From contig JAIUOW010000013.1 of the NCBI GenBank assembly GCA_020161775.1, forward strand, positions 1-64,000: 64,000 nucleotides of DNA, in the 5' to 3' direction. The position numbers and the translations under genes were made by a program. The notes beneath the pieces are model-generated. The model saw nothing but the letters and a program-made list of their open reading frames with translations, was not told the DNA's origin and did not search any database. This document shows positions 1 through 64,000 of this stretch, piece after piece. How positions within the stretch are numbered: the first letter of the stretch is position 1; every line of letters begins with the position of its first letter. The DNA comes from Pseudomonadota bacterium (lineage in GTDB: Bacteria; Pseudomonadota; Gammaproteobacteria; Burkholderiales; Burkholderiaceae_C).

Positions 1-549
<549 letters not shown>

Positions 550-768
550 GATCTTGATTTGTTTGCCCCTTGCGGGGCCACTCATAAATTGGAATTGACA
601 TGAACTTCATTTCTGAATTTCACATCTTTTTTACTTCATGAGCGTTTAAAGTGCATTGCACTTAGTTCCGAAGAACTTGGCAATCGCCTTCAAACGCCCA
701 CGCTTATCGGCTGTATGTTTTTAACGAACCCCGTAAAACTTGTTTGTTTTACGCTTGCTTGCTGCGAT
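550..768 (-). other. rRNA operon leader
   Basis: This transcribed spacer separates the most downstream rRNA promoter from 16S and has no coding potential. It holds a small hairpin at 565-578 (five base pairs closed by a GCAA tetraloop on the RNA strand) just before 16S. It also holds a boxA-like antitermination element at 644-655, reading TGCACTTTAAAC on the minus strand. It is more AT-rich than the genes around it. Confidence 0.7.
644..655 (-). promoter_or_regulatory. boxA-like antitermination element
   Basis: The minus strand reads TGCACTTTAAAC, nine of twelve matches to the boxA consensus TGCTCTTTAACA, in the expected place in the rRNA leader about 95 bases before 16S. Nus-factor-dependent antitermination is the known role of boxA; its use here is inferred. 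Confidence 0.5.
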
Positions 769-782
769 CAGCGAAGCCTTGA

Positions 783-812
783 ATTATGACATGTTTTTGA
801 AAGACCTGTCAA
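783..812 (-). promoter_or_regulatory. rRNA promoter P1 (closest to 16S)
   Basis: The minus strand has a -35 TTGACA (807-812) and a -10 CATAAT (783-788) separated by 18 bases. The downstream stretch reads TCAAGGCTTCGCTGA, a variant of the module repeated after all four -10 boxes in this leader. Confidence 0.75.
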
Positions 813-873
813 TCTTTAGGGTTTCTACTAATTGGCATTTACTTTCGTATTTGCTGTTTTAGCAGAGCCTCGA

Positions 874-903
874 ATTATACATCGTTTCTTGCGATCCGAT
901 CAA
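874..903 (-). promoter_or_regulatory. rRNA promoter P2
   Basis: The minus strand has TTGATC (898-903), an 18-base spacer and a perfect TATAAT (874-879), followed by the shared module TCGAGGCTCTGCT (861-873). Confidence 0.75.
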
Positions 904-965
904 CCTTCGATTCCCTTTTCTGCTTTCTTCGTTGCTTTTGCTTCGTTTTCAGCAGAGCCTTGAAT

Positions 966-993
966 TCTATACCGGATTTTTTGTTTCCGTCAA
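966..993 (-). promoter_or_regulatory. rRNA promoter P3
   Basis: The minus strand has TTGACG (988-993), a 16-base spacer and TATAGA (966-971), followed by the shared module TTCAAGGCTCTGCTGA (950-965). An A/T-rich stretch upstream (about 994-1015) could act as an UP element. Confidence 0.7.
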
Positions 994-1073
994 ACAAATT
1001 CAAGTTTTTTTCTTTGCTGAACTGACAGCTTTCGCGCTCCGGCTTTTGATCACCGTTCTCAGCAGAGCCTGCG

Positions 1074-1083
1074 ACTATAGCAC
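1074..1083 (-). promoter_or_regulatory. rRNA promoter P4 (extended -10)
   Basis: The minus strand has TATAGT (1074-1079) preceded by TGC, an extended -10, and followed by the shared GCAGGCTCTGCTGA module. No good -35 is visible at the right distance. It lies about 30 bases past the stop codon of the upstream hydroxylase gene. Confidence 0.5.
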
Positions 1084-1112
1084 GGGTTTTGAGGATTTGA
1101 TCGCGCAGCTCT

Positions 1113-3389
1113 TCAAACAGTCAAAGGAAGCGTTCGCGCGCGTCGGCCAGTCAGCACATACAGGGCATTCGCAACCGCTGGCGCCAAGGGCGGCACGCCC
1201 GGCTCTCCCACCCCACCTGGCGCGCGCTGGCTGGGCACCAGCCATGTCTGCACCACCGGCGCGTCCGCGAGCTGCACCATGGGATACAGCGGGAAGTTCG
1301 ACTGTTGCACCACGCCGTCCTGGATATCAATGCGCCCATGCAGAGCCGCCGTCAGCGCAAAGACGACCGCGCCTTCCATCTGCTGCGCCACGATGGTGGG
1401 GTTCACCACCGTGCCACAGTCAATCGCGCACACCACCCTATGAACCTTGGGGCTGCCGTTACGCAGGGACACTTCCGCCACCTGCGCCACGATGGAGCCA
1501 AACGACTCATGCAGCGCGATGCCCAGCGCCCGCCCCGGTGGCACCGGCCGGCCCCACCCGGCTTTGTCTGCCGCCATATTGAGCACGGCCAGGTAGCGCG
1601 GCGCGGCCTCCAGCAGCTTGCGGCGCAGGTCAAGCGGGTCCAGTTGCAAAGCCGCCGCCAGCTCATCCACGAAGCTCTCGGTAAAGAAGGCATTGTGGGA
1701 ATGCCCCACCGAGCGCCAGAAGCCCACGGGCACGCCCATGCGGGTCGCCACATGCTCCATATGCTGATGGGGAATGCCATACGGCCGGTCGAACAGGCCT
1801 TCCGCGGTGGTTTTGTCTGCCATATCCACTGGGCCAGCCAGGCCTGGCAGGTTGCGGCCCATCCAGCGCGGTGTGATGGCATCGCCCGCGGACTTGATAT
1901 GCAGGCTGGTGACGTTGCCCTGCGCGTCCATGGACGCCCGCAGCATGGCCACATGCATGGGGCGGTAGAAATCATGCATGGTGTCTTCTTCGCGCGACCA
2001 TGACAGCTGCACCGGCGCGCCGGCACAGTCCATCGCCACGCGCACAGCCTGCGCCACGCAATCGACCTCCAGCCTGCGGCCAAAGCCGCCCCCCAGCAGC
2101 GTGACGTGCAGGGTGACGTCCTGCACGTCCACGCCGGCCACCTGCGCGGCGATCGCCCGCGCCATCTGCGGGACCTGGGTCGGCACCCAGACCTCGACCT
2201 TGCCGCCCTGCACACGCGCCGTGCAGTTCATCGGCTCCATCGTGGCATGCGCCAGGTAGGGCGCGCTGTAGCGGGCCTCCACGGTCCGCACGGCTTGCGC
2301 CTGCGCGGCGGCCACGGAACCCTTCTCAAAGAACGTCGTGCCAGACGCGGTGCGCAACGCGTCCTCCAACGCTGCCTCGATGCGCTGCGTATCCAGCGGC
2401 CCCCGCGGGCGCTGCTGCCATTGCACCTCCACGGCCTGGGCGCCCTGGCGCGCGTGCCAGGTGGTCTTGCCCACCACGGCAAACCCAGCGGTCGCGCCGG
2501 CGTAGGCCGGCAGGCGGACCAACCGCATGACGCCTGGCATCGCCAGCGCCGCATTCGGCTGAATGGCCCCCGGCGAGCCACCCAGCATGGGGCACATGCG
2601 CACCACCGCGTACAGCAGGCCAGGCAGCCTGACGTCAAGCCCGAACTGCGCCGTGCCGTTGACCTTGGCGGGCACGTCCAGCCTCGCCGCGGGCTGCCCG
2701 ATGAGTTTCCAGTCCTTGCGGGCCTTGAGCCGCACCGTGCCGGGCGGGGTTGCGGCGGCATACCGGGCAAAGTCGCCATAGGGCGCCGATTTGCCCGAGG
2801 GATGGGAGATCACGCCGTTGGCCACGGACATCTCGGCCACGGGCAGCTTCCATTGAAGTGATGCCGCTCCCAGCAGGGACGCGCGCGCCGTGGCAGCCGC
2901 CAAGCGCACCACGTCCCAGGCGTCCGCCACGGTGGAAGAGCCCCCGGTGGCATTGATGCCCAGTTCACGCGCGATCTTGCCGACCATCCATTCGCCCGCC
3001 CGGATCTTCAGCGGCTTTTGCTCGCCCGCGGATTCCAGCGGATGGAACGGCAGCGCCGACAGCTGCATGGCCACATTGCCATAGATGGCGTCGGCGCCGG
3101 CCTGCTCGATGCGCACCCTGGACAGCGGAACATCCAGCTCTTCCGCGGCCAGCATGGGCAGCGCCGTGTGCACGCCCTGGCCCATTTCGCTACGCGGCAT
3201 GGCGAGGATGATGCTGCCATCGGCGCCGATCTTGATCCAGCCATTCAGGGCCACGTCGCCTTCGGTCCTGAACATCGTGCGCGGTGACCCCAGGCGCGAT
3301 CGCTGCGGTAGCACGCTCCACCCCACCACCAGGGCGCCCGTTGCCCCCAGCCCCGCCAGCAGCAGCGCGCGCCGCGACAACGCGCTCAT
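1113..3389 (-). CDS. Molybdopterin-binding large subunit of an IorB-like hydroxylase
   Basis: This 758-residue protein is the catalytic subunit of the xanthine dehydrogenase superfamily, in the two-subunit isoquinoline 1-oxidoreductase/aldehyde oxidase branch. A Tat-like N-terminus ([10 protein letters not shown]) precedes the molybdopterin domains. [24 protein letters not shown] and the C-terminal [10 protein letters not shown], which carries the catalytic glutamate, are all present. I chose the ATG at 3389, because it overlaps the stop of the iron-sulfur subunit as ATGA; an in-frame start 19 codons upstream would put the Tat motif inside the protein. No cytochrome subunit or XdhC-type maturase is adjacent, so the electron acceptor and substrate are unknown. 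Confidence 0.9.
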
Positions 3390-3838
3390 GCCTTCACTCC
3401 CGCGGCGCGCTTGATGGCAGCCCGCACGCGCTGGTAGGTGCCGCACCGGCAGATGTTGGTCATGGCGGCATCAATGTCCGCATCTGTCGGCTTCGGCTTT
3501 TTCTCCAGCAGCGCAGCCGCCGCCATCAGCATGCCGCTCTGGCAATAGCCGCACTGGGGCACCTGCTCGGCAATCCAGGCCGCCTGCAGGGCATGCGGCT
3601 TGCCCGGCGCCCCCAGCGCCTCGATGGTCTGGATGCGTTTACCCGCAACGGTGGACACCGGTGTGACGCACGAGCGCACGGCCTCGCCATCTACCCGCAC
3701 CGTGCAAGCGCCACAGGCGGCGACACCGCAACCGTATTTGGTGCCGGTCATGTTGAGCACGTCGCGCAGCACCCACAACAGCGGCATGGCCGGGTCCGCA
3801 TCGGCCTGCACCGACTTACCGTTGATTCGCAGTTCCAA
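3386..3838 (-). CDS. (2Fe-2S)-binding subunit of an IorA-like hydroxylase
   Basis: This 150-residue protein is the small electron-transfer subunit of the molybdenum hydroxylase encoded just downstream. The plant-type ferredoxin cluster motif [11 protein letters not shown] is followed by the second cluster motifs CGYCQSGM and CRCGTY, all intact. Its TGA overlaps the next start by four bases, implying coupled translation and a 1:1 complex. The 5' end faces uup across about 108 bases, so the two genes share a divergent promoter region; I could not assign confident -35/-10 boxes there. Confidence 0.93.
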
Positions 3839-3946
3839 GTGTTGCCCCCGACGCCGTCAGGGCGCCCTTCAATTGACTATATCGGCCCGCCTCGCGCCGC
3901 GATAGGGGAACCGCCGGCCAATCGCACCGGATAATCCCGCACTCCC

Positions 3947-5818
3947 ATGGCACTCATTACCTTACTCAACGCGCAGCTCGCCTTCGGCCACGTTGCGCTT
4001 CTCGACCACACCGACATTGCCATCGAGTCCGCGGAACGCGTGGGCCTGATCGGGCGCAACGGCGCGGGCAAATCATCCCTGCTCAAGATCCTGGGCGGCC
4101 TTGAAAAGGCGGACGACGGCACGCTGCAGCTCCAGCAAGGCTTGCGCATCGCCTATGTGGCGCAGGAGCCGCTGCTGGACGCCGCCGACACCGTATTCAC
4201 CGCGGTGTCCGCCGGCGTGGCGGGCGTGCGCGCCCTGATCGACCAGTACAGCCATGGCGAGGGTGACCTGGACGCGCTGCAGGGGCAGATCGAGGCGCAG
4301 GACGGCTGGAACTGGGAACAGCGGGTGGAGGAAACCCTGCAGCGCCTGCACCTGGACCGCGACGCCACCATCGGCACCCTGTCCGGCGGCACCAAGAAAC
4401 GCGTGGCGCTGGGCCAGGCGCTGGTCACGCGGCCGGACGTGCTGCTGCTGGACGAACCCACCAACCACCTGGACCTGGATTCCATTGAATGGCTGGAGGG
4501 CCTGCTGGTGGATTTCAAGGGCAGCGTGGTCACCATCACCCATGACCGGGCATTCCTGGACCGCGTGGCCACGCGCATCGTGGAGCTAGACCGCGGCATC
4601 CTGCGCTCGTACCCCGGCAATTTCAGCCAGTATCTCGTCCTGAAAGAAGAGCAGCTGGCGCAAGAGGCCGTCATCAATGCCCGCGCCGACAAACTGCTCG
4701 CGCAGGAAGAAATCTGGATCCGCAAGGGCGTGGAGGCCCGCCGCACCCGGGCGGTTGCCCGCATCAACCGGCTGGAGGCCCTGCGCGCACGGCGCGCGGC
4801 GCGGCGCGAGGCGCTGGGCAGCGTCAAGCTGGACATTGCCTCGGGCCAGAGCAGCGGCAAGATCGTGGCCGAGCTGACCGAGGTGAGCAAATCGTTTGGC
4901 GACAAACCCATCGTGCGCAATTTCACCGGCACCATCCTGCGCGGCGACAAGGTCGGGCTGATCGGCCCCAACGGCGCGGGCAAGACCACGTTGCTCAAGC
5001 TCATCCTGGGCGAGCTGGCGCCGGACAGCGGCAAGATCCGCCAGGGCGCCAACCTGCAGGTGGCGTACTTTGACCAGATGCGCAATGCCCTGAACCTGGA
5101 CGCCACGCTGGAGGATTTCATCAGCCCCGGCAGTGAATGGATCGAGATCGGCAGCAAGCGCCAGCACGTCAAGAGCTACCTGGGCGATTTCCTGTTCTCG
5201 CCCGCGCGGGCCACGTCGCCCGTGCGCTCGCTCAGCGGCGGCGAACGCAACCGCCTGCTGCTGGCGCGGCTGTTTGCGCGCCCGGCCAATGTGCTGGTGC
5301 TGGACGAGCCCACCAACGACCTGGACATCGACACGCTGGAACTGCTGGAGGACCTTCTGCAGAAATACGACGGCACGGTGTTCCTGGTCAGCCACGACCG
5401 CACTTTCCTGGACAACGTGGTGACCAGCACCATCGCCTTCGAGGGCAACGGCCAGTGGCGCGAATACGAAGGCGGCGTGCAGGACTGGCTCACGCAGTCG
5501 CGCCGCTCGCAGGCCATCCGCGACGCAGCCGCCAGGCCGGCCGCCCGCACGCCCGCCGCCCCGCCGCCGGTTGCCCCCGCTCCCCCGGCGCCCGCCCGCA
5601 AAAAGCTCAGCTACAAGGACCAGCGCGAACTGGAGGCCCTGCCCCAGCGCATCGAGGCGCTGGAGGCCGAGCAGAAAGCCATCGGCGCGGAGCTGGCCGA
5701 CGGCAGCCTTTACGCCCGCGACGCCCGGCGCGCGGCAGAGCTGACCGCGCGCAGCGCCCAGATCGACGACGACCTGCTGGCCGCACTGGAACGCTGGGAG
5801 GCGCTGGGCGGCGCCTGA
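3947..5818 (+). CDS. uup: ABC-F family ATPase Uup
   Basis: This 623-residue soluble protein has two ABC ATPase domains and no membrane segments, the ABC-F layout. The first has Walker A GRNGAGKS (residues 36-43), signature LSGGTKKR and Walker B VLLLDEPTNHLD. The second has GPNGAGKT, LSGGERNR and VLVLDEPTNDLD. A proline/alanine-rich linker and a C-terminal coiled coil (about 545-623) follow, as in the DNA-binding Uup tail. Uup proteins act on ribosomes and affect precise transposon excision. The start follows directly from the alignment of the first strand (MALITL). Confidence 0.93.
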   Translation: MALITLLNAQLAFGHVALLDHTDIAIESAERVGLIGRNGAGKSSLLKILGGLEKADDGTLQLQQGLRIAYVAQEPLLDAADTVFTAVSAGVAGVRALIDQYSHGEGDLDALQGQIEAQDGWNWEQRVEETLQRLHLDRDATIGTLSGGTKKRVALGQALVTRPDVLLLDEPTNHLDLDSIEWLEGLLVDFKGSVVTITHDRAFLDRVATRIVELDRGILRSYPGNFSQYLVLKEEQLAQEAVINARADKLLAQEEIWIRKGVEARRTRAVARINRLEALRARRAARREALGSVKLDIASGQSSGKIVAELTEVSKSFGDKPIVRNFTGTILRGDKVGLIGPNGAGKTTLLKLILGELAPDSGKIRQGANLQVAYFDQMRNALNLDATLEDFISPGSEWIEIGSKRQHVKSYLGDFLFSPARATSPVRSLSGGERNRLLLARLFARPANVLVLDEPTNDLDIDTLELLEDLLQKYDGTVFLVSHDRTFLDNVVTSTIAFEGNGQWREYEGGVQDWLTQSRRSQAIRDAAARPAARTPAAPPPVAPAPPAPARKKLSYKDQRELEALPQRIEALEAEQKAIGAELADGSLYARDARRAAELTARSAQIDDDLLAALERWEALGGA

Positions 5819-5944
5819 TGCCCCAAAAGGCTCGCCGAGGACGCGTCCTTTCATCTGTAAGCGTTTGTCTGTCAGCGTTTGACGGTGGCGGCTGACCCGG
5901 CAAGCCCCCTGAACACCAGGCGCACGGCTACAGTGGGTCCGTCC

Positions 5945-7678
5945 ATGTCCAACCCACCGCCCCGTGCCGACTCTTCACGCCACCTTCCCCTGTGGCGTCT
6001 TGCCGCCATGATGTTCATCGCTGCCTGGGCCACGGGCTGCGCCAGCCTGCCCGCCAACACCACTCGCGTGCCGTCCACCGCGTTCAACGCGCCTGAGGCC
6101 ACCGCGCTGGGCCAGCTGGTGCAGGCCCGCCGCACACAGGCCTCAGCGCGCAGCGATTCCGGGTTTCACTTGCTGGACAGCGTGGATGCCGCCTTCACCA
6201 GCCGCCTGGCGCTGATCGAAGGCGCACAACGCAGCCTGGACCTGCAGTACTACGCCATCCATGCCGACGCCAGCACCGAGATCCTGCTGCAGCGCCTGCG
6301 CGACGCCGCGCGGCGCGGCGTGAAGGTCCGGCTGCTGCTGGACGACTTCAACACCGTGGGGCAGGACGCGCAGGTGCTGCTGCTGCAGTTCGAGCCCAAC
6401 GTGGAAATCCGCCTGTTCAATCCGCTCACGGGTTCGCGCGCCTCCCTGATGGGGCGGCTGCTGGGCTCGCTGCACGATGTGCCGCGCATCCAGAAGCGCA
6501 TGCACAACAAGCTGTTCCTGGCCGACAACGCGCTGGGCATTGCCGGTGGCCGCAACCTGGGCGACGCCTATTTCGGCACCGCGGAAAAAAGCAATTTTGT
6601 CGATCTGGACGTGCTGGCCTGGGGCCGCATCGTGCGCGACATGTCGGCCAGCTTTGACCACTACTGGAACGATGAGCTGGCCTACCCGGTGCAGACCCTG
6701 CTGTCACCGGATGACCTGGCCCTGCTGCGCAAGAAGGCTTCAGAGCAGGCACCGGCGGCAGCCGACCCGTCCCGCGTGGGCGTGCCGCAACCTGCCGCAG
6801 CCGCCACGCTGCCCGCAACCGTGACCGTGACCGCCGGCACCACGGTCACTGCCACGGTATTGCCGGATGTGACCGTGACCGCTGCCCAGACCAAGGAACG
6901 CCCGCCGATGGACCTGCGCCGCGTGCCGCTGACCTGGGCGCCCGCGCGCCTGCTGGTGGACAAGCCCGACAAGATTGGCCCCGAGGACGACGAAGCCGGC
7001 GCCAGCGACACCGTGGTGGACGGCCTGCTGGCGCTGATGCAGCAAGCCCGCCAGGACATCCTGATCATCTCGCCGTACTTTGTGCCGGGCGCGCAGATGA
7101 TGCAGACCTTTGCCCAGGCACGCGCGCGCGGCGTGCGCATCCGGGTGCTGACCAATTCGCTGGCGTCCAACGACGCACCGGCCGCCCACGCGGGCTACGC
7201 GCGTTACCGGCGCGACCTGCTGGGCCTGGGCATCGAGCTGTACGAGATGCGCGCCAACGGGCAGACCGCCGGCGGCCTGTCGGGCTCGGGCAGCGGCAGC
7301 CGCGGATCGTGGCTGGGCTCCAGCGCGGGTGGCTCCAAGGCCGGCGCATCACGCGCCAGCCTGCATTCCAAGGCGGTGATTCTGGATGGGCGACTGGCCG
7401 TCATTGGCTCCATGAACCTGGACCTGCGCTCCAAGAACCTCAACAGCGAAGTGGCCCTGCTGATCCGCAGCGCGGCCCTGTCGCGCGAGGCAACGCGCCT
7501 GGTGGAAGACACCCTGGCGCAAGGCGCCTACCGGGTGGCGCTGGCGGACGGCAAGTTGCTGTGGCGCGCGCCGCCAGGCGCGGGCTACGCCGACGCCACC
7601 GACGAGCCCGAAGCCGGCACCCGGCTGAAGCTGCTGGTCAGGCTGCTGGGGCCGCTGGCGCCCGACGAAATGCTTTGA
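5945..7678 (+). CDS. Phospholipase D family lipoprotein (ClsC/YmdC-like)
   Basis: This 577-residue protein has two HKD catalytic motifs, HNKLFLADN and HSKAVILDG...GSMNLD, as in cardiolipin synthase C and related phosphatidyl transferases. The N-terminus carries a hydrophobic signal and a lipobox with cysteine 32 (WATGC), so it is probably a lipoprotein. I took the ATG at 5945; a TTG 22 codons earlier is in frame but precedes a poor signal peptide. Between the two halves lies a Val/Thr-rich low-complexity insert (VTVTAGTTVTATV), and a Gly/Ser-rich loop precedes the second HKD. Its 3' end overlaps the convergent MocR gene by 41 bases. Confidence 0.85.
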   Translation: MSNPPPRADSSRHLPLWRLAAMMFIAAWATGCASLPANTTRVPSTAFNAPEATALGQLVQARRTQASARSDSGFHLLDSVDAAFTSRLALIEGAQRSLDLQYYAIHADASTEILLQRLRDAARRGVKVRLLLDDFNTVGQDAQVLLLQFEPNVEIRLFNPLTGSRASLMGRLLGSLHDVPRIQKRMHNKLFLADNALGIAGGRNLGDAYFGTAEKSNFVDLDVLAWGRIVRDMSASFDHYWNDELAYPVQTLLSPDDLALLRKKASEQAPAAADPSRVGVPQPAAAATLPATVTVTAGTTVTATVLPDVTVTAAQTKERPPMDLRRVPLTWAPARLLVDKPDKIGPEDDEAGASDTVVDGLLALMQQARQDILIISPYFVPGAQMMQTFAQARARGVRIRVLTNSLASNDAPAAHAGYARYRRDLLGLGIELYEMRANGQTAGGLSGSGSGSRGSWLGSSAGGSKAGASRASLHSKAVILDGRLAVIGSMNLDLRSKNLNSEVALLIRSAALSREATRLVEDTLAQGAYRVALADGKLLWRAPPGAGYADATDEPEAGTRLKLLVRLLGPLAPDEML

Positions 7679-9116
7679 CCACTTCCCCATATTTCTTCCA
7701 GAACACCGCGTCCTGCGCGGTGGCGAAGTTGATGCGCATGAGCGTGGAAGGCTTGCGCTCGGCATGGAACAGCGCGCCGGGCGCCAGCAGGTAGCCCTCG
7801 TCCAGCATGCGCTGGGCCAGCGCGTCGGTGTCCACGCCGGTATCCACCCAGCCAAACAGCCCCGCGGGCTCCGCCGCAAAGGTGCAGCCCGCATTCAGCG
7901 CCAGCTTCACCGTGCGCGCGCGCGCCGCGTCCAGCCGGGTGCGGATGCGTTCCGAATGGCGGCGCAGCTGGCCCTGCTCGATGCACAGCGCCAGCGCCCG
8001 CTCCAGCAGGGCGGGCGTGGTCAGCGTGGCCAGCAGCTTGGTGTCCAGCAGCTGTTCCACCAGCGCCGGTGGCGCCGCCAGGAAACCAATGCGCCAGTTG
8101 GGCGCCAGGATCTTGGCAAAGCCGCTGACGTAAATGGTGCGCTGCAGCCCGTCCAGCGCCGTGAGCCGCGTGGCATGGTCGGGCGCGATATGGCTGTAGG
8201 TGTCGTCCTCGACGATATGGAAGTTGTGCTGGTTGGCCAGCTGCAGCACGCGGTGCGCGCTGCCCGGCGTGAGGCAATAGCCCGTGGGGTTGTGGAACAC
8301 GCTCACGCTCACATACAGCTTGGGCCTGTGCACCTCGCAATACTTCGCCATCACCTCCAGGTCGGGCCCATCGGCGCGCCGGGGCACGGGCAGGATGTGC
8401 ATGCCCAGCGCCGCCAGCCGAGCGAACTCCACCGCCCAGCCGGGCTCCTCCACCATCACCGGATCGCCGGGGCGCAGCAGCGTGCGGCTCACGATGTCCA
8501 GCGCATGGGTGGCGCCCACGGTGGTGATGATGTGCTCGGGCGCGGTGTGCACGTTCAGCGTGGCCAGCTTGGCGGCCAGCACGCGGCGCAGGCTGGTGTC
8601 GCCCAGCGGTTCGCCATACTGGAGCGAGAAATCCTGCAGCGCGCGCGTGCCCGTCACCTTGCGCACCGCCGCCGGCATGAAGGTGGATTCCAGCCACTCC
8701 GGCGGGAACACCCCCATGCCCGGCTGCGGCTTGTTGCTGATCTTGTGGAACATGCCGCGGATCAGCGCCGCGGCATTGACCGGCTGCGCCACCCGCGCGG
8801 CGCCGCGCGTGGCAAACCAGTGCGCCGTGCTCCAGTTGCCATCCGGCGCCTGCACATCGGCCTGGGCCGGGTCGGCGCGCACGGGCGTGGCCTCGCGCAC
8901 AAAAAACCCCCGGTTCTTGCGCGCCTCCACCAGCCCCTGGGCCAGCAGCTGGTCATAGGCCGCCACCACGGTGGACGGGCTCACGCTGTGCTGCTGCGCG
9001 CATTGCCGCACCGACGGCAGGCGCGCGCCCGGCGCCAGCAGCCGGTTGCGGATGCGCTCGCCAAAGCGCGCCGCCAGCTGCTCCGTCAGGGATAGCGTGG
9101 AGGTCTTCATCAACAT
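7638..9116 (-). CDS. MocR-family transcriptional regulator (GntR-HTH plus aminotransferase fold)
   Basis: This 492-residue protein joins an N-terminal GntR-type winged helix (about residues 1-75, with LPSVRQCAQQHSVSPSTV) to a class I aminotransferase domain that binds pyridoxal phosphate in MocR regulators. The probable PLP lysine is in SGFAKILAPN. It is divergent from the LysE exporter at 9272, and the 155-base gap contains three TGTACTG repeats, so it likely controls that operon in response to PLP plus an amino-acid effector. Two ATGs (9116, 9110) are equally possible starts. Confidence 0.87.
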   Translation of the reverse strand: MLMKTSTLSLTEQLAARFGERIRNRLLAPGARLPSVRQCAQQHSVSPSTVVAAYDQLLAQGLVEARKNRGFFVREATPVRADPAQADVQAPDGNWSTAHWFATRGAARVAQPVNAAALIRGMFHKISNKPQPGMGVFPPEWLESTFMPAAVRKVTGTRALQDFSLQYGEPLGDTSLRRVLAAKLATLNVHTAPEHIITTVGATHALDIVSRTLLRPGDPVMVEEPGWAVEFARLAALGMHILPVPRRADGPDLEVMAKYCEVHRPKLYVSVSVFHNPTGYCLTPGSAHRVLQLANQHNFHIVEDDTYSHIAPDHATRLTALDGLQRTIYVSGFAKILAPNWRIGFLAAPPALVEQLLDTKLLATLTTPALLERALALCIEQGQLRRHSERIRTRLDAARARTVKLALNAGCTFAAEPAGLFGWVDTGVDTDALAQRMLDEGYLLAPGALFHAERKPSTLMRINFATAQDAVFWKKYGEVVKAFRRAPAAPAA

Positions 9117-9142
9117 GTCAGGGCATCCTTCGGGGGTGGGCC

Positions 9143-9207
9143 TGTACTGTCACGCCGGGCAATACAGATTGCGAACTGCGCTGCATAACTGTACTGGTCG
9201 TGTACTG
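9143..9207. promoter_or_regulatory. Putative MocR operator: three TGTACTG repeats
   Basis: TGTACTG occurs at 9143-9149, 9190-9196 and 9201-9207. The last two are in direct repeat 11 bases apart, one helical turn; an inverted TACAG lies at 9163-9167. Direct repeats one or two turns apart, with an extra inverted half-site, are typical of MocR/GntR operators. The assignment to the adjacent MocR is inferred. Confidence 0.55.
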
Positions 9208-9271
9208 ATCGCCAAGATTACATTGAACCTCCAGGCCTGACAAGCCGCCGACCTGCTTCAACCGTTCATTC

Positions 9272-9886
9272 ATGAGTGCCACCGAGCTGACCGCCCTCTT
9301 GCTGTTTGCCACCGCGATGAGTTTTTCGCCGGGGCCCAACACCACGCTGTCCACGGCGCTGGCGGCCAATCTGGGCCTGAAGCGTGCCATGCGCTTTTGC
9401 CTGGCCGTGCCCATGGGCTGGACCCTGCTGCTGGTGGCTACCGGCCTGGGCCTGGGCGCGCTGATCACCAGCGTTCCGGTGCTGCGGCTGGCGGTCAAGG
9501 TGTTGGGCGTGGGCTATATGGTGTGGCTCGCCTGGAAGCTGGCGGGGGCGGGCCAGATGTCGCAGGTCAACGCCGCGCGCCTGAACGTCACGTTCTGGCA
9601 GGGCGTGGGTCTGCAGTTCGTCAACATCAAGGCATGGATGCTCGCGCTGACGCTGACCGCAGGCTGGGTCTTCAATGCGGGCGGCCAGCCCGCCGCGAAC
9701 CCGTATGAACGCCTGGCGATCACCAGCGTGGTGATGATGTGTTTTGCCTTCAGCAGCAATTTCCTCTATGCACTGGTGGGCTCGCTGCTTCGCCAGTGGC
9801 TGGCGCAGGGCGCGCGGCTGTTGTGGTTCAACCGTGCGCTGGCGCTCGTGCTCGTCGCCACGGCCCTGTGGATGCTCACCGTATGA
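9272..9886 (+). CDS. LysE family exporter
   Basis: This 204-residue integral membrane protein has five to six hydrophobic segments and the LysE/RhtB hallmark SPGPNT near the N-terminus. Members export amino acids or related metabolites using the proton gradient. It is first in a run of eight same-strand genes and ends in an ATGA overlap with the EamA exporter. Its divergent neighbour is a MocR regulator, so induction by an amino acid is likely. The substrate cannot be read from sequence. Confidence 0.9.
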   Translation: MSATELTALLLFATAMSFSPGPNTTLSTALAANLGLKRAMRFCLAVPMGWTLLLVATGLGLGALITSVPVLRLAVKVLGVGYMVWLAWKLAGAGQMSQVNAARLNVTFWQGVGLQFVNIKAWMLALTLTAGWVFNAGGQPAANPYERLAITSVVMMCFAFSSNFLYALVGSLLRQWLAQGARLLWFNRALALVLVATALWMLTV

Positions 9887-10800
9887 CCGCCGCCAAAGAC
9901 AAGGAAGCCCTGTTCTGGGGTCTGGTGGGCATCACGCTGTTTGCCGCCACGTTGCCCATGACGCGGCTTGCCGTGGGTGCGTCGGATGCACCCCAGCTGT
10001 CGCCGTGGTTCGTCACCTTCGGCCGCGCAGCCGTGGCGGGCGTGCTGTCGGTGGGTTACCTGTTGTGGCAGCGCCAGCGCGGGCAACTCAGGGTGCCGCA
10101 GCGCGCCGAATGGCCGCTGGTCGGCGTCACTGCGTTCGGCGTGATCGTGGGCTTTCCGCTGTTCCTGGCACTGGCGTTGCGCCACGTACCCAGCACCCAC
10201 GGCGCCGTGGTGACGGCGCTGCTGCCGCTGTCCACTGCCGTGCTGGGCGCGTTGTGGTTCCGCCAGCGGCCGTCGGCTGGGTTCTGGGCCTGCGCGGTGC
10301 TAGGCAGCGGGCTGGTGCTGGCCTACATGGTGTGGCGCGCAGGCGGCCTGTACCTGGGCGCGGCCAACATTTACCTGCTTGTCGCCATGACGACCGGTGC
10401 ATTCGGCTACATCGGCGGGGCACGCCTGACACCGCGCCTGGGCGCCGAGCAGGTCATCTGCTGGGTGCTGGTCAGCTGCCTGCCGCTGACGGTGCCGCTG
10501 GCCTGGCTGTTCGCCCCTGCCGATTTCAGCGCCATCGCGGCCATCAGTTGGGTGGGCTTTGCCTACGTCGCGCTGTTCTCCATGTGGATCGGCTTCTTTG
10601 CCTGGTACCGCGCGCTGGCCCTGGGCGCGGTGCGCGTCAGCCAGATCCAGCTGGTCCAGCCGTTCCTGAGTTTGTTGTTTGCCGTGCCGCTGGCGGGCGA
10701 GCGGCTGGACCTGGTGACACTGGTGTTTGCACTGGCCGTCATTGCCACCGTCTATGCCGGCAAGAAAATGCCCATCCACACCACCACAACGCCCGCATGA
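9883..10800 (+). CDS. EamA/DMT superfamily transporter
   Basis: This 305-residue protein has ten predicted membrane helices arranged as two EamA repeats (about residues 10-135 and 150-290). It ends in a basic tail (AGKKMP). The start is the ATG that overlaps the stop of the LysE gene, which fixes the reading and shows coupling. DMT exporters of this type extrude amino acids, nucleobases or small metabolites, so this operon carries two unrelated exporters side by side. Confidence 0.88.
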   Translation: MTAAKDKEALFWGLVGITLFAATLPMTRLAVGASDAPQLSPWFVTFGRAAVAGVLSVGYLLWQRQRGQLRVPQRAEWPLVGVTAFGVIVGFPLFLALALRHVPSTHGAVVTALLPLSTAVLGALWFRQRPSAGFWACAVLGSGLVLAYMVWRAGGLYLGAANIYLLVAMTTGAFGYIGGARLTPRLGAEQVICWVLVSCLPLTVPLAWLFAPADFSAIAAISWVGFAYVALFSMWIGFFAWYRALALGAVRVSQIQLVQPFLSLLFAVPLAGERLDLVTLVFALAVIATVYAGKKMPIHTTTTPA

Positions 10801-10888
10801 AACTGAACGCATCCCGTTCGGCACGACCGGCGGGTCCGCCGCAATGGCGCCACCCTTTTCATTGTTGACTGACCCGAAAGACCCAGAA

Positions 10889-12094
10889 ATGAAATCCGAC
10901 GACCTGAACACCCTCCAGTGGACCCTGGCGCGCCGCGCCGAACGGATGAACCCGTCCGTCATCCGCGAGATCCTCAAGGTCACCGAAAAGCCCGGCATCA
11001 TCAGCTTTGCCGGTGGCCTGCCGTCGCCCAGGACCTTTCCGATCGACGCGTTCTCCGAGGCCTGTGCCAAGGTGCTGCGCGAAGACGGCCAGGGCGCGCT
11101 GCAGTACGCCGCCAGCGAAGGCTATGGCCCGCTGCGCGAGGCGGTCGCCTCGCAGCTGCCGTGGATGGTGGACCCGGCCCAGGTGCTGATCACCACCGGC
11201 AGCCAGCAGGGCCTGGACCTGGTGGCCAAGGTGCTGGTGGACGCGGGCAGCCGCATCCTGGTGGAGACGCCCACCTACCTGGGCGCCCTGCAGGCCTTCA
11301 CCCCCATGGAACCCGAGGTGGTGAGCGTGGCCAGCGACGCCGAAGGCATTGACGTGGACGACCTGGCCGCCAAAGCTGGCACCGGCGATACCCGCGCGCG
11401 CTTCCTGTACGTGCTGCCCAACTTCCAGAACCCCACGGGCCGCACCATGAGCGAGGCACGCCGCGCGGCGCTGTCAGCGCGCGCCGCGGCGCTGGGCCTG
11501 CCCATCATTGAGGACAACCCCTATGGCGACCTGTGGTTCGACGCACCGCCCCCGCTGCCGTTGACCGCGCGCAACCCCGAGGGCTGCATCTACCTGGGCT
11601 CGTTCTCCAAGGTGCTGGCGCCGGGCCTGCGGCTGGGTTTTCTGGTGGCGCCCAAGGCCATGTATCCCAAGCTGCTGCAGGCCAAGCAGGCCGCCGACCT
11701 GCACAGCCCCAGCTTCAACCAGCGCATGGTCGCCGAGGTGATGAAGCACGGCTTCCTGGACCGGCACGTGCCCACCATCCGCGCGCTGTACAAGTCGCAG
11801 CGCGATGCGATGCTGGCCGCGCTCACCAAAGAGATGGATGGGCTCGACGTGCAGTGGAACAGCCCGGACGGCGGCATGTTCCTGTGGGCGCGGCTGCCCG
11901 CCGGCATGAGCGCCGTTGAACTGCTGCCCAAGGCCGTGGAAAAAAGCGTGGCCTTTGTGCCCGGCGCGGCCTTCTACGCCGACAACGCCGACCCGCGCAC
12001 GCTGCGCCTGAGCTTTGTGACGGCCAGCGTGGACCAGATCAACACCGGCGTTGCCGCCCTGGCCGCAGCCATCCGCGAAGCAAAGACGGCCTGA
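10889..12094 (+). CDS. PLP-dependent aminotransferase (LysN/AADAT-like)
   Basis: This 401-residue fold-type I aminotransferase has FAGGLPSP at the N-terminus, the NFQNPTGR motif, and the PLP lysine in LGSFSKVLAPGLRLGF. The length and motifs fit the 2-aminoadipate/aromatic/branched-chain aminotransferase group rather than a MocR, since there is no DNA-binding domain. I chose the ATG at 10889 (MKSDDL), where the conserved N-terminal arm begins; an in-frame ATG 15 codons upstream is possible. It lies about 90 bases after the EamA gene. Confidence 0.88.
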   Translation: MKSDDLNTLQWTLARRAERMNPSVIREILKVTEKPGIISFAGGLPSPRTFPIDAFSEACAKVLREDGQGALQYAASEGYGPLREAVASQLPWMVDPAQVLITTGSQQGLDLVAKVLVDAGSRILVETPTYLGALQAFTPMEPEVVSVASDAEGIDVDDLAAKAGTGDTRARFLYVLPNFQNPTGRTMSEARRAALSARAAALGLPIIEDNPYGDLWFDAPPPLPLTARNPEGCIYLGSFSKVLAPGLRLGFLVAPKAMYPKLLQAKQAADLHSPSFNQRMVAEVMKHGFLDRHVPTIRALYKSQRDAMLAALTKEMDGLDVQWNSPDGGMFLWARLPAGMSAVELLPKAVEKSVAFVPGAAFYADNADPRTLRLSFVTASVDQINTGVAALAAAIREAKTA

Positions 12095-12097
12095 ACG

Positions 12098-12718
12098 ATG
12101 CTGCACATCTGGGGACGCATCAGCTCCATCAACGTGCGCAAGGTCGTCTGGGCCGTGCAGTACCTGAACCTCGCGCACCGGCGCACCGACGCGGGCGGGC
12201 AGTTCGGCATCGTGAAGACGCCGGACTACCTGGCCCACAACCCCAACGCGCTGGTGCCGCTGCTGGAGGACGGTGATTTCCGCCTGTGGGAATCCAACGT
12301 CATCCTGCGCTACCTGTGCGCCCGCCACGCGCCCGGCACGCTGTACCCGCAGGAGCTCAAGGCCCGCTTTGACGCCGAGCGCTGGATGGACTGGCAGCAG
12401 ACCACGCTGAACCCGGCCGGGCGCGACGCCTTCGTGCAGCTGATCCGCCGCCCCGGCGGGCGGGTGGATGCCACACGGGTAGATGCCTCGGTGGCCGCCA
12501 CCACGCCGCTGCTGGACCTGCTGGACGCGCACCTGGCGCGCCAGCCCTTCATGGCCGGCAGCCAGCTGACCATGGCGGACATTCCCATCGCCTGCGAAAT
12601 CCACCGCTGGCGTGGCACACCCCTGCCCCACCAGCCCCGGGCGCACCTGGACCGCTGGTACCAGCACATGCTGGCGCTGCCCGCGTCGCGCGGCGTGCTG
12701 GACATCGTTCTTTCCTGA
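12098..12718 (+). CDS. Glutathione S-transferase family protein
   Basis: This 206-residue protein has the two-domain GST fold: an N-terminal thioredoxin-like half, with NALVPLLEDG and the glutathione-contacting ESNVILRYL, and an all-helical C-terminal half, with the LTMADIPIACE capping motif. The first strand is MLHIWGRISSINVRKVVW, the region of the catalytic Ser/Cys. It starts three bases after the aminotransferase stop, so it belongs to the same transcript. The substrate is unknown. Confidence 0.88.
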   Translation: MLHIWGRISSINVRKVVWAVQYLNLAHRRTDAGGQFGIVKTPDYLAHNPNALVPLLEDGDFRLWESNVILRYLCARHAPGTLYPQELKARFDAERWMDWQQTTLNPAGRDAFVQLIRRPGGRVDATRVDASVAATTPLLDLLDAHLARQPFMAGSQLTMADIPIACEIHRWRGTPLPHQPRAHLDRWYQHMLALPASRGVLDIVLS

Positions 12719-12729
12719 AGCTTCCTTCC

Positions 12730-13590
12730 ATGAAAACACGCCCATTCAAGCAAGTCGATGTGTTCACCGCCGAGCCCTACCTGGGCAACCCGCTGGCCGT
12801 GGTGCTGGACGGCACGGGCCTGAGCACGGAAGAAATGCAGCACTTCACCAACTGGACCAACCTGTCGGAGGCCACGTTTTTGCTGCCGCCCACCCAGGCG
12901 GGTGCGGACTACAAGGTGCGCATCTTCTGCCCAGGCCGAGAACTGCCCTTCGCCGGCCACCCCACGCTGGGCAGCTGCCACGCCTGGCTGCAGGCCGGCG
13001 GCAAGCCCCAGGGGGAGTACGTGGTGCAGGAGTGCGGCGTGGGCCTGGTCAAGCTCAGGCGCGACGGCGAACGCCTGGCCTTTGCCGCGCCGCCCCTGAA
13101 GAAAAGCGGCCCGCTGCCCGAAGCAGAGGTGGCCCTGATCGCCCGCGGCCTGGGCGTGGCGCACAGCGACATCGTGGCGCACGCCTGGTGCGACAACGGT
13201 CCCAACTGGCGCGGCGTGATGCTGAAGACGGCCGGGCAGGTGCTTGCCCTCAAGCCCGATGCAGCCGTGCTGGCCGGGTTGGATGTGGGCGTGGTGGGCC
13301 CGCGCGGCAAGGTGGGCGTGGTGGGTGCCAGCGACGCAGAAGGCATCGCCTTTGAAGTGCGCGCCTTTTTCCCCGGCAACAACGGCATGGCCGAAGACCC
13401 GGTCACTGGCAGCCTGAATGCGGCGTTGGCGCAGTGGTTGATTGGGGCGGGGTTGGCACCTTCCAGCTACGTCGCCAGCCAGGGAACAGCACTGGGCCGG
13501 GCCGGTCGTGTGTTTGTGGAGCAGTCGGGTACGGACATCTGGATTGGCGGGGGGTCCGTGACTTGCGTGGATGGGACGGTTTTGCTTTGA
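12730..13590 (+). CDS. PhzF family isomerase/epimerase
   Basis: This 286-residue protein fits the PhzF fold of two diaminopimelate-epimerase-like halves. FTAEPYLGNPLAVVLDG opens the protein and LSEATFL carries the probable catalytic glutamate. The phosphate-site motifs FAGHPTLG and ...EDPVTGSLNAALAQWL are intact. There is no phenazine pathway nearby; most bacterial PhzF homologues have unknown substrates. It lies 11 bases after the GST gene, within the same run of genes. Confidence 0.9.
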   Translation: MKTRPFKQVDVFTAEPYLGNPLAVVLDGTGLSTEEMQHFTNWTNLSEATFLLPPTQAGADYKVRIFCPGRELPFAGHPTLGSCHAWLQAGGKPQGEYVVQECGVGLVKLRRDGERLAFAAPPLKKSGPLPEAEVALIARGLGVAHSDIVAHAWCDNGPNWRGVMLKTAGQVLALKPDAAVLAGLDVGVVGPRGKVGVVGASDAEGIAFEVRAFFPGNNGMAEDPVTGSLNAALAQWLIGAGLAPSSYVASQGTALGRAGRVFVEQSGTDIWIGGGSVTCVDGTVLL

Positions 13591-13654
13591 CCTTTTTTCG
13601 GCACAGGCAATCCCGCAATCCACGCCCACAAAAAGCAAAAACCCAGGAGAAGCA

Positions 13655-14341
13655 ATGACCGCCCGTCTGGACCACCTCGTCATCGTCTCCACCACGCTCG
13701 AAGAAGGCGTGGCCTGGTGCGAAGCCACACTGGGCATCACCCCCGGCCCAGGTGGTGAGCACCCGCTGATGGGCACGCACAACCGCCTGTTCCGCGTGGC
13801 CACGGTGGACTATCCGCGCGCCTATGCCGAAATCATCGCGATCAATCCGGCCGCGCCCACGCCCGTGCCCGCACGCACCGGCCGCTGGTTTGACATGGAC
13901 AACCCTGCCCTGCGCGCGCGCGTGGCGCAGGAGGGCCCGCAGCTCGTTCATTTCGTGGCCAACGTGCCCGACGTGGCGAATGCCCTGGCGGCCTGGGCGG
14001 CGCTGGGCATCGACCGCGGGCCGGCGCTGGCAGCCTCGCGCATGACGCCGCGCGGCCTGCTGGAATGGCAGATCACCGTGCGCGACGACGGCCAGCGGCT
14101 GTTTGACGGCACCCTGCCCACGCTCATTGAATGGGGCCCTGTGCACCCGGCAGGCACCATGATGGAGTCGGGCGTCACGCTGCAGTCGCTCACGGTGCAC
14201 CACCCGCAGGCCGATGCCCTGCGCGCCGCGTACCAGGCCATCGGCCTGCAGGGCGTGACCGTCAAGCCGGGCGAGCCCAACCTGGTGGCCACGCTGCGCA
14301 CCCCGCGCGGCGCGGTCACGCTGGAATCCAGAGGGATATGA
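13655..14341 (+). CDS. VOC/glyoxalase-like domain protein
   Basis: This 228-residue protein belongs to the VOC fold, of the glyoxalase_3 type with one long copy: DHLVIVSTTLEEGVAWCE opens the first repeat and EIIAINP closes it. I took the ATG at 13655, preceded by a CAGGAG ribosome site, rather than an in-frame start upstream within the phzF end. No reaction can be assigned. The next gene begins one base after its stop, so they are co-translated. Confidence 0.82.
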   Translation: MTARLDHLVIVSTTLEEGVAWCEATLGITPGPGGEHPLMGTHNRLFRVATVDYPRAYAEIIAINPAAPTPVPARTGRWFDMDNPALRARVAQEGPQLVHFVANVPDVANALAAWAALGIDRGPALAASRMTPRGLLEWQITVRDDGQRLFDGTLPTLIEWGPVHPAGTMMESGVTLQSLTVHHPQADALRAAYQAIGLQGVTVKPGEPNLVATLRTPRGAVTLESRGI

Positions 14342-14342
14342 G

Positions 14343-14975
14343 ATGTTGACGATCACCGAACTCGGCTGGTTTGCGCTGGCCGCCCTGCTGCTGGTGCTGA
14401 CGCCCGGCCCCAACATGATTTACTGCGTGTCACGCACGCTGGTGCAGGGCCGTAGCGCGGGGCTGGTGTCGCTGGCCGGCGTGCTGCTGGGCTTTGTGGT
14501 GCACCTGATGGCCGCGGCGCTGGGCCTGACGGCGCTGCTGCTGGCCGTGCCGCTGGCGTTTGACGCCATCAAGCTCACGGGCGCTGCCTACCTGCTGTGG
14601 CTGGCCTGGCAGGCCGTGCGACCGGGCGGCGCCGCACCGTTTGAAACCCGTTCATTGCCGGTGGACAGCCATGCGACGCTGTTTCGCATGGGCTTCCTGA
14701 CCAACCTGCTCAACCCCAAGGTGGCCATGTTCTACCTGTCGTTCTTTCCGCAATTTTTGCACCCCGAGCGCGGCAACGTGCTGCTGCAAAGCCTGGCGCT
14801 GGGCGCCGTGCAGATCAGCGTCAGCGGCGCGGTCAATGCGCTGATCATCCTGGGCGCTGGCACCATCACCGCCTTCCTTTCCCAGAGCGCGGGCTGGCTG
14901 CGCGCGCAGCGCTATGTGATGGGCAGCGTGCTGGCGGCGCTGGCCGTGCGCATTGCGCTGGAGGAAAAGAAATGA
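14343..14975 (+). CDS. LysE/RhtB family exporter (second copy)
   Basis: This 210-residue membrane protein has the TPGPNM motif after the first helix and six hydrophobic segments. It is clearly diverged from the LysE protein at 9272, so the operon holds two LysE-type exporters plus an EamA exporter. It overlaps the following threonine-dehydratase-like gene by ATGA. Coupling to an enzyme that deaminates threonine or serine suggests an amino-acid detoxification role. Confidence 0.9.
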   Translation: MLTITELGWFALAALLLVLTPGPNMIYCVSRTLVQGRSAGLVSLAGVLLGFVVHLMAAALGLTALLLAVPLAFDAIKLTGAAYLLWLAWQAVRPGGAAPFETRSLPVDSHATLFRMGFLTNLLNPKVAMFYLSFFPQFLHPERGNVLLQSLALGAVQISVSGAVNALIILGAGTITAFLSQSAGWLRAQRYVMGSVLAALAVRIALEEKK

Positions 14976-15928
14976 ACTTCACCCGCGAACAAGTGCAGGC
15001 CGCGCAACGCACCGTGTACGCCGCCATGCCGCCCACGCCCCAATACGCCTGGCCCCTGCTGCAGCAACGCTTGGGCTTCAAGGTCTGGGTCAAACACGAG
15101 AACCACACGCCTGCAGGCGCTTTCAAGGTGCGCGGCGGGCTGACGTACTTTGAGCAGCTGGGCCAGGTCAAGGGCGTGATCAGCGCCACACGGGGCAACC
15201 ACGGCCAGTCGGTCGGCTTTGCAGCGCGGCGCTACGGCATCCCGGCCACCATCGTCGTGCCGCATGGCAACTCACTGGAAAAGAACGCCGCCATGCGCGC
15301 CTTGGGCGTGACACTGATCGAACACGGAGAGGATTTCCAGGCCGCGCGCGAACACGCCATCCAGCTGGCGCAAACCCAGGGCCTGCACATGGTGCCGTCG
15401 TTCCACCCCGAGCTGATCCGCGGCGTCATGACGTACTGGGTGGAATTTTTTGAAAGCTTTGCGCAGGGCGCGGCGCCGGACGTGGTGTTCGTGCCGCTGG
15501 GCCTGGGCTCGGGCTTCAGCGCGGCGGCCGCCGCGCGGGCATACACCGGCGTCAAGACAAAGCTGGTCGGCGTGGTGTCCGCCCATGCCACCATGTACCA
15601 GGATTCATTCCGCGCGCGCCGCGCGATCGAATCGCCCGTGACCACGGTGCTGGCCGACGGCATGGCCTGCCGCGTGCCCGAGCCCGGCGCGCTGGACGCG
15701 CTGCTGCGCGAAGCCGACGACGTGGTGGCCGTGACCGACGACGAAGTAGCCGAAGCCATGCGCGTGCTGTTTGCCGACACCCACAACGTGGCCGAAGGCG
15801 CGGGCGCCGCGTCGCTGGCAGCCGCCATACAGCAGCGCGAGCGCCTGCAGGGCCAGGTGGTGGGCACCACGCTGTGCGGCGGCAATGTGGACAGCGCGGT
15901 GTTTGCGCGGGTGCTGTCCCGCGCCTGA
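14972..15928 (+). CDS. Threonine/serine dehydratase-like PLP enzyme
   Basis: This 318-residue fold-type II PLP enzyme has the cofactor lysine in AGAFKVRGG, the substrate loop TRGNHGQS and the phosphate-binding glycine loop LGLGSGFSA. The C-terminal regulatory ACT domain of biosynthetic IlvA is absent, so it resembles catabolic threonine dehydratases or hydroxyaspartate dehydratases. It is the last gene of the co-directional run that starts at 9272. Substrate choice between L-threonine, L-serine and a hydroxyaspartate cannot be settled here. Confidence 0.86.
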   Translation: MNFTREQVQAAQRTVYAAMPPTPQYAWPLLQQRLGFKVWVKHENHTPAGAFKVRGGLTYFEQLGQVKGVISATRGNHGQSVGFAARRYGIPATIVVPHGNSLEKNAAMRALGVTLIEHGEDFQAAREHAIQLAQTQGLHMVPSFHPELIRGVMTYWVEFFESFAQGAAPDVVFVPLGLGSGFSAAAAARAYTGVKTKLVGVVSAHATMYQDSFRARRAIESPVTTVLADGMACRVPEPGALDALLREADDVVAVTDDEVAEAMRVLFADTHNVAEGAGAASLAAAIQQRERLQGQVVGTTLCGGNVDSAVFARVLSRA

Positions 15929-15994
15929 CAGCCCAGGCATCCCGGCGTCGCCCCGGCGACTGAACGCGCCCGCGCGCATGGCCAGAATGGGCGC

Positions 15995-16666
15995 ATGGGC
16001 AATCTCTACCTTGTGCGTCACGGCCAGGCCTCGTTTGGCGAAGACGACTACGACAAACTCAGCGCGCTGGGCCACCAGCAGAGCATGCGCCTGGGTGAAT
16101 ACTTCAAGGCCAGGGGCATTGCGTTCGACGCGGTGGTCACCGGCACGCTGCGCCGCCACGCCGAGACGTTTGCCGGCATCGCCCAGGGCCTGGGCCTGCA
16201 GGCCGAGGCGCTGCAGTGGCCGGGCCTGAATGAATACGACAGCGAAGCGGTCATTGCCACCATCCACCCGCACAAGCTGGAAAAGCCCACCTCGCCCGAG
16301 ATGTACCGCCACCATTTCCGGCTGCTGCGTGACGGCCTGAACCAGTGGATGGCCGGCGTGGTCAGCCCGCGCGGCATGCCCAGCTACAGCGATTTCGTGA
16401 GCGGCATCACCAGCGCGCTGGACCATGTGCGCGCGCAACACCATGGCCAGAACGTGCTGCTGGTGTCCAGCGGCGGGCCAATCTCCACCGCCGTGGGCCA
16501 TGTGCTGGGCACCAGCGCGGAAGCCACCATCGAGCTGAACCTGCGCATCCGCAACAGCAGCGTGACCGAGTTTGCATTCACGCCCAAGCGGCACATGCTG
16601 GTCACCTACAACACGTTGCCGCACCTGGACGAGGCGCGGTACAAGGACTGGATCACCTACGCCTGA
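15995..16666 (+). CDS. Histidine phosphatase family protein
   Basis: This 223-residue protein has the phosphoglycerate-mutase-like fold: the phosphohistidine motif LVRHGQASF at the N-terminus, and a later VSSGGPIST that replaces the usual SHG motif. Conserved arginines follow GTLRRH. The second catalytic histidine motif is therefore atypical. It is followed by a convergent FAD oxidoreductase, overlapping by ten bases. Cellular role unknown. Confidence 0.85.
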   Translation: MGNLYLVRHGQASFGEDDYDKLSALGHQQSMRLGEYFKARGIAFDAVVTGTLRRHAETFAGIAQGLGLQAEALQWPGLNEYDSEAVIATIHPHKLEKPTSPEMYRHHFRLLRDGLNQWMAGVVSPRGMPSYSDFVSGITSALDHVRAQHHGQNVLLVSSGGPISTAVGHVLGTSAEATIELNLRIRNSSVTEFAFTPKRHMLVTYNTLPHLDEARYKDWITYA

Positions 16667-18021
16667 GCGGGTGCCCCAAGCCCCAGCCAGGCGCCGTCGG
16701 CCTGCAGCTGCGTTTGCAGAGCTGCCACGTCCAGCTCGCGCGGCGCGGTGCCGGCCTTCAGCGCCAGTGCTGCCGCCGTGCCCGCGGCCTGCCCCATCAC
16801 AAAACACGCGCCGGACACCCGCGCGGCCGACTGGCCCAGGTGCGTCATGGACGCACAGCGCCCGGCCACCAGCAGGTTGTGCATGCCCTGGGGCAGCAGC
16901 ATGCGGTAGGGCAGGTGGTTGTAGCCCCGGCAGTTCGGGATGTCCTGGAAGCGGAACGACACATCGCCCGCCACATGCTCCTCGATCATCCAGCCGTTCA
17001 CGCCGATGTTGTCGTCAAAGCTCACGCACTGCAGCACGTCGTCGCCGGTGAGCTGGTAGTCACCGACCACGCGGCGCGTCTCGCGCACGCCCACCTGCGG
17101 CGCAATCTCCAGGATGTAGGCGTTCTCGAACCCCGGCGCCGATTCGCGCAGGAACTCAAAGAAATCCACGATCTGGCGCCGGCCCTCGACCTCGGCCGCG
17201 CTGAGCTGCAACGCGTCCGTGCCATCCACCGGGCCGCCGCTGGCGTTGGCCAGCTGCGTCACGTTGGCGCGCCATTCGGCCGGGTTCTTCTGCGGGCGGA
17301 TGATGGGCGACTTGCGCGGGAACCTTCGGCCTTTGGCCTCGGCCTCCTGCATCAGCCGGCCAAAATGGTTCCAGGCGTCACCGGCACGCACCGGGTCCAC
17401 GCCGTTCACGCGGAACATGGTGGACGGGTACATCATCCCGTGGCCGTCCGCGCCTTTTTCAAACGGCGCGCCGGCATGCGCGGCCAGGTCGCCGTCGCCC
17501 GAACAGTCGATGAACATGCGCGCCAGCACGGCCTGCCGGCCTGAGCGCGTCTCGATCAGCAGCGCGCCGATGTCGCCCGGCGCGTTCATCACCACGCCCA
17601 CGGCCTGCGCATGGAACAGCAGCTGCGCGCCGCTGGAAAGCACCAGCTCGTCCGCAGCTACCTTAAAGGCTGCTGTGTCGTAAGCCTGCGCGGAAATCTT
17701 GCCGCCAAACAGCGAATGCGGCGCGTTCAGGCCGCCCAGCTGCGCCATGCGCGCCAGCAGCTCGCCGGCCACGCCATGCACCACCTGCTGCACCGTGCCA
17801 TGCACATTGGCATGCAGGCCGCAGAAGTTGGTGACGCCCGCCGCCGTGCCCATGCCGCCCAGAAAACCGTAACGCTCCACCAGCAGCGTGCGCTGCCCCA
17901 GCCGCGCCGCGGCCGCGGCGGCCGTGATGCCGGCGGGCCCGCCACCCAGCACCACCACGTCAAACTCACCCAGCACCGGCGTCTGGCGCGCGGGCTCGGT
18001 CAGGCAGGAGGGGACTGTCAT
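16657..18021 (-). CDS. FAD-dependent oxidoreductase
   Basis: This 454-residue flavoprotein begins with a clear dinucleotide-binding motif (VVVLGGGPAGITAA) and the FAD_oxidored-type ERYGFLGGMGT stretch. A later FIDCSGDGDLAA and a C-terminal AGRCASMTHLGQSAARV complete the FAD site. Family members oxidise diverse small molecules, and no substrate is evident. It may share a transcript with the small protein at 18026, whose stop lies four bases upstream of its start. Confidence 0.85.
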   Translation of the reverse strand: MTVPSCLTEPARQTPVLGEFDVVVLGGGPAGITAAAAAARLGQRTLLVERYGFLGGMGTAAGVTNFCGLHANVHGTVQQVVHGVAGELLARMAQLGGLNAPHSLFGGKISAQAYDTAAFKVAADELVLSSGAQLLFHAQAVGVVMNAPGDIGALLIETRSGRQAVLARMFIDCSGDGDLAAHAGAPFEKGADGHGMMYPSTMFRVNGVDPVRAGDAWNHFGRLMQEAEAKGRRFPRKSPIIRPQKNPAEWRANVTQLANASGGPVDGTDALQLSAAEVEGRRQIVDFFEFLRESAPGFENAYILEIAPQVGVRETRRVVGDYQLTGDDVLQCVSFDDNIGVNGWMIEEHVAGDVSFRFQDIPNCRGYNHLPYRMLLPQGMHNLLVAGRCASMTHLGQSAARVSGACFVMGQAAGTAAALALKAGTAPRELDVAALQTQLQADGAWLGLGAPAQA

Positions 18022-18025
18022 GGGC

Positions 18026-18262
18026 TCAGGCCTGTGGCTTGCTGTCCATCACCACCGACCAGTTGCCCCAGGCCGCGTCGGTGGCATGGCGCGCCGCCAT
18101 CCAGTGGTGGAACTCCGGCGATTTCAATGCGTCTGCCACATCGCCCGCGGCATGCGCCCGCGCATGGACGGCATCGAAGCGGTCTTCGGCCTCGCGTTCT
18201 TGCGCCTGCTTTTGTTCAGCAGCTGCCTCGGCAGCCGTAATTTCTTCGGACCAATCGCTCAT
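18026..18262 (-). CDS. Small hypothetical protein
   Basis: This 78-residue acidic protein (MSDWSEEITAAEAAAEQKQAQ) is predicted to be mainly helical, with a Trp/His-rich C-terminal part (FHHWMAARHATDAAWGNW). I do not recognise a domain. Support for a real gene comes from its codon use, its fit just upstream of the FAD oxidoreductase on the same strand, and the divergent promoter gap to the RGS gene. Function unknown. Confidence 0.6.
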   Translation of the reverse strand: MSDWSEEITAAEAAAEQKQAQEREAEDRFDAVHARAHAAGDVADALKSPEFHHWMAARHATDAAWGNWSVVMDSKPQA

Positions 18263-18372
18263 GAATACCCTTTGAATAGGCCCCGAGTATGACGCCTCTG
18301 TGCCGCAGCGCCGCCGGGCAGCTGTTACGATCCCCAGCGCCTATCCCGCCCCCACACAAGGAGTAGCGACGC

Positions 18373-18897
18373 ATGACCACCGGCAACAACAGAAGCCGCA
18401 GCAATGCCGTGAACTGGACCAGCGACCCCCGCCTCGCGCCGGTGCAGCAGGGCCGCAGCCGCGGGCACGTCGTGACCAGCAGGCCGATGCCCTCGCTTGA
18501 GAAGCTGATGGAAGACGGGTTTTTCTTCGCGGCGTTCCTGAGCTTTGCCACCCAGGAGTTCAGCGGCGAGAACCTCGAGTTCTGGCGGGACGTGCAGCAG
18601 TTCCGCAAGCTGGGCTTCCCGACCGTGCTCAACGCGCGGGTGATCTACAGCAAGTATGTGGCGGCCGGCTCGCAGCACGAAATCAACATCCGCAACGCAA
18701 CGCGCGACGACATCAAGCGCAAGCTGGGCCAGCTGCAGGGCATCTATGAAAGCAACTTCTCGGACCGCCACGCACTGGCGGGTGTTTTTGACGACGCCAT
18801 GGTTGAAAACATGATGACCCTGTCCGATACCTACAGCCGCTTCATTTTCTCTGACGGCTACGCGCGCTGCATGAAGCAGCTGGGCTACACCGTCTGA
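18373..18897 (+). CDS. RGS (regulator of G-protein signalling) domain protein
   Basis: This 174-residue protein has a nearly complete RGS domain from about residue 39 to 170. The most conserved RGS block, EFSxEN(L/I)xFW, appears as EFSGENLEFW. INIRNATRDDI matches the loop before helix 6, and DTYSRFIFSDGY matches the final YPRF-type motif. There is no signal peptide or membrane segment, and about 38 basic residues precede the domain. RGS domains are known as GTPase activators of eukaryotic G-alpha subunits, which bacteria lack, so the partner is unknown. A GGAG ribosome site lies just upstream. The DUF3237 gene follows 11 bases later. Confidence 0.88.
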   Translation: MTTGNNRSRSNAVNWTSDPRLAPVQQGRSRGHVVTSRPMPSLEKLMEDGFFFAAFLSFATQEFSGENLEFWRDVQQFRKLGFPTVLNARVIYSKYVAAGSQHEINIRNATRDDIKRKLGQLQGIYESNFSDRHALAGVFDDAMVENMMTLSDTYSRFIFSDGYARCMKQLGYTV

Positions 18898-18908
18898 CAC
18901 CCCGCCCG

Positions 18909-19373
18909 ATGACCCTGCCCGACCCCACCCTGCGTTTCTTTGCCGACCTGTCTGTTGAAGTTGGCACACCCATCGAGATCGGCCACACCGGCAAGGGCCG
19001 CCGCCGCTTCATCCCCATCACCGGCGGCCAGGCCTCGGGTAACGGCTGGACGGCCCGCGTGCTGCCCGGCGGCGCCGACTACCAGCTGGTCAGCAGCGAC
19101 ACCACGGCCGAGCTGGAGGCGCACTATGTGCTGGAGACCGACGCCGGCGACCTGATCTATGTGCGCAACGAGGCCTTGCGTTCGGCCCCACCCGATGTCA
19201 CGGCGCGGCTGATCCGCGGCGAGCCGGTGGACCCTGCCCTGGTGTACTTCCGCTGCGCGCCACGCCTGGAGGCGTCGGCGCCATCGCTGGCCTGGCTGCG
19301 TGAACGGCTGTTCGTGGGCACCGGCGCGCGCCACCCTGACCGCGTCGTGATGCGGTTTTTCGAGCTGGGCTGA
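18909..19373 (+). CDS. DUF3237 (UPF0311) family protein
   Basis: This 154-residue protein matches the DUF3237 family: an N-terminal strand run (LRFFADLSVEVGTPIEIG), GRRRFIPITGG, and a C-terminal DRVVMRFFELG. It is a small beta-barrel-like protein without known activity. It starts 11 bases after the RGS gene, so the two are probably co-transcribed. It converges on the sensor kinase gene across seven bases. Confidence 0.82.
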   Translation: MTLPDPTLRFFADLSVEVGTPIEIGHTGKGRRRFIPITGGQASGNGWTARVLPGGADYQLVSSDTTAELEAHYVLETDAGDLIYVRNEALRSAPPDVTARLIRGEPVDPALVYFRCAPRLEASAPSLAWLRERLFVGTGARHPDRVVMRFFELG

Positions 19374-19380
19374 CGCGGCT

Positions 19381-20727
19381 TCAGGCCGGCGGGAACTCCA
19401 GCCGGTAGCAGCTGGCAAAACCTTCCGGCGCCGCGGCCTGGCTGAAGGTGGCGCCGTGGATCGCGGCGATTTTTTCCACCACGCGGTGGCCTAGTCCCAG
19501 GCCCAGGGCACGCACGCGCGGCCCGTCGCCCGCGCCCTGCACAACGGCCGCCGCCACGCCCTGCCCGGCGTCGTCGCACACCTGCACCCAGCGGCCCGCC
19601 GGGTCCAGCTGCACCTCCACCCGCGTGCCGCGGGGCGTATGGCCCAGCGCGTTTTCCACCAGGTTGCGCAGGGCCAGGCCCAGCAGCAACGGGTGGCCTG
19701 TCACGCTGAACGGCCCCGGGCAGGCCAGCGACAGCTCATGCCCGCTGGCGTGCGCCGCCTGGGCAAATTCGCCCACCACCTCGCGCGCCAGATCGCCCAG
19801 GTCCAGCACCTGCGCGGCTTCGGCCAGCTCGGTGCGGCTGGCGCGGGCCAGCGCCAGCAGGTCGGCCAGCACCTGCCCGGCGCGCAGGGCATCGCGTTCC
19901 AGCCGGGCCAGCATGTCATCGCGCGCGGCGCCCGCGGGCTCGTCGCGCAGCGCACGCGCCTGCAGCGTGATGGCCGCCAGCGGCGTGCGCAACTCGTGCG
20001 CCAGCTCGTTGGCCAGCTCGCGCTCACGCGTCAGCGTGGCGTGGTAGCGCGCGGCCAGCGTGTTGATGGAGTCCACCACCGCGCGGAATTCTTCCTCGGG
20101 ATGGGCATGGCGCAAGGGCTCGCGCTGGCGGATGTCCAGCGCATGCACGTCGCGCGACAGGTCGTACAGCGGCCGCAGTCCCTTGCGGATGGCCAGCCCC
20201 AGCACCAGCGCGATGACCGGCAGCAGCCACAGGCCGGGCTGCGCAATCTGCGCGGCAATGTCCTCGGCCAGGTCGTCGCGCTCGCGCTCGCTCAGCAGCA
20301 CCATGACCTTGCGCTGGTGGCCTTCGCCGTCCCAGCGCGAGAAGGCGCGCCACGGCACGGCCGGGTTGCCCAGGTGCAGCGTCTCGAACCCCTCGGACGG
20401 CGCGAACGGCGGCGTCGGTGCGTCGCCGGTGCGCGTGATCAGGTCGCCCGTGGCGTTCCACACCACCACGCTCATGGACTGCTGGTAGTCGTGGCTCTTG
20501 AGCGAGCCCGGGCCGGCCAGCGCGGCGGGATCGCCACGCCCGGCAAAGCGGCCTTCGCGCTCGGCCAGCAACAGGCTGGCCACGCTGGCCAGGTGGCCGT
20601 CGGTGAGTTCGTCGGCCTCGTGGCGGCCTGTCATGTAGCCCACCACCACAAAGCTCACCCACACCGCCAGCAGCGCCCCCAGCGTCCAGGCCAGCAGGTG
20701 CCGGGTGAGCGAACGGCGGGCCGTCAT
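19381..20727 (-). CDS. Sensor histidine kinase (QseC/PmrB-like)
   Basis: This 448-residue inner-membrane kinase has two membrane helices (about 10-31 and 166-181) enclosing a short periplasmic sensor. The H-box ELAHELRTPLA places the phosphorylated histidine at residue 244. The N box (LRNLVENALGHT) and G boxes follow. The gene overlaps the response regulator by ATGA. PmrB and QseC share this architecture; the PmrA-type box and the neighbouring eptA favour a PmrB-like role in sensing envelope stress or cations. Confidence 0.87.
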   Translation of the reverse strand: MTARRSLTRHLLAWTLGALLAVWVSFVVVGYMTGRHEADELTDGHLASVASLLLAEREGRFAGRGDPAALAGPGSLKSHDYQQSMSVVVWNATGDLITRTGDAPTPPFAPSEGFETLHLGNPAVPWRAFSRWDGEGHQRKVMVLLSERERDDLAEDIAAQIAQPGLWLLPVIALVLGLAIRKGLRPLYDLSRDVHALDIRQREPLRHAHPEEEFRAVVDSINTLAARYHATLTRERELANELAHELRTPLAAITLQARALRDEPAGAARDDMLARLERDALRAGQVLADLLALARASRTELAEAAQVLDLGDLAREVVGEFAQAAHASGHELSLACPGPFSVTGHPLLLGLALRNLVENALGHTPRGTRVEVQLDPAGRWVQVCDDAGQGVAAAVVQGAGDGPRVRALGLGLGHRVVEKIAAIHGATFSQAAAPEGFASCYRLEFPPA

Positions 20728-21419
20728 GGCCGGTCCCCGGGCAGGTTCTCGGGCACGAAATAGCCCACGCCGCGCAGCGTGCGGATCACGCCGTCGCCCA
20801 GCTTGCGGCGCAGGTGGTGCACATGCACTTCGATGGCGTTGCTGTCCAGCGCGTTGTCCCAGCTGTAAAGCCGCGCTTCGATCTGCGCGCGCGACAACAC
20901 GCGTGGCCGCGCTTCCGCCAGCGCCAGCAGCACGCCGAATTCACGGGCCGACAGCTCCAGCGGCAGGCCCGCGCGCTGCACCGTGCGGGCCGCCGGGTCG
21001 ATCTGCAGGTCGCCCACCTGCAGCGTGGCCTGCGCCCGGCCGGCCGCGCGGCGCACCAGCGCGCGCATGCGCGCGGCCAGCTCGCCGGGGTCAAACGGCT
21101 TGGTCACGTAATCGTCCGCACCCATGTCCAGCCCGGCAATGCGGGAGGCCACCTGGTCGCGCGCCGTCATGATCAGCACCGGCGTGCCGGGCGCGGGCAG
21201 CCGGCCTTCAGGGGCGGCGCGCAGCTGGCGCAGCACCTGCGCGCCGTCGCCGTCGGCCAGGCCCAGGTCCAGCAGCACCAGGTCAAACGGCTCGGCACGC
21301 AGGGCGGCCCAGGCGCCGGCCACGCCATCGGTCACGTCCACCGCCCAGCCCTGCTGGCGCAGGTGGGCCTTCAGGCCCTGGGCAATGCCGTCGTCGTCTT
21401 CCACCACCAGTACTCGCAT
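20724..21419 (-). CDS. OmpR-family response regulator (PmrA/QseB-like)
   Basis: This 231-residue protein has a receiver domain with phospho-acceptor D51 (LVLLDLGLADGDG) and the acidic pocket EDD at residues 7-9. An OmpR/PhoB winged helix (about 125-222) follows, with the conserved VHVHHLRRKLG recognition helix. I chose the ATG at 21419, where the first strand MRVLVVEDDD begins; an in-frame start seven codons upstream adds no family sequence. It is divergent from a PAP2 and eptA operon with a PmrA box in between, which likely makes eptA its target. Confidence 0.87.
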   Translation of the reverse strand: MRVLVVEDDDGIAQGLKAHLRQQGWAVDVTDGVAGAWAALRAEPFDLVLLDLGLADGDGAQVLRQLRAAPEGRLPAPGTPVLIMTARDQVASRIAGLDMGADDYVTKPFDPGELAARMRALVRRAAGRAQATLQVGDLQIDPAARTVQRAGLPLELSAREFGVLLALAEARPRVLSRAQIEARLYSWDNALDSNAIEVHVHHLRRKLGDGVIRTLRGVGYFVPENLPGDRP

Positions 21420-21442
21420 GGCGCCATTGTGGCCTGCCACGG

Positions 21443-21459
21443 GTTAAGGGCGTCTTAAG
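21443..21459. promoter_or_regulatory. PmrA-type box
   Basis: GTTAAG at 21443-21448 and CTTAAG at 21454-21459 are separated by exactly five bases, matching the PmrA half-site layout (YTTAAK-N5-YTTAAK). It sits between the divergent response regulator and the PAP2/eptA operon, 25 bases before the PAP2 start. Autoregulation and control of eptA are inferred. Confidence 0.6.
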
Positions 21460-21483
21460 ACAGCGCCGCGACAGTCGGGCCCC

Positions 21484-22194
21484 ATGCCGCATGCCTCCAG
21501 CCATTCACCCCACCGTTCATCCCGACGTTCTATGGCGCTGGCCACCGCCGGGCTGACGCTGGCCCTGGTGGCCTGGGATGTCGCGCGGCTGGACATGCCG
21601 CTGGCCCGTTGGTGGGGCGACGCCCAAGGTTTTGCCCTGCGTGACAGCTGGCTGCTGGCCGATGTGCTGCATGACGGTGCCCGCCGGCTGGCCTGGGCGC
21701 TGACGCTCGCGTTGTGCCTGGGCGTGTGGTGGCCTCAAGGCTGGCTGCGCGCCATCAGCACCGCGCGGCGGCTGCAGCTGGCCGGCACCACCCTGGCCGC
21801 GGCGCTGGCCGTGAGCACGCTCAAGTCCTTCAGCGGCACCAGCTGCCCATGGGACATGGCGGAGTTTGGCGGCGTGGCACGCTATGCCAGCCAGGGCCTG
21901 CAGCACTGGCTGGCACTGACCCAGGGCGACGGCGGCAGCGGGCGCTGCTTCCCCGCAGGCCATGCGTCCGCGGGTTTTGCGTTTGTGGGCGGGTACTTTG
22001 TGTTCCGCGACACGCGCCCGGCACTGGCGCGCGGCTGGCTGGCCGCCGCCCTGGCCGCCGGGCTGGTGCTGGGCCTGGCCCAGCAGGCGCGCGGGGCGCA
22101 CTTCATGAGCCACACCTTGTGGTCGGGCTGGGTCTGCTGGTGCGTGGCCTGGGCCGTGGACGCCGCGGCCCGCCAGATGCCGGACTACGCATGA
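21484..22194 (+). CDS. PAP2 family phosphatase
   Basis: This 236-residue membrane protein has a PAP2 (acid phosphatase) active site: KSFSGTSCPWD, CFPAGHASAGF for the usual PSGH motif, and RGAHFMSHTLWSGW carrying the catalytic histidine. The first motif lacks the RP of textbook family members. It overlaps eptA by ATGA. Lipid A or undecaprenyl phosphates are the expected substrates in this setting, since removing a phosphate can prepare lipid A for, or compete with, phosphoethanolamine transfer. Confidence 0.83.
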   Translation: MPHASSHSPHRSSRRSMALATAGLTLALVAWDVARLDMPLARWWGDAQGFALRDSWLLADVLHDGARRLAWALTLALCLGVWWPQGWLRAISTARRLQLAGTTLAAALAVSTLKSFSGTSCPWDMAEFGGVARYASQGLQHWLALTQGDGGSGRCFPAGHASAGFAFVGGYFVFRDTRPALARGWLAAALAAGLVLGLAQQARGAHFMSHTLWSGWVCWCVAWAVDAAARQMPDYA

Positions 22195-23816
22195 CCGCAC
22201 GGCCCATGAAACCCTCCTGGCTGGCTGGCGCGGCCTGCCTGTGGATGGCTACCGCCGCCAACCTGCCGCTGTGGAATGCGCTGGCTGACCTGTCGGTGTT
22301 CACGCGGCCGGCGGGCTGGCTGTTTGCCGCCGCGCTGGCGCTGATCATGGCGGCAGCCCTGATGGCCGTGGTGGGCCTGCTGGCCTGGCGCTGGACGCTC
22401 AAGCCGGTGCTGGTGGCGCTGCTGCTGACGGCCGCCAGCGCGGCCTATTTCATGCTGAGCTACCGCGTGGTGATTGACGCCAGCATGGTGGTGAATGCGC
22501 TGCAGACCAACCGCCACGAAGCCGCCGCCCTGTTCAGCCCCCGGCTGCTGGGGGTGGTGGGCGTGCTGGGCGGGCTGCCCGCCCTGGCCGTGTGGCGCGC
22601 CCCCGTGGCCTGGGGCGCCTGGCACGCGCGCGCCTGGCGCAACCTGCTGTGGGTGGGCGCGGCGCTGGCCGTGCTGCTGGCGGCGGGGCTGGCCAGCTTT
22701 CAGCCGCTGTCGTCCACCATGCGCAACCACAAGCAGGTGCGCTACATGATGAACCCGCTGGCGGCGCTGTATGCCGCGGGCTGGCTGGCCGCCGCGCCGC
22801 TACGCCGGGATGAATCGCGGCTGGACCCGGTGGGCCTGGACGCCACGCTGCCCGCCCTGCCCGGCAGCAAGCCGCCCCTGGTGGTGCTGGTGCTGGGCGA
22901 GACGGGGCGCAGCGGCAACTTCGGCCTGAACGGCTATGCCCGCGACACCACGCCGGCGCTGGCGCGCGAAAACGTGGCGAGCTTTCGCAACGCCTGGTCG
23001 TGCGGCACCAGCACGGCGGCCTCGGTGCCATGCATGTTTTCACACCTGGGGCGCGATGCGTTCGAGGCGCGCACCCACAACTACGAGGGCCTGATGGACG
23101 TGATCCAGCGCGCGGGCTTGGCCGTGCTGTGGCTGGACAACCAGTCGGGCTGCAAGGGCGTGTGCGACCGCGTGCCCCATGCGGACACCTCCGGCCTCAC
23201 ACACCCGCAGCTGTGCCCTGGCGGCGAATGCCTGGACGGCGTGCTGCTGGACGGCCTGGACGCGCGCATCGCCGCGCTGGACCCGGTGCGCCGCGCGCGC
23301 GGCGTGGTGGTGGTGCTGCACCAGATGGGCAGCCATGGCCCCGCCTATTCGCAACGCTCGCCCGCGTCCGCCAAGCGCTTCCTGCCCGAATGCACCAGCG
23401 TCAACCTGCAGGACTGCGGGCGCGATGCACTGGTCAACGCCTATGACAACTCCATTGCCTACACCGACCAGGTGCTGGCCGGCACCATCGGCTGGCTCAA
23501 GGCGCAACAGCCGGCCTATGACACGGCCATGCTCTATGTGGCCGACCACGGCGAGTCATTGGGCGAGAACAACCTGTACCTGCACGGCCTGCCCTATGCG
23601 CTGGCACCTGATGTGCAAAAGCAGGTGCCCTGGATCACCTGGCTGTCGCCCGGCTTCGAGCGGCGCAGCGCCGTGAGCACTGCCTGCCTGCAGGGCCAGC
23701 GCGACACGCGCCTGAGCCACGACAACTATTTCCACTCGGTGCTGGGCCTGCTGGGCATCCAGACGCAGGTGTACCGGCGCCCGATGGACGTTTACGCGGC
23801 CTGTGCCGGGCTGTGA
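22191..23816 (+). CDS. eptA: Lipid A phosphoethanolamine transferase EptA
   Basis: This 541-residue protein has five N-terminal membrane helices (about residues 12-170), then a periplasmic alkaline-phosphatase-like domain. The zinc ligand E237 is in VLGETGRSGNFGLNGY; the probable nucleophile T275 is in CGTSTAASVPCMFS; DHGESLGE near residue 450 gives further metal ligands. Cysteine pairs in the domain fit the disulfides of EptA/MCR enzymes. It adds phosphoethanolamine to lipid A, lowering surface negative charge and polymyxin binding. The start overlaps the PAP2 stop. Confidence 0.93.
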   Translation: MTARPMKPSWLAGAACLWMATAANLPLWNALADLSVFTRPAGWLFAAALALIMAAALMAVVGLLAWRWTLKPVLVALLLTAASAAYFMLSYRVVIDASMVVNALQTNRHEAAALFSPRLLGVVGVLGGLPALAVWRAPVAWGAWHARAWRNLLWVGAALAVLLAAGLASFQPLSSTMRNHKQVRYMMNPLAALYAAGWLAAAPLRRDESRLDPVGLDATLPALPGSKPPLVVLVLGETGRSGNFGLNGYARDTTPALARENVASFRNAWSCGTSTAASVPCMFSHLGRDAFEARTHNYEGLMDVIQRAGLAVLWLDNQSGCKGVCDRVPHADTSGLTHPQLCPGGECLDGVLLDGLDARIAALDPVRRARGVVVVLHQMGSHGPAYSQRSPASAKRFLPECTSVNLQDCGRDALVNAYDNSIAYTDQVLAGTIGWLKAQQPAYDTAMLYVADHGESLGENNLYLHGLPYALAPDVQKQVPWITWLSPGFERRSAVSTACLQGQRDTRLSHDNYFHSVLGLLGIQTQVYRRPMDVYAACAGL

Positions 23817-23819
23817 AGC

Positions 23820-24860
23820 CTACTGGGGCGCGATGGACACCACGCGGCGCGCGGGGCGCTCGGCGCGCGCGCGCAGCTGGCCACAGCCGCCGTCCACGTC
23901 CTGCCCGGCGGAATGGCGCAGCTTGGTCAGCACGCCGGCGCGGTGCAGCGTGCGGGCGATGCCCGCCGCCCGTTCCCACGACGGTCGTTTGAAGTCCAGC
24001 TCGGGCACGCTGTTGTAGGGGATCATGTTCATGACGGCGTACTTGCCCTTGAGCAGCCGCACGATGCCAGCCAGCTCGTCGTCTGAATCATTGATGCCCT
24101 CCAGCAGCGTCCACTGGTACTGGATGGGGTAGCCGGTGGCGCGCGCGTAGCGTTCGCCTTCTTCCACCAGCTCATCGGGCGTCATGCGCGGTGCACGCGG
24201 CAGCAGCCGTTCACGCAGGTCGGCGCGCGTGGTGTGCAGCGACAACGCCAGGGCCGGCTTGACCGGCCCGCGCGGCAGCTCGGCGAACACGCGCGGGTCG
24301 CCCACGGTGGAAAACACCAGGTTCTTGTGGCCCACGTTGCCCGCCGTGCCCAGCAGCTCGATGGCCTCCAGCACGTTGTCCAGGTTGTGCGCGGGCTCGC
24401 CCATGCCCATGAACACGACCTTCTTGACCGGCCGCAGCGCGCGCGCCAGCGCCACCTGCGCGACGATCTCGCCGCTTGTGACCTGGCGAACCAGGCCGCC
24501 CTGCCCCGTCATGCAGAACACGCAGCCCACGGCGCAACCCACCTGGGTGGACACGCACAGGCCCGGTATGCGGCCCGGTGGCAGCAGCACGCTTTCCACG
24601 GTCTGGCCGTCGGCCAGTTCCACCAGCAGGCGCGACGAGCCGTCCTCACCGGGGTGCTCGGACTTCAGCCGTGCGAGGCCTTGCAGTTCATCGGCAAGCG
24701 CCGGCAGCGCGTCCCGCAGCGTCTGCGGCATGAAGTCCTCAATGCGGCGCTTGCCCGCGTCCTGCGGCAAGGCCTGCGACCACAAGCGCAGCACGCGGTG
24801 TTCGTGCTTTGGCTTGGCGCCCAGGGCGCGCAGGCGGTGGCGGAGGGACTCGATTTGCAT
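23820..24860 (-). CDS. RlmN/Cfr family radical SAM methyltransferase
   Basis: This 346-residue radical SAM enzyme has the RlmN core: CVSTQVGCAVGCVFCMTG with the three cluster cysteines, the GMGEPAHNLDNV loop, and the second catalytic cysteine near HSAGQDVDGGCGQL. RlmN methylates A2503 of 23S rRNA and A37 of some tRNAs. This protein is shorter than typical E. coli RlmN (384 residues), so it may be a second family member with a different target. It converges on eptA with a three-base gap. Confidence 0.83.
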   Translation of the reverse strand: MQIESLRHRLRALGAKPKHEHRVLRLWSQALPQDAGKRRIEDFMPQTLRDALPALADELQGLARLKSEHPGEDGSSRLLVELADGQTVESVLLPPGRIPGLCVSTQVGCAVGCVFCMTGQGGLVRQVTSGEIVAQVALARALRPVKKVVFMGMGEPAHNLDNVLEAIELLGTAGNVGHKNLVFSTVGDPRVFAELPRGPVKPALALSLHTTRADLRERLLPRAPRMTPDELVEEGERYARATGYPIQYQWTLLEGINDSDDELAGIVRLLKGKYAVMNMIPYNSVPELDFKRPSWERAAGIARTLHRAGVLTKLRHSAGQDVDGGCGQLRARAERPARRVVSIAPQ

Positions 24861-24906
24861 CCACTGATGCTAACCGTGCGCGGGGCGCCCCTAGGGGCCG
24901 TTCAGT

Positions 24907-25350
24907 TCAATACGTCTTGTAGGGCAGGAATTTGCCCGATAGAACAACATTCACCCGATCCCCCTTGGGGTCGGCCTGCCGCTGGATGTCCATGCTGAAG
25001 TCAATGGCGCTCATGATGCCGTCGCCAAACTCTTCATGGATCAGTTCCTTGATCGTCGTGCCGTAGACGCTGACGATTTCATACCAGCGGTAAATCAGCG
25101 GGTCGGTGGGCACGGGCGTGGGCAGCGAGCCCTTGTATGGCACGACCTGCAGCCATTTCTGCTCTTCGGCGTTCAAGCCAAATATCTTGCCGACCACCTT
25201 GGCCTGCGCGGCGGTGGCGGTCATCTGGCCCAGGCACAGCGCGGTGGTCCATTCCTTGGACTCGCCGACCTTTTTGGCAACGTCTTCCCATTTGATGCCC
25301 TTGGACACCTTGGTGCTGATGATTTTTTCGGTGACTTCAAGACGGTTCAT
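24907..25350 (-). CDS. cynS: Cyanate hydratase (cyanase)
   Basis: This 147-residue protein is a full-length cyanase: an N-terminal helical POU-like domain (residues 1-85) and a C-terminal catalytic domain with YRWYEIVSVYG (the catalytic arginine and glutamate) and a later IMSAIDFSM (the serine). It converts cyanate and bicarbonate to ammonia and carbon dioxide. A strong AAAGGAG ribosome site precedes the start. It is the last gene of a run that begins with the ABC transporter genes at 28537. Confidence 0.97.
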   Translation of the reverse strand: MNRLEVTEKIISTKVSKGIKWEDVAKKVGESKEWTTALCLGQMTATAAQAKVVGKIFGLNAEEQKWLQVVPYKGSLPTPVPTDPLIYRWYEIVSVYGTTIKELIHEEFGDGIMSAIDFSMDIQRQADPKGDRVNVVLSGKFLPYKTY

Positions 25351-25381
25351 GTTGGCTCCTTTGATGGGTAGGGTTCAGGGA

Positions 25382-26185
25382 TCAGTGGTCGCCGCCGGCT
25401 TTGGCCCGCGTGACGAGGAAATCGACGATGTGGTTGCGCAGCTCGTAGTAGCCCGGCAAGTGGTGCAGGCCCGCGCGGTTGCGGCTGCGCGGCAGCGTGT
25501 TGATGACGGTTTCGGCAATGCCGCCGGGCACATAGCCGCCGGGGCCTTCGCTGCCATTGCTCATCAGCAGGATGCGGTCGGCCAGCAGGATGGCCTCGTC
25601 CACGTCGTGGGTGATCATGAACACCGTCTGCTGCGTCTCGCGCACGATACCCATCAGCTCGTCCTGGATGGTGCCGCGCGTCAGCGCGTCCAGCGCGCCG
25701 AACGGCTCGTCCAGCAGCAGCATCTTGGGGCTGATGGCAAAGGCGCGCGCGATGCCCACGCGCTGCTTCATGCCACCGGACAGCTGCGAGGGCTTCTTGT
25801 CGATCGCGGCCGACAGGCCCACCAGCGCCACGTATTTCTCCACATGCTCATTGACCTGCGCACGGCTCCAGCCGGGCCAGCGCGATTCCACCGCAAAGGC
25901 AATGTTCCTGCGCACCGTCAGCCAGGGCATCAGCGCATGGCCCTGGAACACCACGCCGCGCTCCAGGCTGGGGCCTGCCACCTCGCGGCCGTCCATGAAC
26001 ACATGGCCGCCAGTGGCCGTGTCCAGCCCCGCCAGCACGTTCAGGATGGTGGTCTTGCCGCAGCCGCTGTGGCCGATGATGCAGACGAACTCGCCGCGCT
26101 CCAGCGTGAACGACACGTCGGCGAACACGGGTTTGGCGGGCACGAAGGCCTTGGACAGCCCTTCGATCTTGAGAAAACCTGTCAT
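25382..26185 (-). CDS. Cyanate/nitrate-type ABC transporter ATP-binding protein
   Basis: This 267-residue ATPase has Walker A GHSGCGKT, signature LSGGMKQRV and Walker B MLLLDEPFGALD, of the NrtD/SsuB/TauB group. The start is the ATG of MTGFLKIEGL at 26185. The open frame continues 38 codons upstream, but that stretch is translated from the stem-loop repeat at 26199-26275 and has no family resemblance. It works with the permease and the NrtA-like binding protein upstream and the cyanase downstream to import cyanate. Confidence 0.88.
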   Translation of the reverse strand: MTGFLKIEGLSKAFVPAKPVFADVSFTLERGEFVCIIGHSGCGKTTILNVLAGLDTATGGHVFMDGREVAGPSLERGVVFQGHALMPWLTVRRNIAFAVESRWPGWSRAQVNEHVEKYVALVGLSAAIDKKPSQLSGGMKQRVGIARAFAISPKMLLLDEPFGALDALTRGTIQDELMGIVRETQQTVFMITHDVDEAILLADRILLMSNGSEGPGGYVPGGIAETVINTLPRSRNRAGLHHLPGYYELRNHIVDFLVTRAKAGGDH

Positions 26186-26198
26186 AGCCAGTCCCTTG

Positions 26199-26275
26199 TC
26201 ATTGCGGGCTTGACCCGCAATCCATGCCGGCGTGCCAGCATGCTGCGATGGATCACGGGTCAGGCCCGAGATGAC
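26199..26275. repeat. Palindromic interspersed repeat, long stem-loop
   Basis: Two similar 28-29-base arms (26199-26226 and 26247-26275) lie in inverted orientation around a loop of about 20 bases. One arm matches 31853-31880 at 27 of 28 positions, so this is a dispersed intergenic repeat. It sits between the permease and ATPase genes of the cyanate operon, where an RNA stem-loop could change expression of the distal genes; that role is inferred. Confidence 0.7.
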
Positions 26276-26288
26276 ACCTTCCCTGCGT

Positions 26289-27146
26289 TCACTCCACATA
26301 GGTCACCATCTTCTGGAGCTGGCCAAACATGAGGTCCAGCAGCATGCCCACCACGCCGATCACGCCGATGGCGAAGATCACGTTGGTCAGCGACAGGTTG
26401 TTCCACTCGTTCCACACGAAGTAGCCGATGCCGGTGCCGCCCACCAGCATCTCGGCGGCCACGATCACCAGCCAGGCGATGCCCATGCTGATGCGCATGC
26501 CCGTGAGGATGGTGGGCGCCGCGGCGGGCAGGATGACGCGAAACGCCTTGCGCAGCGGTGACACTTCCAGCGTGCGGGCCACGTTGAGCCAGTCGCGCCG
26601 CACCGAGGCCACGCCAAATGCGGTGTTGATCAGCATCGGCCAGACCGAGCAGATGAAGATCACGAAAATGCCCGAGACCGAGCTGTCCTTGATCGTGTAC
26701 AGCGCCAGCGGCATCCAGGCCAGCGGGCTGATGGGCTTGAGGATCTGGATGAACGGGTCCAGCGCGCGGCTGAGCAGCGGGCTCATGCCGATCACAAAAC
26801 CCAGCGGCACCGCCACCAGGCAGGCCAGCAGAAAGCCCAGGCCCACGCGCCCCAGCGAATGGCCCAGCTGGATCAGGATGCCCTTGTCGTTCGGCCCGTT
26901 GTCATACACCGGGTTGGACAGGTGCTTCCACACCGTGTCGCCCATCTGCATGGGCGTGGGAAAGCCGCCCGTCTTGGCCGCGCCCGGGTCCTTGCCCAGC
27001 ATCTTCTGGTATTCGATCTGCTCGGCGGTCAGGCCGGTGGTACCCCCCGCGGCGCCCTGCACGGTGGCGGCGTACCAGGCCCCGACCATGACCAGCAGCA
27101 GCAGCAGCGAAACCAGCGCGGCCTTGAGGTTCAATGACTTGCCCAT
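26289..27146 (-). CDS. Cyanate/nitrate-type ABC transporter permease
   Basis: This 285-residue permease of the NrtB/CynB/SsuC group has an N-terminal helix, a periplasmic stretch (about 30-85) and the core transmembrane domain. The EAA-type loop (ARTLEVSPLRKAFRVILPAAAP) contacts the ATPase. I chose the ATG at 27146; a TTG three codons earlier would also be in frame. It follows the binding-protein stop by five bases. Confidence 0.88.
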   Translation of the reverse strand: MGKSLNLKAALVSLLLLLVMVGAWYAATVQGAAGGTTGLTAEQIEYQKMLGKDPGAAKTGGFPTPMQMGDTVWKHLSNPVYDNGPNDKGILIQLGHSLGRVGLGFLLACLVAVPLGFVIGMSPLLSRALDPFIQILKPISPLAWMPLALYTIKDSSVSGIFVIFICSVWPMLINTAFGVASVRRDWLNVARTLEVSPLRKAFRVILPAAAPTILTGMRISMGIAWLVIVAAEMLVGGTGIGYFVWNEWNNLSLTNVIFAIGVIGVVGMLLDLMFGQLQKMVTYVE

Positions 27147-27151
27147 CTGGT

Positions 27152-28537
27152 TCAACCCATCTTGTTGATGGCAAAGCTCTTGACGTATTCCTCCGGCTTG
27201 GCCGGGTCAAACACCTTGCCCATGATGGTGAACTTCGGATACGCGCCGTCGGGCACTTTCTGATCCAGACCTTTCATGTGCTTCCTGGCGTCGGTCAGCA
27301 GGAACACCTTCTCGGCGATCTGCTTGTAGTTCACGTCGCCCTTCACATAGCCCCAGCGCTTCATCTGCGTGAGCATCCACACCGCCATGCTCTGCCAGGG
27401 GATCGGGTCGAAGTCGGCCCGGTTGGGCACGGTCTTGATATTGCCCAGGCCGTCGGCGAACTTGCCGGTGAGCACCTGCGTGAGCACCGTTTCGGGCTGG
27501 TTCAGGTACTGCGCGGGCGCGATCACCTTGGCGATCAGCTCGCGGTTCTCGGGCTTGCGCGCCATGGCCGACGCGGTGAGCACCGCACGGTACAGCGCGG
27601 CAAAGGTGTTGGGGTTCTTCTGGATGAATTCGCTGCTGGTGCCGAACGCGCAGCAGGGGTGGCCGTCCCACAGTTCCTTGGTGAGGATGTGCAGGAAGCC
27701 GATTTCCTCGTACACCGCGCGCTGGTTGAAAGGGTCCGGCCCCAGGTAGCCGTCGATGTTGCCGGCGCGCAGGTTGGCCACCATCTCGGGCGGCGGCACC
27801 ACGCGGATCTGGATGTCGGTGTCGGGGTTCAGGCCGGCCTCGGCCACGTAGTAGCGCAGCAGGAAGTTGTGCATGCTGAACTCGAACGGCACGGCAAACT
27901 TGAAGCCCTTCCACATCTTCGGGTCGCGCTTGTCCTTGTGCTTGTTGGCCAGCGTGATGGCCTGGCCGTTGGTGTTCTGGATGGTGGCCACGTTCATCGG
28001 CACCTGGTTGGAGCCCACACCCATCGAGATCGCCAGCGGCATCGGGCTCAGGAAGTGCGTGGCGTCGTACTCCTTGTTCAGCATCTTGTCGCGGATCAGC
28101 GCCCAGCCGGCCGTCTTGACCACGTCCACGTTCAGGCCCTGCTGTTTGTAGAAGCCCAGCGGGTGCGCCATGATCAGCGGCGTGGCGCAGGTGATCGGGA
28201 TGAAGCCGATCTTCAGGTCCTTCTTTTCCAGCGGCGCCTTGTCCTGCGCCATGGCCTGCAGCGCGCCCAGCGGCAGCACGCTGGCAATGGCGGCGCGCGC
28301 GGTGTTGGCGCCCACGGCCTTCAGGAAGCGGCGGCGCACGCTGTCCACCGGGAACAGCGCCTTCATCAGGCTGGCCTCGATGTGGTTGTTGGCCATGGCC
28401 TCGGCCTGGGTGGCCAGCGCGGCGGCGTGGTCCTGCGGCGCGTGGTCCTGGCCGCAGCTGCAGCGCAGCATCAGCGGGCGGTCGGCGTCGTAGGGGTCGT
28501 GCCGGTCAGCGGGGGTGGAAGCAGGCAGTCTGGACAT
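27152..28537 (-). CDS. NrtA/CynA-type ABC substrate-binding protein with Tat signal
   Basis: This 461-residue protein is a periplasmic binding protein of the nitrate/cyanate/bicarbonate group: LKIGFIPITCATPLIMA opens the mature part and PPPEMVANLRAGNIDGYLGPD is a family motif. Residues 67-73 (SVRRRFLK) begin a Tat signal, yet they are preceded by about 66 residues, including a CSCG motif with several histidines. The start is the ATG at 28537 (MSRLPAST); the open frame upstream of it looks non-coding. Cyanate is the likely ligand because cyanase is in the same run. Confidence 0.87.
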   Translation of the reverse strand: MSRLPASTPADRHDPYDADRPLMLRCSCGQDHAPQDHAAALATQAEAMANNHIEASLMKALFPVDSVRRRFLKAVGANTARAAIASVLPLGALQAMAQDKAPLEKKDLKIGFIPITCATPLIMAHPLGFYKQQGLNVDVVKTAGWALIRDKMLNKEYDATHFLSPMPLAISMGVGSNQVPMNVATIQNTNGQAITLANKHKDKRDPKMWKGFKFAVPFEFSMHNFLLRYYVAEAGLNPDTDIQIRVVPPPEMVANLRAGNIDGYLGPDPFNQRAVYEEIGFLHILTKELWDGHPCCAFGTSSEFIQKNPNTFAALYRAVLTASAMARKPENRELIAKVIAPAQYLNQPETVLTQVLTGKFADGLGNIKTVPNRADFDPIPWQSMAVWMLTQMKRWGYVKGDVNYKQIAEKVFLLTDARKHMKGLDQKVPDGAYPKFTIMGKVFDPAKPEEYVKSFAINKMG

Positions 28538-28650
28538 GATGCACCTCGTATGGAAGATGCCTGTGGCTTTGCAAGGCGCGGGCCCGTTCGGGCCCGGATC
28601 GGGCGGTTTTTCGGGGCTGGATGCAAATGACTGACACTGCAACGAAGCCG

Positions 28651-28668
28651 TGTAGGGGCAGCCCTACA
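28651..28668. promoter_or_regulatory. Inverted repeat upstream of cyanate operon, possible NarL-type site
   Basis: TGTAGGG (28651-28657) and CCCTACA (28662-28668) form a perfect 7-base inverted repeat with a four-base spacer. It lies between the response regulator gene and the binding-protein gene, about 115 bases before the latter's start. NarL/FixJ regulators bind paired heptamers, so a role as that regulator's operator is plausible but unproven; it could also be a hairpin at the end of the regulator transcript. Confidence 0.4.
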
Positions 28669-28691
28669 AACCGGCCGCGATCAGGCCACCC

Positions 28692-29360
28692 TCAAGTGGC
28701 CGGCGAGCCTTTGGCGTGGCGTTCGGCGTACAGGGCCAGCTCCACGTCGTTCTTGGTGCCCGTCTTTTCCAGGATGCGGGCGCGGTAGGTGCTGACCGTA
28801 TTTGGTGCGAGCCCCAGCTGCGCACCAATTTCGCTCACGCTCTGCCCTGCGGTGAGCAGGCGGAACACCTGGTGTTCGCGGTGCGACAGCGCCTCGGGCC
28901 CGGTGCGGGCCGATGCACCGCCGCCCACGGCGCTGGCCAGCGCCTCGGCCGTGGCGGGCGTGACGTACACGCCGCCGGCGGCCACCTTGCGCACCGCGGC
29001 GACCATGTCGTCGGGGTCGGCACTCTTGTTCAGGTAGCCGGCCGCGCCCAGCTTGATGCAGCGCACGGCGTAATGCTTTTCAGGGTAGGTGCTGAGCATC
29101 AGCACCGGCAGCGCGGGCCAGGTCTTGCGCAATTCCTGCAGCACGTCCAGACCGTCGCGTCCGGGCATGGCGATGTCCAGCAGCGCCAGGCTCAGCCCTT
29201 GCGGACCGCCCAGGCCCTGCACCGCCGCCAGCACGTCGGGGCCGTTGGTGGCCTCGGCGCAGACTTCGATGTCAGGCGCGTCAGCCAGCATCTGCTTCAA
29301 GCCTTCGCGCACGATGCGGTGGTCGTCGCCGATCAGCACGCGGATGGTTTTGCTATTCAT
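28692..29360 (-). CDS. NarL/FixJ family response regulator
   Basis: This 222-residue protein has a receiver domain with acidic pocket DD at residues 12-13, phospho-acceptor D62 (ALLDIAMPG) and lysine in YLNKSADP. A LuxR-type helix-turn-helix (about 155-215, LSHREHQVFRLLTAGQSVSEIG) follows. It overlaps its sensor kinase gene by eight bases. Position directly upstream of the ABC/cyanase run, same strand, suggests that run as target. Confidence 0.88.
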   Translation of the reverse strand: MNSKTIRVLIGDDHRIVREGLKQMLADAPDIEVCAEATNGPDVLAAVQGLGGPQGLSLALLDIAMPGRDGLDVLQELRKTWPALPVLMLSTYPEKHYAVRCIKLGAAGYLNKSADPDDMVAAVRKVAAGGVYVTPATAEALASAVGGGASARTGPEALSHREHQVFRLLTAGQSVSEIGAQLGLAPNTVSTYRARILEKTGTKNDVELALYAERHAKGSPAT

Positions 29361-30540
29361 TTTGTAGCGGCATGCGCAGCTTGAAAGTCGAGCCCTGGCC
29401 GATCTGGCTTTCGATGTCGATCACGCCGCCAAAGTGGCGGGCGCGTTCGCGCATGCCCATCACGCCGTAAGCCGTAGCGGCTTCAAAGGCCTCTGGTGCA
29501 GCGCCCCGGCCATCGTCACACACGGTGATGTACAGCTGCGCCGTCGTGGCCTGAATGCGCACGTCCACATGCTGTGCCTGGGCATGGCGGCCCACGTTGG
29601 ACAGCATTTCCTGAAAGATGCGGAACACCGCCATCGCGGCCGGCTCGGGCAGCTCCGGGGCGCCGTCCACGTTCATGCGCCAGTCCAGCGCCAGCTCGGC
29701 CGACTGCACGAACTCCTGCGCCTGCCATTCCAGCGCGGCCCACAGGCCCTGGTGGTCCAGGATGCTGGGGCGCAGGTCGGTGATGATGCGGCCCACGTTG
29801 TCCACCGCGTTCTCGATCAGGCGGCTCATGTTCTGGCATTTGCTGCGCATGCGCTCGCGCATGGCCTGCGCGGCCCCCGCCTCGCGCGACTGCTGCTCGG
29901 CCAGACGTTTGTCCAGCCAGTTCACATCCATCTTCAGCGCCACCAGCAGGCTGCCCAGCTCGTCATGCACTTCGCGGGCAATGCGGGTGCGCTCTTCCTC
30001 GCGCACCCCTTCTGAGTAGGCGGCCAGCTCGCGCAGCTGGCCCAGGGCAGCCGACAGTTCGCGCGTGCGCCCGGCCACGCGCAGCTCCAGCTCGTCCTTG
30101 GCCCGGTGCAATGCGCCGTTGGCTTCCTTCAGGGCATCGGCGGCGCGCTTGCGCTCGGTGATGTCCACGAAGGTGATCACCGCGCCGCGCACCTGGCCGC
30201 CGTCCAGGATGGGATGGCTGGAATACTCCACGGCGAAGGCGCTGCGGTCGCGCCGCCAGAACACCTCGGTGTCGATGCGGCAGGGCAGGCCCTGGCGGAA
30301 GGCATTGAAGATCGGGCAGTCGGTGTCAGGGTAGTGCGAGCCGTCGGCATGCGAATGGTGCGTCAGCTCGTGCATGTTGCAGCCCAGCACCTCGGCCGGC
30401 TCAAAGCCCAGCATGCGCGCGCCCGCCCGGTTGATGAAGGTGCAGTGGCCATCCAGGTCAATGCCGAACACGCCCTCGCCGGTGGACTCCAGCAGCAAGT
30501 CGGCGGGGATGTGGGCGGCGGTGGCGGCGGGGGCGTGCAC
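29353..30540 (-). CDS. PAS-domain sensor histidine kinase (HisKA_3 type)
   Basis: This 395-residue kinase lacks membrane helices, so it is cytosolic. A PAS domain (about 12-130) ends in VDITERKR, followed by a coiled coil. The HisKA_3 phospho-acceptor block RIAREVHDELG places the histidine at residue 192, and an HATPase domain with DDGRG and YGVMGMRERA follows, the NarX/DegS-like class that pairs with NarL regulators. A GTG at 30540 is the only convenient start; no Shine-Dalgarno sequence precedes it, so the N-terminus is uncertain. Confidence 0.84.
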   Translation of the reverse strand: MHAPAATAAHIPADLLLESTGEGVFGIDLDGHCTFINRAGARMLGFEPAEVLGCNMHELTHHSHADGSHYPDTDCPIFNAFRQGLPCRIDTEVFWRRDRSAFAVEYSSHPILDGGQVRGAVITFVDITERKRAADALKEANGALHRAKDELELRVAGRTRELSAALGQLRELAAYSEGVREEERTRIAREVHDELGSLLVALKMDVNWLDKRLAEQQSREAGAAQAMRERMRSKCQNMSRLIENAVDNVGRIITDLRPSILDHQGLWAALEWQAQEFVQSAELALDWRMNVDGAPELPEPAAMAVFRIFQEMLSNVGRHAQAQHVDVRIQATTAQLYITVCDDGRGAAPEAFEAATAYGVMGMRERARHFGGVIDIESQIGQGSTFKLRMPLQNE

Positions 30541-30677
30541 AAAGCCGGTGCAAGCAACGGCTGTGCCAGTTTGGTGCAGCCTCAGGCGTGGGCGACGGCG
30601 CCGACGTGCTGATGGTTTACCGACCTGGCCTTGCGCCGGCTGTTGTCAGTGTTGCAGGCCTGACCGGGCCGGGTGAC

Positions 30678-30872
30678 TTACCACTCGCCCGACTGGCGCA
30701 CGCGCTGGTCGAGGTCGAGCAGATCCGCCGGTTGGGCGCGCGGCTCGATGCGCGGGCTGCGCGGCTGCCAGAAGGCAAAGCGCGAATACGCTACGGGAAC
30801 CACCGGGCTGCCAAGCGGGCGCGTGACCGGTGCCTTGAGGGTGGGGGCTGTGGGGTGTGCGCTGTGGTGCAT
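30678..30872 (-). CDS. Small hypothetical protein with strong ribosome site
   Basis: This 64-residue protein (MHHSAHPTAPTLKAPVTRPL) is proline-rich and basic in its first half, with WQPRSPRIEPRA in the middle and an acidic DLLDLDQR near the end. I recognise no domain. It is supported by an AAAGGAG ribosome site eight bases before the ATG, much stronger than at most genes here, and by a short inverted repeat just upstream. It lies 137 bases upstream of the sensor kinase on the same strand. Confidence 0.55.
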   Translation of the reverse strand: MHHSAHPTAPTLKAPVTRPLGSPVVPVAYSRFAFWQPRSPRIEPRAQPADLLDLDQRVRQSGEW

Positions 30873-30888
30873 GGTGGTTCTCCTTTCT

Positions 30889-30903
30889 GTAGATCGAGTC
30901 TAC
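30889..30903. promoter_or_regulatory. Inverted repeat before small gene
   Basis: GTAGA and TCTAC flank a five-base spacer (GTAGATCGAGTCTAC), overlapping the region just upstream of the Shine-Dalgarno sequence of the small gene ending at 30678. It could be an operator or a leader hairpin. No regulator is assigned. Confidence 0.3.
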
Positions 30904-31005
30904 GGAGCACCCCGGCGCGCCCCTGTGACGCAGCGCACACTGTTCCCGCATTTCGCCGCGCGCTTGGCGCGCGCGCAACAGTGCTAATTGATTACTGCAG
31001 CTTCG

Positions 31006-31836
31006 CTACTGCTGCGCCGCGCCGGCCACGGTGGACAGCGGCAATGCAGACACCTCCTGCAGCAGCGCGGCCAGCTGCCGGCCCGCGGCGTCCACCACCG
31101 CGCGGCCCTTGTCCGCCGTGGCGGCGGCCGCATTGCCGGCGGCGCCGGCGGGGTTGTAGTCCTGCATGGCCCAGCCCAGCTTGGCGCTCTTGCCGTTGCC
31201 CAGGATGGGGTTGGCTGCCGCGCGCTCGCGCGAGGTGGAGGCAAAGTCCTGCGCCTGCCCCATGCGCACCTGCTGCGGGCACAGTGCCAGCATCATGGAG
31301 GTTTCAATCTCGCCCGCGTGCACGCCAAAGCGGTGTTCGTCGGCGCTGAACAGGCCCGTCACCGCGTCCCCCAGCGGCAGGCTGTACCAGCTGGTGCTGT
31401 AGACGATCAGGCCGCAGCGGTTGCGCAGCTCGCGCGCCACGATGTCCATCAGGCTGACCTGGCCGCCATGGCTGTTGAACAGCACCAGCTTTTTGACGCC
31501 CGCGCGGGCCACGCTCTCGCCCAGCTCCGTCCACAGCGCGATCAGCGTGGGCGCAGAAAGCGTGAGCGTGCCGGCAAAGGCCGTGTGTTCGGGGCTGTAG
31601 CCGACCGCCTGGGTGGGCAGGAACAGCACGGGCAGATCGGCGGGCAGATGCGCAAGCGACGCCGCCACCACGCCGTCGGCCAGCGCATGGTCCACGCTCA
31701 GCGGCAGGTGGGGGCCGTGCTGCTCGGTGGCGGCCACGGGCAGCACCGCCACCGTGCGCGCCGCGTCCAGCGCGGCGAAGTCGGTGGTGGCGAGGTCGGC
31801 CCAATAGCGTGAAGGGACACGGGAGGGGAAAGGCAT
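31006..31836 (-). CDS. Creatininase family amidohydrolase
   Basis: This 276-residue protein has the creatininase metal-binding signatures: ATEQHGPHLPLSVD (Glu, His, Asp ligands), FNSHGGQ and VHAGEIETSMM (catalytic and ligand Glu). Family members open cyclic amides such as creatinine, or process N-formyl and pyrroloquinoline or mycofactocin intermediates. No neighbour names the substrate. The dispersed repeat at 31853 lies just upstream of its start. Confidence 0.87.
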   Translation of the reverse strand: MPFPSRVPSRYWADLATTDFAALDAARTVAVLPVAATEQHGPHLPLSVDHALADGVVAASLAHLPADLPVLFLPTQAVGYSPEHTAFAGTLTLSAPTLIALWTELGESVARAGVKKLVLFNSHGGQVSLMDIVARELRNRCGLIVYSTSWYSLPLGDAVTGLFSADEHRFGVHAGEIETSMMLALCPQQVRMGQAQDFASTSRERAAANPILGNGKSAKLGWAMQDYNPAGAAGNAAAATADKGRAVVDAAGRQLAALLQEVSALPLSTVAGAAQQ

Positions 31837-31852
31837 GGGCGCATCTTAAAGG

Positions 31853-31893
31853 CATGGATTACGGGTCAAGCCCGCAATGACCTCCGATGCGGG

Positions 31894-31907
<14 letters not shown>
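31853..31907. repeat. Interspersed repeat, second copy, overlapping the aceE-like stop
   Basis: The first 28 bases match the reverse complement of one arm of the repeat at 26199 with one mismatch. A second, shorter copy follows at about 31888-31907. The latter supplies the last codons and the TGA of the AceE-like gene, so its C-terminus was set by the repeat. Confidence 0.65.
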
Positions 31908-34473
<2,566 letters not shown>

Positions 34474-34577
34474 GCAAGCACTGTAGGCCGTTGCAGCCAG
34501 AACATGGTTTCGAAAATGCCTCTTCACCCCATTCGAACGGAATAAAATGCCGCAAATCAAACAACCAGAAGAATTTA

Positions 34578-35045
34578 ATGAACCTGGACGCCATCGACCT
34601 GCGAATCCTGGCGGAGCTGCAGCAAGACAGCAGCCTGACCAACGTGGCGCTGGCGCAGCGCGTGCACCTGAGCCCATCGCCCTGCCTGACGCGGGTGAAG
34701 GCGCTGGAGGCAGCAGGCGTGATCCGCCAGTACGTGGCGCTGGCGGACCCCAGGGCGCTGGGCCTGGGGTTGAATGTGTTCATCAACATCAGCCTGAAAG
34801 AGCAAAGCAAGGAAGCGCTGGCCGAATTCGAGCGCCGCATTGCCGAGCACGACGAGGTGATGGAGTGCTACCTGATGACCGGCGACAGCGACTATTTGAT
34901 CCGCGTGGCCGTGGCCGACATGGGCGCGCTGGAGAAATTCATCCTGGAACAGCTGACGCCGATTCCGGGGATCGAGAAGATCCGGTCGAGCTTCGCGCTG
35001 AAGCAGGTGCGGTACAAGACGGCGTTGCCGCTGCCGGGGGCGTGA
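34578..35045 (+). CDS. Lrp/AsnC family transcriptional regulator
   Basis: This 155-residue protein has an N-terminal helix-turn-helix (DLRILAELQQDSSLTNVALAQRVHLSPSPCLTRV) and a C-terminal RAM effector domain (ECYLMTGDSDYLIRV). I chose the ATG at 34578 (MNLDAIDL), which fits the family start; an in-frame ATG 29 codons upstream lies in the promoter gap. It is divergent from the AceE-like gene and is the natural candidate to control it, with an amino acid as effector. Confidence 0.9.
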   Translation: MNLDAIDLRILAELQQDSSLTNVALAQRVHLSPSPCLTRVKALEAAGVIRQYVALADPRALGLGLNVFINISLKEQSKEALAEFERRIAEHDEVMECYLMTGDSDYLIRVAVADMGALEKFILEQLTPIPGIEKIRSSFALKQVRYKTALPLPGA

Positions 35046-35069
35046 ACACCTTCGGCAACTGCTCGCCCC

Positions 35070-35450
35070 ATGCCCCAGCCGCTGAACTACCTGCTTTTTG
35101 ACGCAACAGACGAAGAGTCAGGCGCATGCGCGTTTGACGCCATGGCCTCCGTGTTGCCGGATCACCAGCGTGCCTTGCTGTCGGAGGTGCGCGCGGTGCT
35201 GGCTTGGGCCACCGAGCTTTTCGGCTCGCCGCACTGCGCGGGCGATGATGACGACGCAGACGGATGGGCATTTGACCTGCAGGCCAGTGACGCGGCTGGC
35301 ACGCCGCTGGCCATCGCCTGGGACATGCAGCACGCGCAGGTGCTGCTGCCGGGCACCGTGCGGGGGCGCTTGACGTTGACGTTGACTGTCAGCGGTCACC
35401 GCGCGTTTGCTGAAACCTTTCGTCAGGCGTTCCCGGACTCACAGCAATGA
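35070..35450 (+). CDS. Hypothetical protein
   Basis: This 126-residue protein starts MPQPLNYLLFDATDEESGAC and has an acidic Asp cluster (GDDDDADGW), with beta-strand character toward the end (LTLTLTVSG). I recognise no family. Its codon use matches the surrounding genes, and it follows the Lrp gene by 24 bases, so it may be co-transcribed. Its 3' end overlaps a decayed convergent reading frame. Confidence 0.65.
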   Translation: MPQPLNYLLFDATDEESGACAFDAMASVLPDHQRALLSEVRAVLAWATELFGSPHCAGDDDDADGWAFDLQASDAAGTPLAIAWDMQHAQVLLPGTVRGRLTLTLTVSGHRAFAETFRQAFPDSQQ

Positions 35451-35586
35451 AGGCTTCAGCCATCTTCTTCACCCGCCGCAGCGCCCGCCCCCGAATGAAC
35501 CCGCTGGCCGGCCGGATCAGATACCAATAAGGCGCAAAGCGTTCGCGCGTGGCCTCATCGGGGCAGGCCACACGGGTGATGGGGTC
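35389..35586 (-). pseudogene. Remnant of an SRPBCC-like protein (C-terminal part)
   Basis: The minus strand encodes about 65 residues (DPITRVACPDEATRERF, then YWYLIRPASGFIRGRALRRVKK) resembling the C-terminal helix of SRPBCC/polyketide-cyclase-like proteins. The N-terminal two thirds are missing, since upstream of about 35586 the frame runs into the flavin reductase end. It overlaps the convergent gene at 35070-35450. The family call rests on a short match. Confidence 0.35.
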
Positions 35587-35611
35587 AGCTGCGTGCCGCC
35601 GGCCCGCGGGC

Positions 35612-36196
35612 TCACGCCGCGCCCCGCACCACCCCACCCGCGCGCACAAAATTCCCCGCGCCCAGGTGGTGGATGGGTTGCAGCGCGGCGTTGTCGTCGC
35701 GGTAGTCCCACCGCCCATTCACAAAGATGCGCGCATCGGCCGCGGCTGCCACCACCTCGGCAAAGCAGGTGTCGTAGGCATCCTCGGTATGGCGCTCGGG
35801 GATCAGGCGGCATTCCAGCCAGGCGGCGCAGCCCTGCTCGATGACGGGCATGCCCAGCACCGGGCCGGGGCGGGTGGCAATGCCGTGCCTGGCCAGCTTG
35901 TCTTCATCGCGCCCGCTGGTGCTGCCCACGGCATACGTCAGGCCCGCCAGCGCGGTGCCGGGCAGGCAGATGGCGAACGCGCCGCTGGCGGCGACCAGCT
36001 CGCGCGTGAAGGTTTTTTTGTCGATCACGATGGCAATGCGCGGCGGCGTGAATTCCACCGGCATGCTCCAGGCGGCGGCCATCACGTTGCGGCGCCCGCC
36101 GTGCGCGCTGGTCACCAGCACCGTGGGGCCGTGGTTAATCAGGCGGCTGGCATGGGCCAACTGCACGAGGGCGAAATGGCTGGCTGCAGAAGTCAT
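35612..36196 (-). CDS. Flavin reductase family protein
   Basis: This 194-residue protein has the FMN-binding split-barrel fold: VLVTSAHGGRRNVMAAAWSMP is the flavin phosphate-binding segment, followed by FTRELVAASGAFAICLPG. Members reduce flavin with NAD(P)H or bind FMN for oxygenases. The ATG at 36196 overlaps the stop of the KTSC gene by four bases; the open frame upstream of it reads through that gene. Confidence 0.87.
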   Translation of the reverse strand: MTSAASHFALVQLAHASRLINHGPTVLVTSAHGGRRNVMAAAWSMPVEFTPPRIAIVIDKKTFTRELVAASGAFAICLPGTALAGLTYAVGSTSGRDEDKLARHGIATRPGPVLGMPVIEQGCAAWLECRLIPERHTEDAYDTCFAEVVAAAADARIFVNGRWDYRDDNAALQPIHHLGAGNFVRAGGVVRGAA

Positions 36197-36492
36197 GGCT
36201 TGTCGGCACCGTTGGGGTTGTCCACGGCACCAAACAGATCGCTCAGGCTCTTGCCGCCACCCGCCTCCCCACCGGTCTGTTTCATGGGCGTGCCCTTGGG
36301 GTATTCCTCGGCAATGCGGTCCTCCCAATACGTGGTGGGGTTGGGTGCGCTGCACAGGCGGCGGTAGACCTCGGCCGGTACATGCTTGTAGGCGTGGATG
36401 GTTTTGCTGTCCCAGTGCAGGTCCAGCTGTTGTGTGCCGGGGTCGTACACCGCTTTGCGGATGCGGCCGGTGGTGAAGGTTTTGGTTTGCAT
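36193..36492 (-). CDS. KTSC domain protein
   Basis: This 99-residue protein has an N-terminal KTSC-like domain (IRKAVYDPGTQQLDLHWDSK, then YKHVPAEVYRRLCSA), a small lysyl-tRNA-synthetase-associated fold of unknown function. The tail is Gly/Ser-rich. The ATG at 36492 is preferred to one eight codons upstream. It overlaps the flavin reductase start, so the two are co-translated. Confidence 0.75.
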   Translation of the reverse strand: MQTKTFTTGRIRKAVYDPGTQQLDLHWDSKTIHAYKHVPAEVYRRLCSAPNPTTYWEDRIAEEYPKGTPMKQTGGEAGGGKSLSDLFGAVDNPNGADKP

Positions 36493-36531
36493 TGTGGGTG
36501 GTCCGATTTTGCCCACGAAGATGCTGGCTCG

Positions 36532-36739
36532 TTATGGGCTATTCAATTTATGCAAACGGCCAAAAGGGGAGTTCTGCCGCATGGCCGGGCCCCAGCCATC
36601 GGCTTCGGAGCACATGCGTTCCACCAGCTCCCCAGGCGGCAGCGCCAGCCATGCGCTCCATCGGTCGATGTAACGGCGCACGGTCCCGACCGCCGTCAAT
36701 GTCCTGGTTGGCGGCAAGCGCTGGGATTTTGTCCATCAC
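36532..36739 (-). pseudogene. Frameshifted gene remnant
   Basis: Two minus-strand frames join into one plausible peptide if one base is removed near 36695: MDKIPALAANQDIDG in the first frame, then VRRYIDRWSAWLALPPGEL and CSEADGWGPAMRQNSPFG in the second. The second frame stops at 36532. Neither half makes a convincing gene alone. I cannot name the family. This explains most of the 300-base gap between the KTSC and DUF3348 genes. Confidence 0.35.
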
Positions 36740-36806
36740 GCTATTCTGACCAAGGCCAAAGCACTACCCATCCGCAGATCGTTTCTAATACGGTCCCCGT
36801 GCAGGT

Positions 36807-37580
36807 TTGCCCCGCCCCCTCCTGAGCCCCATCCCCTTGAACCCCGCTTTTGCCAGCACCCCTCTGGTCCGCCTGCTGTCGCAGTGGACGCCCGCCGCCC
36901 CGCCCGGGGCCGGCGCGGGCCTGGGCGAGCAGTTGGCGCAGTGGGTCAGCGCCTTTGACGCGATCAGCCTGCACACGGCGTTGCGCGCCATCCAGGCCAC
37001 GGGGGCGGCACCCGCGCGCAGGCCGGCCACAGGCGCGGGCGCCGCGCCACCGGCGGCGCTGGCCCAGGACTTTGCCCAGGTGCGCGCCCAGCAGGCGCGC
37101 GCCATCGCCCAGGCGCCGGCCCTGCCCAATGAATTCACCTATGCGCCCTACCGGCGCCGCCACCTGGAGCTGCAGCGCCAGATGGGGCTGGCGGTGGATG
37201 CGCTGCGCCAGCGCGTGCGCGATGCCCTGGCCTGCGCCAGCCCGGCGCTGCAGCAGCTGGCGGCGCTGGACGCCGCCATGGACAAGGTGCTGGCCCCGCG
37301 CGAACAGGCGCTGCTGCCCGTGGCGGTAGCCGTGCTGGAGCGGCGCTTTGGCCAGCTGCAGGCCGCGCACCTGAAGGCGCTGGCCGACGCGCGCCAGGCC
37401 CTGCCGGAGGGCAGCGAGGCCACGGAAGACGACCCCCTGCTCTGGCGCCGCCCCGGTGCCTGGCTGCACGGCTTTGAACAGGACTGGCACCAGGCGCTGG
37501 GCGCCGAGCTGGACTTGCGGCTTGAACCTGTTGCCGGGCTGATTGAAGCCACCGGCATTGAACTGAACCATTCACCCTGA
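36807..37580 (+). CDS. DUF3348 family protein
   Basis: This protein, up to 257 residues, is soluble and helical, with LVRLLSQWTP near the N-terminus, FTYAPYRRRHLELQRQM in the middle and WLHGFEQDWHQALGAELDLRLEPV at the end, as in the DUF3348 family of Burkholderiales. The start is uncertain: TTG codons at 36807 and 36837 are both possible and no ATG fits. It is the first gene of a four-gene operon with DUF802, OmpA-like and DUF2894 genes. Confidence 0.8.
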   Translation: MPRPLLSPIPLNPAFASTPLVRLLSQWTPAAPPGAGAGLGEQLAQWVSAFDAISLHTALRAIQATGAAPARRPATGAGAAPPAALAQDFAQVRAQQARAIAQAPALPNEFTYAPYRRRHLELQRQMGLAVDALRQRVRDALACASPALQQLAALDAAMDKVLAPREQALLPVAVAVLERRFGQLQAAHLKALADARQALPEGSEATEDDPLLWRRPGAWLHGFEQDWHQALGAELDLRLEPVAGLIEATGIELNHSP

Positions 37581-37587
37581 TTTGCCC

Positions 37588-39396
37588 ATGACCGCACGTT
37601 TTTTCTGGATTGCATTTGCCACCGGCCTGGCCGCCATTGCCTGGGTAGGCGTGGGCTTTGTGGGCACGCATGCGCTGGCCCTGGCCATGACGGTGGCCAT
37701 TGCCGCTGCCTACCTGCTGGGCGCGTACGAGCTGCGCCAGTACCGCGCCGACACCGCAGCACTGGGCCAGGCGCTGGCCGAGGTGCCGGCCCAGGTGCCG
37801 GCGGCGGGTGCCGCGCCGCTGGGCGACTGGCTGGCGCAGGTGCCTGCCGGGCTGCGCACCGCCGTGCGCCTGCGCATTGAAGCTGGCAGCGGCGCGCTGC
37901 CGGGGCCCGCGCTCACGCCGTATCTGGTGGGGCTGCTGGTGATGCTGGGCATGTTGGGCACCTTCCTGGGCATGGTGGTCACCTTCCGCGGCGCGGTGTT
38001 TGCGCTGGAGGGCTCCACCGACCTGCAGGCCATCCGCGCCGCGCTGGCCGAGCCGATCCGCGGGCTGGGGCTGTCGTTTGGCACCTCGGTGGCGGGCGTG
38101 GCCGCTTCGGCCATGCTGGGGCTGATGTCGGCCCTGTGCCGGCGCGAACGCCTGGCCGTGGCGCGCGCGCTGGACGCCGGCGTGGCCACGGTGCTGCGGC
38201 CGTATTCGCCCGCGCACCAGCGCGAAGAGGCGCTGCGCGCCGCGCAGGCCCAGGCCGTGGCGCTGCCCCAGTTGGTGGACCGGCTGGACGCGCTGATGGC
38301 GAACATCGAGCAGCGCAGCCAGCAGCTGGACGAACGCCTGCTGGCCGCGCAGGCGCGATTCCAGCAGGACGCCGCGGCCTCCTACACCACGCTGGCGCGC
38401 GACGTGGGCACGGCGCTGCAGGACAGCCTGGCCGCCGGCGCGCGCGCGGCGGGCGAAAGCATCCGCCCGGTGATGGAAGCCACCATGGCGCAGATCGCGC
38501 AGGACCAGGCTCGCCAGGAGGCGCAGCGCCTGCAGGCGTGGTCGCAGCAGCTGCAGGGCCTGGCCGACGGCGTAGGCACGCAGGGCCAGCAGGCCGCCGA
38601 ACGCATGGACGCGCTGACGCAGCAGATGGCCAGCCGCATGGGCGACATGGTCCAGGCCACGGCGGACCGCATGGAGGCCCTGGCCCAGCAGACCACCGCC
38701 AGCGTGGCCGCCATGGCGCAGCAGGTCACCGCCGGCATGGAGGCGCTGGCCCACAACAACACCACCAGCCACCAGGCGCTGGCCAGCACCTGGCAGGCAC
38801 AGCTGGAAGCCCTGCGCGCTGAAGAGCAGCGCCGGGGCGACGCTGCCGTGGCCCGCCTGGGCGAGCTGCAGGCCGGCGTGGCGCAGCACCTGGCCACGCT
38901 GGGCGCGGCGCTGGAAGCGCCGCTGGCGCGGCTGCTGCAGACTGCGTCCGAGGTGCCGCAGGCTGCGGCCGGCGTGCTGGCCCAGCTGCGCCAGGAGATG
39001 GCCCAGCTGTCCGCCCAGGAAAACGCCACGCTGGCCGAGCGCACGGCGCTGGTGCAGCGGCTGGCCGCGCTGATGCAAACGGTGGAGGAAGCCGCGCGCC
39101 AGGCCACGCAGATGGCCGCGCTGGCCCAGGCCAACGCGGTGGAGCTGTCCAGCTGGGGCGATGCCTTCGGCCAGGGCGTGGAGCTGTTCCATGCCGGCAA
39201 CGAAAAACTGGCCACGGCCCTGCAACAGGTGGAAGCCGCCATTTCGCGCTCCACCGCGCGCAGCGACGAGCAGCTGGCCTATTACGTGGCGCAGGCCCGC
39301 GAGGTGATCGACCTGAGCATCAGCGCGCAGCACGGCGTGATCGAGAAGCTGCGCACGCTGGGCAGCGTGCGCTCCGAGCCGGCGGAGGCCGCCTGA
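37588..39396 (+). CDS. DUF802 protein: MotA/TolQ/ZorA-like membrane protein with long tail
   Basis: This 602-residue protein has two N-terminal helices (about 5-26 and 29-47) and two more (112-134 and 160-184). The second pair, GLLVMLGMLGTFLGMVVTF and GLSFGTSVAGVAASAMLGL, resembles the pore-lining helices 3 and 4 of the MotA/TolQ/ExbB proton-channel family. A cytosolic tail of about 400 residues follows, rich in Ala, Gln and Glu with repeated DUF802 segments, predicted as a long coiled coil. ZorA of Zorya systems shares this layout. An ATG at 37588 is the better start. The stop overlaps the OmpA-like gene by one base. Confidence 0.83.
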   Translation: MTARFFWIAFATGLAAIAWVGVGFVGTHALALAMTVAIAAAYLLGAYELRQYRADTAALGQALAEVPAQVPAAGAAPLGDWLAQVPAGLRTAVRLRIEAGSGALPGPALTPYLVGLLVMLGMLGTFLGMVVTFRGAVFALEGSTDLQAIRAALAEPIRGLGLSFGTSVAGVAASAMLGLMSALCRRERLAVARALDAGVATVLRPYSPAHQREEALRAAQAQAVALPQLVDRLDALMANIEQRSQQLDERLLAAQARFQQDAAASYTTLARDVGTALQDSLAAGARAAGESIRPVMEATMAQIAQDQARQEAQRLQAWSQQLQGLADGVGTQGQQAAERMDALTQQMASRMGDMVQATADRMEALAQQTTASVAAMAQQVTAGMEALAHNNTTSHQALASTWQAQLEALRAEEQRRGDAAVARLGELQAGVAQHLATLGAALEAPLARLLQTASEVPQAAAGVLAQLRQEMAQLSAQENATLAERTALVQRLAALMQTVEEAARQATQMAALAQANAVELSSWGDAFGQGVELFHAGNEKLATALQQVEAAISRSTARSDEQLAYYVAQAREVIDLSISAQHGVIEKLRTLGSVRSEPAEAA

Positions 39397-40052
39397 TGTC
39401 AGCGCTGGAAGACGCCGTGGAAGATGGCACGGGCGACACCACCGCCCCGGTGTGGACGGCGTTTGGCGACCTGATGACCGGCCTGCTGGGCGCGTTTGTG
39501 CTGGTGCTGATGGGCGTGCTGGTGGTGCAGATGGACCTGGTGGCCAACCTGAATGCCGAGATCGAAAAGCGCCGCGTGGAAGAGCGCCGCCGCATCGCGC
39601 TGGAAAAGGCGCTGGCCGTGCCGCTGGCCTCGGGCCGCGTGACGCTGGCCAACGGGCGCATCGGCATCAGCGGCAGCGTGCTGTTTGCCTTCAGCTCGGC
39701 CGAGCTGCGGCCCGAAGGCGTGCAGCTGCTGCGCAGCCTGGTGCACCCGCTGCGCGTGTACACCGCCGAGCGCGGCGAGGTGCTGATGGTCAGTGGCTTT
39801 ACCGACGACCGCGGCGTGTCCGGGCGCAACCAGAAGTTTGAAGACAACCTGGAGCTGTCGGCCCAGCGTGCGCTGACTGTCACGCGCGCGCTGATCGCCG
39901 AGGGCATGCCGCCCGCCCAGGTGTTTGCCGCCGCCTTTGGCGCCCAGCAGCCGGTGGCGTCCAACGCCGACGAGGCCGGCCGCGCGCAGAACCGCCGCGT
40001 GGAGATGGCGCCGGTGCCGCGCGCGGGCGCGCCCCTGGTGCCCGCGCGATGA
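39396..40052 (+). CDS. OmpA/MotB-like protein (ZorB-like)
   Basis: This 218-residue protein has a short cytosolic N-terminus, one membrane helix (about 22-45) beginning FGDLMTGLLGAFVLVLM, and a periplasmic OmpA/MotB peptidoglycan-binding domain (about 85-205; VSGFTDDRG, NLELSAQRAL, NRRVEM). The aspartate at the start of the helix corresponds to the proton-carrying Asp of MotB, TolR and ZorB. It is translationally linked to the MotA-like gene upstream and overlaps the DUF2894 gene by ATGA. A proton-driven stator-like complex is inferred. Confidence 0.87.
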   Translation: MSALEDAVEDGTGDTTAPVWTAFGDLMTGLLGAFVLVLMGVLVVQMDLVANLNAEIEKRRVEERRRIALEKALAVPLASGRVTLANGRIGISGSVLFAFSSAELRPEGVQLLRSLVHPLRVYTAERGEVLMVSGFTDDRGVSGRNQKFEDNLELSAQRALTVTRALIAEGMPPAQVFAAAFGAQQPVASNADEAGRAQNRRVEMAPVPRAGAPLVPAR

Positions 40053-40546
40053 GCACCGCCCGGCAATGGCAGCAGCAGGCCCTGGCCCGCCGCCTGGCCG
40101 ATCAGCACGAGCCGGTGCAGACGCTGCTGCGCGCGCGGCTGGAAGCGGATACGCGGGTACCCGCCGCTGAAGCAGCGCGCACCACGGCGGTGCAGGCGCA
40201 GCCCCAGCCAGGCGCTGTGCCTTGGCCGCGCCCGCAACACACCAGCGACGAGCTGGCCAGCGCGGCGCGGTTTCGCCGTGCGTGGGCACGCGGCCGCGCC
40301 CAGGACAGCGTGGCGCAGGCCGCCGCGCAACGCCTGCCCAACGCCGGGCCACTGAACTCGCATGCGCTGGCGCTGCAGTCGCTGCAGCTCATGCACACCC
40401 TGCCGGGCGACTACCTGCGCCGCTTCGTGGCGCATGTCGAGGCCCTGCAATGGCTGCAGGCCATGGCCCCGCTGGTGACGGCCCCCGCGCGCAAGCCCGC
40501 GCGCACGGGCCGCGGCACCGGGCGCAGTACCCCCGCAAGCCGCTAG
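40049..40546 (+). CDS. DUF2894 family protein
   Basis: This 165-residue protein matches DUF2894 in its C-terminal half: GPLNSHALALQSLQLMH, then DYLRRFVAHVEALQWL, with a basic tail. The N-terminal half is Ala/Gln-rich and soluble. No enzymatic motif is seen. It is the last gene of the DUF3348/DUF802/OmpA-like operon, coupled by an ATGA overlap, which suggests a cytosolic partner of the motor-like complex. Confidence 0.83.
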   Translation: MSTARQWQQQALARRLADQHEPVQTLLRARLEADTRVPAAEAARTTAVQAQPQPGAVPWPRPQHTSDELASAARFRRAWARGRAQDSVAQAAAQRLPNAGPLNSHALALQSLQLMHTLPGDYLRRFVAHVEALQWLQAMAPLVTAPARKPARTGRGTGRSTPASR

Positions 40547-40581
40547 GGCGACCGGGCGGGCGGTTGCCAAGCTACCGCATC

Positions 40582-40598
40582 GCGGGCACGATGCCCGC
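40582..40598 (+). promoter_or_regulatory. Hairpin abutting the VWA start codon
   Basis: GCGGGCA and TGCCCGC form a seven-base-pair stem with a three-base loop, ending immediately before the ATG at 40599. The stem occupies the Shine-Dalgarno position and no other ribosome site is visible. It could limit initiation; effect not tested. Confidence 0.4.
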
Positions 40599-41660
40599 AT
40601 GTTCTTTCAGTGGCCCCAGTACCTCTGGCTGATGCTGGCCCTGCCGTTGCTGCCCGTGGCCTATGTGTGGCTGCTGCGCCGGCGCGGCAAGGCGGCCCTG
40701 CGCTACAGCAGCCTGGATGTGGTGCGCGCAGCGGCTGCCGGGCGCCAGTGGCGCCGCCATGTGCCCCCGGCCCTGCTGTTGCTGGCCTGCGCGCTGCTGC
40801 TGGTGGCAGCCGCGCGGCCGGTGGCCAGCGTGCCCCTGCCCTGGGCGCGCTCCACCGTCATGCTGGCCATGGACGTGTCGCTCAGCATGCGGGTCAATGA
40901 CGTGCAGCCCACGCGCATGGAGGCCGCGCAGGAGGCAGCCAAGCTGTTCCTGCGCGACCTGCCCAAGAAGGTCGAGGTCGGGCTGGTGACTTTTGCCGGC
41001 AGCACGCAGGTGGCCCAGCGCGCCACGCTGGACCGCGCGGCGCTGGTGGCCGCGATTGACGCCATCCAGATGCAGCGCGCCACGGCGGTGGGCAATGCCA
41101 TTGCCATGAGCGTGGCCGAGCTGTTCCCCGACCACGGCATTGACGTGAGCGAGATGACCTTTGGCACGAACTTCGGCCCCTACACCGGCAACCGCCCGCG
41201 CGGGCGCAGCCTGGACGACAAGGTCAAGCCCGCGCCCAGGCAGATCACGCCGGTGGCGCCGGGCTCCTACGCATCGGCGGCCATCATCCTGCTGACCGAT
41301 GGGCGCCGCACCACCGGCATGGACACATTGGAGGCCGCCAAGCTGGCCGCCGACCGCGGCGTGCGCATCCACGTGGTGGGCCTGGGCAACGCGAACGGCG
41401 GCACGTATGGCGACGAAAGCATGGCCATGTACCTGCAGCTGGACGAGCCCACGCTGCGCGAGGTGGCCCGCATGACCGGCGGCGACTACCACCAGGCCGC
41501 CACGGCCGAGAAGCTGCGCGATGTGTACGCCACCTTGGGCTCGCAGATGCAGGTGGTCAGGCGCGAGACCGAGCTGGCCGCCCTGCTGGCGCTGGCCGCC
41601 GCCGTGCTGATGCTGGCCGCCGGCGGCCTGTCGGTGCTGTGGTTCAGGCGGATTGCCTGA
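40599..41660 (+). CDS. VWA domain membrane protein (BatA-like)
   Basis: This 353-residue protein has two N-terminal helices (about 8-25 and 52-74), a von Willebrand A domain (about 88-305) and a C-terminal helix. The metal-site motif DVSLSM is complete, and LLTDGRRTTG is the usual second part. The layout matches BatA proteins of aerotolerance-type operons, but no MoxR ATPase is adjacent. It is 52 bases after the DUF2894 gene on the same strand, so it may extend that operon. Confidence 0.85.
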   Translation: MFFQWPQYLWLMLALPLLPVAYVWLLRRRGKAALRYSSLDVVRAAAAGRQWRRHVPPALLLLACALLLVAAARPVASVPLPWARSTVMLAMDVSLSMRVNDVQPTRMEAAQEAAKLFLRDLPKKVEVGLVTFAGSTQVAQRATLDRAALVAAIDAIQMQRATAVGNAIAMSVAELFPDHGIDVSEMTFGTNFGPYTGNRPRGRSLDDKVKPAPRQITPVAPGSYASAAIILLTDGRRTTGMDTLEAAKLAADRGVRIHVVGLGNANGGTYGDESMAMYLQLDEPTLREVARMTGGDYHQAATAEKLRDVYATLGSQMQVVRRETELAALLALAAAVLMLAAGGLSVLWFRRIA

Positions 41661-41670
41661 GAAGCCCGGC

Positions 41671-42972
41671 TCAGCCCTTGTAGCCCGCCAGACGCGGCAG
41701 CGCCAGCACGAAGTCCGGCCACACCGTCACCATCGCCAGCGCGGCGATCATCACCAGCAGGAAGGGGATGGATTCGCGCACCAGCACGGCCAGCGACACA
41801 TTGGCGATCTTCATCATCATGAACAGCAGCAGCCCGTAAGGCGGGGTGACCAGGCCGATCATGATGTTGAGCACCGCCATCACGCCAAAGTGCACCGGGT
41901 CGATGCCCAGCGCCACCGCCGTGGGCAGCAGCACCGGCAGGATGATGAGGATGATGGTGGAGCCTTCCAGGAACGCGCCCAGCACCAGCAGGATCACGTT
42001 CACCAGCAGCAGGAACATCATGGGCGACAGCTGCAGCCCCTGCAGCATGCCGCGCAGCGTGGCGGGGATGTTCTCGGAGGTGATGACGTAGTTGAACACC
42101 AGCGCACCGGCGATCAGCATGCCGATGGAGATGCTCATTTTGGCGCTGGACAGCAGCGCGTCATACAGGTCGGGCCAGCGCAGGCTGCGGTACAGCCCGG
42201 CGGCAATGAGCAGCGCATACGCGGCGGCCACGCCGGCGGCTTCGGTCGGCGTGGTGATGCCGCTGTAAAGGCAGCCCAGCAGGATCACCGGCAGCAGCAG
42301 CGCCGGGAAGGCCTCGCGCGTGATGCGCGGCATGTCGCGCAGCGGCACGCGCGGCTCCACCGGAAAGCCGCGGCGCTTGGCCAGCCACCAGATCAGCGCC
42401 ATCTGCACCGCGCCCAGCAGCAGGCCAGGCAGCACGCCGGCAATGAACAGGTAGCCAATGGACGTGCCCGACACCAGCGCATACAGCACCAGCGGTATGG
42501 ACGGCGGCAGGATGGGCCCGATGACCGACGACACGGCGCTGAGCGCCGCGGCAAAGCCCGGCGTGTACTTGCCGTCGCGCGTCATCATGGTCTGCATGAG
42601 CTTGCCCGAGCCGGCGGCGTCGGCCAGCGCGCTGCCCGACATGCTGGCAAACACCACGCTTTGCAGCACGTTCACCTGCGCCAGCCCGCCGGGGAAGCGG
42701 CCCACCACTGCATTGCAAAAGCGCAGCAGCCTGTCCATGATGCTGCCCGTGCTCATGATGGTGGCCGCCAGGATGAACAGCGGTATGGCCAGCAGCAGGA
42801 AGCTGGAGTAGGTCCCGTTGAGCAGTTGCTCGGCGGCGGCGCCCATGTCCATGCCCTTGAGGTACAGGTACAGGACGGAGCCGCCGATCATCGCGTGACC
42901 CAGCGGCACGCCCAGCAGGCTCAAGCCAATGATGACGCCAAGCGCCAGTGAGAAAGGGCTGGTGAAGTTCAC
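41671..42972 (-). CDS. TRAP transporter large permease (DctM)
   Basis: This 433-residue protein has about twelve membrane helices. Motifs of the DctM family such as GSALADAAGSGKLM and GPILPPSIPLVLYA are present. It carries the transport pathway for a small organic acid using a sodium or proton gradient. It overlaps the small permease gene by ATGA. The operon also holds the binding protein and a type II dehydroquinase, suggesting shikimate- or quinate-related substrates. Confidence 0.92.
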   Translation of the reverse strand: MNFTSPFSLALGVIIGLSLLGVPLGHAMIGGSVLYLYLKGMDMGAAAEQLLNGTYSSFLLLAIPLFILAATIMSTGSIMDRLLRFCNAVVGRFPGGLAQVNVLQSVVFASMSGSALADAAGSGKLMQTMMTRDGKYTPGFAAALSAVSSVIGPILPPSIPLVLYALVSGTSIGYLFIAGVLPGLLLGAVQMALIWWLAKRRGFPVEPRVPLRDMPRITREAFPALLLPVILLGCLYSGITTPTEAAGVAAAYALLIAAGLYRSLRWPDLYDALLSSAKMSISIGMLIAGALVFNYVITSENIPATLRGMLQGLQLSPMMFLLLVNVILLVLGAFLEGSTIILIILPVLLPTAVALGIDPVHFGVMAVLNIMIGLVTPPYGLLLFMMMKIANVSLAVLVRESIPFLLVMIAALAMVTVWPDFVLALPRLAGYKG

Positions 42973-43451
42973 AGTGCGGATGCGGAAGAGGCGTCAGCGG
43001 CCCTGGGCGCGGGCCCGCGCACCAGCTGGCGCAGGCAGCGGCCGATCACGGCCACGGCAAAGACGATGTAGATGGAATACATGACATCCATGCGGACGCC
43101 CAGGTAAGAGCTTTTCTCAACCTTCATGAAGGTCACATACGACCACGACGCGGGCAGCGACATGCCAAACAGCACGATGAGGCTGACGGCACCCACGGCC
43201 TGCACCAGCCGCCGCCGGCGCGGGCTGCCGCCGTCGGCAAAGGTGTCGATGCGGATCTCCTCATCGTCCTTCAGCACAAAGGCAGCGCCCCACAGCACCA
43301 GCCACAGCCAGGCCGCCAGCGACAGCTCGGTCGTCCAGCCCACGGGCCAGTTGAACAGGTAACGCATGACGATCTGCACCATGAAGGCGATGAAGATCAC
43401 CGCCAGCAGCAATGCCGCCACACCCTCCGCGAACCGGTGCAGCCGGGTCAT
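42969..43451 (-). CDS. TRAP transporter small permease (DctQ)
   Basis: This 160-residue protein has four membrane helices, with the DctQ-type RYLFNWPVGWTTELSLAAWLWLV segment in two pieces and a C-terminal helix. It sits between DctP and DctM with four-base overlaps on both sides, so the three are translated together. Confidence 0.9.
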   Translation of the reverse strand: MTRLHRFAEGVAALLLAVIFIAFMVQIVMRYLFNWPVGWTTELSLAAWLWLVLWGAAFVLKDDEEIRIDTFADGGSPRRRRLVQAVGAVSLIVLFGMSLPASWSYVTFMKVEKSSYLGVRMDVMYSIYIVFAVAVIGRCLRQLVRGPAPRAADASSASAL

Positions 43452-44446
43452 TTCATTGCATTAATTTTGTCAACGATGCCGGCGGGCCAGTTCTTGGCGT
43501 CGTCCGACGCCAGGTACATCTTCTGCGCATGCTCGCGAAAGGCGTTGACGTTGGGCACGTACACATCCAGCCCGGCCTTGCGGAAGGTGTCGGCCAGCTC
43601 GGCCTCGCGCTTGCCGTGTTCGGCGGCGCTCCAGGCAATGGCCTTGTCAGCCGCGGCCTGGAAGTTCTTCTGTTTGGCCGCGTTCATGCTGTTCCAGGTC
43701 TTCATGTTGACCGTGAGCAGGTCAAACGCCACCAGGTGCGACGTGAGCACGATCTGGCCCATCACCTCGTAGAACTTCATGTTCTGCACGTTGGGCAGCG
43801 GGTTGTCCTGGCCGTCGATGGCGCCGGTCTGCATGCCGGTGTAGGTCTCGGCATAGGCCATGGGCGTGGGGTTGGCACCCAGCGAACGGCCCAGCATCTG
43901 CCAGGTGTCGCCCGGGGGCATGCGCAGCTTCACGCCAGCCAGGTCGGCGGGCACATTGATCTTCTTCTTGCCCTTCAGGCCCACATGGCGCGTGCCAAAG
44001 AAGGTGGGGCCGAGGATCTTGACCTTGAGCTGGTCTTCCACCATCTTTTTCATCTGCGCGCCCACGTCGCTGGCAAAGAACGTGCTCAGGTGGTTGGCAT
44101 CGCGGAACAGGTAGGCCGATGTCAGCACCGACCAGGCCGGCACCTGCTTGGAGATGTCCTGCGGCGCGATGTTGCCCATTTCCAGGTTGTCGCGCTGCAG
44201 CGCCACCAGCTCGGTGCCCTGGCGGAACAGCGTGGAATTCAGGTGCATCTCGACCTTGAAATCGGCGGCCACGTCCTTGGCGAACCTGTTCATCATCTCG
44301 GCGCGGATGTCCTTGTCGGAGAACACGGCAGCAAAGCGCAGCGTGGGCGGCGTCTGGGCCCACGCGGGCAGCGTGGCGCCGGCGGCCAGCGCGGCCAGTG
44401 CGGAACCTTTGCGCAGCAGGGCGCGGCGGTCGATGGATGCGTTCAT
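43448..44446 (-). CDS. TRAP transporter substrate-binding protein (DctP)
   Basis: This 332-residue protein has a Tat-like signal peptide (IDRRALLRKG, ending PAWAQ) and the DctP fold: LRFAAVFSDKD opens the mature protein, and KLRMPPGDTWQMLGRSLGANPTPMAY is the ligand region with its conserved arginine. I chose the ATG at 44446, eight bases after AGGAG; an in-frame start six codons upstream lies before that site. It is the second gene of the operon after aroQ. Confidence 0.9.
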   Translation of the reverse strand: MNASIDRRALLRKGSALAALAAGATLPAWAQTPPTLRFAAVFSDKDIRAEMMNRFAKDVAADFKVEMHLNSTLFRQGTELVALQRDNLEMGNIAPQDISKQVPAWSVLTSAYLFRDANHLSTFFASDVGAQMKKMVEDQLKVKILGPTFFGTRHVGLKGKKKINVPADLAGVKLRMPPGDTWQMLGRSLGANPTPMAYAETYTGMQTGAIDGQDNPLPNVQNMKFYEVMGQIVLTSHLVAFDLLTVNMKTWNSMNAAKQKNFQAAADKAIAWSAAEHGKREAELADTFRKAGLDVYVPNVNAFREHAQKMYLASDDAKNWPAGIVDKINAMK

Positions 44447-44505
44447 GGTGTTGTCTCCTGTCATGGATGGTTGAGTGATGAAAACGGAAAACGGGAAAAG
44501 GCGCT

Positions 44506-44955
44506 TCAGGCTGGCACGGCAGCGAGCTGGTGCGCCACGGCGCGGATCGCCATATCGTAGCCATGCACGCCAAAGCCGCAGATCACGCCAGTGGCCGCCA
44601 GCGACACCAGCGACTTCTGGTACAGCTCATCACGCCGGTGGATGTTGGTGACGTGAACCTCGGCAATCGGCTGGTGCAGCGTCTTGAGCGCGTCCAGCAG
44701 GGGAATGGAGCGAAACGACAGCCCGGCCGGGTTGATGACCACGCCCACGGCTTTCTCGCGCGCCTCCTGCACCCAGTCCACCATCACGCCCTCATGGTTG
44801 GTCTGGCGGAATTCGCAGCGCAGGGCCAGCTCCGCGGCCACGCCGCGGCACAGCTGCTCTACCTGGGCCAGCGTGGTGGCGCCATACAGGTGCGGCTCGC
44901 GCACGCCCAGCAGGTTGAGGTTGGGGCCGTTGAGGATGTAGATCGTTGCACTCAT
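44506..44955 (-). CDS. aroQ: Type II 3-dehydroquinate dehydratase
   Basis: This 149-residue enzyme has the type II signature ILNGPNLNLLGVREPHLYG with the catalytic tyrosine, NHEG in the centre, and HVTNIHRRDEL with the active-site histidine and arginine. It interconverts 3-dehydroquinate and 3-dehydroshikimate. I chose the ATG at 44955 (MSATIYIL). It is the first gene before a TRAP transporter and is divergent from an IclR regulator, a setting that points to quinate/shikimate catabolism rather than aromatic amino acid synthesis. Confidence 0.9.
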   Translation of the reverse strand: MSATIYILNGPNLNLLGVREPHLYGATTLAQVEQLCRGVAAELALRCEFRQTNHEGVMVDWVQEAREKAVGVVINPAGLSFRSIPLLDALKTLHQPIAEVHVTNIHRRDELYQKSLVSLAATGVICGFGVHGYDMAIRAVAHQLAAVPA

Positions 44956-44988
44956 GGGGGCTGATTCTTGGGGGCGGAATGAAAGCAC

Positions 44989-45003
44989 TTTCCAAACTGG
45001 AAA
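44989..45003. promoter_or_regulatory. Inverted repeat, possible IclR operator
   Basis: TTTCCA and TGGAAA flank AAC (TTTCCAAACTGGAAA), a perfect 6-base inverted repeat in the gap between the divergent aroQ and iclR-type genes. IclR-family operators are often short palindromes of this kind. A second, wider pair TTTCA...TGAAA surrounds 45009-45025. Assignment to the adjacent regulator is inferred. Confidence 0.5.
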
Positions 45004-45036
45004 CTCATTTCATAATGCAGCAATGAAAGCAGGAAT

Positions 45037-45831
45037 ATGAGCATTGCGCTGGAGCGCGGCCTGTCGGTGCTGGAGCACCTGGCACGCCATCCGCAGGGGC
45101 TGCCGATCACACTGATCGCGGCGGAGCTGGACATCCCGCTGTCGGCCTGCCACCGGCTGCTGGCCGGGCTGCAGCGGCGCGACTACGTGCGCCAGGCCCG
45201 CAAGCAGGGCGACTATGTGCTGACCACCAAGGTGGTGTCGCTGGGGCTGGGCTTCTTGAGCAGCGCGGGCATCGTGGACATTGCCGAGCCCATCCTGGAG
45301 CGGCTGGCCGAAACATCGGGCGAGCTGGTGCGCCTGTCCATCGTGGACGAAGACCGGCTGACCTGGGTGGCGAAGTCGCAGGGCACGCGCCAGGCCGGCC
45401 AGCGCTACGACCCCGACATGGGGCAGGACGTGCAGTTGTCGTGCACCTCGTCAGGCCATGCCTGGCTCATGACCATGAGCGACGAACGCGCGCTGGCGCT
45501 GGTGTCACGCCAGGGCTTCGGCGCGCCGGAGCGCCACGGCCCCAAGGCGCCCACCACCCTCAAGGCCCTGCTGGGCTTTCTGCACGCCGCGCGGGTGCGC
45601 GGCTACGCGATGATTGACGAAGTGTTCGCGCCCGGCATGGCGGCCATGGCCGCGCCGGTGATGCGCCGCGCGGAGGTGATTGGTGTCATCAGCATTGCGG
45701 GCCCGCGCACGCGGCTGAGCACGGATCGCATGCACGAACTGGCACCCGCGCTGCTGGCCGCGGCCGGCCAGCTGGGGCCGGCCAGCAATGCGTCCAGTTT
45801 GTTTGGCAAACCGCCGCTGGGCAAGGGCTGA
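45037..45831 (+). CDS. IclR family transcriptional regulator
   Basis: This 264-residue protein has an N-terminal winged helix ([25 protein letters not shown]...[15 protein letters not shown]) and a C-terminal IclR effector domain (from about 75). The conserved SSGHAWL and [20 protein letters not shown] stretches are present. It is divergent from aroQ and the TRAP genes, which it likely controls in response to an aromatic or hydroaromatic acid. Confidence 0.9.
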
Positions 45832-45916
45832 TCAGGCACCGGGGGCAAAGATTCCGCCAGGGATCTGCACGGTCCGACGCCGGATGCACAATCCACAGAC
45901 CTATCTGCCCCGACCT

Positions 45917-46693
<777 letters not shown>

Positions 46694-46711
46694 GCCGTGG
46701 CACGCAGCAGC

Positions 46712-46866
46712 CTATTCCGTTGCGTAGAGCAAGGTGATGACTTCTCGCAGCTCCTGGGCCGCAGCGGCATCCAGCCGACCCATCTGGCGCGTGAGCCGTG
46801 ACTTGCTGACCATGCGGATCTGGTCCACGGCCACTTCACTTGGCACACCGGCGCAGACACACTGCA
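46712..46866 (-). pseudogene. MazF/PemK-like toxin remnant (C-terminal end)
   Basis: The minus strand encodes about 50 residues, including WASRVQCVCAG, SEVAVDQIRMVSKSRLTRQ, and ELREVITLLYATE before a TAG. This resembles the end of MazF/PemK toxins, where VDQIRxVxKSRL is typical. The N-terminal part with the catalytic residues is absent, and no antitoxin is seen. It fills most of the gap between 46694 and the methyltransferase. Confidence 0.5.
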
Positions 46867-46978
46867 CCCGGCTGGCCCACTGCGGAAAAGGTCTGCCGCA
46901 GAGACGCTTTGGATGCGCCGGTCCCTTTCAGGAGCACGCCATCGGGGCGCTCCTCGAGCGCTGCCGGACAATCCGCTG

Positions 46979-47662
46979 ATGAATCCGGAAACCGCCTATG
47001 TGCGCGATCCCTGGCTGGATAGATGGTTGCCGCTGCTGCGGGAGGCCACGAACCATGCAGCCCATCCCGTGCTGGAGCTGGGCTGCGACACCGGCATCGA
47101 CACGGCCTGGCTGCTGCGCCAGGGCTTTGCGGTGACGGCGACCGACATCGCGATCGAGTCCTTGCGCCGTGGGCGGCAGGTCGCGCCCACCGCCCACCAT
47201 GTCCAGCATGACCTGCGCACGCCGCTGCCATTTGCCAACGGCACATTCGGTTCGGTGGTGGCAAGCCTGTGCCTGCATTACTTCGCGTGGGAGGCAACGC
47301 TGGCCGCCGCCGCCGAAATCCGCCGCTGCACAGCGCCGGGCGGACTGCTGCTGTGCCGGCTCAATTCAACACACGACGTCAACCACGGCGCCGCGGGGCA
47401 TGAGGAGATCGAGCCGAACTACTACCGCGTGAATGGCTACTACAGCGAATGCAAGCGCTTCTTTGACTGCGCGGCGGTCGAAACACTGTTCGCGCGCGGC
47501 TGGCAGTTCCTCAACCTGGAGGAGCGGACCAACCACCGCTACGAGCAGCCCAAGGTCGCCTGGGAAGCCGTCCTCAGAGCTACTGGACAAAGCCCGGCAG
47601 CCACAGCGATATCGCCGGGAACGCGCACAGGATCACCAGCCGCAACACGTCCACCGCAATGA
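46979..47662 (+). CDS. Class I SAM-dependent methyltransferase
   Basis: This 227-residue protein has the SAM-binding motif LELGCDTGIDT, an acidic ATDIA motif, then HDLRTPLPFANGTFG and ALCLHYF-like SLCLHYF. I chose the ATG at 46979. The family-like sequence ends near VAWEAVLRA (about residue 200); the last 27 residues are low-complexity, overlapping the convergent TRAP permease gene by 83 bases. This suggests that the original stop was lost. Confidence 0.8.
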   Translation: MNPETAYVRDPWLDRWLPLLREATNHAAHPVLELGCDTGIDTAWLLRQGFAVTATDIAIESLRRGRQVAPTAHHVQHDLRTPLPFANGTFGSVVASLCLHYFAWEATLAAAAEIRRCTAPGGLLLCRLNSTHDVNHGAAGHEEIEPNYYRVNGYYSECKRFFDCAAVETLFARGWQFLNLEERTNHRYEQPKVAWEAVLRATGQSPAATAISPGTRTGSPAATRPPQ

Positions 47663-48881
47663 ACGGCATGGTGCCGCGGTAAATGCCCGTGAGGGTGATG
47701 TCCCGCGCGATGGAGTTGATGACGAACACGTTGATGCCCACGGGCGGGCAGATCATGCCGAAGGTCACCGCCATCACGATGATCACGCCGAACCACACCG
47801 GGTCAAAGCCCAGCTGCATCATGGCCGGGTACACGATCGGCACGGTCAGCAGGATCATCGCCAGCTCGTCCATGATGGCGCCCAGGATGAAGTAGCCCAC
47901 CATCACCAGCGCCAGCACGCCGTAGGCGCCAATGGGCAGGTGCACCAGGAAATCCACCGCCTTCTGGGTGAACTGCGTGATGGTCAGGAAGTAGCCGAAC
48001 AGGAAGGCACCGATCACGATCATCATGATGGCCGACGACACGCGCAGCGTGTCGATCAGCGCGGCCTTGATCTCGGCCGGCCCCAGGCGGCGGCGCAGCA
48101 CGCCAATGACCAGCGTGCCGAATGCACCCATGCCAGCGGCCTCTTCCACCGTGAACAGGCCGCCATAAATGCCACCCAGCACAAAACCGAACAGCACCAG
48201 CGTGGCCCACAGGTCGCGCAGCGACGCAAATCGCTCGCCCCAGGTATGAACCTCGCCGCGCGGCAGCATGTCGGGGCGGCGCCAGGCAATGATCTGCACC
48301 ACCACGAAATAGAAGGCGATGGCCATGAGCCCCGGTATCACGCCCGCAGCGAACAGCTTCTTGATGTCGGTCTCGGTCATGATGCCGTACAGCACGAAGA
48401 TGACCGACGGCGGGATCATGATGCCCAAGGTGCCGCCCGCGGCGATCAGCCCGGCCGACAGGCCCTGGTGGTAGCCGGCGCGGCGCATTTCAGGCAGCGC
48501 CACCTGCGTCATGGTGGCTGCCGTGGCCACCGATGAGCCATTGATGGCGGCAAAGCCGCCACAGGCCGCCACCGACGCCATGGCCAGGCCGCCGCGCAGA
48601 TGGCCCAGCCAGGCCCGGCCGGCTGAAAACAGCTCCTTGCTCATGCCCGACTTGGACGCGAACGCGCCCATGAGGATGAACATGGGGATGACGCTGAGGT
48701 TGTAGTCCGTCACCACCGACAGCGGCACGTTGGCCAGCAGGTTCAGCCCCGGCTTGAGGCCCGACAGCAGCGCAAAGCCGCCCACGCCCGCAATGCCCAT
48801 GGCAATACCGATGGGCACGCGCAGCGCCATGAGCGCGAACATGCCCACAAAGCCCAGCAGGGCGACCAGATCACGATCCAT
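47580..48881 (-). CDS. TRAP transporter large permease (DctM), second system
   Basis: This 433-residue membrane protein has the DctM hallmarks GGFAAINGSSVATAATM and LGIMIPPSVIFVLYG, and about twelve helices. The start is the ATG of MDRDLVALLGF at 48881, overlapping the small permease gene by 11 bases. It is the last gene of the iorA-iorB-dctPQM run. Confidence 0.91.
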   Translation of the reverse strand: MDRDLVALLGFVGMFALMALRVPIGIAMGIAGVGGFALLSGLKPGLNLLANVPLSVVTDYNLSVIPMFILMGAFASKSGMSKELFSAGRAWLGHLRGGLAMASVAACGGFAAINGSSVATAATMTQVALPEMRRAGYHQGLSAGLIAAGGTLGIMIPPSVIFVLYGIMTETDIKKLFAAGVIPGLMAIAFYFVVVQIIAWRRPDMLPRGEVHTWGERFASLRDLWATLVLFGFVLGGIYGGLFTVEEAAGMGAFGTLVIGVLRRRLGPAEIKAALIDTLRVSSAIMMIVIGAFLFGYFLTITQFTQKAVDFLVHLPIGAYGVLALVMVGYFILGAIMDELAMILLTVPIVYPAMMQLGFDPVWFGVIIVMAVTFGMICPPVGINVFVINSIARDITLTGIYRGTMPFIAVDVLRLVILCAFPAISLWLPGFVQ

Positions 48882-49362
48882 GGGCGTCCCCGCTGCCGTT
48901 GAGCGACACCGCCCGGCCCTGCCACAGATGCACGATGCGCACCAGCGCCAAAAGGGCTGCCACGCCCGCGCCCACCGCGGCCACGGCATAGAACCACACC
49001 AGCGGCAGCCGAAGGTCCATGGTGCCCTGGGTTCCGGTGCCCGCTACCTTGATCCAGACCATGTACGCCAGCGGCGCGAGGAACGCGAACGTGATCGTGG
49101 TGGCCGCGATGTCCAGCCAGCGGCGTCCGGCGGGCTTCAGGTGTTCCCACACGATGTCCACGCAGATGTGGCTGCCGTAGTAGGTGGCCAGCGCCACGCC
49201 CCAGAACAGCGCGATGCCCTGCAGCATGCGCGAGCCGTCAAACCAGTCGGGGATCGAGATGCTGAACAGGTCGCGCAGGATCACGTTGCCAGCGGTCAGC
49301 AGCGCGATGGCCAGCAGGAAAAAAGCGGCCACCGTCTCGGTGGCCGAAAGGAGGCGTTTCAT
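48871..49362 (-). CDS. TRAP transporter small permease (DctQ), second system
   Basis: This 163-residue protein has four membrane helices, with NVILRDLFSISIPDWFDGSR after the first and a GSHICVDIVWEHL segment. It follows the binding-protein gene by 24 bases and overlaps the large permease gene. Assignment rests on position and topology. Confidence 0.89.
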   Translation of the reverse strand: MKRLLSATETVAAFFLLAIALLTAGNVILRDLFSISIPDWFDGSRMLQGIALFWGVALATYYGSHICVDIVWEHLKPAGRRWLDIAATTITFAFLAPLAYMVWIKVAGTGTQGTMDLRLPLVWFYAVAAVGAGVAALLALVRIVHLWQGRAVSLNGSGDAHGS

Positions 49363-49386
49363 CAGTCAGGCTTGTGCGTGAGGGTC

Positions 49387-50409
49387 TCAGTCCTTGCGGG
49401 CGGCCAGCTCTTTGCGCAGCTCATCCAGCGCCTGCTTGCCGTTCACGCCGGCCTTGTCGGCGCTGGCGGTCCAGGTGGCGTACAGCGGCTCGGCGGCCTT
49501 CTTCCAGACGTCCAGCTGGGCGGGCGTGAGCTTCACGATGGTGTGGCCGCCCATTTTTTCCAGCTTGCCCTGGCCGGAGTCTTCGTCATCGCCCCAGGCG
49601 GCGCCGACCTTGCCGGCCCACTCGTTGTTGCAGTGGTCGTCGATCACCTTCTTCTGGCCGGCGGCGAGCTTGTCGTACCAGCCCTTGTTCATGACCCATA
49701 CAAAGTTGGACGCATACAGGCGCATGTCGGTGTGGAACTTGGTCGCCTTGTCGATGCCGAAGGTGATGATCGAACCCCAGGGGAACGACAGCGCGTCGGC
49801 CACGCCCTTGTCCAGCGCATCGCGCGCCTCGGGCGCGGACACCTGCACGTTGGTGCCGCCCAGCAGGCTCATGAAGGCGGCGTTGGTGCCGTTGGACGAG
49901 CGCATCTTCATGCCCTTGATCTGGCCGGGCTCGGTGATGGGCTTCTTGGAGTGCAGCGTGCCCACGTGCAGGTGGGTGAAGCACAGCTTGACGTCCTTCA
50001 TTTCATTGGCGGCGTACTTGCGGTACCAGGCGTCCAGCGCGGCCGAGCCGGGGCCGGGCTTGTTGATCAGGAAGGGCAGCTCGCCCACGGCGATCATCGG
50101 GAAGCGGCCAGCCTGGTAGCCGGGGTTCACCCAGGTGAGGTCGGCAATGCCGTCGCGCGCCATGTCGTAGTGGTCGGCGGCCTTGCCCAGCTGCTGGGCG
50201 GGAAAGAAGGCAATCTTGATCGAGCCCTTGGACGCGGCTTCCACCGATTTGGCCCAGGGCTCGAAGCCGGTCTTGGCCAGCGGGTGCGTGCCGGGCAGCC
50301 AGTGCGCGAACTTCAGTTCAACGGGCTTGTCCTGCGCCTGGGCACCCAGGGCGCACACAGCCAGCACGGCGGCGGCGGCCGCACGGAAAGTGGGGTTCAG
50401 CTTGCTCAT
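49387..50409 (-). CDS. TRAP transporter substrate-binding protein (DctP), second system
   Basis: This 340-residue protein has a signal peptide ending in ALGAQAQ and the DctP fold, with VELKFAHWLPGTHPL at the start of the mature part and GMKMRSSNGTNAAFMSLLG around the ligand arginine. The ATG at 50409 has an AAAGGAG ribosome site. It lies 50 bases after iorB on the same strand, so an aryl-keto acid or aryl-acid ligand is plausible. Confidence 0.9.
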   Translation of the reverse strand: MSKLNPTFRAAAAAVLAVCALGAQAQDKPVELKFAHWLPGTHPLAKTGFEPWAKSVEAASKGSIKIAFFPAQQLGKAADHYDMARDGIADLTWVNPGYQAGRFPMIAVGELPFLINKPGPGSAALDAWYRKYAANEMKDVKLCFTHLHVGTLHSKKPITEPGQIKGMKMRSSNGTNAAFMSLLGGTNVQVSAPEARDALDKGVADALSFPWGSIITFGIDKATKFHTDMRLYASNFVWVMNKGWYDKLAAGQKKVIDDHCNNEWAGKVGAAWGDDEDSGQGKLEKMGGHTIVKLTPAQLDVWKKAAEPLYATWTASADKAGVNGKQALDELRKELAARKD

Positions 50410-50459
50410 GCAATGTCTCCTTTGGTTATGAAAAGTAATCATCTCGATGATCCGGCTTT

Positions 50460-51971
50460 TCAGGGTGCCGGTGTCATGGTGTTTTCCCGCTGACGCGGGG
50501 GCGCCGTCGCGGCCCAGAACACCGGGCGCCCGGACGGACCTGGCTGGTGCGCGCTGTTCAGCTTGCCTTCGGGGTCGGCCAGCGTGGCCTTCAGCGCGGC
50601 CTGCAGCCGTTCGGCGGCGCTGGCCACGTCCAGCTGGCCGGCCAGCGCGGGCGCCACCAGCGTGGACCACAGCCGCGCATAGTTCTGCCGGCCCCGCAGC
50701 TGGGTGTCGCCATAGCCCTTGAGCACCTGCGGCAGCCCGGCCATGGCCAGTGCCAGCGCGGGCGACAGCGGCAGCACCTGCTGCATCGCACCCAGCCAGG
50801 CGGCCAGGGCCTCATGCTCCTGGGCATAACGCAGCGAGCGGGGACGCAGCGGGCGCAGCCGCGCCAGAAAACGCAGCATCAGATAGCCCCACAGGCTGGT
50901 GGAGCGGATGTGCAGGCTCGTGTGCTTGCCCATCCAGCCGCGCCGCTGCGCCGTGGCCAGCAGGCCCGCGCCCAGGGCGCGCGGCAGCACGGCGGCCACT
51001 TCATCGATGCCGGGTTTGAAATGTTCGGTGATGCGCACCACGTCGCCACTGGCCGCCTGCGCTTCGGCGCGCACGCGCTCAAAGCGGCTGCGCCGCGTCT
51101 TCAGGTCGGCCACTCGGATCACGTCTTCAAAGCACATCCACAGCGCCAGCTGGCGCACGGCTTCTTCCAGTGCGGCGCTGGACTGCGGCGTGGCGGCGGC
51201 GGACAGCGACTGCACGTGCGACAGGAACCGCCGCGCATAGACCTCGTCCTGGTAATCGCGGCAGCGGTCGGCGCCGTGCGCGGCCAGCGTCTGCACAGCC
51301 ACAGGTACCGCCCCCACAAGCGCTGCCTGGGGGTGGGCCGCCGCATCAAACGCCGCCGCGAAACCCGCCAGGCTGGCCTGCACGCCCTTGCCCGATGCGC
51401 GGATGACCGCCTCGCAGGTCTCGCGCGGCCAGGGCAGCACGCCCGCGCCGGCCAGCGCGCCAAACATCACGGCCGACACCACGGTGCCGCTTTGCACCGT
51501 GACGGCCTCCATGTCGAACAGCACGGCGCGCCGGGCCAGCGCCTGCGCGGCACCCTGCAGGCGCTGCGGGTCCTGCCGGCCGTCGGCCATGTGCATTTTT
51601 TCGATGGTGGTGTACACGCGGTGGGTGGACGCGATGAGCGTGGTTCGGTCGGTGACAAAGCCGCGCTCGACCATGCGCGCAGCCTCCAGCAGTTCGCTGG
51701 CCACCACCACGTCCACGCAGCCGGGCAACGGCGTCAGCGCAAACACGGGCTGGGCTGCACCGGCAGGAACGGCTGTGCGCAGCATCTCGATGTAGTAGCT
51801 GGTGGCGCCGGTGCGCTGGGCGACGCCCGGCACCGACGTGGCCTGCACCGGCAGGCCACTTTCCAGCGCGCACTGCACCAGCCAGTCGGCCAGCACACCG
51901 CCGCCTTCGCCGCCGAGCGCGGCAACGAGGATGCAATAGGGGGCAGGCGTGGAAGCAGGGGTGGCGTTCAT
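50460..51971 (-). CDS. iorB: Indolepyruvate oxidoreductase, IorB-type beta subunit
   Basis: This 503-residue protein has an N-terminal pyruvate/ketoisovalerate oxidoreductase gamma domain (LGGEGGGVLADWLVQCALESG, GVAQRTGATSYYIEM) and a long C-terminal DUF6537-like region. It pairs with the IorA subunit for oxidative decarboxylation of aryl-2-oxoacids such as indole-3-pyruvate. The ATG at 51971 overlaps the iorA stop by four bases. It is longer than the small archaeal IorB, typical of proteobacterial two-subunit forms. Confidence 0.88.
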   Translation of the reverse strand: MNATPASTPAPYCILVAALGGEGGGVLADWLVQCALESGLPVQATSVPGVAQRTGATSYYIEMLRTAVPAGAAQPVFALTPLPGCVDVVVASELLEAARMVERGFVTDRTTLIASTHRVYTTIEKMHMADGRQDPQRLQGAAQALARRAVLFDMEAVTVQSGTVVSAVMFGALAGAGVLPWPRETCEAVIRASGKGVQASLAGFAAAFDAAAHPQAALVGAVPVAVQTLAAHGADRCRDYQDEVYARRFLSHVQSLSAAATPQSSAALEEAVRQLALWMCFEDVIRVADLKTRRSRFERVRAEAQAASGDVVRITEHFKPGIDEVAAVLPRALGAGLLATAQRRGWMGKHTSLHIRSTSLWGYLMLRFLARLRPLRPRSLRYAQEHEALAAWLGAMQQVLPLSPALALAMAGLPQVLKGYGDTQLRGRQNYARLWSTLVAPALAGQLDVASAAERLQAALKATLADPEGKLNSAHQPGPSGRPVFWAATAPPRQRENTMTPAP

Positions 51972-54124
51972 GCGGGTTGCAACAATCCAATGAAGAACCG
52001 GTTGAGCCGGTCGGTCAGGCGGTCCCACATGCTGGGGTGCGTAACGATTTCGATCTTGTGAAAGCTCGGGCACAACACGGCGGCGTCAGCCACCTCGCCA
52101 CACAGGCCGCAGCCCACGCACCCGTTGGTGACATGTGCGACCGGCTCGCGCTTGAGCGGGTCGGTGGACGGCTTGACGGTGAGCGTGGGACAGCCCGACA
52201 GGCGGATGCAGGAGTGGTCGCCGGTGCAGGTGTCTTCGTCCACGCCGTAACGGGTGCGCACGGTGCGCAGGCCTTCCTTCAGCCGGCGCGCGCGGATGGG
52301 CTTCAGGCGCCGCTGGCGCTCCAGCTGGCATTCGCCCTCGGCAATCACGACCTTCAGGCCCTTGAACGGCGACTCGATCGCCTCCTTCAGCACATCGCGC
52401 ACCCGGCTCACGCGGTAGTTGTGCACCGTCTTGAGCCACTTCACGCCCATGCCCTTGAGCGTGTTCTCGATGGTCATCTCGTCGCCGGTGGCGCTGGACC
52501 CTTCGGCCACGCGCTTGGCCTCGGACTGCGGCGTGGACATGGTTTCCTGCGTGCCGGTGGCCGACGTGTAGCCGTTCTTCATGATGACCAGCACGCCATC
52601 GCCCTTGTTCAGCAGGGCCGACGACACGCCCGACAGCAGGCCGTTGTGCCAGAAGCCGCCGTCGCCCATGATGGCCACGGGCCGTTTGGCGGAAAAGTTC
52701 TTGACCGCCGCGCTGGACGCCATGCTCATGCCGTAGCCGAGGATGGAGTTGCCAAAGGAAAATGGCTCGAAGGTGGCGAATGAATGGCAACCGATGTCGG
52801 TGGAGATGTGCAGCTTGCCCACCTCGCGCTCCACCAGCTTCAGCGCCGCGAACACCGGCCGCTCGGGGCAACCGGTGCAGAAATTGGGCGGGCGCGGCGG
52901 CACCATGCCGCCCAGTTCGGCCATGGCGCGTGAGCGTACCTCGGCCAGTGCGTTGGCGTAACCGGTACCGGGCGTCGTGTCGATGGCGGGCACGTACTGC
53001 TCCACAAACGGCACCAGCCCCTTGAGGATCACCTCGGCCGTGTATTCACCGCCCATCATGAGCAGGTCCTTGCCGTGCAGCCGGGTTGGCAGGTCGGCAC
53101 GGCGCAGCAGCGTGGCAATGTCCTGCTCGATGAACTCGGGCTGCCCCTCCTCGATCACCAGCACGGCGCGTTTGCCGGCGCAAAAGCGCTCGATCTGGCC
53201 CGGCACCAGCGGGTACACGACGTTCAGCACCAGCATGGGCACATCGGTGTTGCCCACACCGTCGGCCAGCCCCATCTGCTGCAGCGCGCGGACCGTGGTG
53301 TTGTACAGGCCACCCTGCAGGATCAGGCCCACATGGCCGTGCTGGCCGTGCTGCCCGTCAAACAGCTCGTTCAGGCCCTGGTCTTCAATGAACTGGCGCG
53401 CGGCAGGCATGCGCACCTCGTACTTGAGCTTTTCATGGCGGAACGTCGCGGGCGGGTGCGACAGGCGGTCGTAGCTGAACGACGCGGCCTGCTGCTGCAG
53501 GTTGCGGCCTGAGATCGCCGGTGCAATGTTGTCGCTGGCGGTGAAGCTGCCACGCACATGGCAGGTGCGGATGCGCAGCTCCATCATCACTGGCGTGTTC
53601 GACGCCTCGGACAGCTCGAAGCCCTTTTCCACCATGCGCACGATGGTCGGCAGGTTGGGCCGCGGGTCCATCAGCCACAGGGCGGACTTCAGCGCGAACG
53701 CATGGGTGCGCTCCTGGATCACGCTGGCGCCTTCGCCGTAATCCTCGCCCACCACGATCAGCGCCCCGCCCATGACGCCGGGCGAGGCCAGGTTGCTCAA
53801 GGCGTCAGACGCGACATTGGTGCCCACCACCGACTTCCAGGTCACCGCGCCGCGCACCGGGTACATGATGGACGCGGCCAGCATGGCGGCGGCCGAGCTT
53901 TCATTGGTGCAGGCCTCCACATGAACGCCCAGGTCGTCCAGGTAGTCACGCGACTGCACCATCACGTCCAGCAGGTGCGAGATGGGCGAACCCTGGTAGC
54001 CGCCCACATAGGTCACGCCCGATTGCAGCAGCGCCTTGGTCACGGCCAGGATGCCCTCGCCATGGAAGGTCTGGCCGGCGCCGAGCTTCAGCGCCTGGAT
54101 TTCATCGTGGAATGAGCGCTCCAA
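51968..54124 (-). CDS. iorA: Indolepyruvate ferredoxin oxidoreductase alpha subunit
   Basis: This 718-residue protein has a pyrimidine-binding domain (GYQGSPISHLLDVM, HVEACTNESSAAAM), a thiamine diphosphate domain with IMGDGGFWHNGLLSG, and a C-terminal ferredoxin-like region with cysteines in CTGDHSCIRLSGC and NGCVGCGLCGEV. I chose a TTG start at 54124, because it has an AAAGGAG site eight bases before it; an in-frame ATG 28 codons upstream lies in the divergent promoter region. It oxidises aryl pyruvates with ferredoxin as acceptor. Confidence 0.9.
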   Translation of the reverse strand: MERSFHDEIQALKLGAGQTFHGEGILAVTKALLQSGVTYVGGYQGSPISHLLDVMVQSRDYLDDLGVHVEACTNESSAAAMLAASIMYPVRGAVTWKSVVGTNVASDALSNLASPGVMGGALIVVGEDYGEGASVIQERTHAFALKSALWLMDPRPNLPTIVRMVEKGFELSEASNTPVMMELRIRTCHVRGSFTASDNIAPAISGRNLQQQAASFSYDRLSHPPATFRHEKLKYEVRMPAARQFIEDQGLNELFDGQHGQHGHVGLILQGGLYNTTVRALQQMGLADGVGNTDVPMLVLNVVYPLVPGQIERFCAGKRAVLVIEEGQPEFIEQDIATLLRRADLPTRLHGKDLLMMGGEYTAEVILKGLVPFVEQYVPAIDTTPGTGYANALAEVRSRAMAELGGMVPPRPPNFCTGCPERPVFAALKLVEREVGKLHISTDIGCHSFATFEPFSFGNSILGYGMSMASSAAVKNFSAKRPVAIMGDGGFWHNGLLSGVSSALLNKGDGVLVIMKNGYTSATGTQETMSTPQSEAKRVAEGSSATGDEMTIENTLKGMGVKWLKTVHNYRVSRVRDVLKEAIESPFKGLKVVIAEGECQLERQRRLKPIRARRLKEGLRTVRTRYGVDEDTCTGDHSCIRLSGCPTLTVKPSTDPLKREPVAHVTNGCVGCGLCGEVADAAVLCPSFHKIEIVTHPSMWDRLTDRLNRFFIGLLQPA

Positions 54125-54206
54125 GAGCGGGTCTCCTTTGGGTTGGCAACCCCGCAATCTAGGCAACCGAGCCCCATTTGGCGAATGGATTGTTCTGATG
54201 CCGCTC

Positions 54207-54221
54207 ATTCACGATATGGAT
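54207..54221. promoter_or_regulatory. Possible LysR-type operator
   Basis: ATTCACGATATGGAT is an AT-N11-AT arrangement, the loose T-N11-A LysR-type binding form, in the 145-base gap between divergent iorA and the LysR gene. The sequence match is weak and the assignment is by position. Confidence 0.3.
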
Positions 54222-54269
54222 AATCAGGGCAGACCCTGACGCCGCATTCCACTTTGTGAACTTCACGCC

Positions 54270-55190
54270 ATGAACTTCCGCCAGCTCGACCTGAATCTGC
54301 TGCGCGTGCTGGCCGCCATCCACCGCACCGGCTCGGTCACGGCCGCGGGCCGGGCGCTGGCCCTGTCGCAGCCAGCCACCAGCAATGCGCTGGCGCGGCT
54401 GCGCGACTATTTCGCCGACGACCTGTTCGTGCGCTCCCCCGCGGGGCTGAAGCCCACGCGCCTGTGCGAGCGGGTGGCGCCCGAAGTGGCGGCCTGGCTG
54501 CAGGCGCTGGAGGCCGTGGTGACGGGCCGCGAGGACTTCGACCCCGAGCGCAGCGACATGCACTGGCGCCTGTCGCTGTCGGACTTGGGCGAGATGATGT
54601 TCCTGGGCCCGCTGGCCACGGCCTTGCGCACCCATGCACCGCACACCCGGCTGTCCAATGTGTCGGTGGCGGCGGCCGACGTGCCGGCCGCGCTGGAGGC
54701 GCGCGACATTGACTTTGCCATCGGCATCCTGCAGCCACGCCACCGCGGCGTGCGCTCCGAGCTGCTGTTTCGCGAGCAGTACGTGGCCATGACCTCATCC
54801 ACCTGGCGCCCGCCCATGGGCCGCGCCGGCGCGGCCCTCACGATGCAGCAGCTGGCGGCGTCGTCGCTGGTGGTGGCCTCGCCCACGGCCACCTTCCACA
54901 ACAGCGTGGAGCAGATGCTGGTGCGCCTGAAACTGGCGGGCCGCGTGGTGGTGCGCGCCCGCCATTTCGGCGCCCTGCCCGACCTGGCGCTGAACACCGA
55001 CCTGCTGACCATCGTGCCGCAGATGTACGCGGCCAACCTGGTGCAGCGCCATGATTTGCGGGTGTGGAGCCTGCCGCGCGCGGCGGCGCCGGCCTATGAG
55101 GTGCGGCTGGTGTGGCACGCCAGCACGGCCCAGGACCCGGCCCAGCAATGGATACGCGCGCAGGTGCATGCACTGTTTGGCCGCGCCTGA
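54270..55190 (+). CDS. LysR family transcriptional regulator
   Basis: This 306-residue protein has an N-terminal LysR helix-turn-helix (LNLLRVLAAIHRTGSVTAAGRALALSQPATSNALARL in parts) and a periplasmic-binding-protein-like effector domain (from about 92). It is divergent from iorA with a shared promoter gap and is the likely regulator of the iorAB-TRAP run. The effector is probably an aryl acid. Confidence 0.9.
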   Translation: MNFRQLDLNLLRVLAAIHRTGSVTAAGRALALSQPATSNALARLRDYFADDLFVRSPAGLKPTRLCERVAPEVAAWLQALEAVVTGREDFDPERSDMHWRLSLSDLGEMMFLGPLATALRTHAPHTRLSNVSVAAADVPAALEARDIDFAIGILQPRHRGVRSELLFREQYVAMTSSTWRPPMGRAGAALTMQQLAASSLVVASPTATFHNSVEQMLVRLKLAGRVVVRARHFGALPDLALNTDLLTIVPQMYAANLVQRHDLRVWSLPRAAAPAYEVRLVWHASTAQDPAQQWIRAQVHALFGRA

Positions 55191-55200
55191 GGCCGCTACC

Positions 55201-55956
55201 ATGAACACCATGACCCAAGATCTCTTCAGGCAGGACGCCTACCTCACCGAATGCACCGCCACCGTGACTGCCGTGACCGGCCAGGGCCTGGTGCTGGACC
55301 GCACCGTGTTCTATCCGCTGGGCGGTGGCCAGGCCGGGGACGCCGGCGTGCTGGTGCTGGCCGGCGGCGGCCAGATCGCCATTGCCGACACCCGCAAGGG
55401 CAAGGACGCCGAGGGCCATCCCACAGCCGACATCGTGCATGTGCCGGCGCCTGGGCAGGAGGCCGCGCTGGCTGCCCTGAAGGCCGGCGACACGGTCACT
55501 GCCCGCATTGACTGGGACCGCCGCCACAAGCTCATGCGCTTTCACACCGCCACGCACCTGCTGTGCCGCGTGGTGCCGCAGCTGGTCAATGGCTGCTCCA
55601 TCACGCCCGAGTACGCCCGCATGGACTTCAACATGACCGACCCGCTGGACAAGGACGCGCTGACCCAGGGCCTGGCCGCGCTGGTGGCCGCCGCCCACCC
55701 GGTCACCGTGGGCAGCATCACCGACGCCGAGCTGGACGCCAACCCGGCGCTGGTCAAGAGCATGAGCGTGAGCCCGCCGCGTGGCAGCGGCGTGGTACGC
55801 ACGATCCGGATTGGCGACACCGACGACGCGGTGGACCTGCAGCCCTGCGGCGGCACGCATGTGGCCAACACCCGCGAGATTGGGGCGGTGGTGGTGACGA
55901 AGATCGAGAAGAAAAGCGCAACGACCCGGCGCGTGGTGCTGGGGTTTGCCGCTTGA
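55201..55956 (+). CDS. Alanyl-tRNA editing protein (AlaX-like)
   Basis: This 251-residue protein matches the editing domain of alanyl-tRNA synthetase: RFHTATHLL (zinc histidines) and QPCGGTHVANTREIG (cysteine and histidine ligands) are present. Free AlaX proteins hydrolyse mischarged Ser- or Gly-tRNA(Ala). Two ATGs at 55201 and 55210 are both possible; the first follows the LysR stop by 10 bases. Confidence 0.88.
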   Translation: MNTMTQDLFRQDAYLTECTATVTAVTGQGLVLDRTVFYPLGGGQAGDAGVLVLAGGGQIAIADTRKGKDAEGHPTADIVHVPAPGQEAALAALKAGDTVTARIDWDRRHKLMRFHTATHLLCRVVPQLVNGCSITPEYARMDFNMTDPLDKDALTQGLAALVAAAHPVTVGSITDAELDANPALVKSMSVSPPRGSGVVRTIRIGDTDDAVDLQPCGGTHVANTREIGAVVVTKIEKKSATTRRVVLGFAA

Positions 55957-56013
55957 GCAGACGGGCTGGCAATCAGGTTCGCAGAGTTGTTGGCAGATAT
56001 TTGAAAATACTCA

Positions 56014-56032
56014 TGTAAATCATCTATTTACA
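56014..56032. promoter_or_regulatory. Perfect palindrome upstream of fic gene
   Basis: TGTAAATCATCTATTTACA has 7-base perfect inverted arms and a 5-base spacer, in a short AT-rich gap 29 bases before the GTG of the Fic gene. TGTTGGCA occurs on both sides (about 55988 and 56044). It looks like an operator for a dimeric regulator, possibly the Fic protein's own winged helix; this is inferred. Confidence 0.5.
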
Positions 56033-56060
56033 GGGTTTCAAATGTTGGCAAAATAATAGG

Positions 56061-57260
56061 GTGTACGACGCCCCGCATCAGTTTGAGCCTTTACTGCCCG
56101 CAGGCCCCCGCCTGGAGCCGCTGCTGGCCAAGGCACATGACCTCTCCCGGTTGGCCGCGCCCCTGGCCGGCATCCGCGTGCCTCCCGAAATGCGCACCCT
56201 GCTGCGCAGCATGAACTCGTACTACACCAACCGCATCGAGGGCCAGCACACGCGGCCCCGCGAGATTGACCAGGCGTTGCGCCGGGATTTCTCGCACAAC
56301 GCCGAACTGGCGGCGCGGCAGCGCCTGGCCGTGGCCCACATTGATGCAGAGGCTGCCCTGGAACAGCGTTATGCCGGCGCTGACGGCGCCCGGGCACTGT
56401 ACACGCCGCAGGCCGTGCAGGACCTGCACCGCGAGCTGTTTGCCCGGCTGCCCGCGGCGGACCTCGCCGCCGCGGAACACGCGCCCGTGGTGCCCGGCGA
56501 ACTGCGCCAGCGCGATGTGCAGGTGGGCCAACATGTGGCGCCAGCCCATGGCAGCGTGGCCCGGTTTCTGGCGCGCTGGGCGGGTTTTTATGGCACGGTC
56601 CGGCGTGGCGAAGCCGCCCTGGTGGCGCTGGCGGCGGCCCACCAGCGCCTGGGGTGGATCCACCCATTTGTGGACGGCAACGGCCGCGTCATGCGGCTGC
56701 ACACCCACACCGTGCTCAGCGCACTGGGCTACACCGGCGGCCTGTGGTCGCCGCTGCGCGGGTTTGCCCGCAGCACCGACCGTTACTACGCGCTGCTGGC
56801 CGACGCCGACGTGCCGCGCCGCGGTGACCTGGACGGCCGCGGCAACCTCAGTGAGCAGGCCCTGGCCGCCTGGATCGACTATGTGCTGGATGTCTGCATG
56901 GACCAAGCCGCCTTCATGGCCGGCATGCTGGAGTTTTCCAGCCCGAAAGACCGCCTGGAGGCCTGCCTGGTGTACGAGGCCACGGTGCTGAAGTCGGGCG
57001 TGCGCCGCGAGGCCCTGCGCGGCCTGCACTACCTGTTCCTGAGCAGCGAGGAAATGAGTCGCGGCGACTTCAAGTCCATGCTGGGCTTGGGCGAGCGCAA
57101 TGCCACGGACGTGCTGGGCGCCTTGGTCCGCCGCGGCTTGCTCGCATCAGATTCACCCCAAGGCAAGGTGCGTTTCGGCCTGCCGCAACACGCCTTGCGC
57201 TTCCTGTTTCCGCGCCTGTGGCCCGAAGCCGAGGCCGATATTGAGGCCCCGTCGGCCTGA
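56061..57260 (+). CDS. Fic family protein (AMP-transferase fold, with C-terminal winged helix)
   Basis: This 399-residue protein has an intact Fic active site HPFVDGNGR (residues 201-209) and an N-terminal inhibitory motif T56NRIEG, placing it in class II, where the glutamate blocks ATP until relieved. The C-terminal part (about 310-390) looks like a winged helix, with GDFKSMLGLGERNATDVL. The start is GTG at 56061. Fic enzymes attach AMP or other nucleotides to proteins; no target is evident. Confidence 0.88.
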   Translation: MYDAPHQFEPLLPAGPRLEPLLAKAHDLSRLAAPLAGIRVPPEMRTLLRSMNSYYTNRIEGQHTRPREIDQALRRDFSHNAELAARQRLAVAHIDAEAALEQRYAGADGARALYTPQAVQDLHRELFARLPAADLAAAEHAPVVPGELRQRDVQVGQHVAPAHGSVARFLARWAGFYGTVRRGEAALVALAAAHQRLGWIHPFVDGNGRVMRLHTHTVLSALGYTGGLWSPLRGFARSTDRYYALLADADVPRRGDLDGRGNLSEQALAAWIDYVLDVCMDQAAFMAGMLEFSSPKDRLEACLVYEATVLKSGVRREALRGLHYLFLSSEEMSRGDFKSMLGLGERNATDVLGALVRRGLLASDSPQGKVRFGLPQHALRFLFPRLWPEAEADIEAPSA

Positions 57261-57312
57261 GAGGCCCCCTTACCAAGGAACTCGGGCGCCGCAAGTGGCT
57301 CCCACACCTGCC

Positions 57313-59466
57313 ATGACATTGCCCCGTTTCGCCCTTGCCCTCGCCGCCGCTGCGGCCTTCCTGACCGCGGCCCACGCCCAGACTGCTTCGAACAGCGCGG
57401 CGAAGTCAGTGGTCACCACCGAGCAAGTGCGCGCCGAACTGATGGCCCACGCGCCCGAGGGCGTGGAGCCCGGCAAGCCGGTCTGGGTGGGCCTGCAGAT
57501 CACCCACAAGCCGGAATGGCATACCTACTGGAAGAACTCCGGCGACTCGGGCTTGCCCACCGTGCTGGAATGGACACTGCCCGCAGGCGTCACCGCAGGC
57601 GACATTGCCTGGCCCACGCCCAAAAAAATCCCCATTGGCACGCTGGCCAACTATGGCTACGAAGGCACGGTGCTGCTGCCGGTGCCGCTGACGGTAGCGC
57701 CCAACTTCAAGCCCGGCCTGCTGTCGGGCGAACTGGACATCAAGCTCAAGGCCGCCTGGCTGGTCTGCAAGAAGGAGTGCATTCCCGAAGAGGGCGAGTT
57801 TGCGTTGAAGCTGCCGGTCAAGAGCACCACCGCCATCCACGGCGCCGCGTTTGACGCGGCGTTCAAGGCGCAGCCGAGGCCACTGATGGGCAACACCGGC
57901 ATCGTGCCCGACAGCCAGGTGCAGATTGACGGAAACCTGATCCGGCTGTCGGTCCAGAACCTGCCCGTGTCGCTGCGCGGCAAGACGCTGGACGTGTTCC
58001 CGGAAACGCCGGAGGTGATCGAAACCGCCGCCACGCCAACGCAGGGCTGGAAAGGCGCCGTGTGGACGGCCAGCATGCCGTTGTCGGCCCAGCGCAGCAA
58101 CAGCCCGTCGGTCATGCCGTTCGTGCTGGCCGCCGGTGCCGAGTCGTACCGGGCCGAGCTGAAAGTGCTGGGCACCTGGCCCACGGTGGCCGCCCCCGCT
58201 ACGGTGTCACCCGCGCTGGACGCGGCGCTGAAGGCCAACGCCGCGCAGGCCTCCAGCACACCTTCATTAACCCTGGCCGCCGCCTTGCTGGGTGCGCTGA
58301 TCGGCGGGCTGATCCTGAACCTCATGCCCTGCGTGTTTCCGGTGCTGGCGATCAAGGTGGTGGGCTTCACCCAGCATGCGGGCGACGCACGCGCGCACCG
58401 CCGCGCCGGCCTGGCCTACACCGCCGGGGTGATCGTGTCGTTCCTGGCGCTGGGCGCGCTGATGCTGGGCCTGCGCACGGCGGGTGAATCGATTGGCTGG
58501 GGCTTCCAGCTGCAGTCGCCCGCCGTGGTGGCGGCGCTGGCGGCGCTGTTCACCGTCATCGGCCTGAACCTGGCCGGTGTGTTCGAGTTTGGCAACCTGC
58601 TGCCGTCCGGCGTGGCGTCGCTGCAGGCGAAAAACCCCACGCTCGATTCATTCCTGTCGGGCGTGCTGGCGGTGGCCATTGCATCGCCCTGCACCGCGCC
58701 GTTCATGGGTGCGTCGCTGGGTTTTGCCGTGGGGCTGCCCGCGGCGCAGGCGCTGATGGTGTTTGCCGCCATCGGCGTGGGCATGGCCCTGCCTTACCTG
58801 CTGGCCAGCTGGGTGCCGGCGGTGGCGCGGGCCTTGCCGCGCCCCGGCGCGTGGATGGACACCTTCCGCAAGCTCATGGCCTTCCCGATGTTTGCCACCG
58901 TGGCCTGGCTGGTCTGGGTGCTGGGCCAGCAAAGCGGCATTGACGGCGCGGGCGCGCTGCTGGCGCTGCTGGTGGCCCTGAGCCTGGTGGTGTGGGCGCT
59001 GACGCTGCGCGGCAACGCGCGCGTGGCGCTGGGCACGGTGTCGGTGCTGCTGCTGGGCGCGCTGGCCTGGGGCACGGGCAGCTACATCACGCAGGGCCAG
59101 GCCCCGGCGGCCGTGGCCGCCGCCGATGCACGCTGGCAGGCCTGGGCACCTGGGCGCGTGGAGCAGTTGGTGGAGGCAGGCCAGCCGGTGTTCGTGGACT
59201 TCACCGCCGCCTGGTGCGTGACCTGCCAGTACAACAAGAAGACCACGCTCGCGCGTGGGGATGTGCTTGCCGACCTGGCCGCCAAAAACGTAGCATTGCT
59301 GCGCGCCGACTGGACGCGGCGCGACCCGGCCATCACTGCCGCGCTGGCCCAGCTGGGCCGCAACGGCGTGCCGGTCTATGTCTTCTACAAGAAAGGCAGC
59401 CCGCCCGTGGTGCTGTCCGAGGTTCTGGGGGTGGAGGAAGTTCGCTCTGTCATTGCCACGCTTTAG
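57313..59466 (+). CDS. DsbD-type thiol:disulfide interchange protein
   Basis: This 717-residue protein has a signal peptide (to about residue 22, ending AAHAQ), an N-terminal DsbC/DsbD-like periplasmic domain with the CKKEC pair, a membrane domain with redox cysteines in [12 protein letters not shown] and SPCTAPFMG, and a C-terminal thioredoxin domain with WCVTC. It passes electrons from cytosolic thioredoxin to the periplasm. ScsB proteins share this order. The thioredoxin-like gene follows 10 bases later. Confidence 0.9.
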
Positions 59467-59476
59467 GAGATTCCCG

Positions 59477-60082
59477 ATGTTGCGCCGTACGCTCTTTGCC
59501 CTGACCGCCCTGGCCTTTGCCGCGGGCGCCCAGGCCGCCGCCACCGTGGGCCAGCCCGCGCCCGACTTCACGCTGAAGGACGCCAGCGGCAAGACCGTGA
59601 AGCTGTCCGACTTCAAGGGCAAGCACGTGGTGCTGGAATGGACCAACCCAGGATGCCCGTTTGTGCAGAAGCACTACAACAGCGGCAACATGCCCGCTAC
59701 GCAGAAGGACGCCATGGGCAAGGGCGTGGTGTGGCTGGCCATCAACAGCACCGAGAAAGCCAGCCGCGACTACCTGGAGCCCGCCAAACTGGTGGCCTGG
59801 AAGCAGGAGCGCAAGTCCGCGCCCAGCGCCATCCTGATGGACGAGGAAGGCACCGTGGGCAAGGCTTATGGCGCGCGCACCACGCCGCACATGTACATCG
59901 TCAATCCGCAGGGCCAGCTGATCTATGCGGGCGGCATCGACAGCATTCCCTCGGCCAGCGCCGACGACATCCCCAAGGCCACCAATTACGTCAAGGTGGG
60001 CGTGGCCGAAGCCCTGGCCGGCAAGCCGCTGACGGCCAGCAACTCGCGGCCCTATGGCTGCTCAATCAAATACAAGAGCTGA
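59477..60082 (+). CDS. Exported thioredoxin/peroxiredoxin-like protein
   Basis: This 201-residue protein has a signal peptide ending in GAQAA and an AhpC/TSA-type redoxin fold ([20 protein letters not shown]). The active site is [11 protein letters not shown] with one cysteine, and a second cysteine lies near the C-terminus (YGCSIKYKS). A GGAG ribosome site precedes the ATG. Adjacency to the DsbD-type gene suggests that it is the periplasmic partner that receives electrons. Confidence 0.88.
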
Positions 60083-60505
60083 TCAGATACCGAGGGGCAG
60101 GTCGCGGGCATCGAAGCCCATGGCCTGCAGTTCCCTGCGGAAATGCGTCATAGCCAGCGGAAATGCCTGCGCAGCTAGAACATATTGGTAAGGTTCGTCT
60201 CCGAAGCGGGCCGCGACCTCATCCGCCTTCGCCTCGACCGGATAGACAAACTTGGCCTCGTACTTTCCGCTGAAGTCCGCAGTTTGTTCCGGAGCATCTA
60301 CTTGAAATGCCTTGGCCGCCAGCTCGATCTTTACGATCGCGAGCATGGGGGCCTCTGTGGAGGCCGGACTCGCCAGTGCGACCTCGATGGTTTCTGACAA
60401 TTGCAGTTTCCATTGCTTGCGTCCGTCGGTCGCGTCCTTGTTTTCGCCATGAAAGCTGGTCGCACGCAAGGACACCAGCTTGGGGCGCAGGTTTACTGTT
60501 TCCAT
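60083..60505 (-). CDS. SecB-like chaperone of a toxin-antitoxin module
   Basis: This 140-residue protein resembles SecB: beta strands of the type IVKIELAAKAFQV, then ADFSGKYEAKFVYPV, and a C-terminal helical part with FRRELQAMGF. It overlaps the antitoxin gene by 13 bases. In TAC modules such a chaperone protects the antitoxin from degradation. The housekeeping secB is expected elsewhere. Its stop abuts the convergent redoxin gene. Base composition is less GC-rich than in the neighbouring genes. Confidence 0.75.
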   Translation of the reverse strand: METVNLRPKLVSLRATSFHGENKDATDGRKQWKLQLSETIEVALASPASTEAPMLAIVKIELAAKAFQVDAPEQTADFSGKYEAKFVYPVEAKADEVAARFGDEPYQYVLAAQAFPLAMTHFRRELQAMGFDARDLPLGI

Positions 60506-61092
60506 GTGCGTTGCCCTGAGGTAGGCGCAAACGTACGTGAGGCAAAACGATGCGATTGCATGGTGCGCAAACCCGCAGGTTCTACAGCGGACCCATGCAC
60601 TAGGTAAATCACATTGGTTTCCGTCTTCTTGCTGTAAGAACGCGCAGCACGAGGGCGCTTCAGGGCCAGTTCGTCCGCCATCCCCTTGTGGTCAACCAAT
60701 TCCCAGAATGCAGCTTCGCTGCGAAGCATCAGCCGCAACAAAGTGTCCATTGGCTCCGACTGCGCCACATCGTCGTTCTCGTACTTGCTGAATGCCACAG
60801 GCCCGCCGCCAAACAGCTTAGCGGCCTGTGCTTGCGTCAGCTTGTACTTGTCGCGCAGCGCACAGATTTCAGCGCCCGTGAGCAAACCGTCCACCGACTT
60901 TCGGAACGCCATGGCTCCGCGCTTGTTCAACCGGCTTTGCTTCGCACCCGCGAAGTCTGAATGGCAGGAATCGCACAGCTGGTAGTGCATCGGCACCATG
61001 GCCTTGTGCCCCTTGTATTCGCTCTCTACCTGGTCCACGTGATCCGTCACGTGACCTTCGCCGCAAATCGGGCAGAGCTCTTTCGAGTTCAT
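60493..61092 (-). CDS. MqsA-like antitoxin with C-terminal extension
   Basis: This 199-residue protein has an N-terminal zinc domain (CPICGEG, LCDSCHS) and an HTH_3-type DNA-binding domain (TGAEICALRDKYKLTQAQAAKLFGG in parts), the MqsA architecture. MqsA of E. coli is 131 residues, so about 60 extra residues follow (from VIYLVHGSAVEPAG), the place where chaperone-addiction tails occur in TAC antitoxins. It starts 14 bases after the toxin gene. Confidence 0.82.
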   Translation of the reverse strand: MNSKELCPICGEGHVTDHVDQVESEYKGHKAMVPMHYQLCDSCHSDFAGAKQSRLNKRGAMAFRKSVDGLLTGAEICALRDKYKLTQAQAAKLFGGGPVAFSKYENDDVAQSEPMDTLLRLMLRSEAAFWELVDHKGMADELALKRPRAARSYSKKTETNVIYLVHGSAVEPAGLRTMQSHRFASRTFAPTSGQRTWKQ

Positions 61093-61106
61093 CTACTTCC
61101 CCATGT

Positions 61107-61415
61107 TCAGGTGTGACACGAAACCGTCAGCACCATATTGCCAAGCCTGTTGATCGCAAACTTGACGAAATACTCGATCAGCATGTCTTTGTCGACAGCT
61201 TCAATCCGTTCCCAGATCTGAATGGAATAGGCATCGCACGCGGCAAAAGCGCCGCGCCCGTTTTCACACCATTCGGAATCAATGTAATTGCCCGCGCCCA
61301 GCTTTTGAACCAGCGCAATGATGTCGGCATGGTCCCAACCAAGGTCCTGCACGTTCCTGACACAGTCTCTTGTCCATAGCTGCACCCCCGTTCCGTCTTT
61401 GAGGATCCCCTTCAC
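61107..61415 (-). CDS. MqsR-like toxin
   Basis: This 102-residue protein (from a GTG at 61415) resembles the MqsR/RelE-fold ribonucleases: DLGWDHADIIALVQKL is typical of the helix before the catalytic sheet, and VLTVSCHT ends the protein. The frame is open for about 33 codons upstream (with GGPLYDLERV, an MqsR-like start of the fold) but has no ATG, GTG or TTG there, so the true start is uncertain: perhaps a CTG or a small deletion. Toxin precedes antitoxin, as in mqsRA. Confidence 0.65.
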   Translation of the reverse strand: MKGILKDGTGVQLWTRDCVRNVQDLGWDHADIIALVQKLGAGNYIDSEWCENGRGAFAACDAYSIQIWERIEAVDKDMLIEYFVKFAINRLGNMVLTVSCHT

Positions 61416-61719
61416 CCGTTCCAGGTCGTACAGCGGCCCGCCCGAGATCTTTTCGCACCGCTGCGGGCAGGCGCAGTCAAACTGTACTCTGAAACGACGG
61501 TGAAAGTTACCATGGTGGTAATTCTAGATGCAACCAACAGGGTTTTCCTGTATGTTCATCCATTCTTTTCGAGGCTTTCCCCCCACACTTGCCTATCCCA
61601 GTCTCAATCTTGGCCTCCATCGGGCGCATGAGTTAGCGGTTGGCGTTGACTAGGGCCTAGACTTCTTTTTGCAGGCAGCACGTCATTCTGCTGCATCCGC
61701 CCATGCGTACACTGCACGC
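61416..61719. other. Non-coding gap with two dyads before the toxin gene
   Basis: These 304 bases have no convincing gene. They contain two 5-base inverted repeats with 5-base spacers: TTACC-ATGGT-GGTAA (61507-61521) and ACAGG-GTTTT-CCTGT (61537-61551), centred 30 bases apart, about three helical turns. A weak minus-strand promoter (TTGCAT, 18 bases, TAACTT) overlaps the first. Antitoxin autoregulation sites are the natural reading, inferred from position. Confidence 0.5.
61507..61521. promoter_or_regulatory. Palindrome, possible MqsA-type operator
   Basis: TTACCATGGTGGTAA: perfect 5-base arms (TTACC, GGTAA) with five bases between. It lies about 92 bases upstream of the toxin GTG. MqsA binds palindromes in its own promoter; the E. 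coli half-site sequence differs. Confidence 0.45.
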
Positions 61720-62196
61720 ATGAGCACCGTCAGCGAATTGCGCCGTATCCTGGGTACCTGCAAGACGATTGCGGTCGTGGGCCTGTCGCCGCAATGGCAC
61801 AGGCCCAGCTTCTTTGCGGCCAAGTACATGCAGTCGCACGGCTACCGGATCGTGCCGGTCAACCCCGCGGCCACCGAGATCCTGGGTGAACGCTGCTACC
61901 CCAGCGTGACGGCGGCGGCGCAGCACCACGCCATCGACATGGTGGATTGCTTTCGCAAGAGCGCCGACATCCCGCCCATCGCCGACGAGGCGATCGCCAT
62001 CGGCGCCAGATGCCTGTGGCTGCAGCTGGGCGTCATCCATGAAGCCGCCGCCCAAAAGGCCCGCGGCGCCGGGCTGGACGTGGTGATGGACCGCTGCGTG
62101 AAGATCGAACACGCGCGGCTGTTTGGCGGGCTGGGCTGGTTTGGCGTGAACACCGGCGTGATTTCTTCGCGGCGGCCGCAGCAATTGCCTTATTGA
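61720..62196 (+). CDS. CoA-binding domain protein
   Basis: This 158-residue protein has a Rossmann-like CoA_binding_2 fold: IAVVGLSPQWHRPSFFAAKY at the start, a VPVNPAATEILGERCYPSV loop, then LWLQLGVIHEAA and CVKIEHARL. Small stand-alone members are common in proteobacteria and their role is unknown. The ATG at 61720 is preferred to one 17 codons upstream. Confidence 0.88.
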   Translation: MSTVSELRRILGTCKTIAVVGLSPQWHRPSFFAAKYMQSHGYRIVPVNPAATEILGERCYPSVTAAAQHHAIDMVDCFRKSADIPPIADEAIAIGARCLWLQLGVIHEAAAQKARGAGLDVVMDRCVKIEHARLFGGLGWFGVNTGVISSRRPQQLPY

Positions 62197-62285
62197 AAAT
62201 GCAGGCTACTGTTTCTCTATGCGGTTCTCGTTGCACCTCGCGGCAAAGTCACGCCTGGGCGCGCACCGGTGGCATACCCACACCC

Positions 62286-62522
62286 GGCTTCGCGGCAGGC
62301 GGTGCCCGGCGAGGGCGATCTGTGCGGTGGCGAGAAGCGCAGGGGGGAGCGTCGGCGCGCGCAGCGCGCGTCGTGACATGCTCGCCGCGACTGTTTGAGC
62401 GCAGCGCGAAGCGCGTAGCGAGTTTCGCGGCGCGACCGACCCCCGAGCATCGCAGCGGAGTTTTTGCGAAGCAAAAACCACCGCAGTGTAAGCCCCCGCC
62501 GGGCACCGCCTGCCGCGAAGCC
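62286..62522. repeat. Element bounded by 26-base perfect inverted repeats
   Basis: Bases 62286-62311 and 62497-62522 are perfect reverse complements (26 of 26), and the pairing continues imperfectly inward through TGCGGTGG. The 185 bases between contain further hairpins, including GTTTTTGC-GAA-GCAAAAAC at 62460-62478 and GC-only palindromes. There is no open frame with family resemblance. It fills most of the 343-base gap before metY. It may be a MITE-like or REP-like element; no target duplication is obvious. Confidence 0.65.
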
Positions 62523-62539
62523 AGCGAGAGAAGAAGAGC

Positions 62540-63862
62540 ATGACCGAAGACAGAAACTACGGCTTCGGCACAAGGGCCATCCACGCCGGCGCCACCCCCG
62601 ACCCGGCCACCGGCGCGCGGGCCACGCCGATCCACCAGACCACCAGCTTTGTGTTTGACAGCACCGAGCACGCCGCCAGCCTGTTCAACCTGCAGACCTT
62701 CGGCAATGTGTACAGCCGCATCAGCAACCCGACGGTCGCGGTGCTGGAAGAGCGCGTGGCGTCGCTGGAAGGGGGCCGCGCGGCGCTGGCCTGTGCCACC
62801 GGCATGGCGGCGCAGATGACGGCGCTGCTGGCCATCCTGAAGGCCGGCGATCACATCGTGGCGGCATCCACGCTGTATGGCGGCACGGTGGGCCAGCTGG
62901 GCGTGGGCTTTTCACGCCTGGGCATTGAAACCACCTTCGTGGACCCGGCCGACCCCGACAACTTCCGCCACGCCATCCGCCCCAACACGCGCGCGCTGTA
63001 CGGCGAAACGCTGGGCAACCCGCTGGTGAACGTGTTCGACATCGAGCCCGTGGCGGCCATCGCGCACGCGCACGGCCTGCCCCTGGTGATCGACAACACG
63101 GTGGCCAGCCCCTACCTGTGCAACCCGTTCGCCTTTGGCGCCGACATCGTCGTGCACAGCGCCACCAAATACCTGGGCGGGCATGGCACCACCATGGCCG
63201 GCGTGGTGGTGGAATCCGGCAGGTTTGACTGGGGCTCACCCCTGTCGGCGCCAAAGTTCCCGGACATGCTGGAGCCCAGCCGGGCCTACCATGGCGTGAA
63301 GTTCTATGAGACCTTTGGCGACTTCGGCTACACCATGAAGGCACGCATGGAGGTCAACCGCACCTTTGGGGCCAGCCTGTCGCCGCTGAACGCCTGGCTG
63401 ATCCTGCAGGGCATTGAAACCCTGCACCTGCGCATGCAGGCCCACAGCCGCAACGCGCTGGCCGTGGCGCGGTTCCTGAGCGACCACCCGCTGGTCAGCT
63501 GGGTCAACTACCCGGGCCTGGCCGATTCGCCGCACCACGCGCTGGCACGCAGGCAGTTCCGCGCCATTGACGGCTCGCCCGGCTGCTCGGGCATCCTGAC
63601 CTTCGGCATCCGGGCGGACGACCCGGCGGGCGCGGGCGAGCGCTTCATCGGTGCGTGCGAGTTCATGAGCCACCTGGCCAACATCGGTGACGCCAAGACG
63701 CTGGTGATCCACCCCGCGTCCACCACCCACCGCCAGCTGGACGAGGCCGAACTGGCCCGCGCCGGCGTGCGGCCGGACATGATCCGCCTGTCGGTGGGCA
63801 TTGAAGATGCCGACGACATCCTGTGGGACATTGACCAGGCCCTGCGCCGCGCCGTGCGCTGA
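62540..63862 (+). CDS. metY: O-acetylhomoserine aminocarboxypropyltransferase (MetY)
   Basis: This 440-residue PLP enzyme of the Cys/Met metabolism family has a YSRISNPT motif, the PLP lysine in HSATKYLGGHGT and a C-terminal IHPASTTH. The length (440, against about 390 for MetB/MetC) and the opening GFGTRAIHAGATPDPATGARATPIHQT favour MetY, which makes homocysteine from O-acetylhomoserine and sulfide. A methionine gamma-lyase is a less likely alternative. The start has a GAGAGAAGAAG purine-rich stretch just upstream. Confidence 0.9.
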   Translation: MTEDRNYGFGTRAIHAGATPDPATGARATPIHQTTSFVFDSTEHAASLFNLQTFGNVYSRISNPTVAVLEERVASLEGGRAALACATGMAAQMTALLAILKAGDHIVAASTLYGGTVGQLGVGFSRLGIETTFVDPADPDNFRHAIRPNTRALYGETLGNPLVNVFDIEPVAAIAHAHGLPLVIDNTVASPYLCNPFAFGADIVVHSATKYLGGHGTTMAGVVVESGRFDWGSPLSAPKFPDMLEPSRAYHGVKFYETFGDFGYTMKARMEVNRTFGASLSPLNAWLILQGIETLHLRMQAHSRNALAVARFLSDHPLVSWVNYPGLADSPHHALARRQFRAIDGSPGCSGILTFGIRADDPAGAGERFIGACEFMSHLANIGDAKTLVIHPASTTHRQLDEAELARAGVRPDMIRLSVGIEDADDILWDIDQALRRAVR

Positions 63863-63867
63863 CGCCC

Positions 63868-64000
63868 ATGCAAATCGACCCCGACCTGCACGACTTCATC
63901 GACCAGCAGCAACGCGATCTGCCGCCCGTGCGCGACCCGCTGGCCACCGGCGCGCAGGCGCAGCGGTATGCCGCGTTGTCGCGCCGCCTGCCGTCGGTGC
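63868..64000 (+). CDS. Start of a further gene (cut by window end)
   Basis: An ATG five bases after the metY stop opens a frame of 44 residues that runs off the window (MQIDPDLHDFIDQQQRDLPP). The peptide is soluble, with a short Gln-rich stretch. The start of an alpha/beta hydrolase is possible but not supported enough to name. Confidence 0.6.
   Translation, partial: MQIDPDLHDFIDQQQRDLPPVRDPLATGAQAQRYAALSRRLPSV

What the first reader, a model, noticed from the sequence alone, without database searches (positions are those of the whole stretch)
18373..18897. A bacterial protein with a canonical RGS domain
The 174-residue protein contains EFSGENLEFW, INIRNATRDDI and DTYSRFIFSDGY, in the order and spacing of RGS domains that activate GTP hydrolysis by eukaryotic G-alpha subunits. 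Bacteria have no heterotrimeric G proteins, so its partner must be something else, for example a bacterial small GTPase, a structural interaction, or a host G protein. To my knowledge bacterial RGS proteins are rare and uncharacterised. The gene has a good ribosome site and codon use like its neighbours, and is followed 11 bases later by a DUF3237 gene.
Basis: partly seen in the sequence, partly recalled or inferred. Interest (0 to 1): 0.85.

Follow-up and report, generated by a model that had tools for sequence, protein, structure and literature searches.

The report
Lone eukaryotic-type RGS domain in bacterium
A proteobacterium carries a complete gene for a domain that eukaryotes use to switch off G proteins, although no such G protein was found in its genome; it looks like a rare gene taken from a eukaryote, and what it acts on is open.

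Summary
Window 18373-18897 (+) is an intact 174-codon ORF with a ribosome site 9 bases upstream. Residues 41-165 match Pfam RGS PF00615 almost end to end (E 2.6e-16, 60.5 bits, cut-off 23.9). PDB sequence matches are RGS proteins (best RGS5, 7.4e-11). Main G-alpha-contact residues are kept (their role is recalled from RGS4). The gene lies in a 144-kb bacterial contig, with codon use like its neighbours. It is very rare: PF00615 hit only this genome in overlapping draws of 299, 349, 398 and 369 genomes, and the protein query only it in 399. Two genome-contig scans confirmed no relative. Profile searches of the genome found no G-alpha, only MnmE and IF-2 with the Arf profile, and no HrcV. The DUF3237 neighbour is not conserved with RGS. 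Fold prediction failed for want of homologues, so the nine-helix bundle is inferred. Best reading: horizontal acquisition from a eukaryote with the G-alpha-binding surface retained. The true partner is unknown; a foreign eukaryotic G-alpha is slightly favoured.

The parts
18358..18363 (+). ribosome-binding site AAGGAG, 9 bases before the ATG
   Evidence: read from the sequence
18373..18897 (+). RGS-domain gene, 174 aa, stand-alone
   Evidence: PF00615 E 2.6e-16; PDB best RGS5 2crp 7.4e-11
18373..18492 (+). N-terminal 40 residues: basic (computed pI 12.0), no Pfam family; looks disordered and without a signal peptide by eye
   Evidence: disorder and signal peptide judged by eye only
18493..18867 (+). 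RGS domain, residues 41-165
18556..18585 (+). EFSGENLEFW (residues 62-71), the FSxEN loop with S64, E66, N67
   Evidence: invariant columns; G-alpha-contact role recalled from RGS4
18685..18687 (+). Asn105, aligned to the conserved Asn (N128 of RGS4, recalled) that reaches the G-alpha active site
   Evidence: alignments; role recalled
18826..18861 (+). DTYSRFIFSDGY (residues 152-163); D152 and R156 align to the DSYPRF motif of GAIP
   Evidence: GAIP alignment (weak on its own, E 0.072)
18909..19373 (+). DUF3237 gene, 11 bases downstream; neighbour, not a conserved partner
   Evidence: PF11578 E 1.2e-44
18026..18262 (-). 78-aa divergent small ORF, no family; shares the 110-base intergenic region with RGS
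16657..18021 (-). FAD-dependent oxidoreductase (PF12831); close homologues in six relatives lie at loci without RGS

Best explanation
A single-domain RGS protein encoded in the genome of a bacterium of the Burkholderiales (order inferred from plasmid DNA matches), acquired by horizontal transfer from an unidentified eukaryote. It has its own ribosome site and follows a 110-base divergent intergenic region. Its RGS domain keeps the residues by which RGS proteins dock on the switch regions of G-alpha and hold them in the hydrolysis-ready state. The most likely activity is therefore binding, and GTPase activation, of a eukaryotic-type G-alpha. As none was found in the bacterium's genome, the target would be the G-alpha of a protist or other eukaryote that it meets. 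Shown: family match, bacterial location, intact ORF, rarity in the genomes searched, no G-alpha by profile. Inferred: fold, transfer, G-alpha binding. Not shown: expression, release from the cell, target.
For: Full-length PF00615 match, 60.5 bits. Best PDB hits are RGS5, RGS3, RGS4 and RGS16, 32-38% identical over about 80 residues. S64, E66, N67, F70, W71, N105 and T110 are invariant in that alignment; D152, Y154, R156 and F157 align with GAIP. The gene lies in a 144,275-base contig of a genome scored 100% complete with 0% contamination. GC3 is 0.88 and codon adaptation 0.689, against 0.615-0.788 for the 13 neighbours that made up the reference (the 78-aa ORF scored 0.530). Only G000 matched PF00615 in overlapping draws of 299, 349, 398 and 369 genomes and the protein query in 399. 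Relatives keep DUF3237 or the FAD oxidoreductase without RGS nearby. G-alpha: best match E 0.338, 11.5 bits, cut-off 48.8.
Against: No delivery route shown: no signal peptide by eye, and the only HrcV-profile match is a shortened FlhA; T4SS, T6SS and other routes were not searched. The promoter scan found no promoter-like site in the intergenic region upstream (its one site lies inside the RGS ORF), and a terminator-like site lies inside the ORF at 18765-18781; these are consensus matches only. Contact residues would also persist after a recent transfer without function. No relative exists to test selection. Donor phylogeny could not be made. The host-like GC3 may come from a GC-rich donor rather than long residence; overall GC (0.617) and GC at codon positions 1 and 2 are the lowest of the 15 genes compared.
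Confidence: 0.4

Rival explanations
1. A eukaryote-derived RGS domain repurposed inside the bacterium: it binds a bacterial protein (a GTPase or another protein) as an interaction module.
For: No G-alpha and no HrcV-type gene found in the genome; intact ORF with a ribosome site and host-like codon use; an added basic 40-residue tail.
Against: G-alpha contact positions are kept although a new partner should not need them all. The Arf profile found only MnmE and IF-2; other GTPases were not surveyed. No conserved neighbour.
Confidence: 0.3
2. A recent, functionally idle acquisition that has not yet decayed.
For: Found in one genome only, in a genus with one genome held. Lowest overall GC of the 15 genes compared (0.617). 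No conserved context. No promoter-like site upstream in a simple scan.
Against: Intact ORF with a good ribosome site; GC3 and codon use already match the host, which takes time unless the donor was GC-rich.
Confidence: 0.22
3. Assembly contamination or a chance ORF.
For: Rarity of the family in the genomes searched.
Against: Continuous contig with bacterial genes on both sides, no intron, bacterial ribosome site, host-like codon use; E 2.6e-16.
Confidence: 0.03

Closest known systems
Animal RGS proteins of the R4 type (RGS5, RGS3, RGS4, RGS16; the class name is recalled)
   Same: RGS domain over nearly its whole length, FSxENLEFW loop, E[IV]N[IL]..TR loop.
   Different: 32-38% identical over about 80 residues; about 13 extra residues before the VFDDA helix (against GAIP); encoded by a bacterium in which no G-alpha was found; tail unlike the amphipathic helix recalled for R4 proteins.
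GAIP / RGS19 (1cmz)
   Same: Best PDB match of the C-terminal half, FDDA and D-Y-RF in register.
   Different: Weak on its own (E 0.072), with a 13-residue insertion in the bacterial protein.
EhRGS-RhoGEF of Entamoeba (4gou; organism recalled)
   Same: A protist RGS domain with a detectable match (E 0.022).
   Different: Named as an RGS-RhoGEF fusion, 518 residues; far weaker match than the animal RGS domains.
Bacterial proteins that act on host heterotrimeric G proteins, e.g. SseI (PMC6107295; listing and start of abstract) and Pasteurella toxin (PMC9800868; listing and start of abstract; its G-alpha target is recalled)
   Same: Bacterial proteins that modulate host G-alpha, SseI by deamidation of Gi according to its title.
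   Different: Enzymes, not RGS domains (SseI by its title, the toxin by recall); release from the cell and a host target are not shown for the protein here.

Membership tests
RGS domain family (PF00615) | Sequence match to the curated profile above the gathering score | tested here: met
   60.5 bits against 23.9, positions 1-116 of 117
RGS domain family (PF00615) | Conserved FSxEN..FW loop, Asn before the TR motif, D.Y.RF motif (list recalled) | tested here: met
   S64 E66 N67 F70 W71 N105 T110 invariant; D152 Y154 R156 F157
RGS domain family (PF00615) | Nine-helix RGS bundle | tested here: inconclusive
   AlphaFold2 without homologues: mean pLDDT 42.2 and 48.2, seven helices each; Foldseek best E 1.9 and 2.9, none an RGS domain among the rows listed
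RGS domain family (PF00615) | GTPase activation of a G-alpha subunit | not testable with these tools
   needs biochemistry
Heterotrimeric G-protein signalling system | G-alpha encoded in the same genome | tested here: not met
   PF00503 best 11.5 bits against cut-off 48.8
Type III secreted effector | A non-flagellar type III export gene (HrcV) in the genome | tested here: not met
   the one match, 386 bits against 692, is a shortened FlhA next to FlhB
RGS protein with an MglA/Arf-like bacterial partner | An Arf-like small GTPase in the genome | tested here: not met
   the two PF00025 matches are MnmE and IF-2; other small-GTPase profiles were not run

The most novel reading that the evidence does not exclude
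A betaproteobacterium captured a eukaryotic RGS domain and uses it as a GTPase-activating protein against the G-alpha of a protist predator or host, shutting off its chemotaxis or feeding signals.
Probability: 0.25. Interest if true: 0.82.

Novelty: new variant of a known kind. Interest (0 to 1): 0.55.

Why it matters
RGS domains are taken as a mark of eukaryotic heterotrimeric G-protein signalling. A stand-alone bacterial copy that keeps the G-alpha-contact surface is a compact, directly testable case of either a bacterial protein that modulates eukaryotic G proteins or a eukaryotic regulatory fold put to a new bacterial use.

Tried and rejected
DUF3237 as a functional partner: rejected. DUF3237 was found in 13 of 40 genomes (G000 included). 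tblastn of the RGS protein against the 18 loci from the other genomes (1.5-kb flanks) gave one chance match, E 0.15. In G014 and G020 a LuxR-type regulator and a TctC receptor stand next to DUF3237, in G012 both lie within 4 kb, and in G022 a TctC receptor is next to it.

Conserved locus through the FAD oxidoreductase: the homologues at 58-68% identity in six relatives lie in stretches of 14-16 kb without RGS or DUF3237. Mobile-element boundaries: ARAGORN found no tRNA in the window. In 16500-19500 the longest repeats were a 34-base direct pair at 71% and a 25-base inverted pair at 72%; one perfect 15-base inverted pair (18308-18322 and 19061-19075) brackets the RGS ORF but its right arm is inside DUF3237; taken as chance. 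A Comamonas odontotermitis plasmid shares parts of the block up to a threonine dehydratase by annotation, and nothing like RGS follows there. A distant DNA search of 17500-20000 in plasmids matched 14 records; none of the 10 listed covers the RGS stretch.

Fold prediction: two single-sequence AlphaFold2 models too poor to use; Foldseek found nothing. Plasmid, phage and viral collections: no relative confirmed. NCBIfam and PHROGs: no family. Donor phylogeny: not possible, since no eukaryotic sequence collection besides PDB chains was at hand.

Literature: ten counted searches. No title in their listings is about bacterial RGS proteins. I saw passages only of PMC4608122, PMC9283941 and PMC3718340; none of the passages shown reports a bacterial RGS protein. 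The paper I think most likely to treat them (Anantharaman et al. 2011, Gene 475:63, known here from a reference list) is not held and was not read, so earlier reports cannot be excluded.

Full report
The gene. Window 18373-18897 (+) encodes 174 residues without interruption. AAGGAG lies at 18358-18363, nine bases before the ATG. The protein has a basic 40-residue tail (computed pI 12.0) and then one RGS domain. Pfam PF00615 matches residues 41-165 over profile positions 1-116 of 117, E 2.6e-16, 60.5 bits against a cut-off of 23.9; it was the only family listed at E up to 10. The first half of the domain alone scores 37.3 bits; the second half alone gives no Pfam match. The second half is thus supported by about 23 added bits and by a weak, in-register PDB match to GAIP (E 0.072). 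NCBIfam and PHROGs list no family for it.

Relation to known RGS domains. In the PDB, 34 distinct sequences match at E up to 0.01, and all 34 are named as RGS proteins, GAIP or CG5036; the best is RGS5 at 7.4e-11. Axin and EhRGS-RhoGEF follow far lower (0.0097 and 0.022). In an alignment with fragments of RGS3, 4, 5 and 16, identity is 32-38% and the invariant positions include S64, E66, N67, F70, W71, N105 and T110. From recall of the RGS4-Gi complex, these include the S, E and N of the FSxEN loop and the Asn that reaches the G-alpha active site. D152 and R156 correspond to the Asp and Arg of GAIP's DSYPRF. By eye and recall, M148 and T153 stand where RGS4 has Leu and Ser. The G-alpha-binding face thus appears largely kept, with about 13 residues inserted before the VFDDA helix.

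Fold. Two AlphaFold2 runs on the sequence alone gave mean pLDDT 42.2 and 48.2. Foldseek against the PDB gave best E-values of 1.9 and 2.9.

Bacterial, not contaminant. The window is the first 64 kb of a 144,275-base contig in a genome of 4.36 Mb, scored 100% complete and 0% contaminated. The ten plasmid records listed for the first 25 kb are from Comamonas, Ideonella, Variovorax, Mitsuaria, Cupriavidus, Caballeronia and Paraburkholderia, which points to the Burkholderiales. The flanking genes are ordinary: histidine phosphatase, FAD oxidoreductase, DUF3237, a two-component pair. RGS has GC3 0.88 and codon adaptation 0.689 to its neighbours; the 13 reference neighbours score 0.615-0.788 and a 78-aa small ORF 0.530. 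Its overall GC, 0.617, is the lowest of the 15 genes compared. This fits an ameliorated foreign gene or a GC-rich donor; the two were not separated. A simple scan found no promoter-like site in the 110 bases upstream, and a terminator-like site inside the ORF at 18765-18781; both are weak hints against strong expression.

Distribution. With PF00615 only the window's genome matched: 1 of 299 in the family, 1 of 1 in the genus (one genome held), 1 of 349 in the order, 1 of 398 in the phylum, 1 of 369 in the class (the draws overlap), and 0 of 14 control genomes. With the protein itself, 1 of 399 in the family. In genome contigs (84,980 species) a scan with six exact peptides gave 22 stretches, none confirmed; a scan with E[FY]S[EGS]EN[LIV]xFW gave one stretch, not confirmed. 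The latter needs an exact motif and can miss divergent domains, and the window's own record may be left out. Plasmids and phages gave no match, viral contigs no confirmed relative. Phyla other than the window's own were examined only through those two scans and the control genomes.

Context in relatives. G014 has the aminotransferase, PhzF and histidine phosphatase genes in the same order, and DUF3237 3.1 kb further on. Between them lie a PilZ-like gene (named by eye), a sigma-54 activator and a LuxR-type regulator, and a TctC receptor follows DUF3237. G020 has the LuxR regulator and the TctC receptor next to DUF3237, G012 within 4 kb. In the window the stretch between histidine phosphatase and DUF3237 holds the FAD oxidoreductase, a 78-aa ORF and RGS. 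RGS is thus no conserved partner of DUF3237.

Possible partners and delivery. No G-alpha was found: best PF00503 match 11.5 bits, cut-off 48.8. PF00025 finds two proteins, identified as MnmE and IF-2. HrcV: one match, 386 bits against 692, which NCBIfam scores higher as FlhA (435 bits, itself below the FlhA cut-off of 772), covering profile positions 3-278 of 678, directly after FlhB. Other secretion systems were not searched. So neither an internal G-alpha nor a type III route is in evidence.

Judgement. That this is a genuine bacterial RGS-domain gene is nearly certain. Horizontal acquisition from a eukaryote is very likely, inferred from the distribution. Its function is open. I favour G-alpha binding on a foreign eukaryotic target (0.4) over internal reuse (0.3) and idleness (0.22). 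Bacterial RGS domains may have been noted before: the paper I think most likely to do so is not held, and the ten searches named in Tried and rejected listed no title about them.

Noticed in passing
L061 1381-2568 (G000 contig C1, about 322-323 kb): The flhA ORF of the window's genome covers only profile positions 3-278 of 678 and ends in a tail of about 84 residues that the FlhA profile does not match, just after flhB; flagellar assembly may be lost unless another copy exists.
   Followed up: partly
window 18026-18262 (-): A 78-aa small ORF without a family, divergent from the RGS gene, with GC3 0.71, the lowest of the 15 genes compared; no relative at E 0.01 in the nine stretches of relatives searched.
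   Followed up: partly
window 1-549 (-): The contig starts inside a 16S rRNA gene (RF00177, 498 bits), so the window begins at an assembly break in an rRNA gene.
   Followed up: no
window 24907-25350 (-): A cyanate lyase gene (PF02560), with an ABC-transporter-like ORF beside it (by eye).
   Followed up: no
window 36807-40049 (+): A DUF3348 gene, a 604-aa protein without a family above its cut-off, and an OmpA-family protein in a row; may be a cell-envelope cluster.
   Followed up: no
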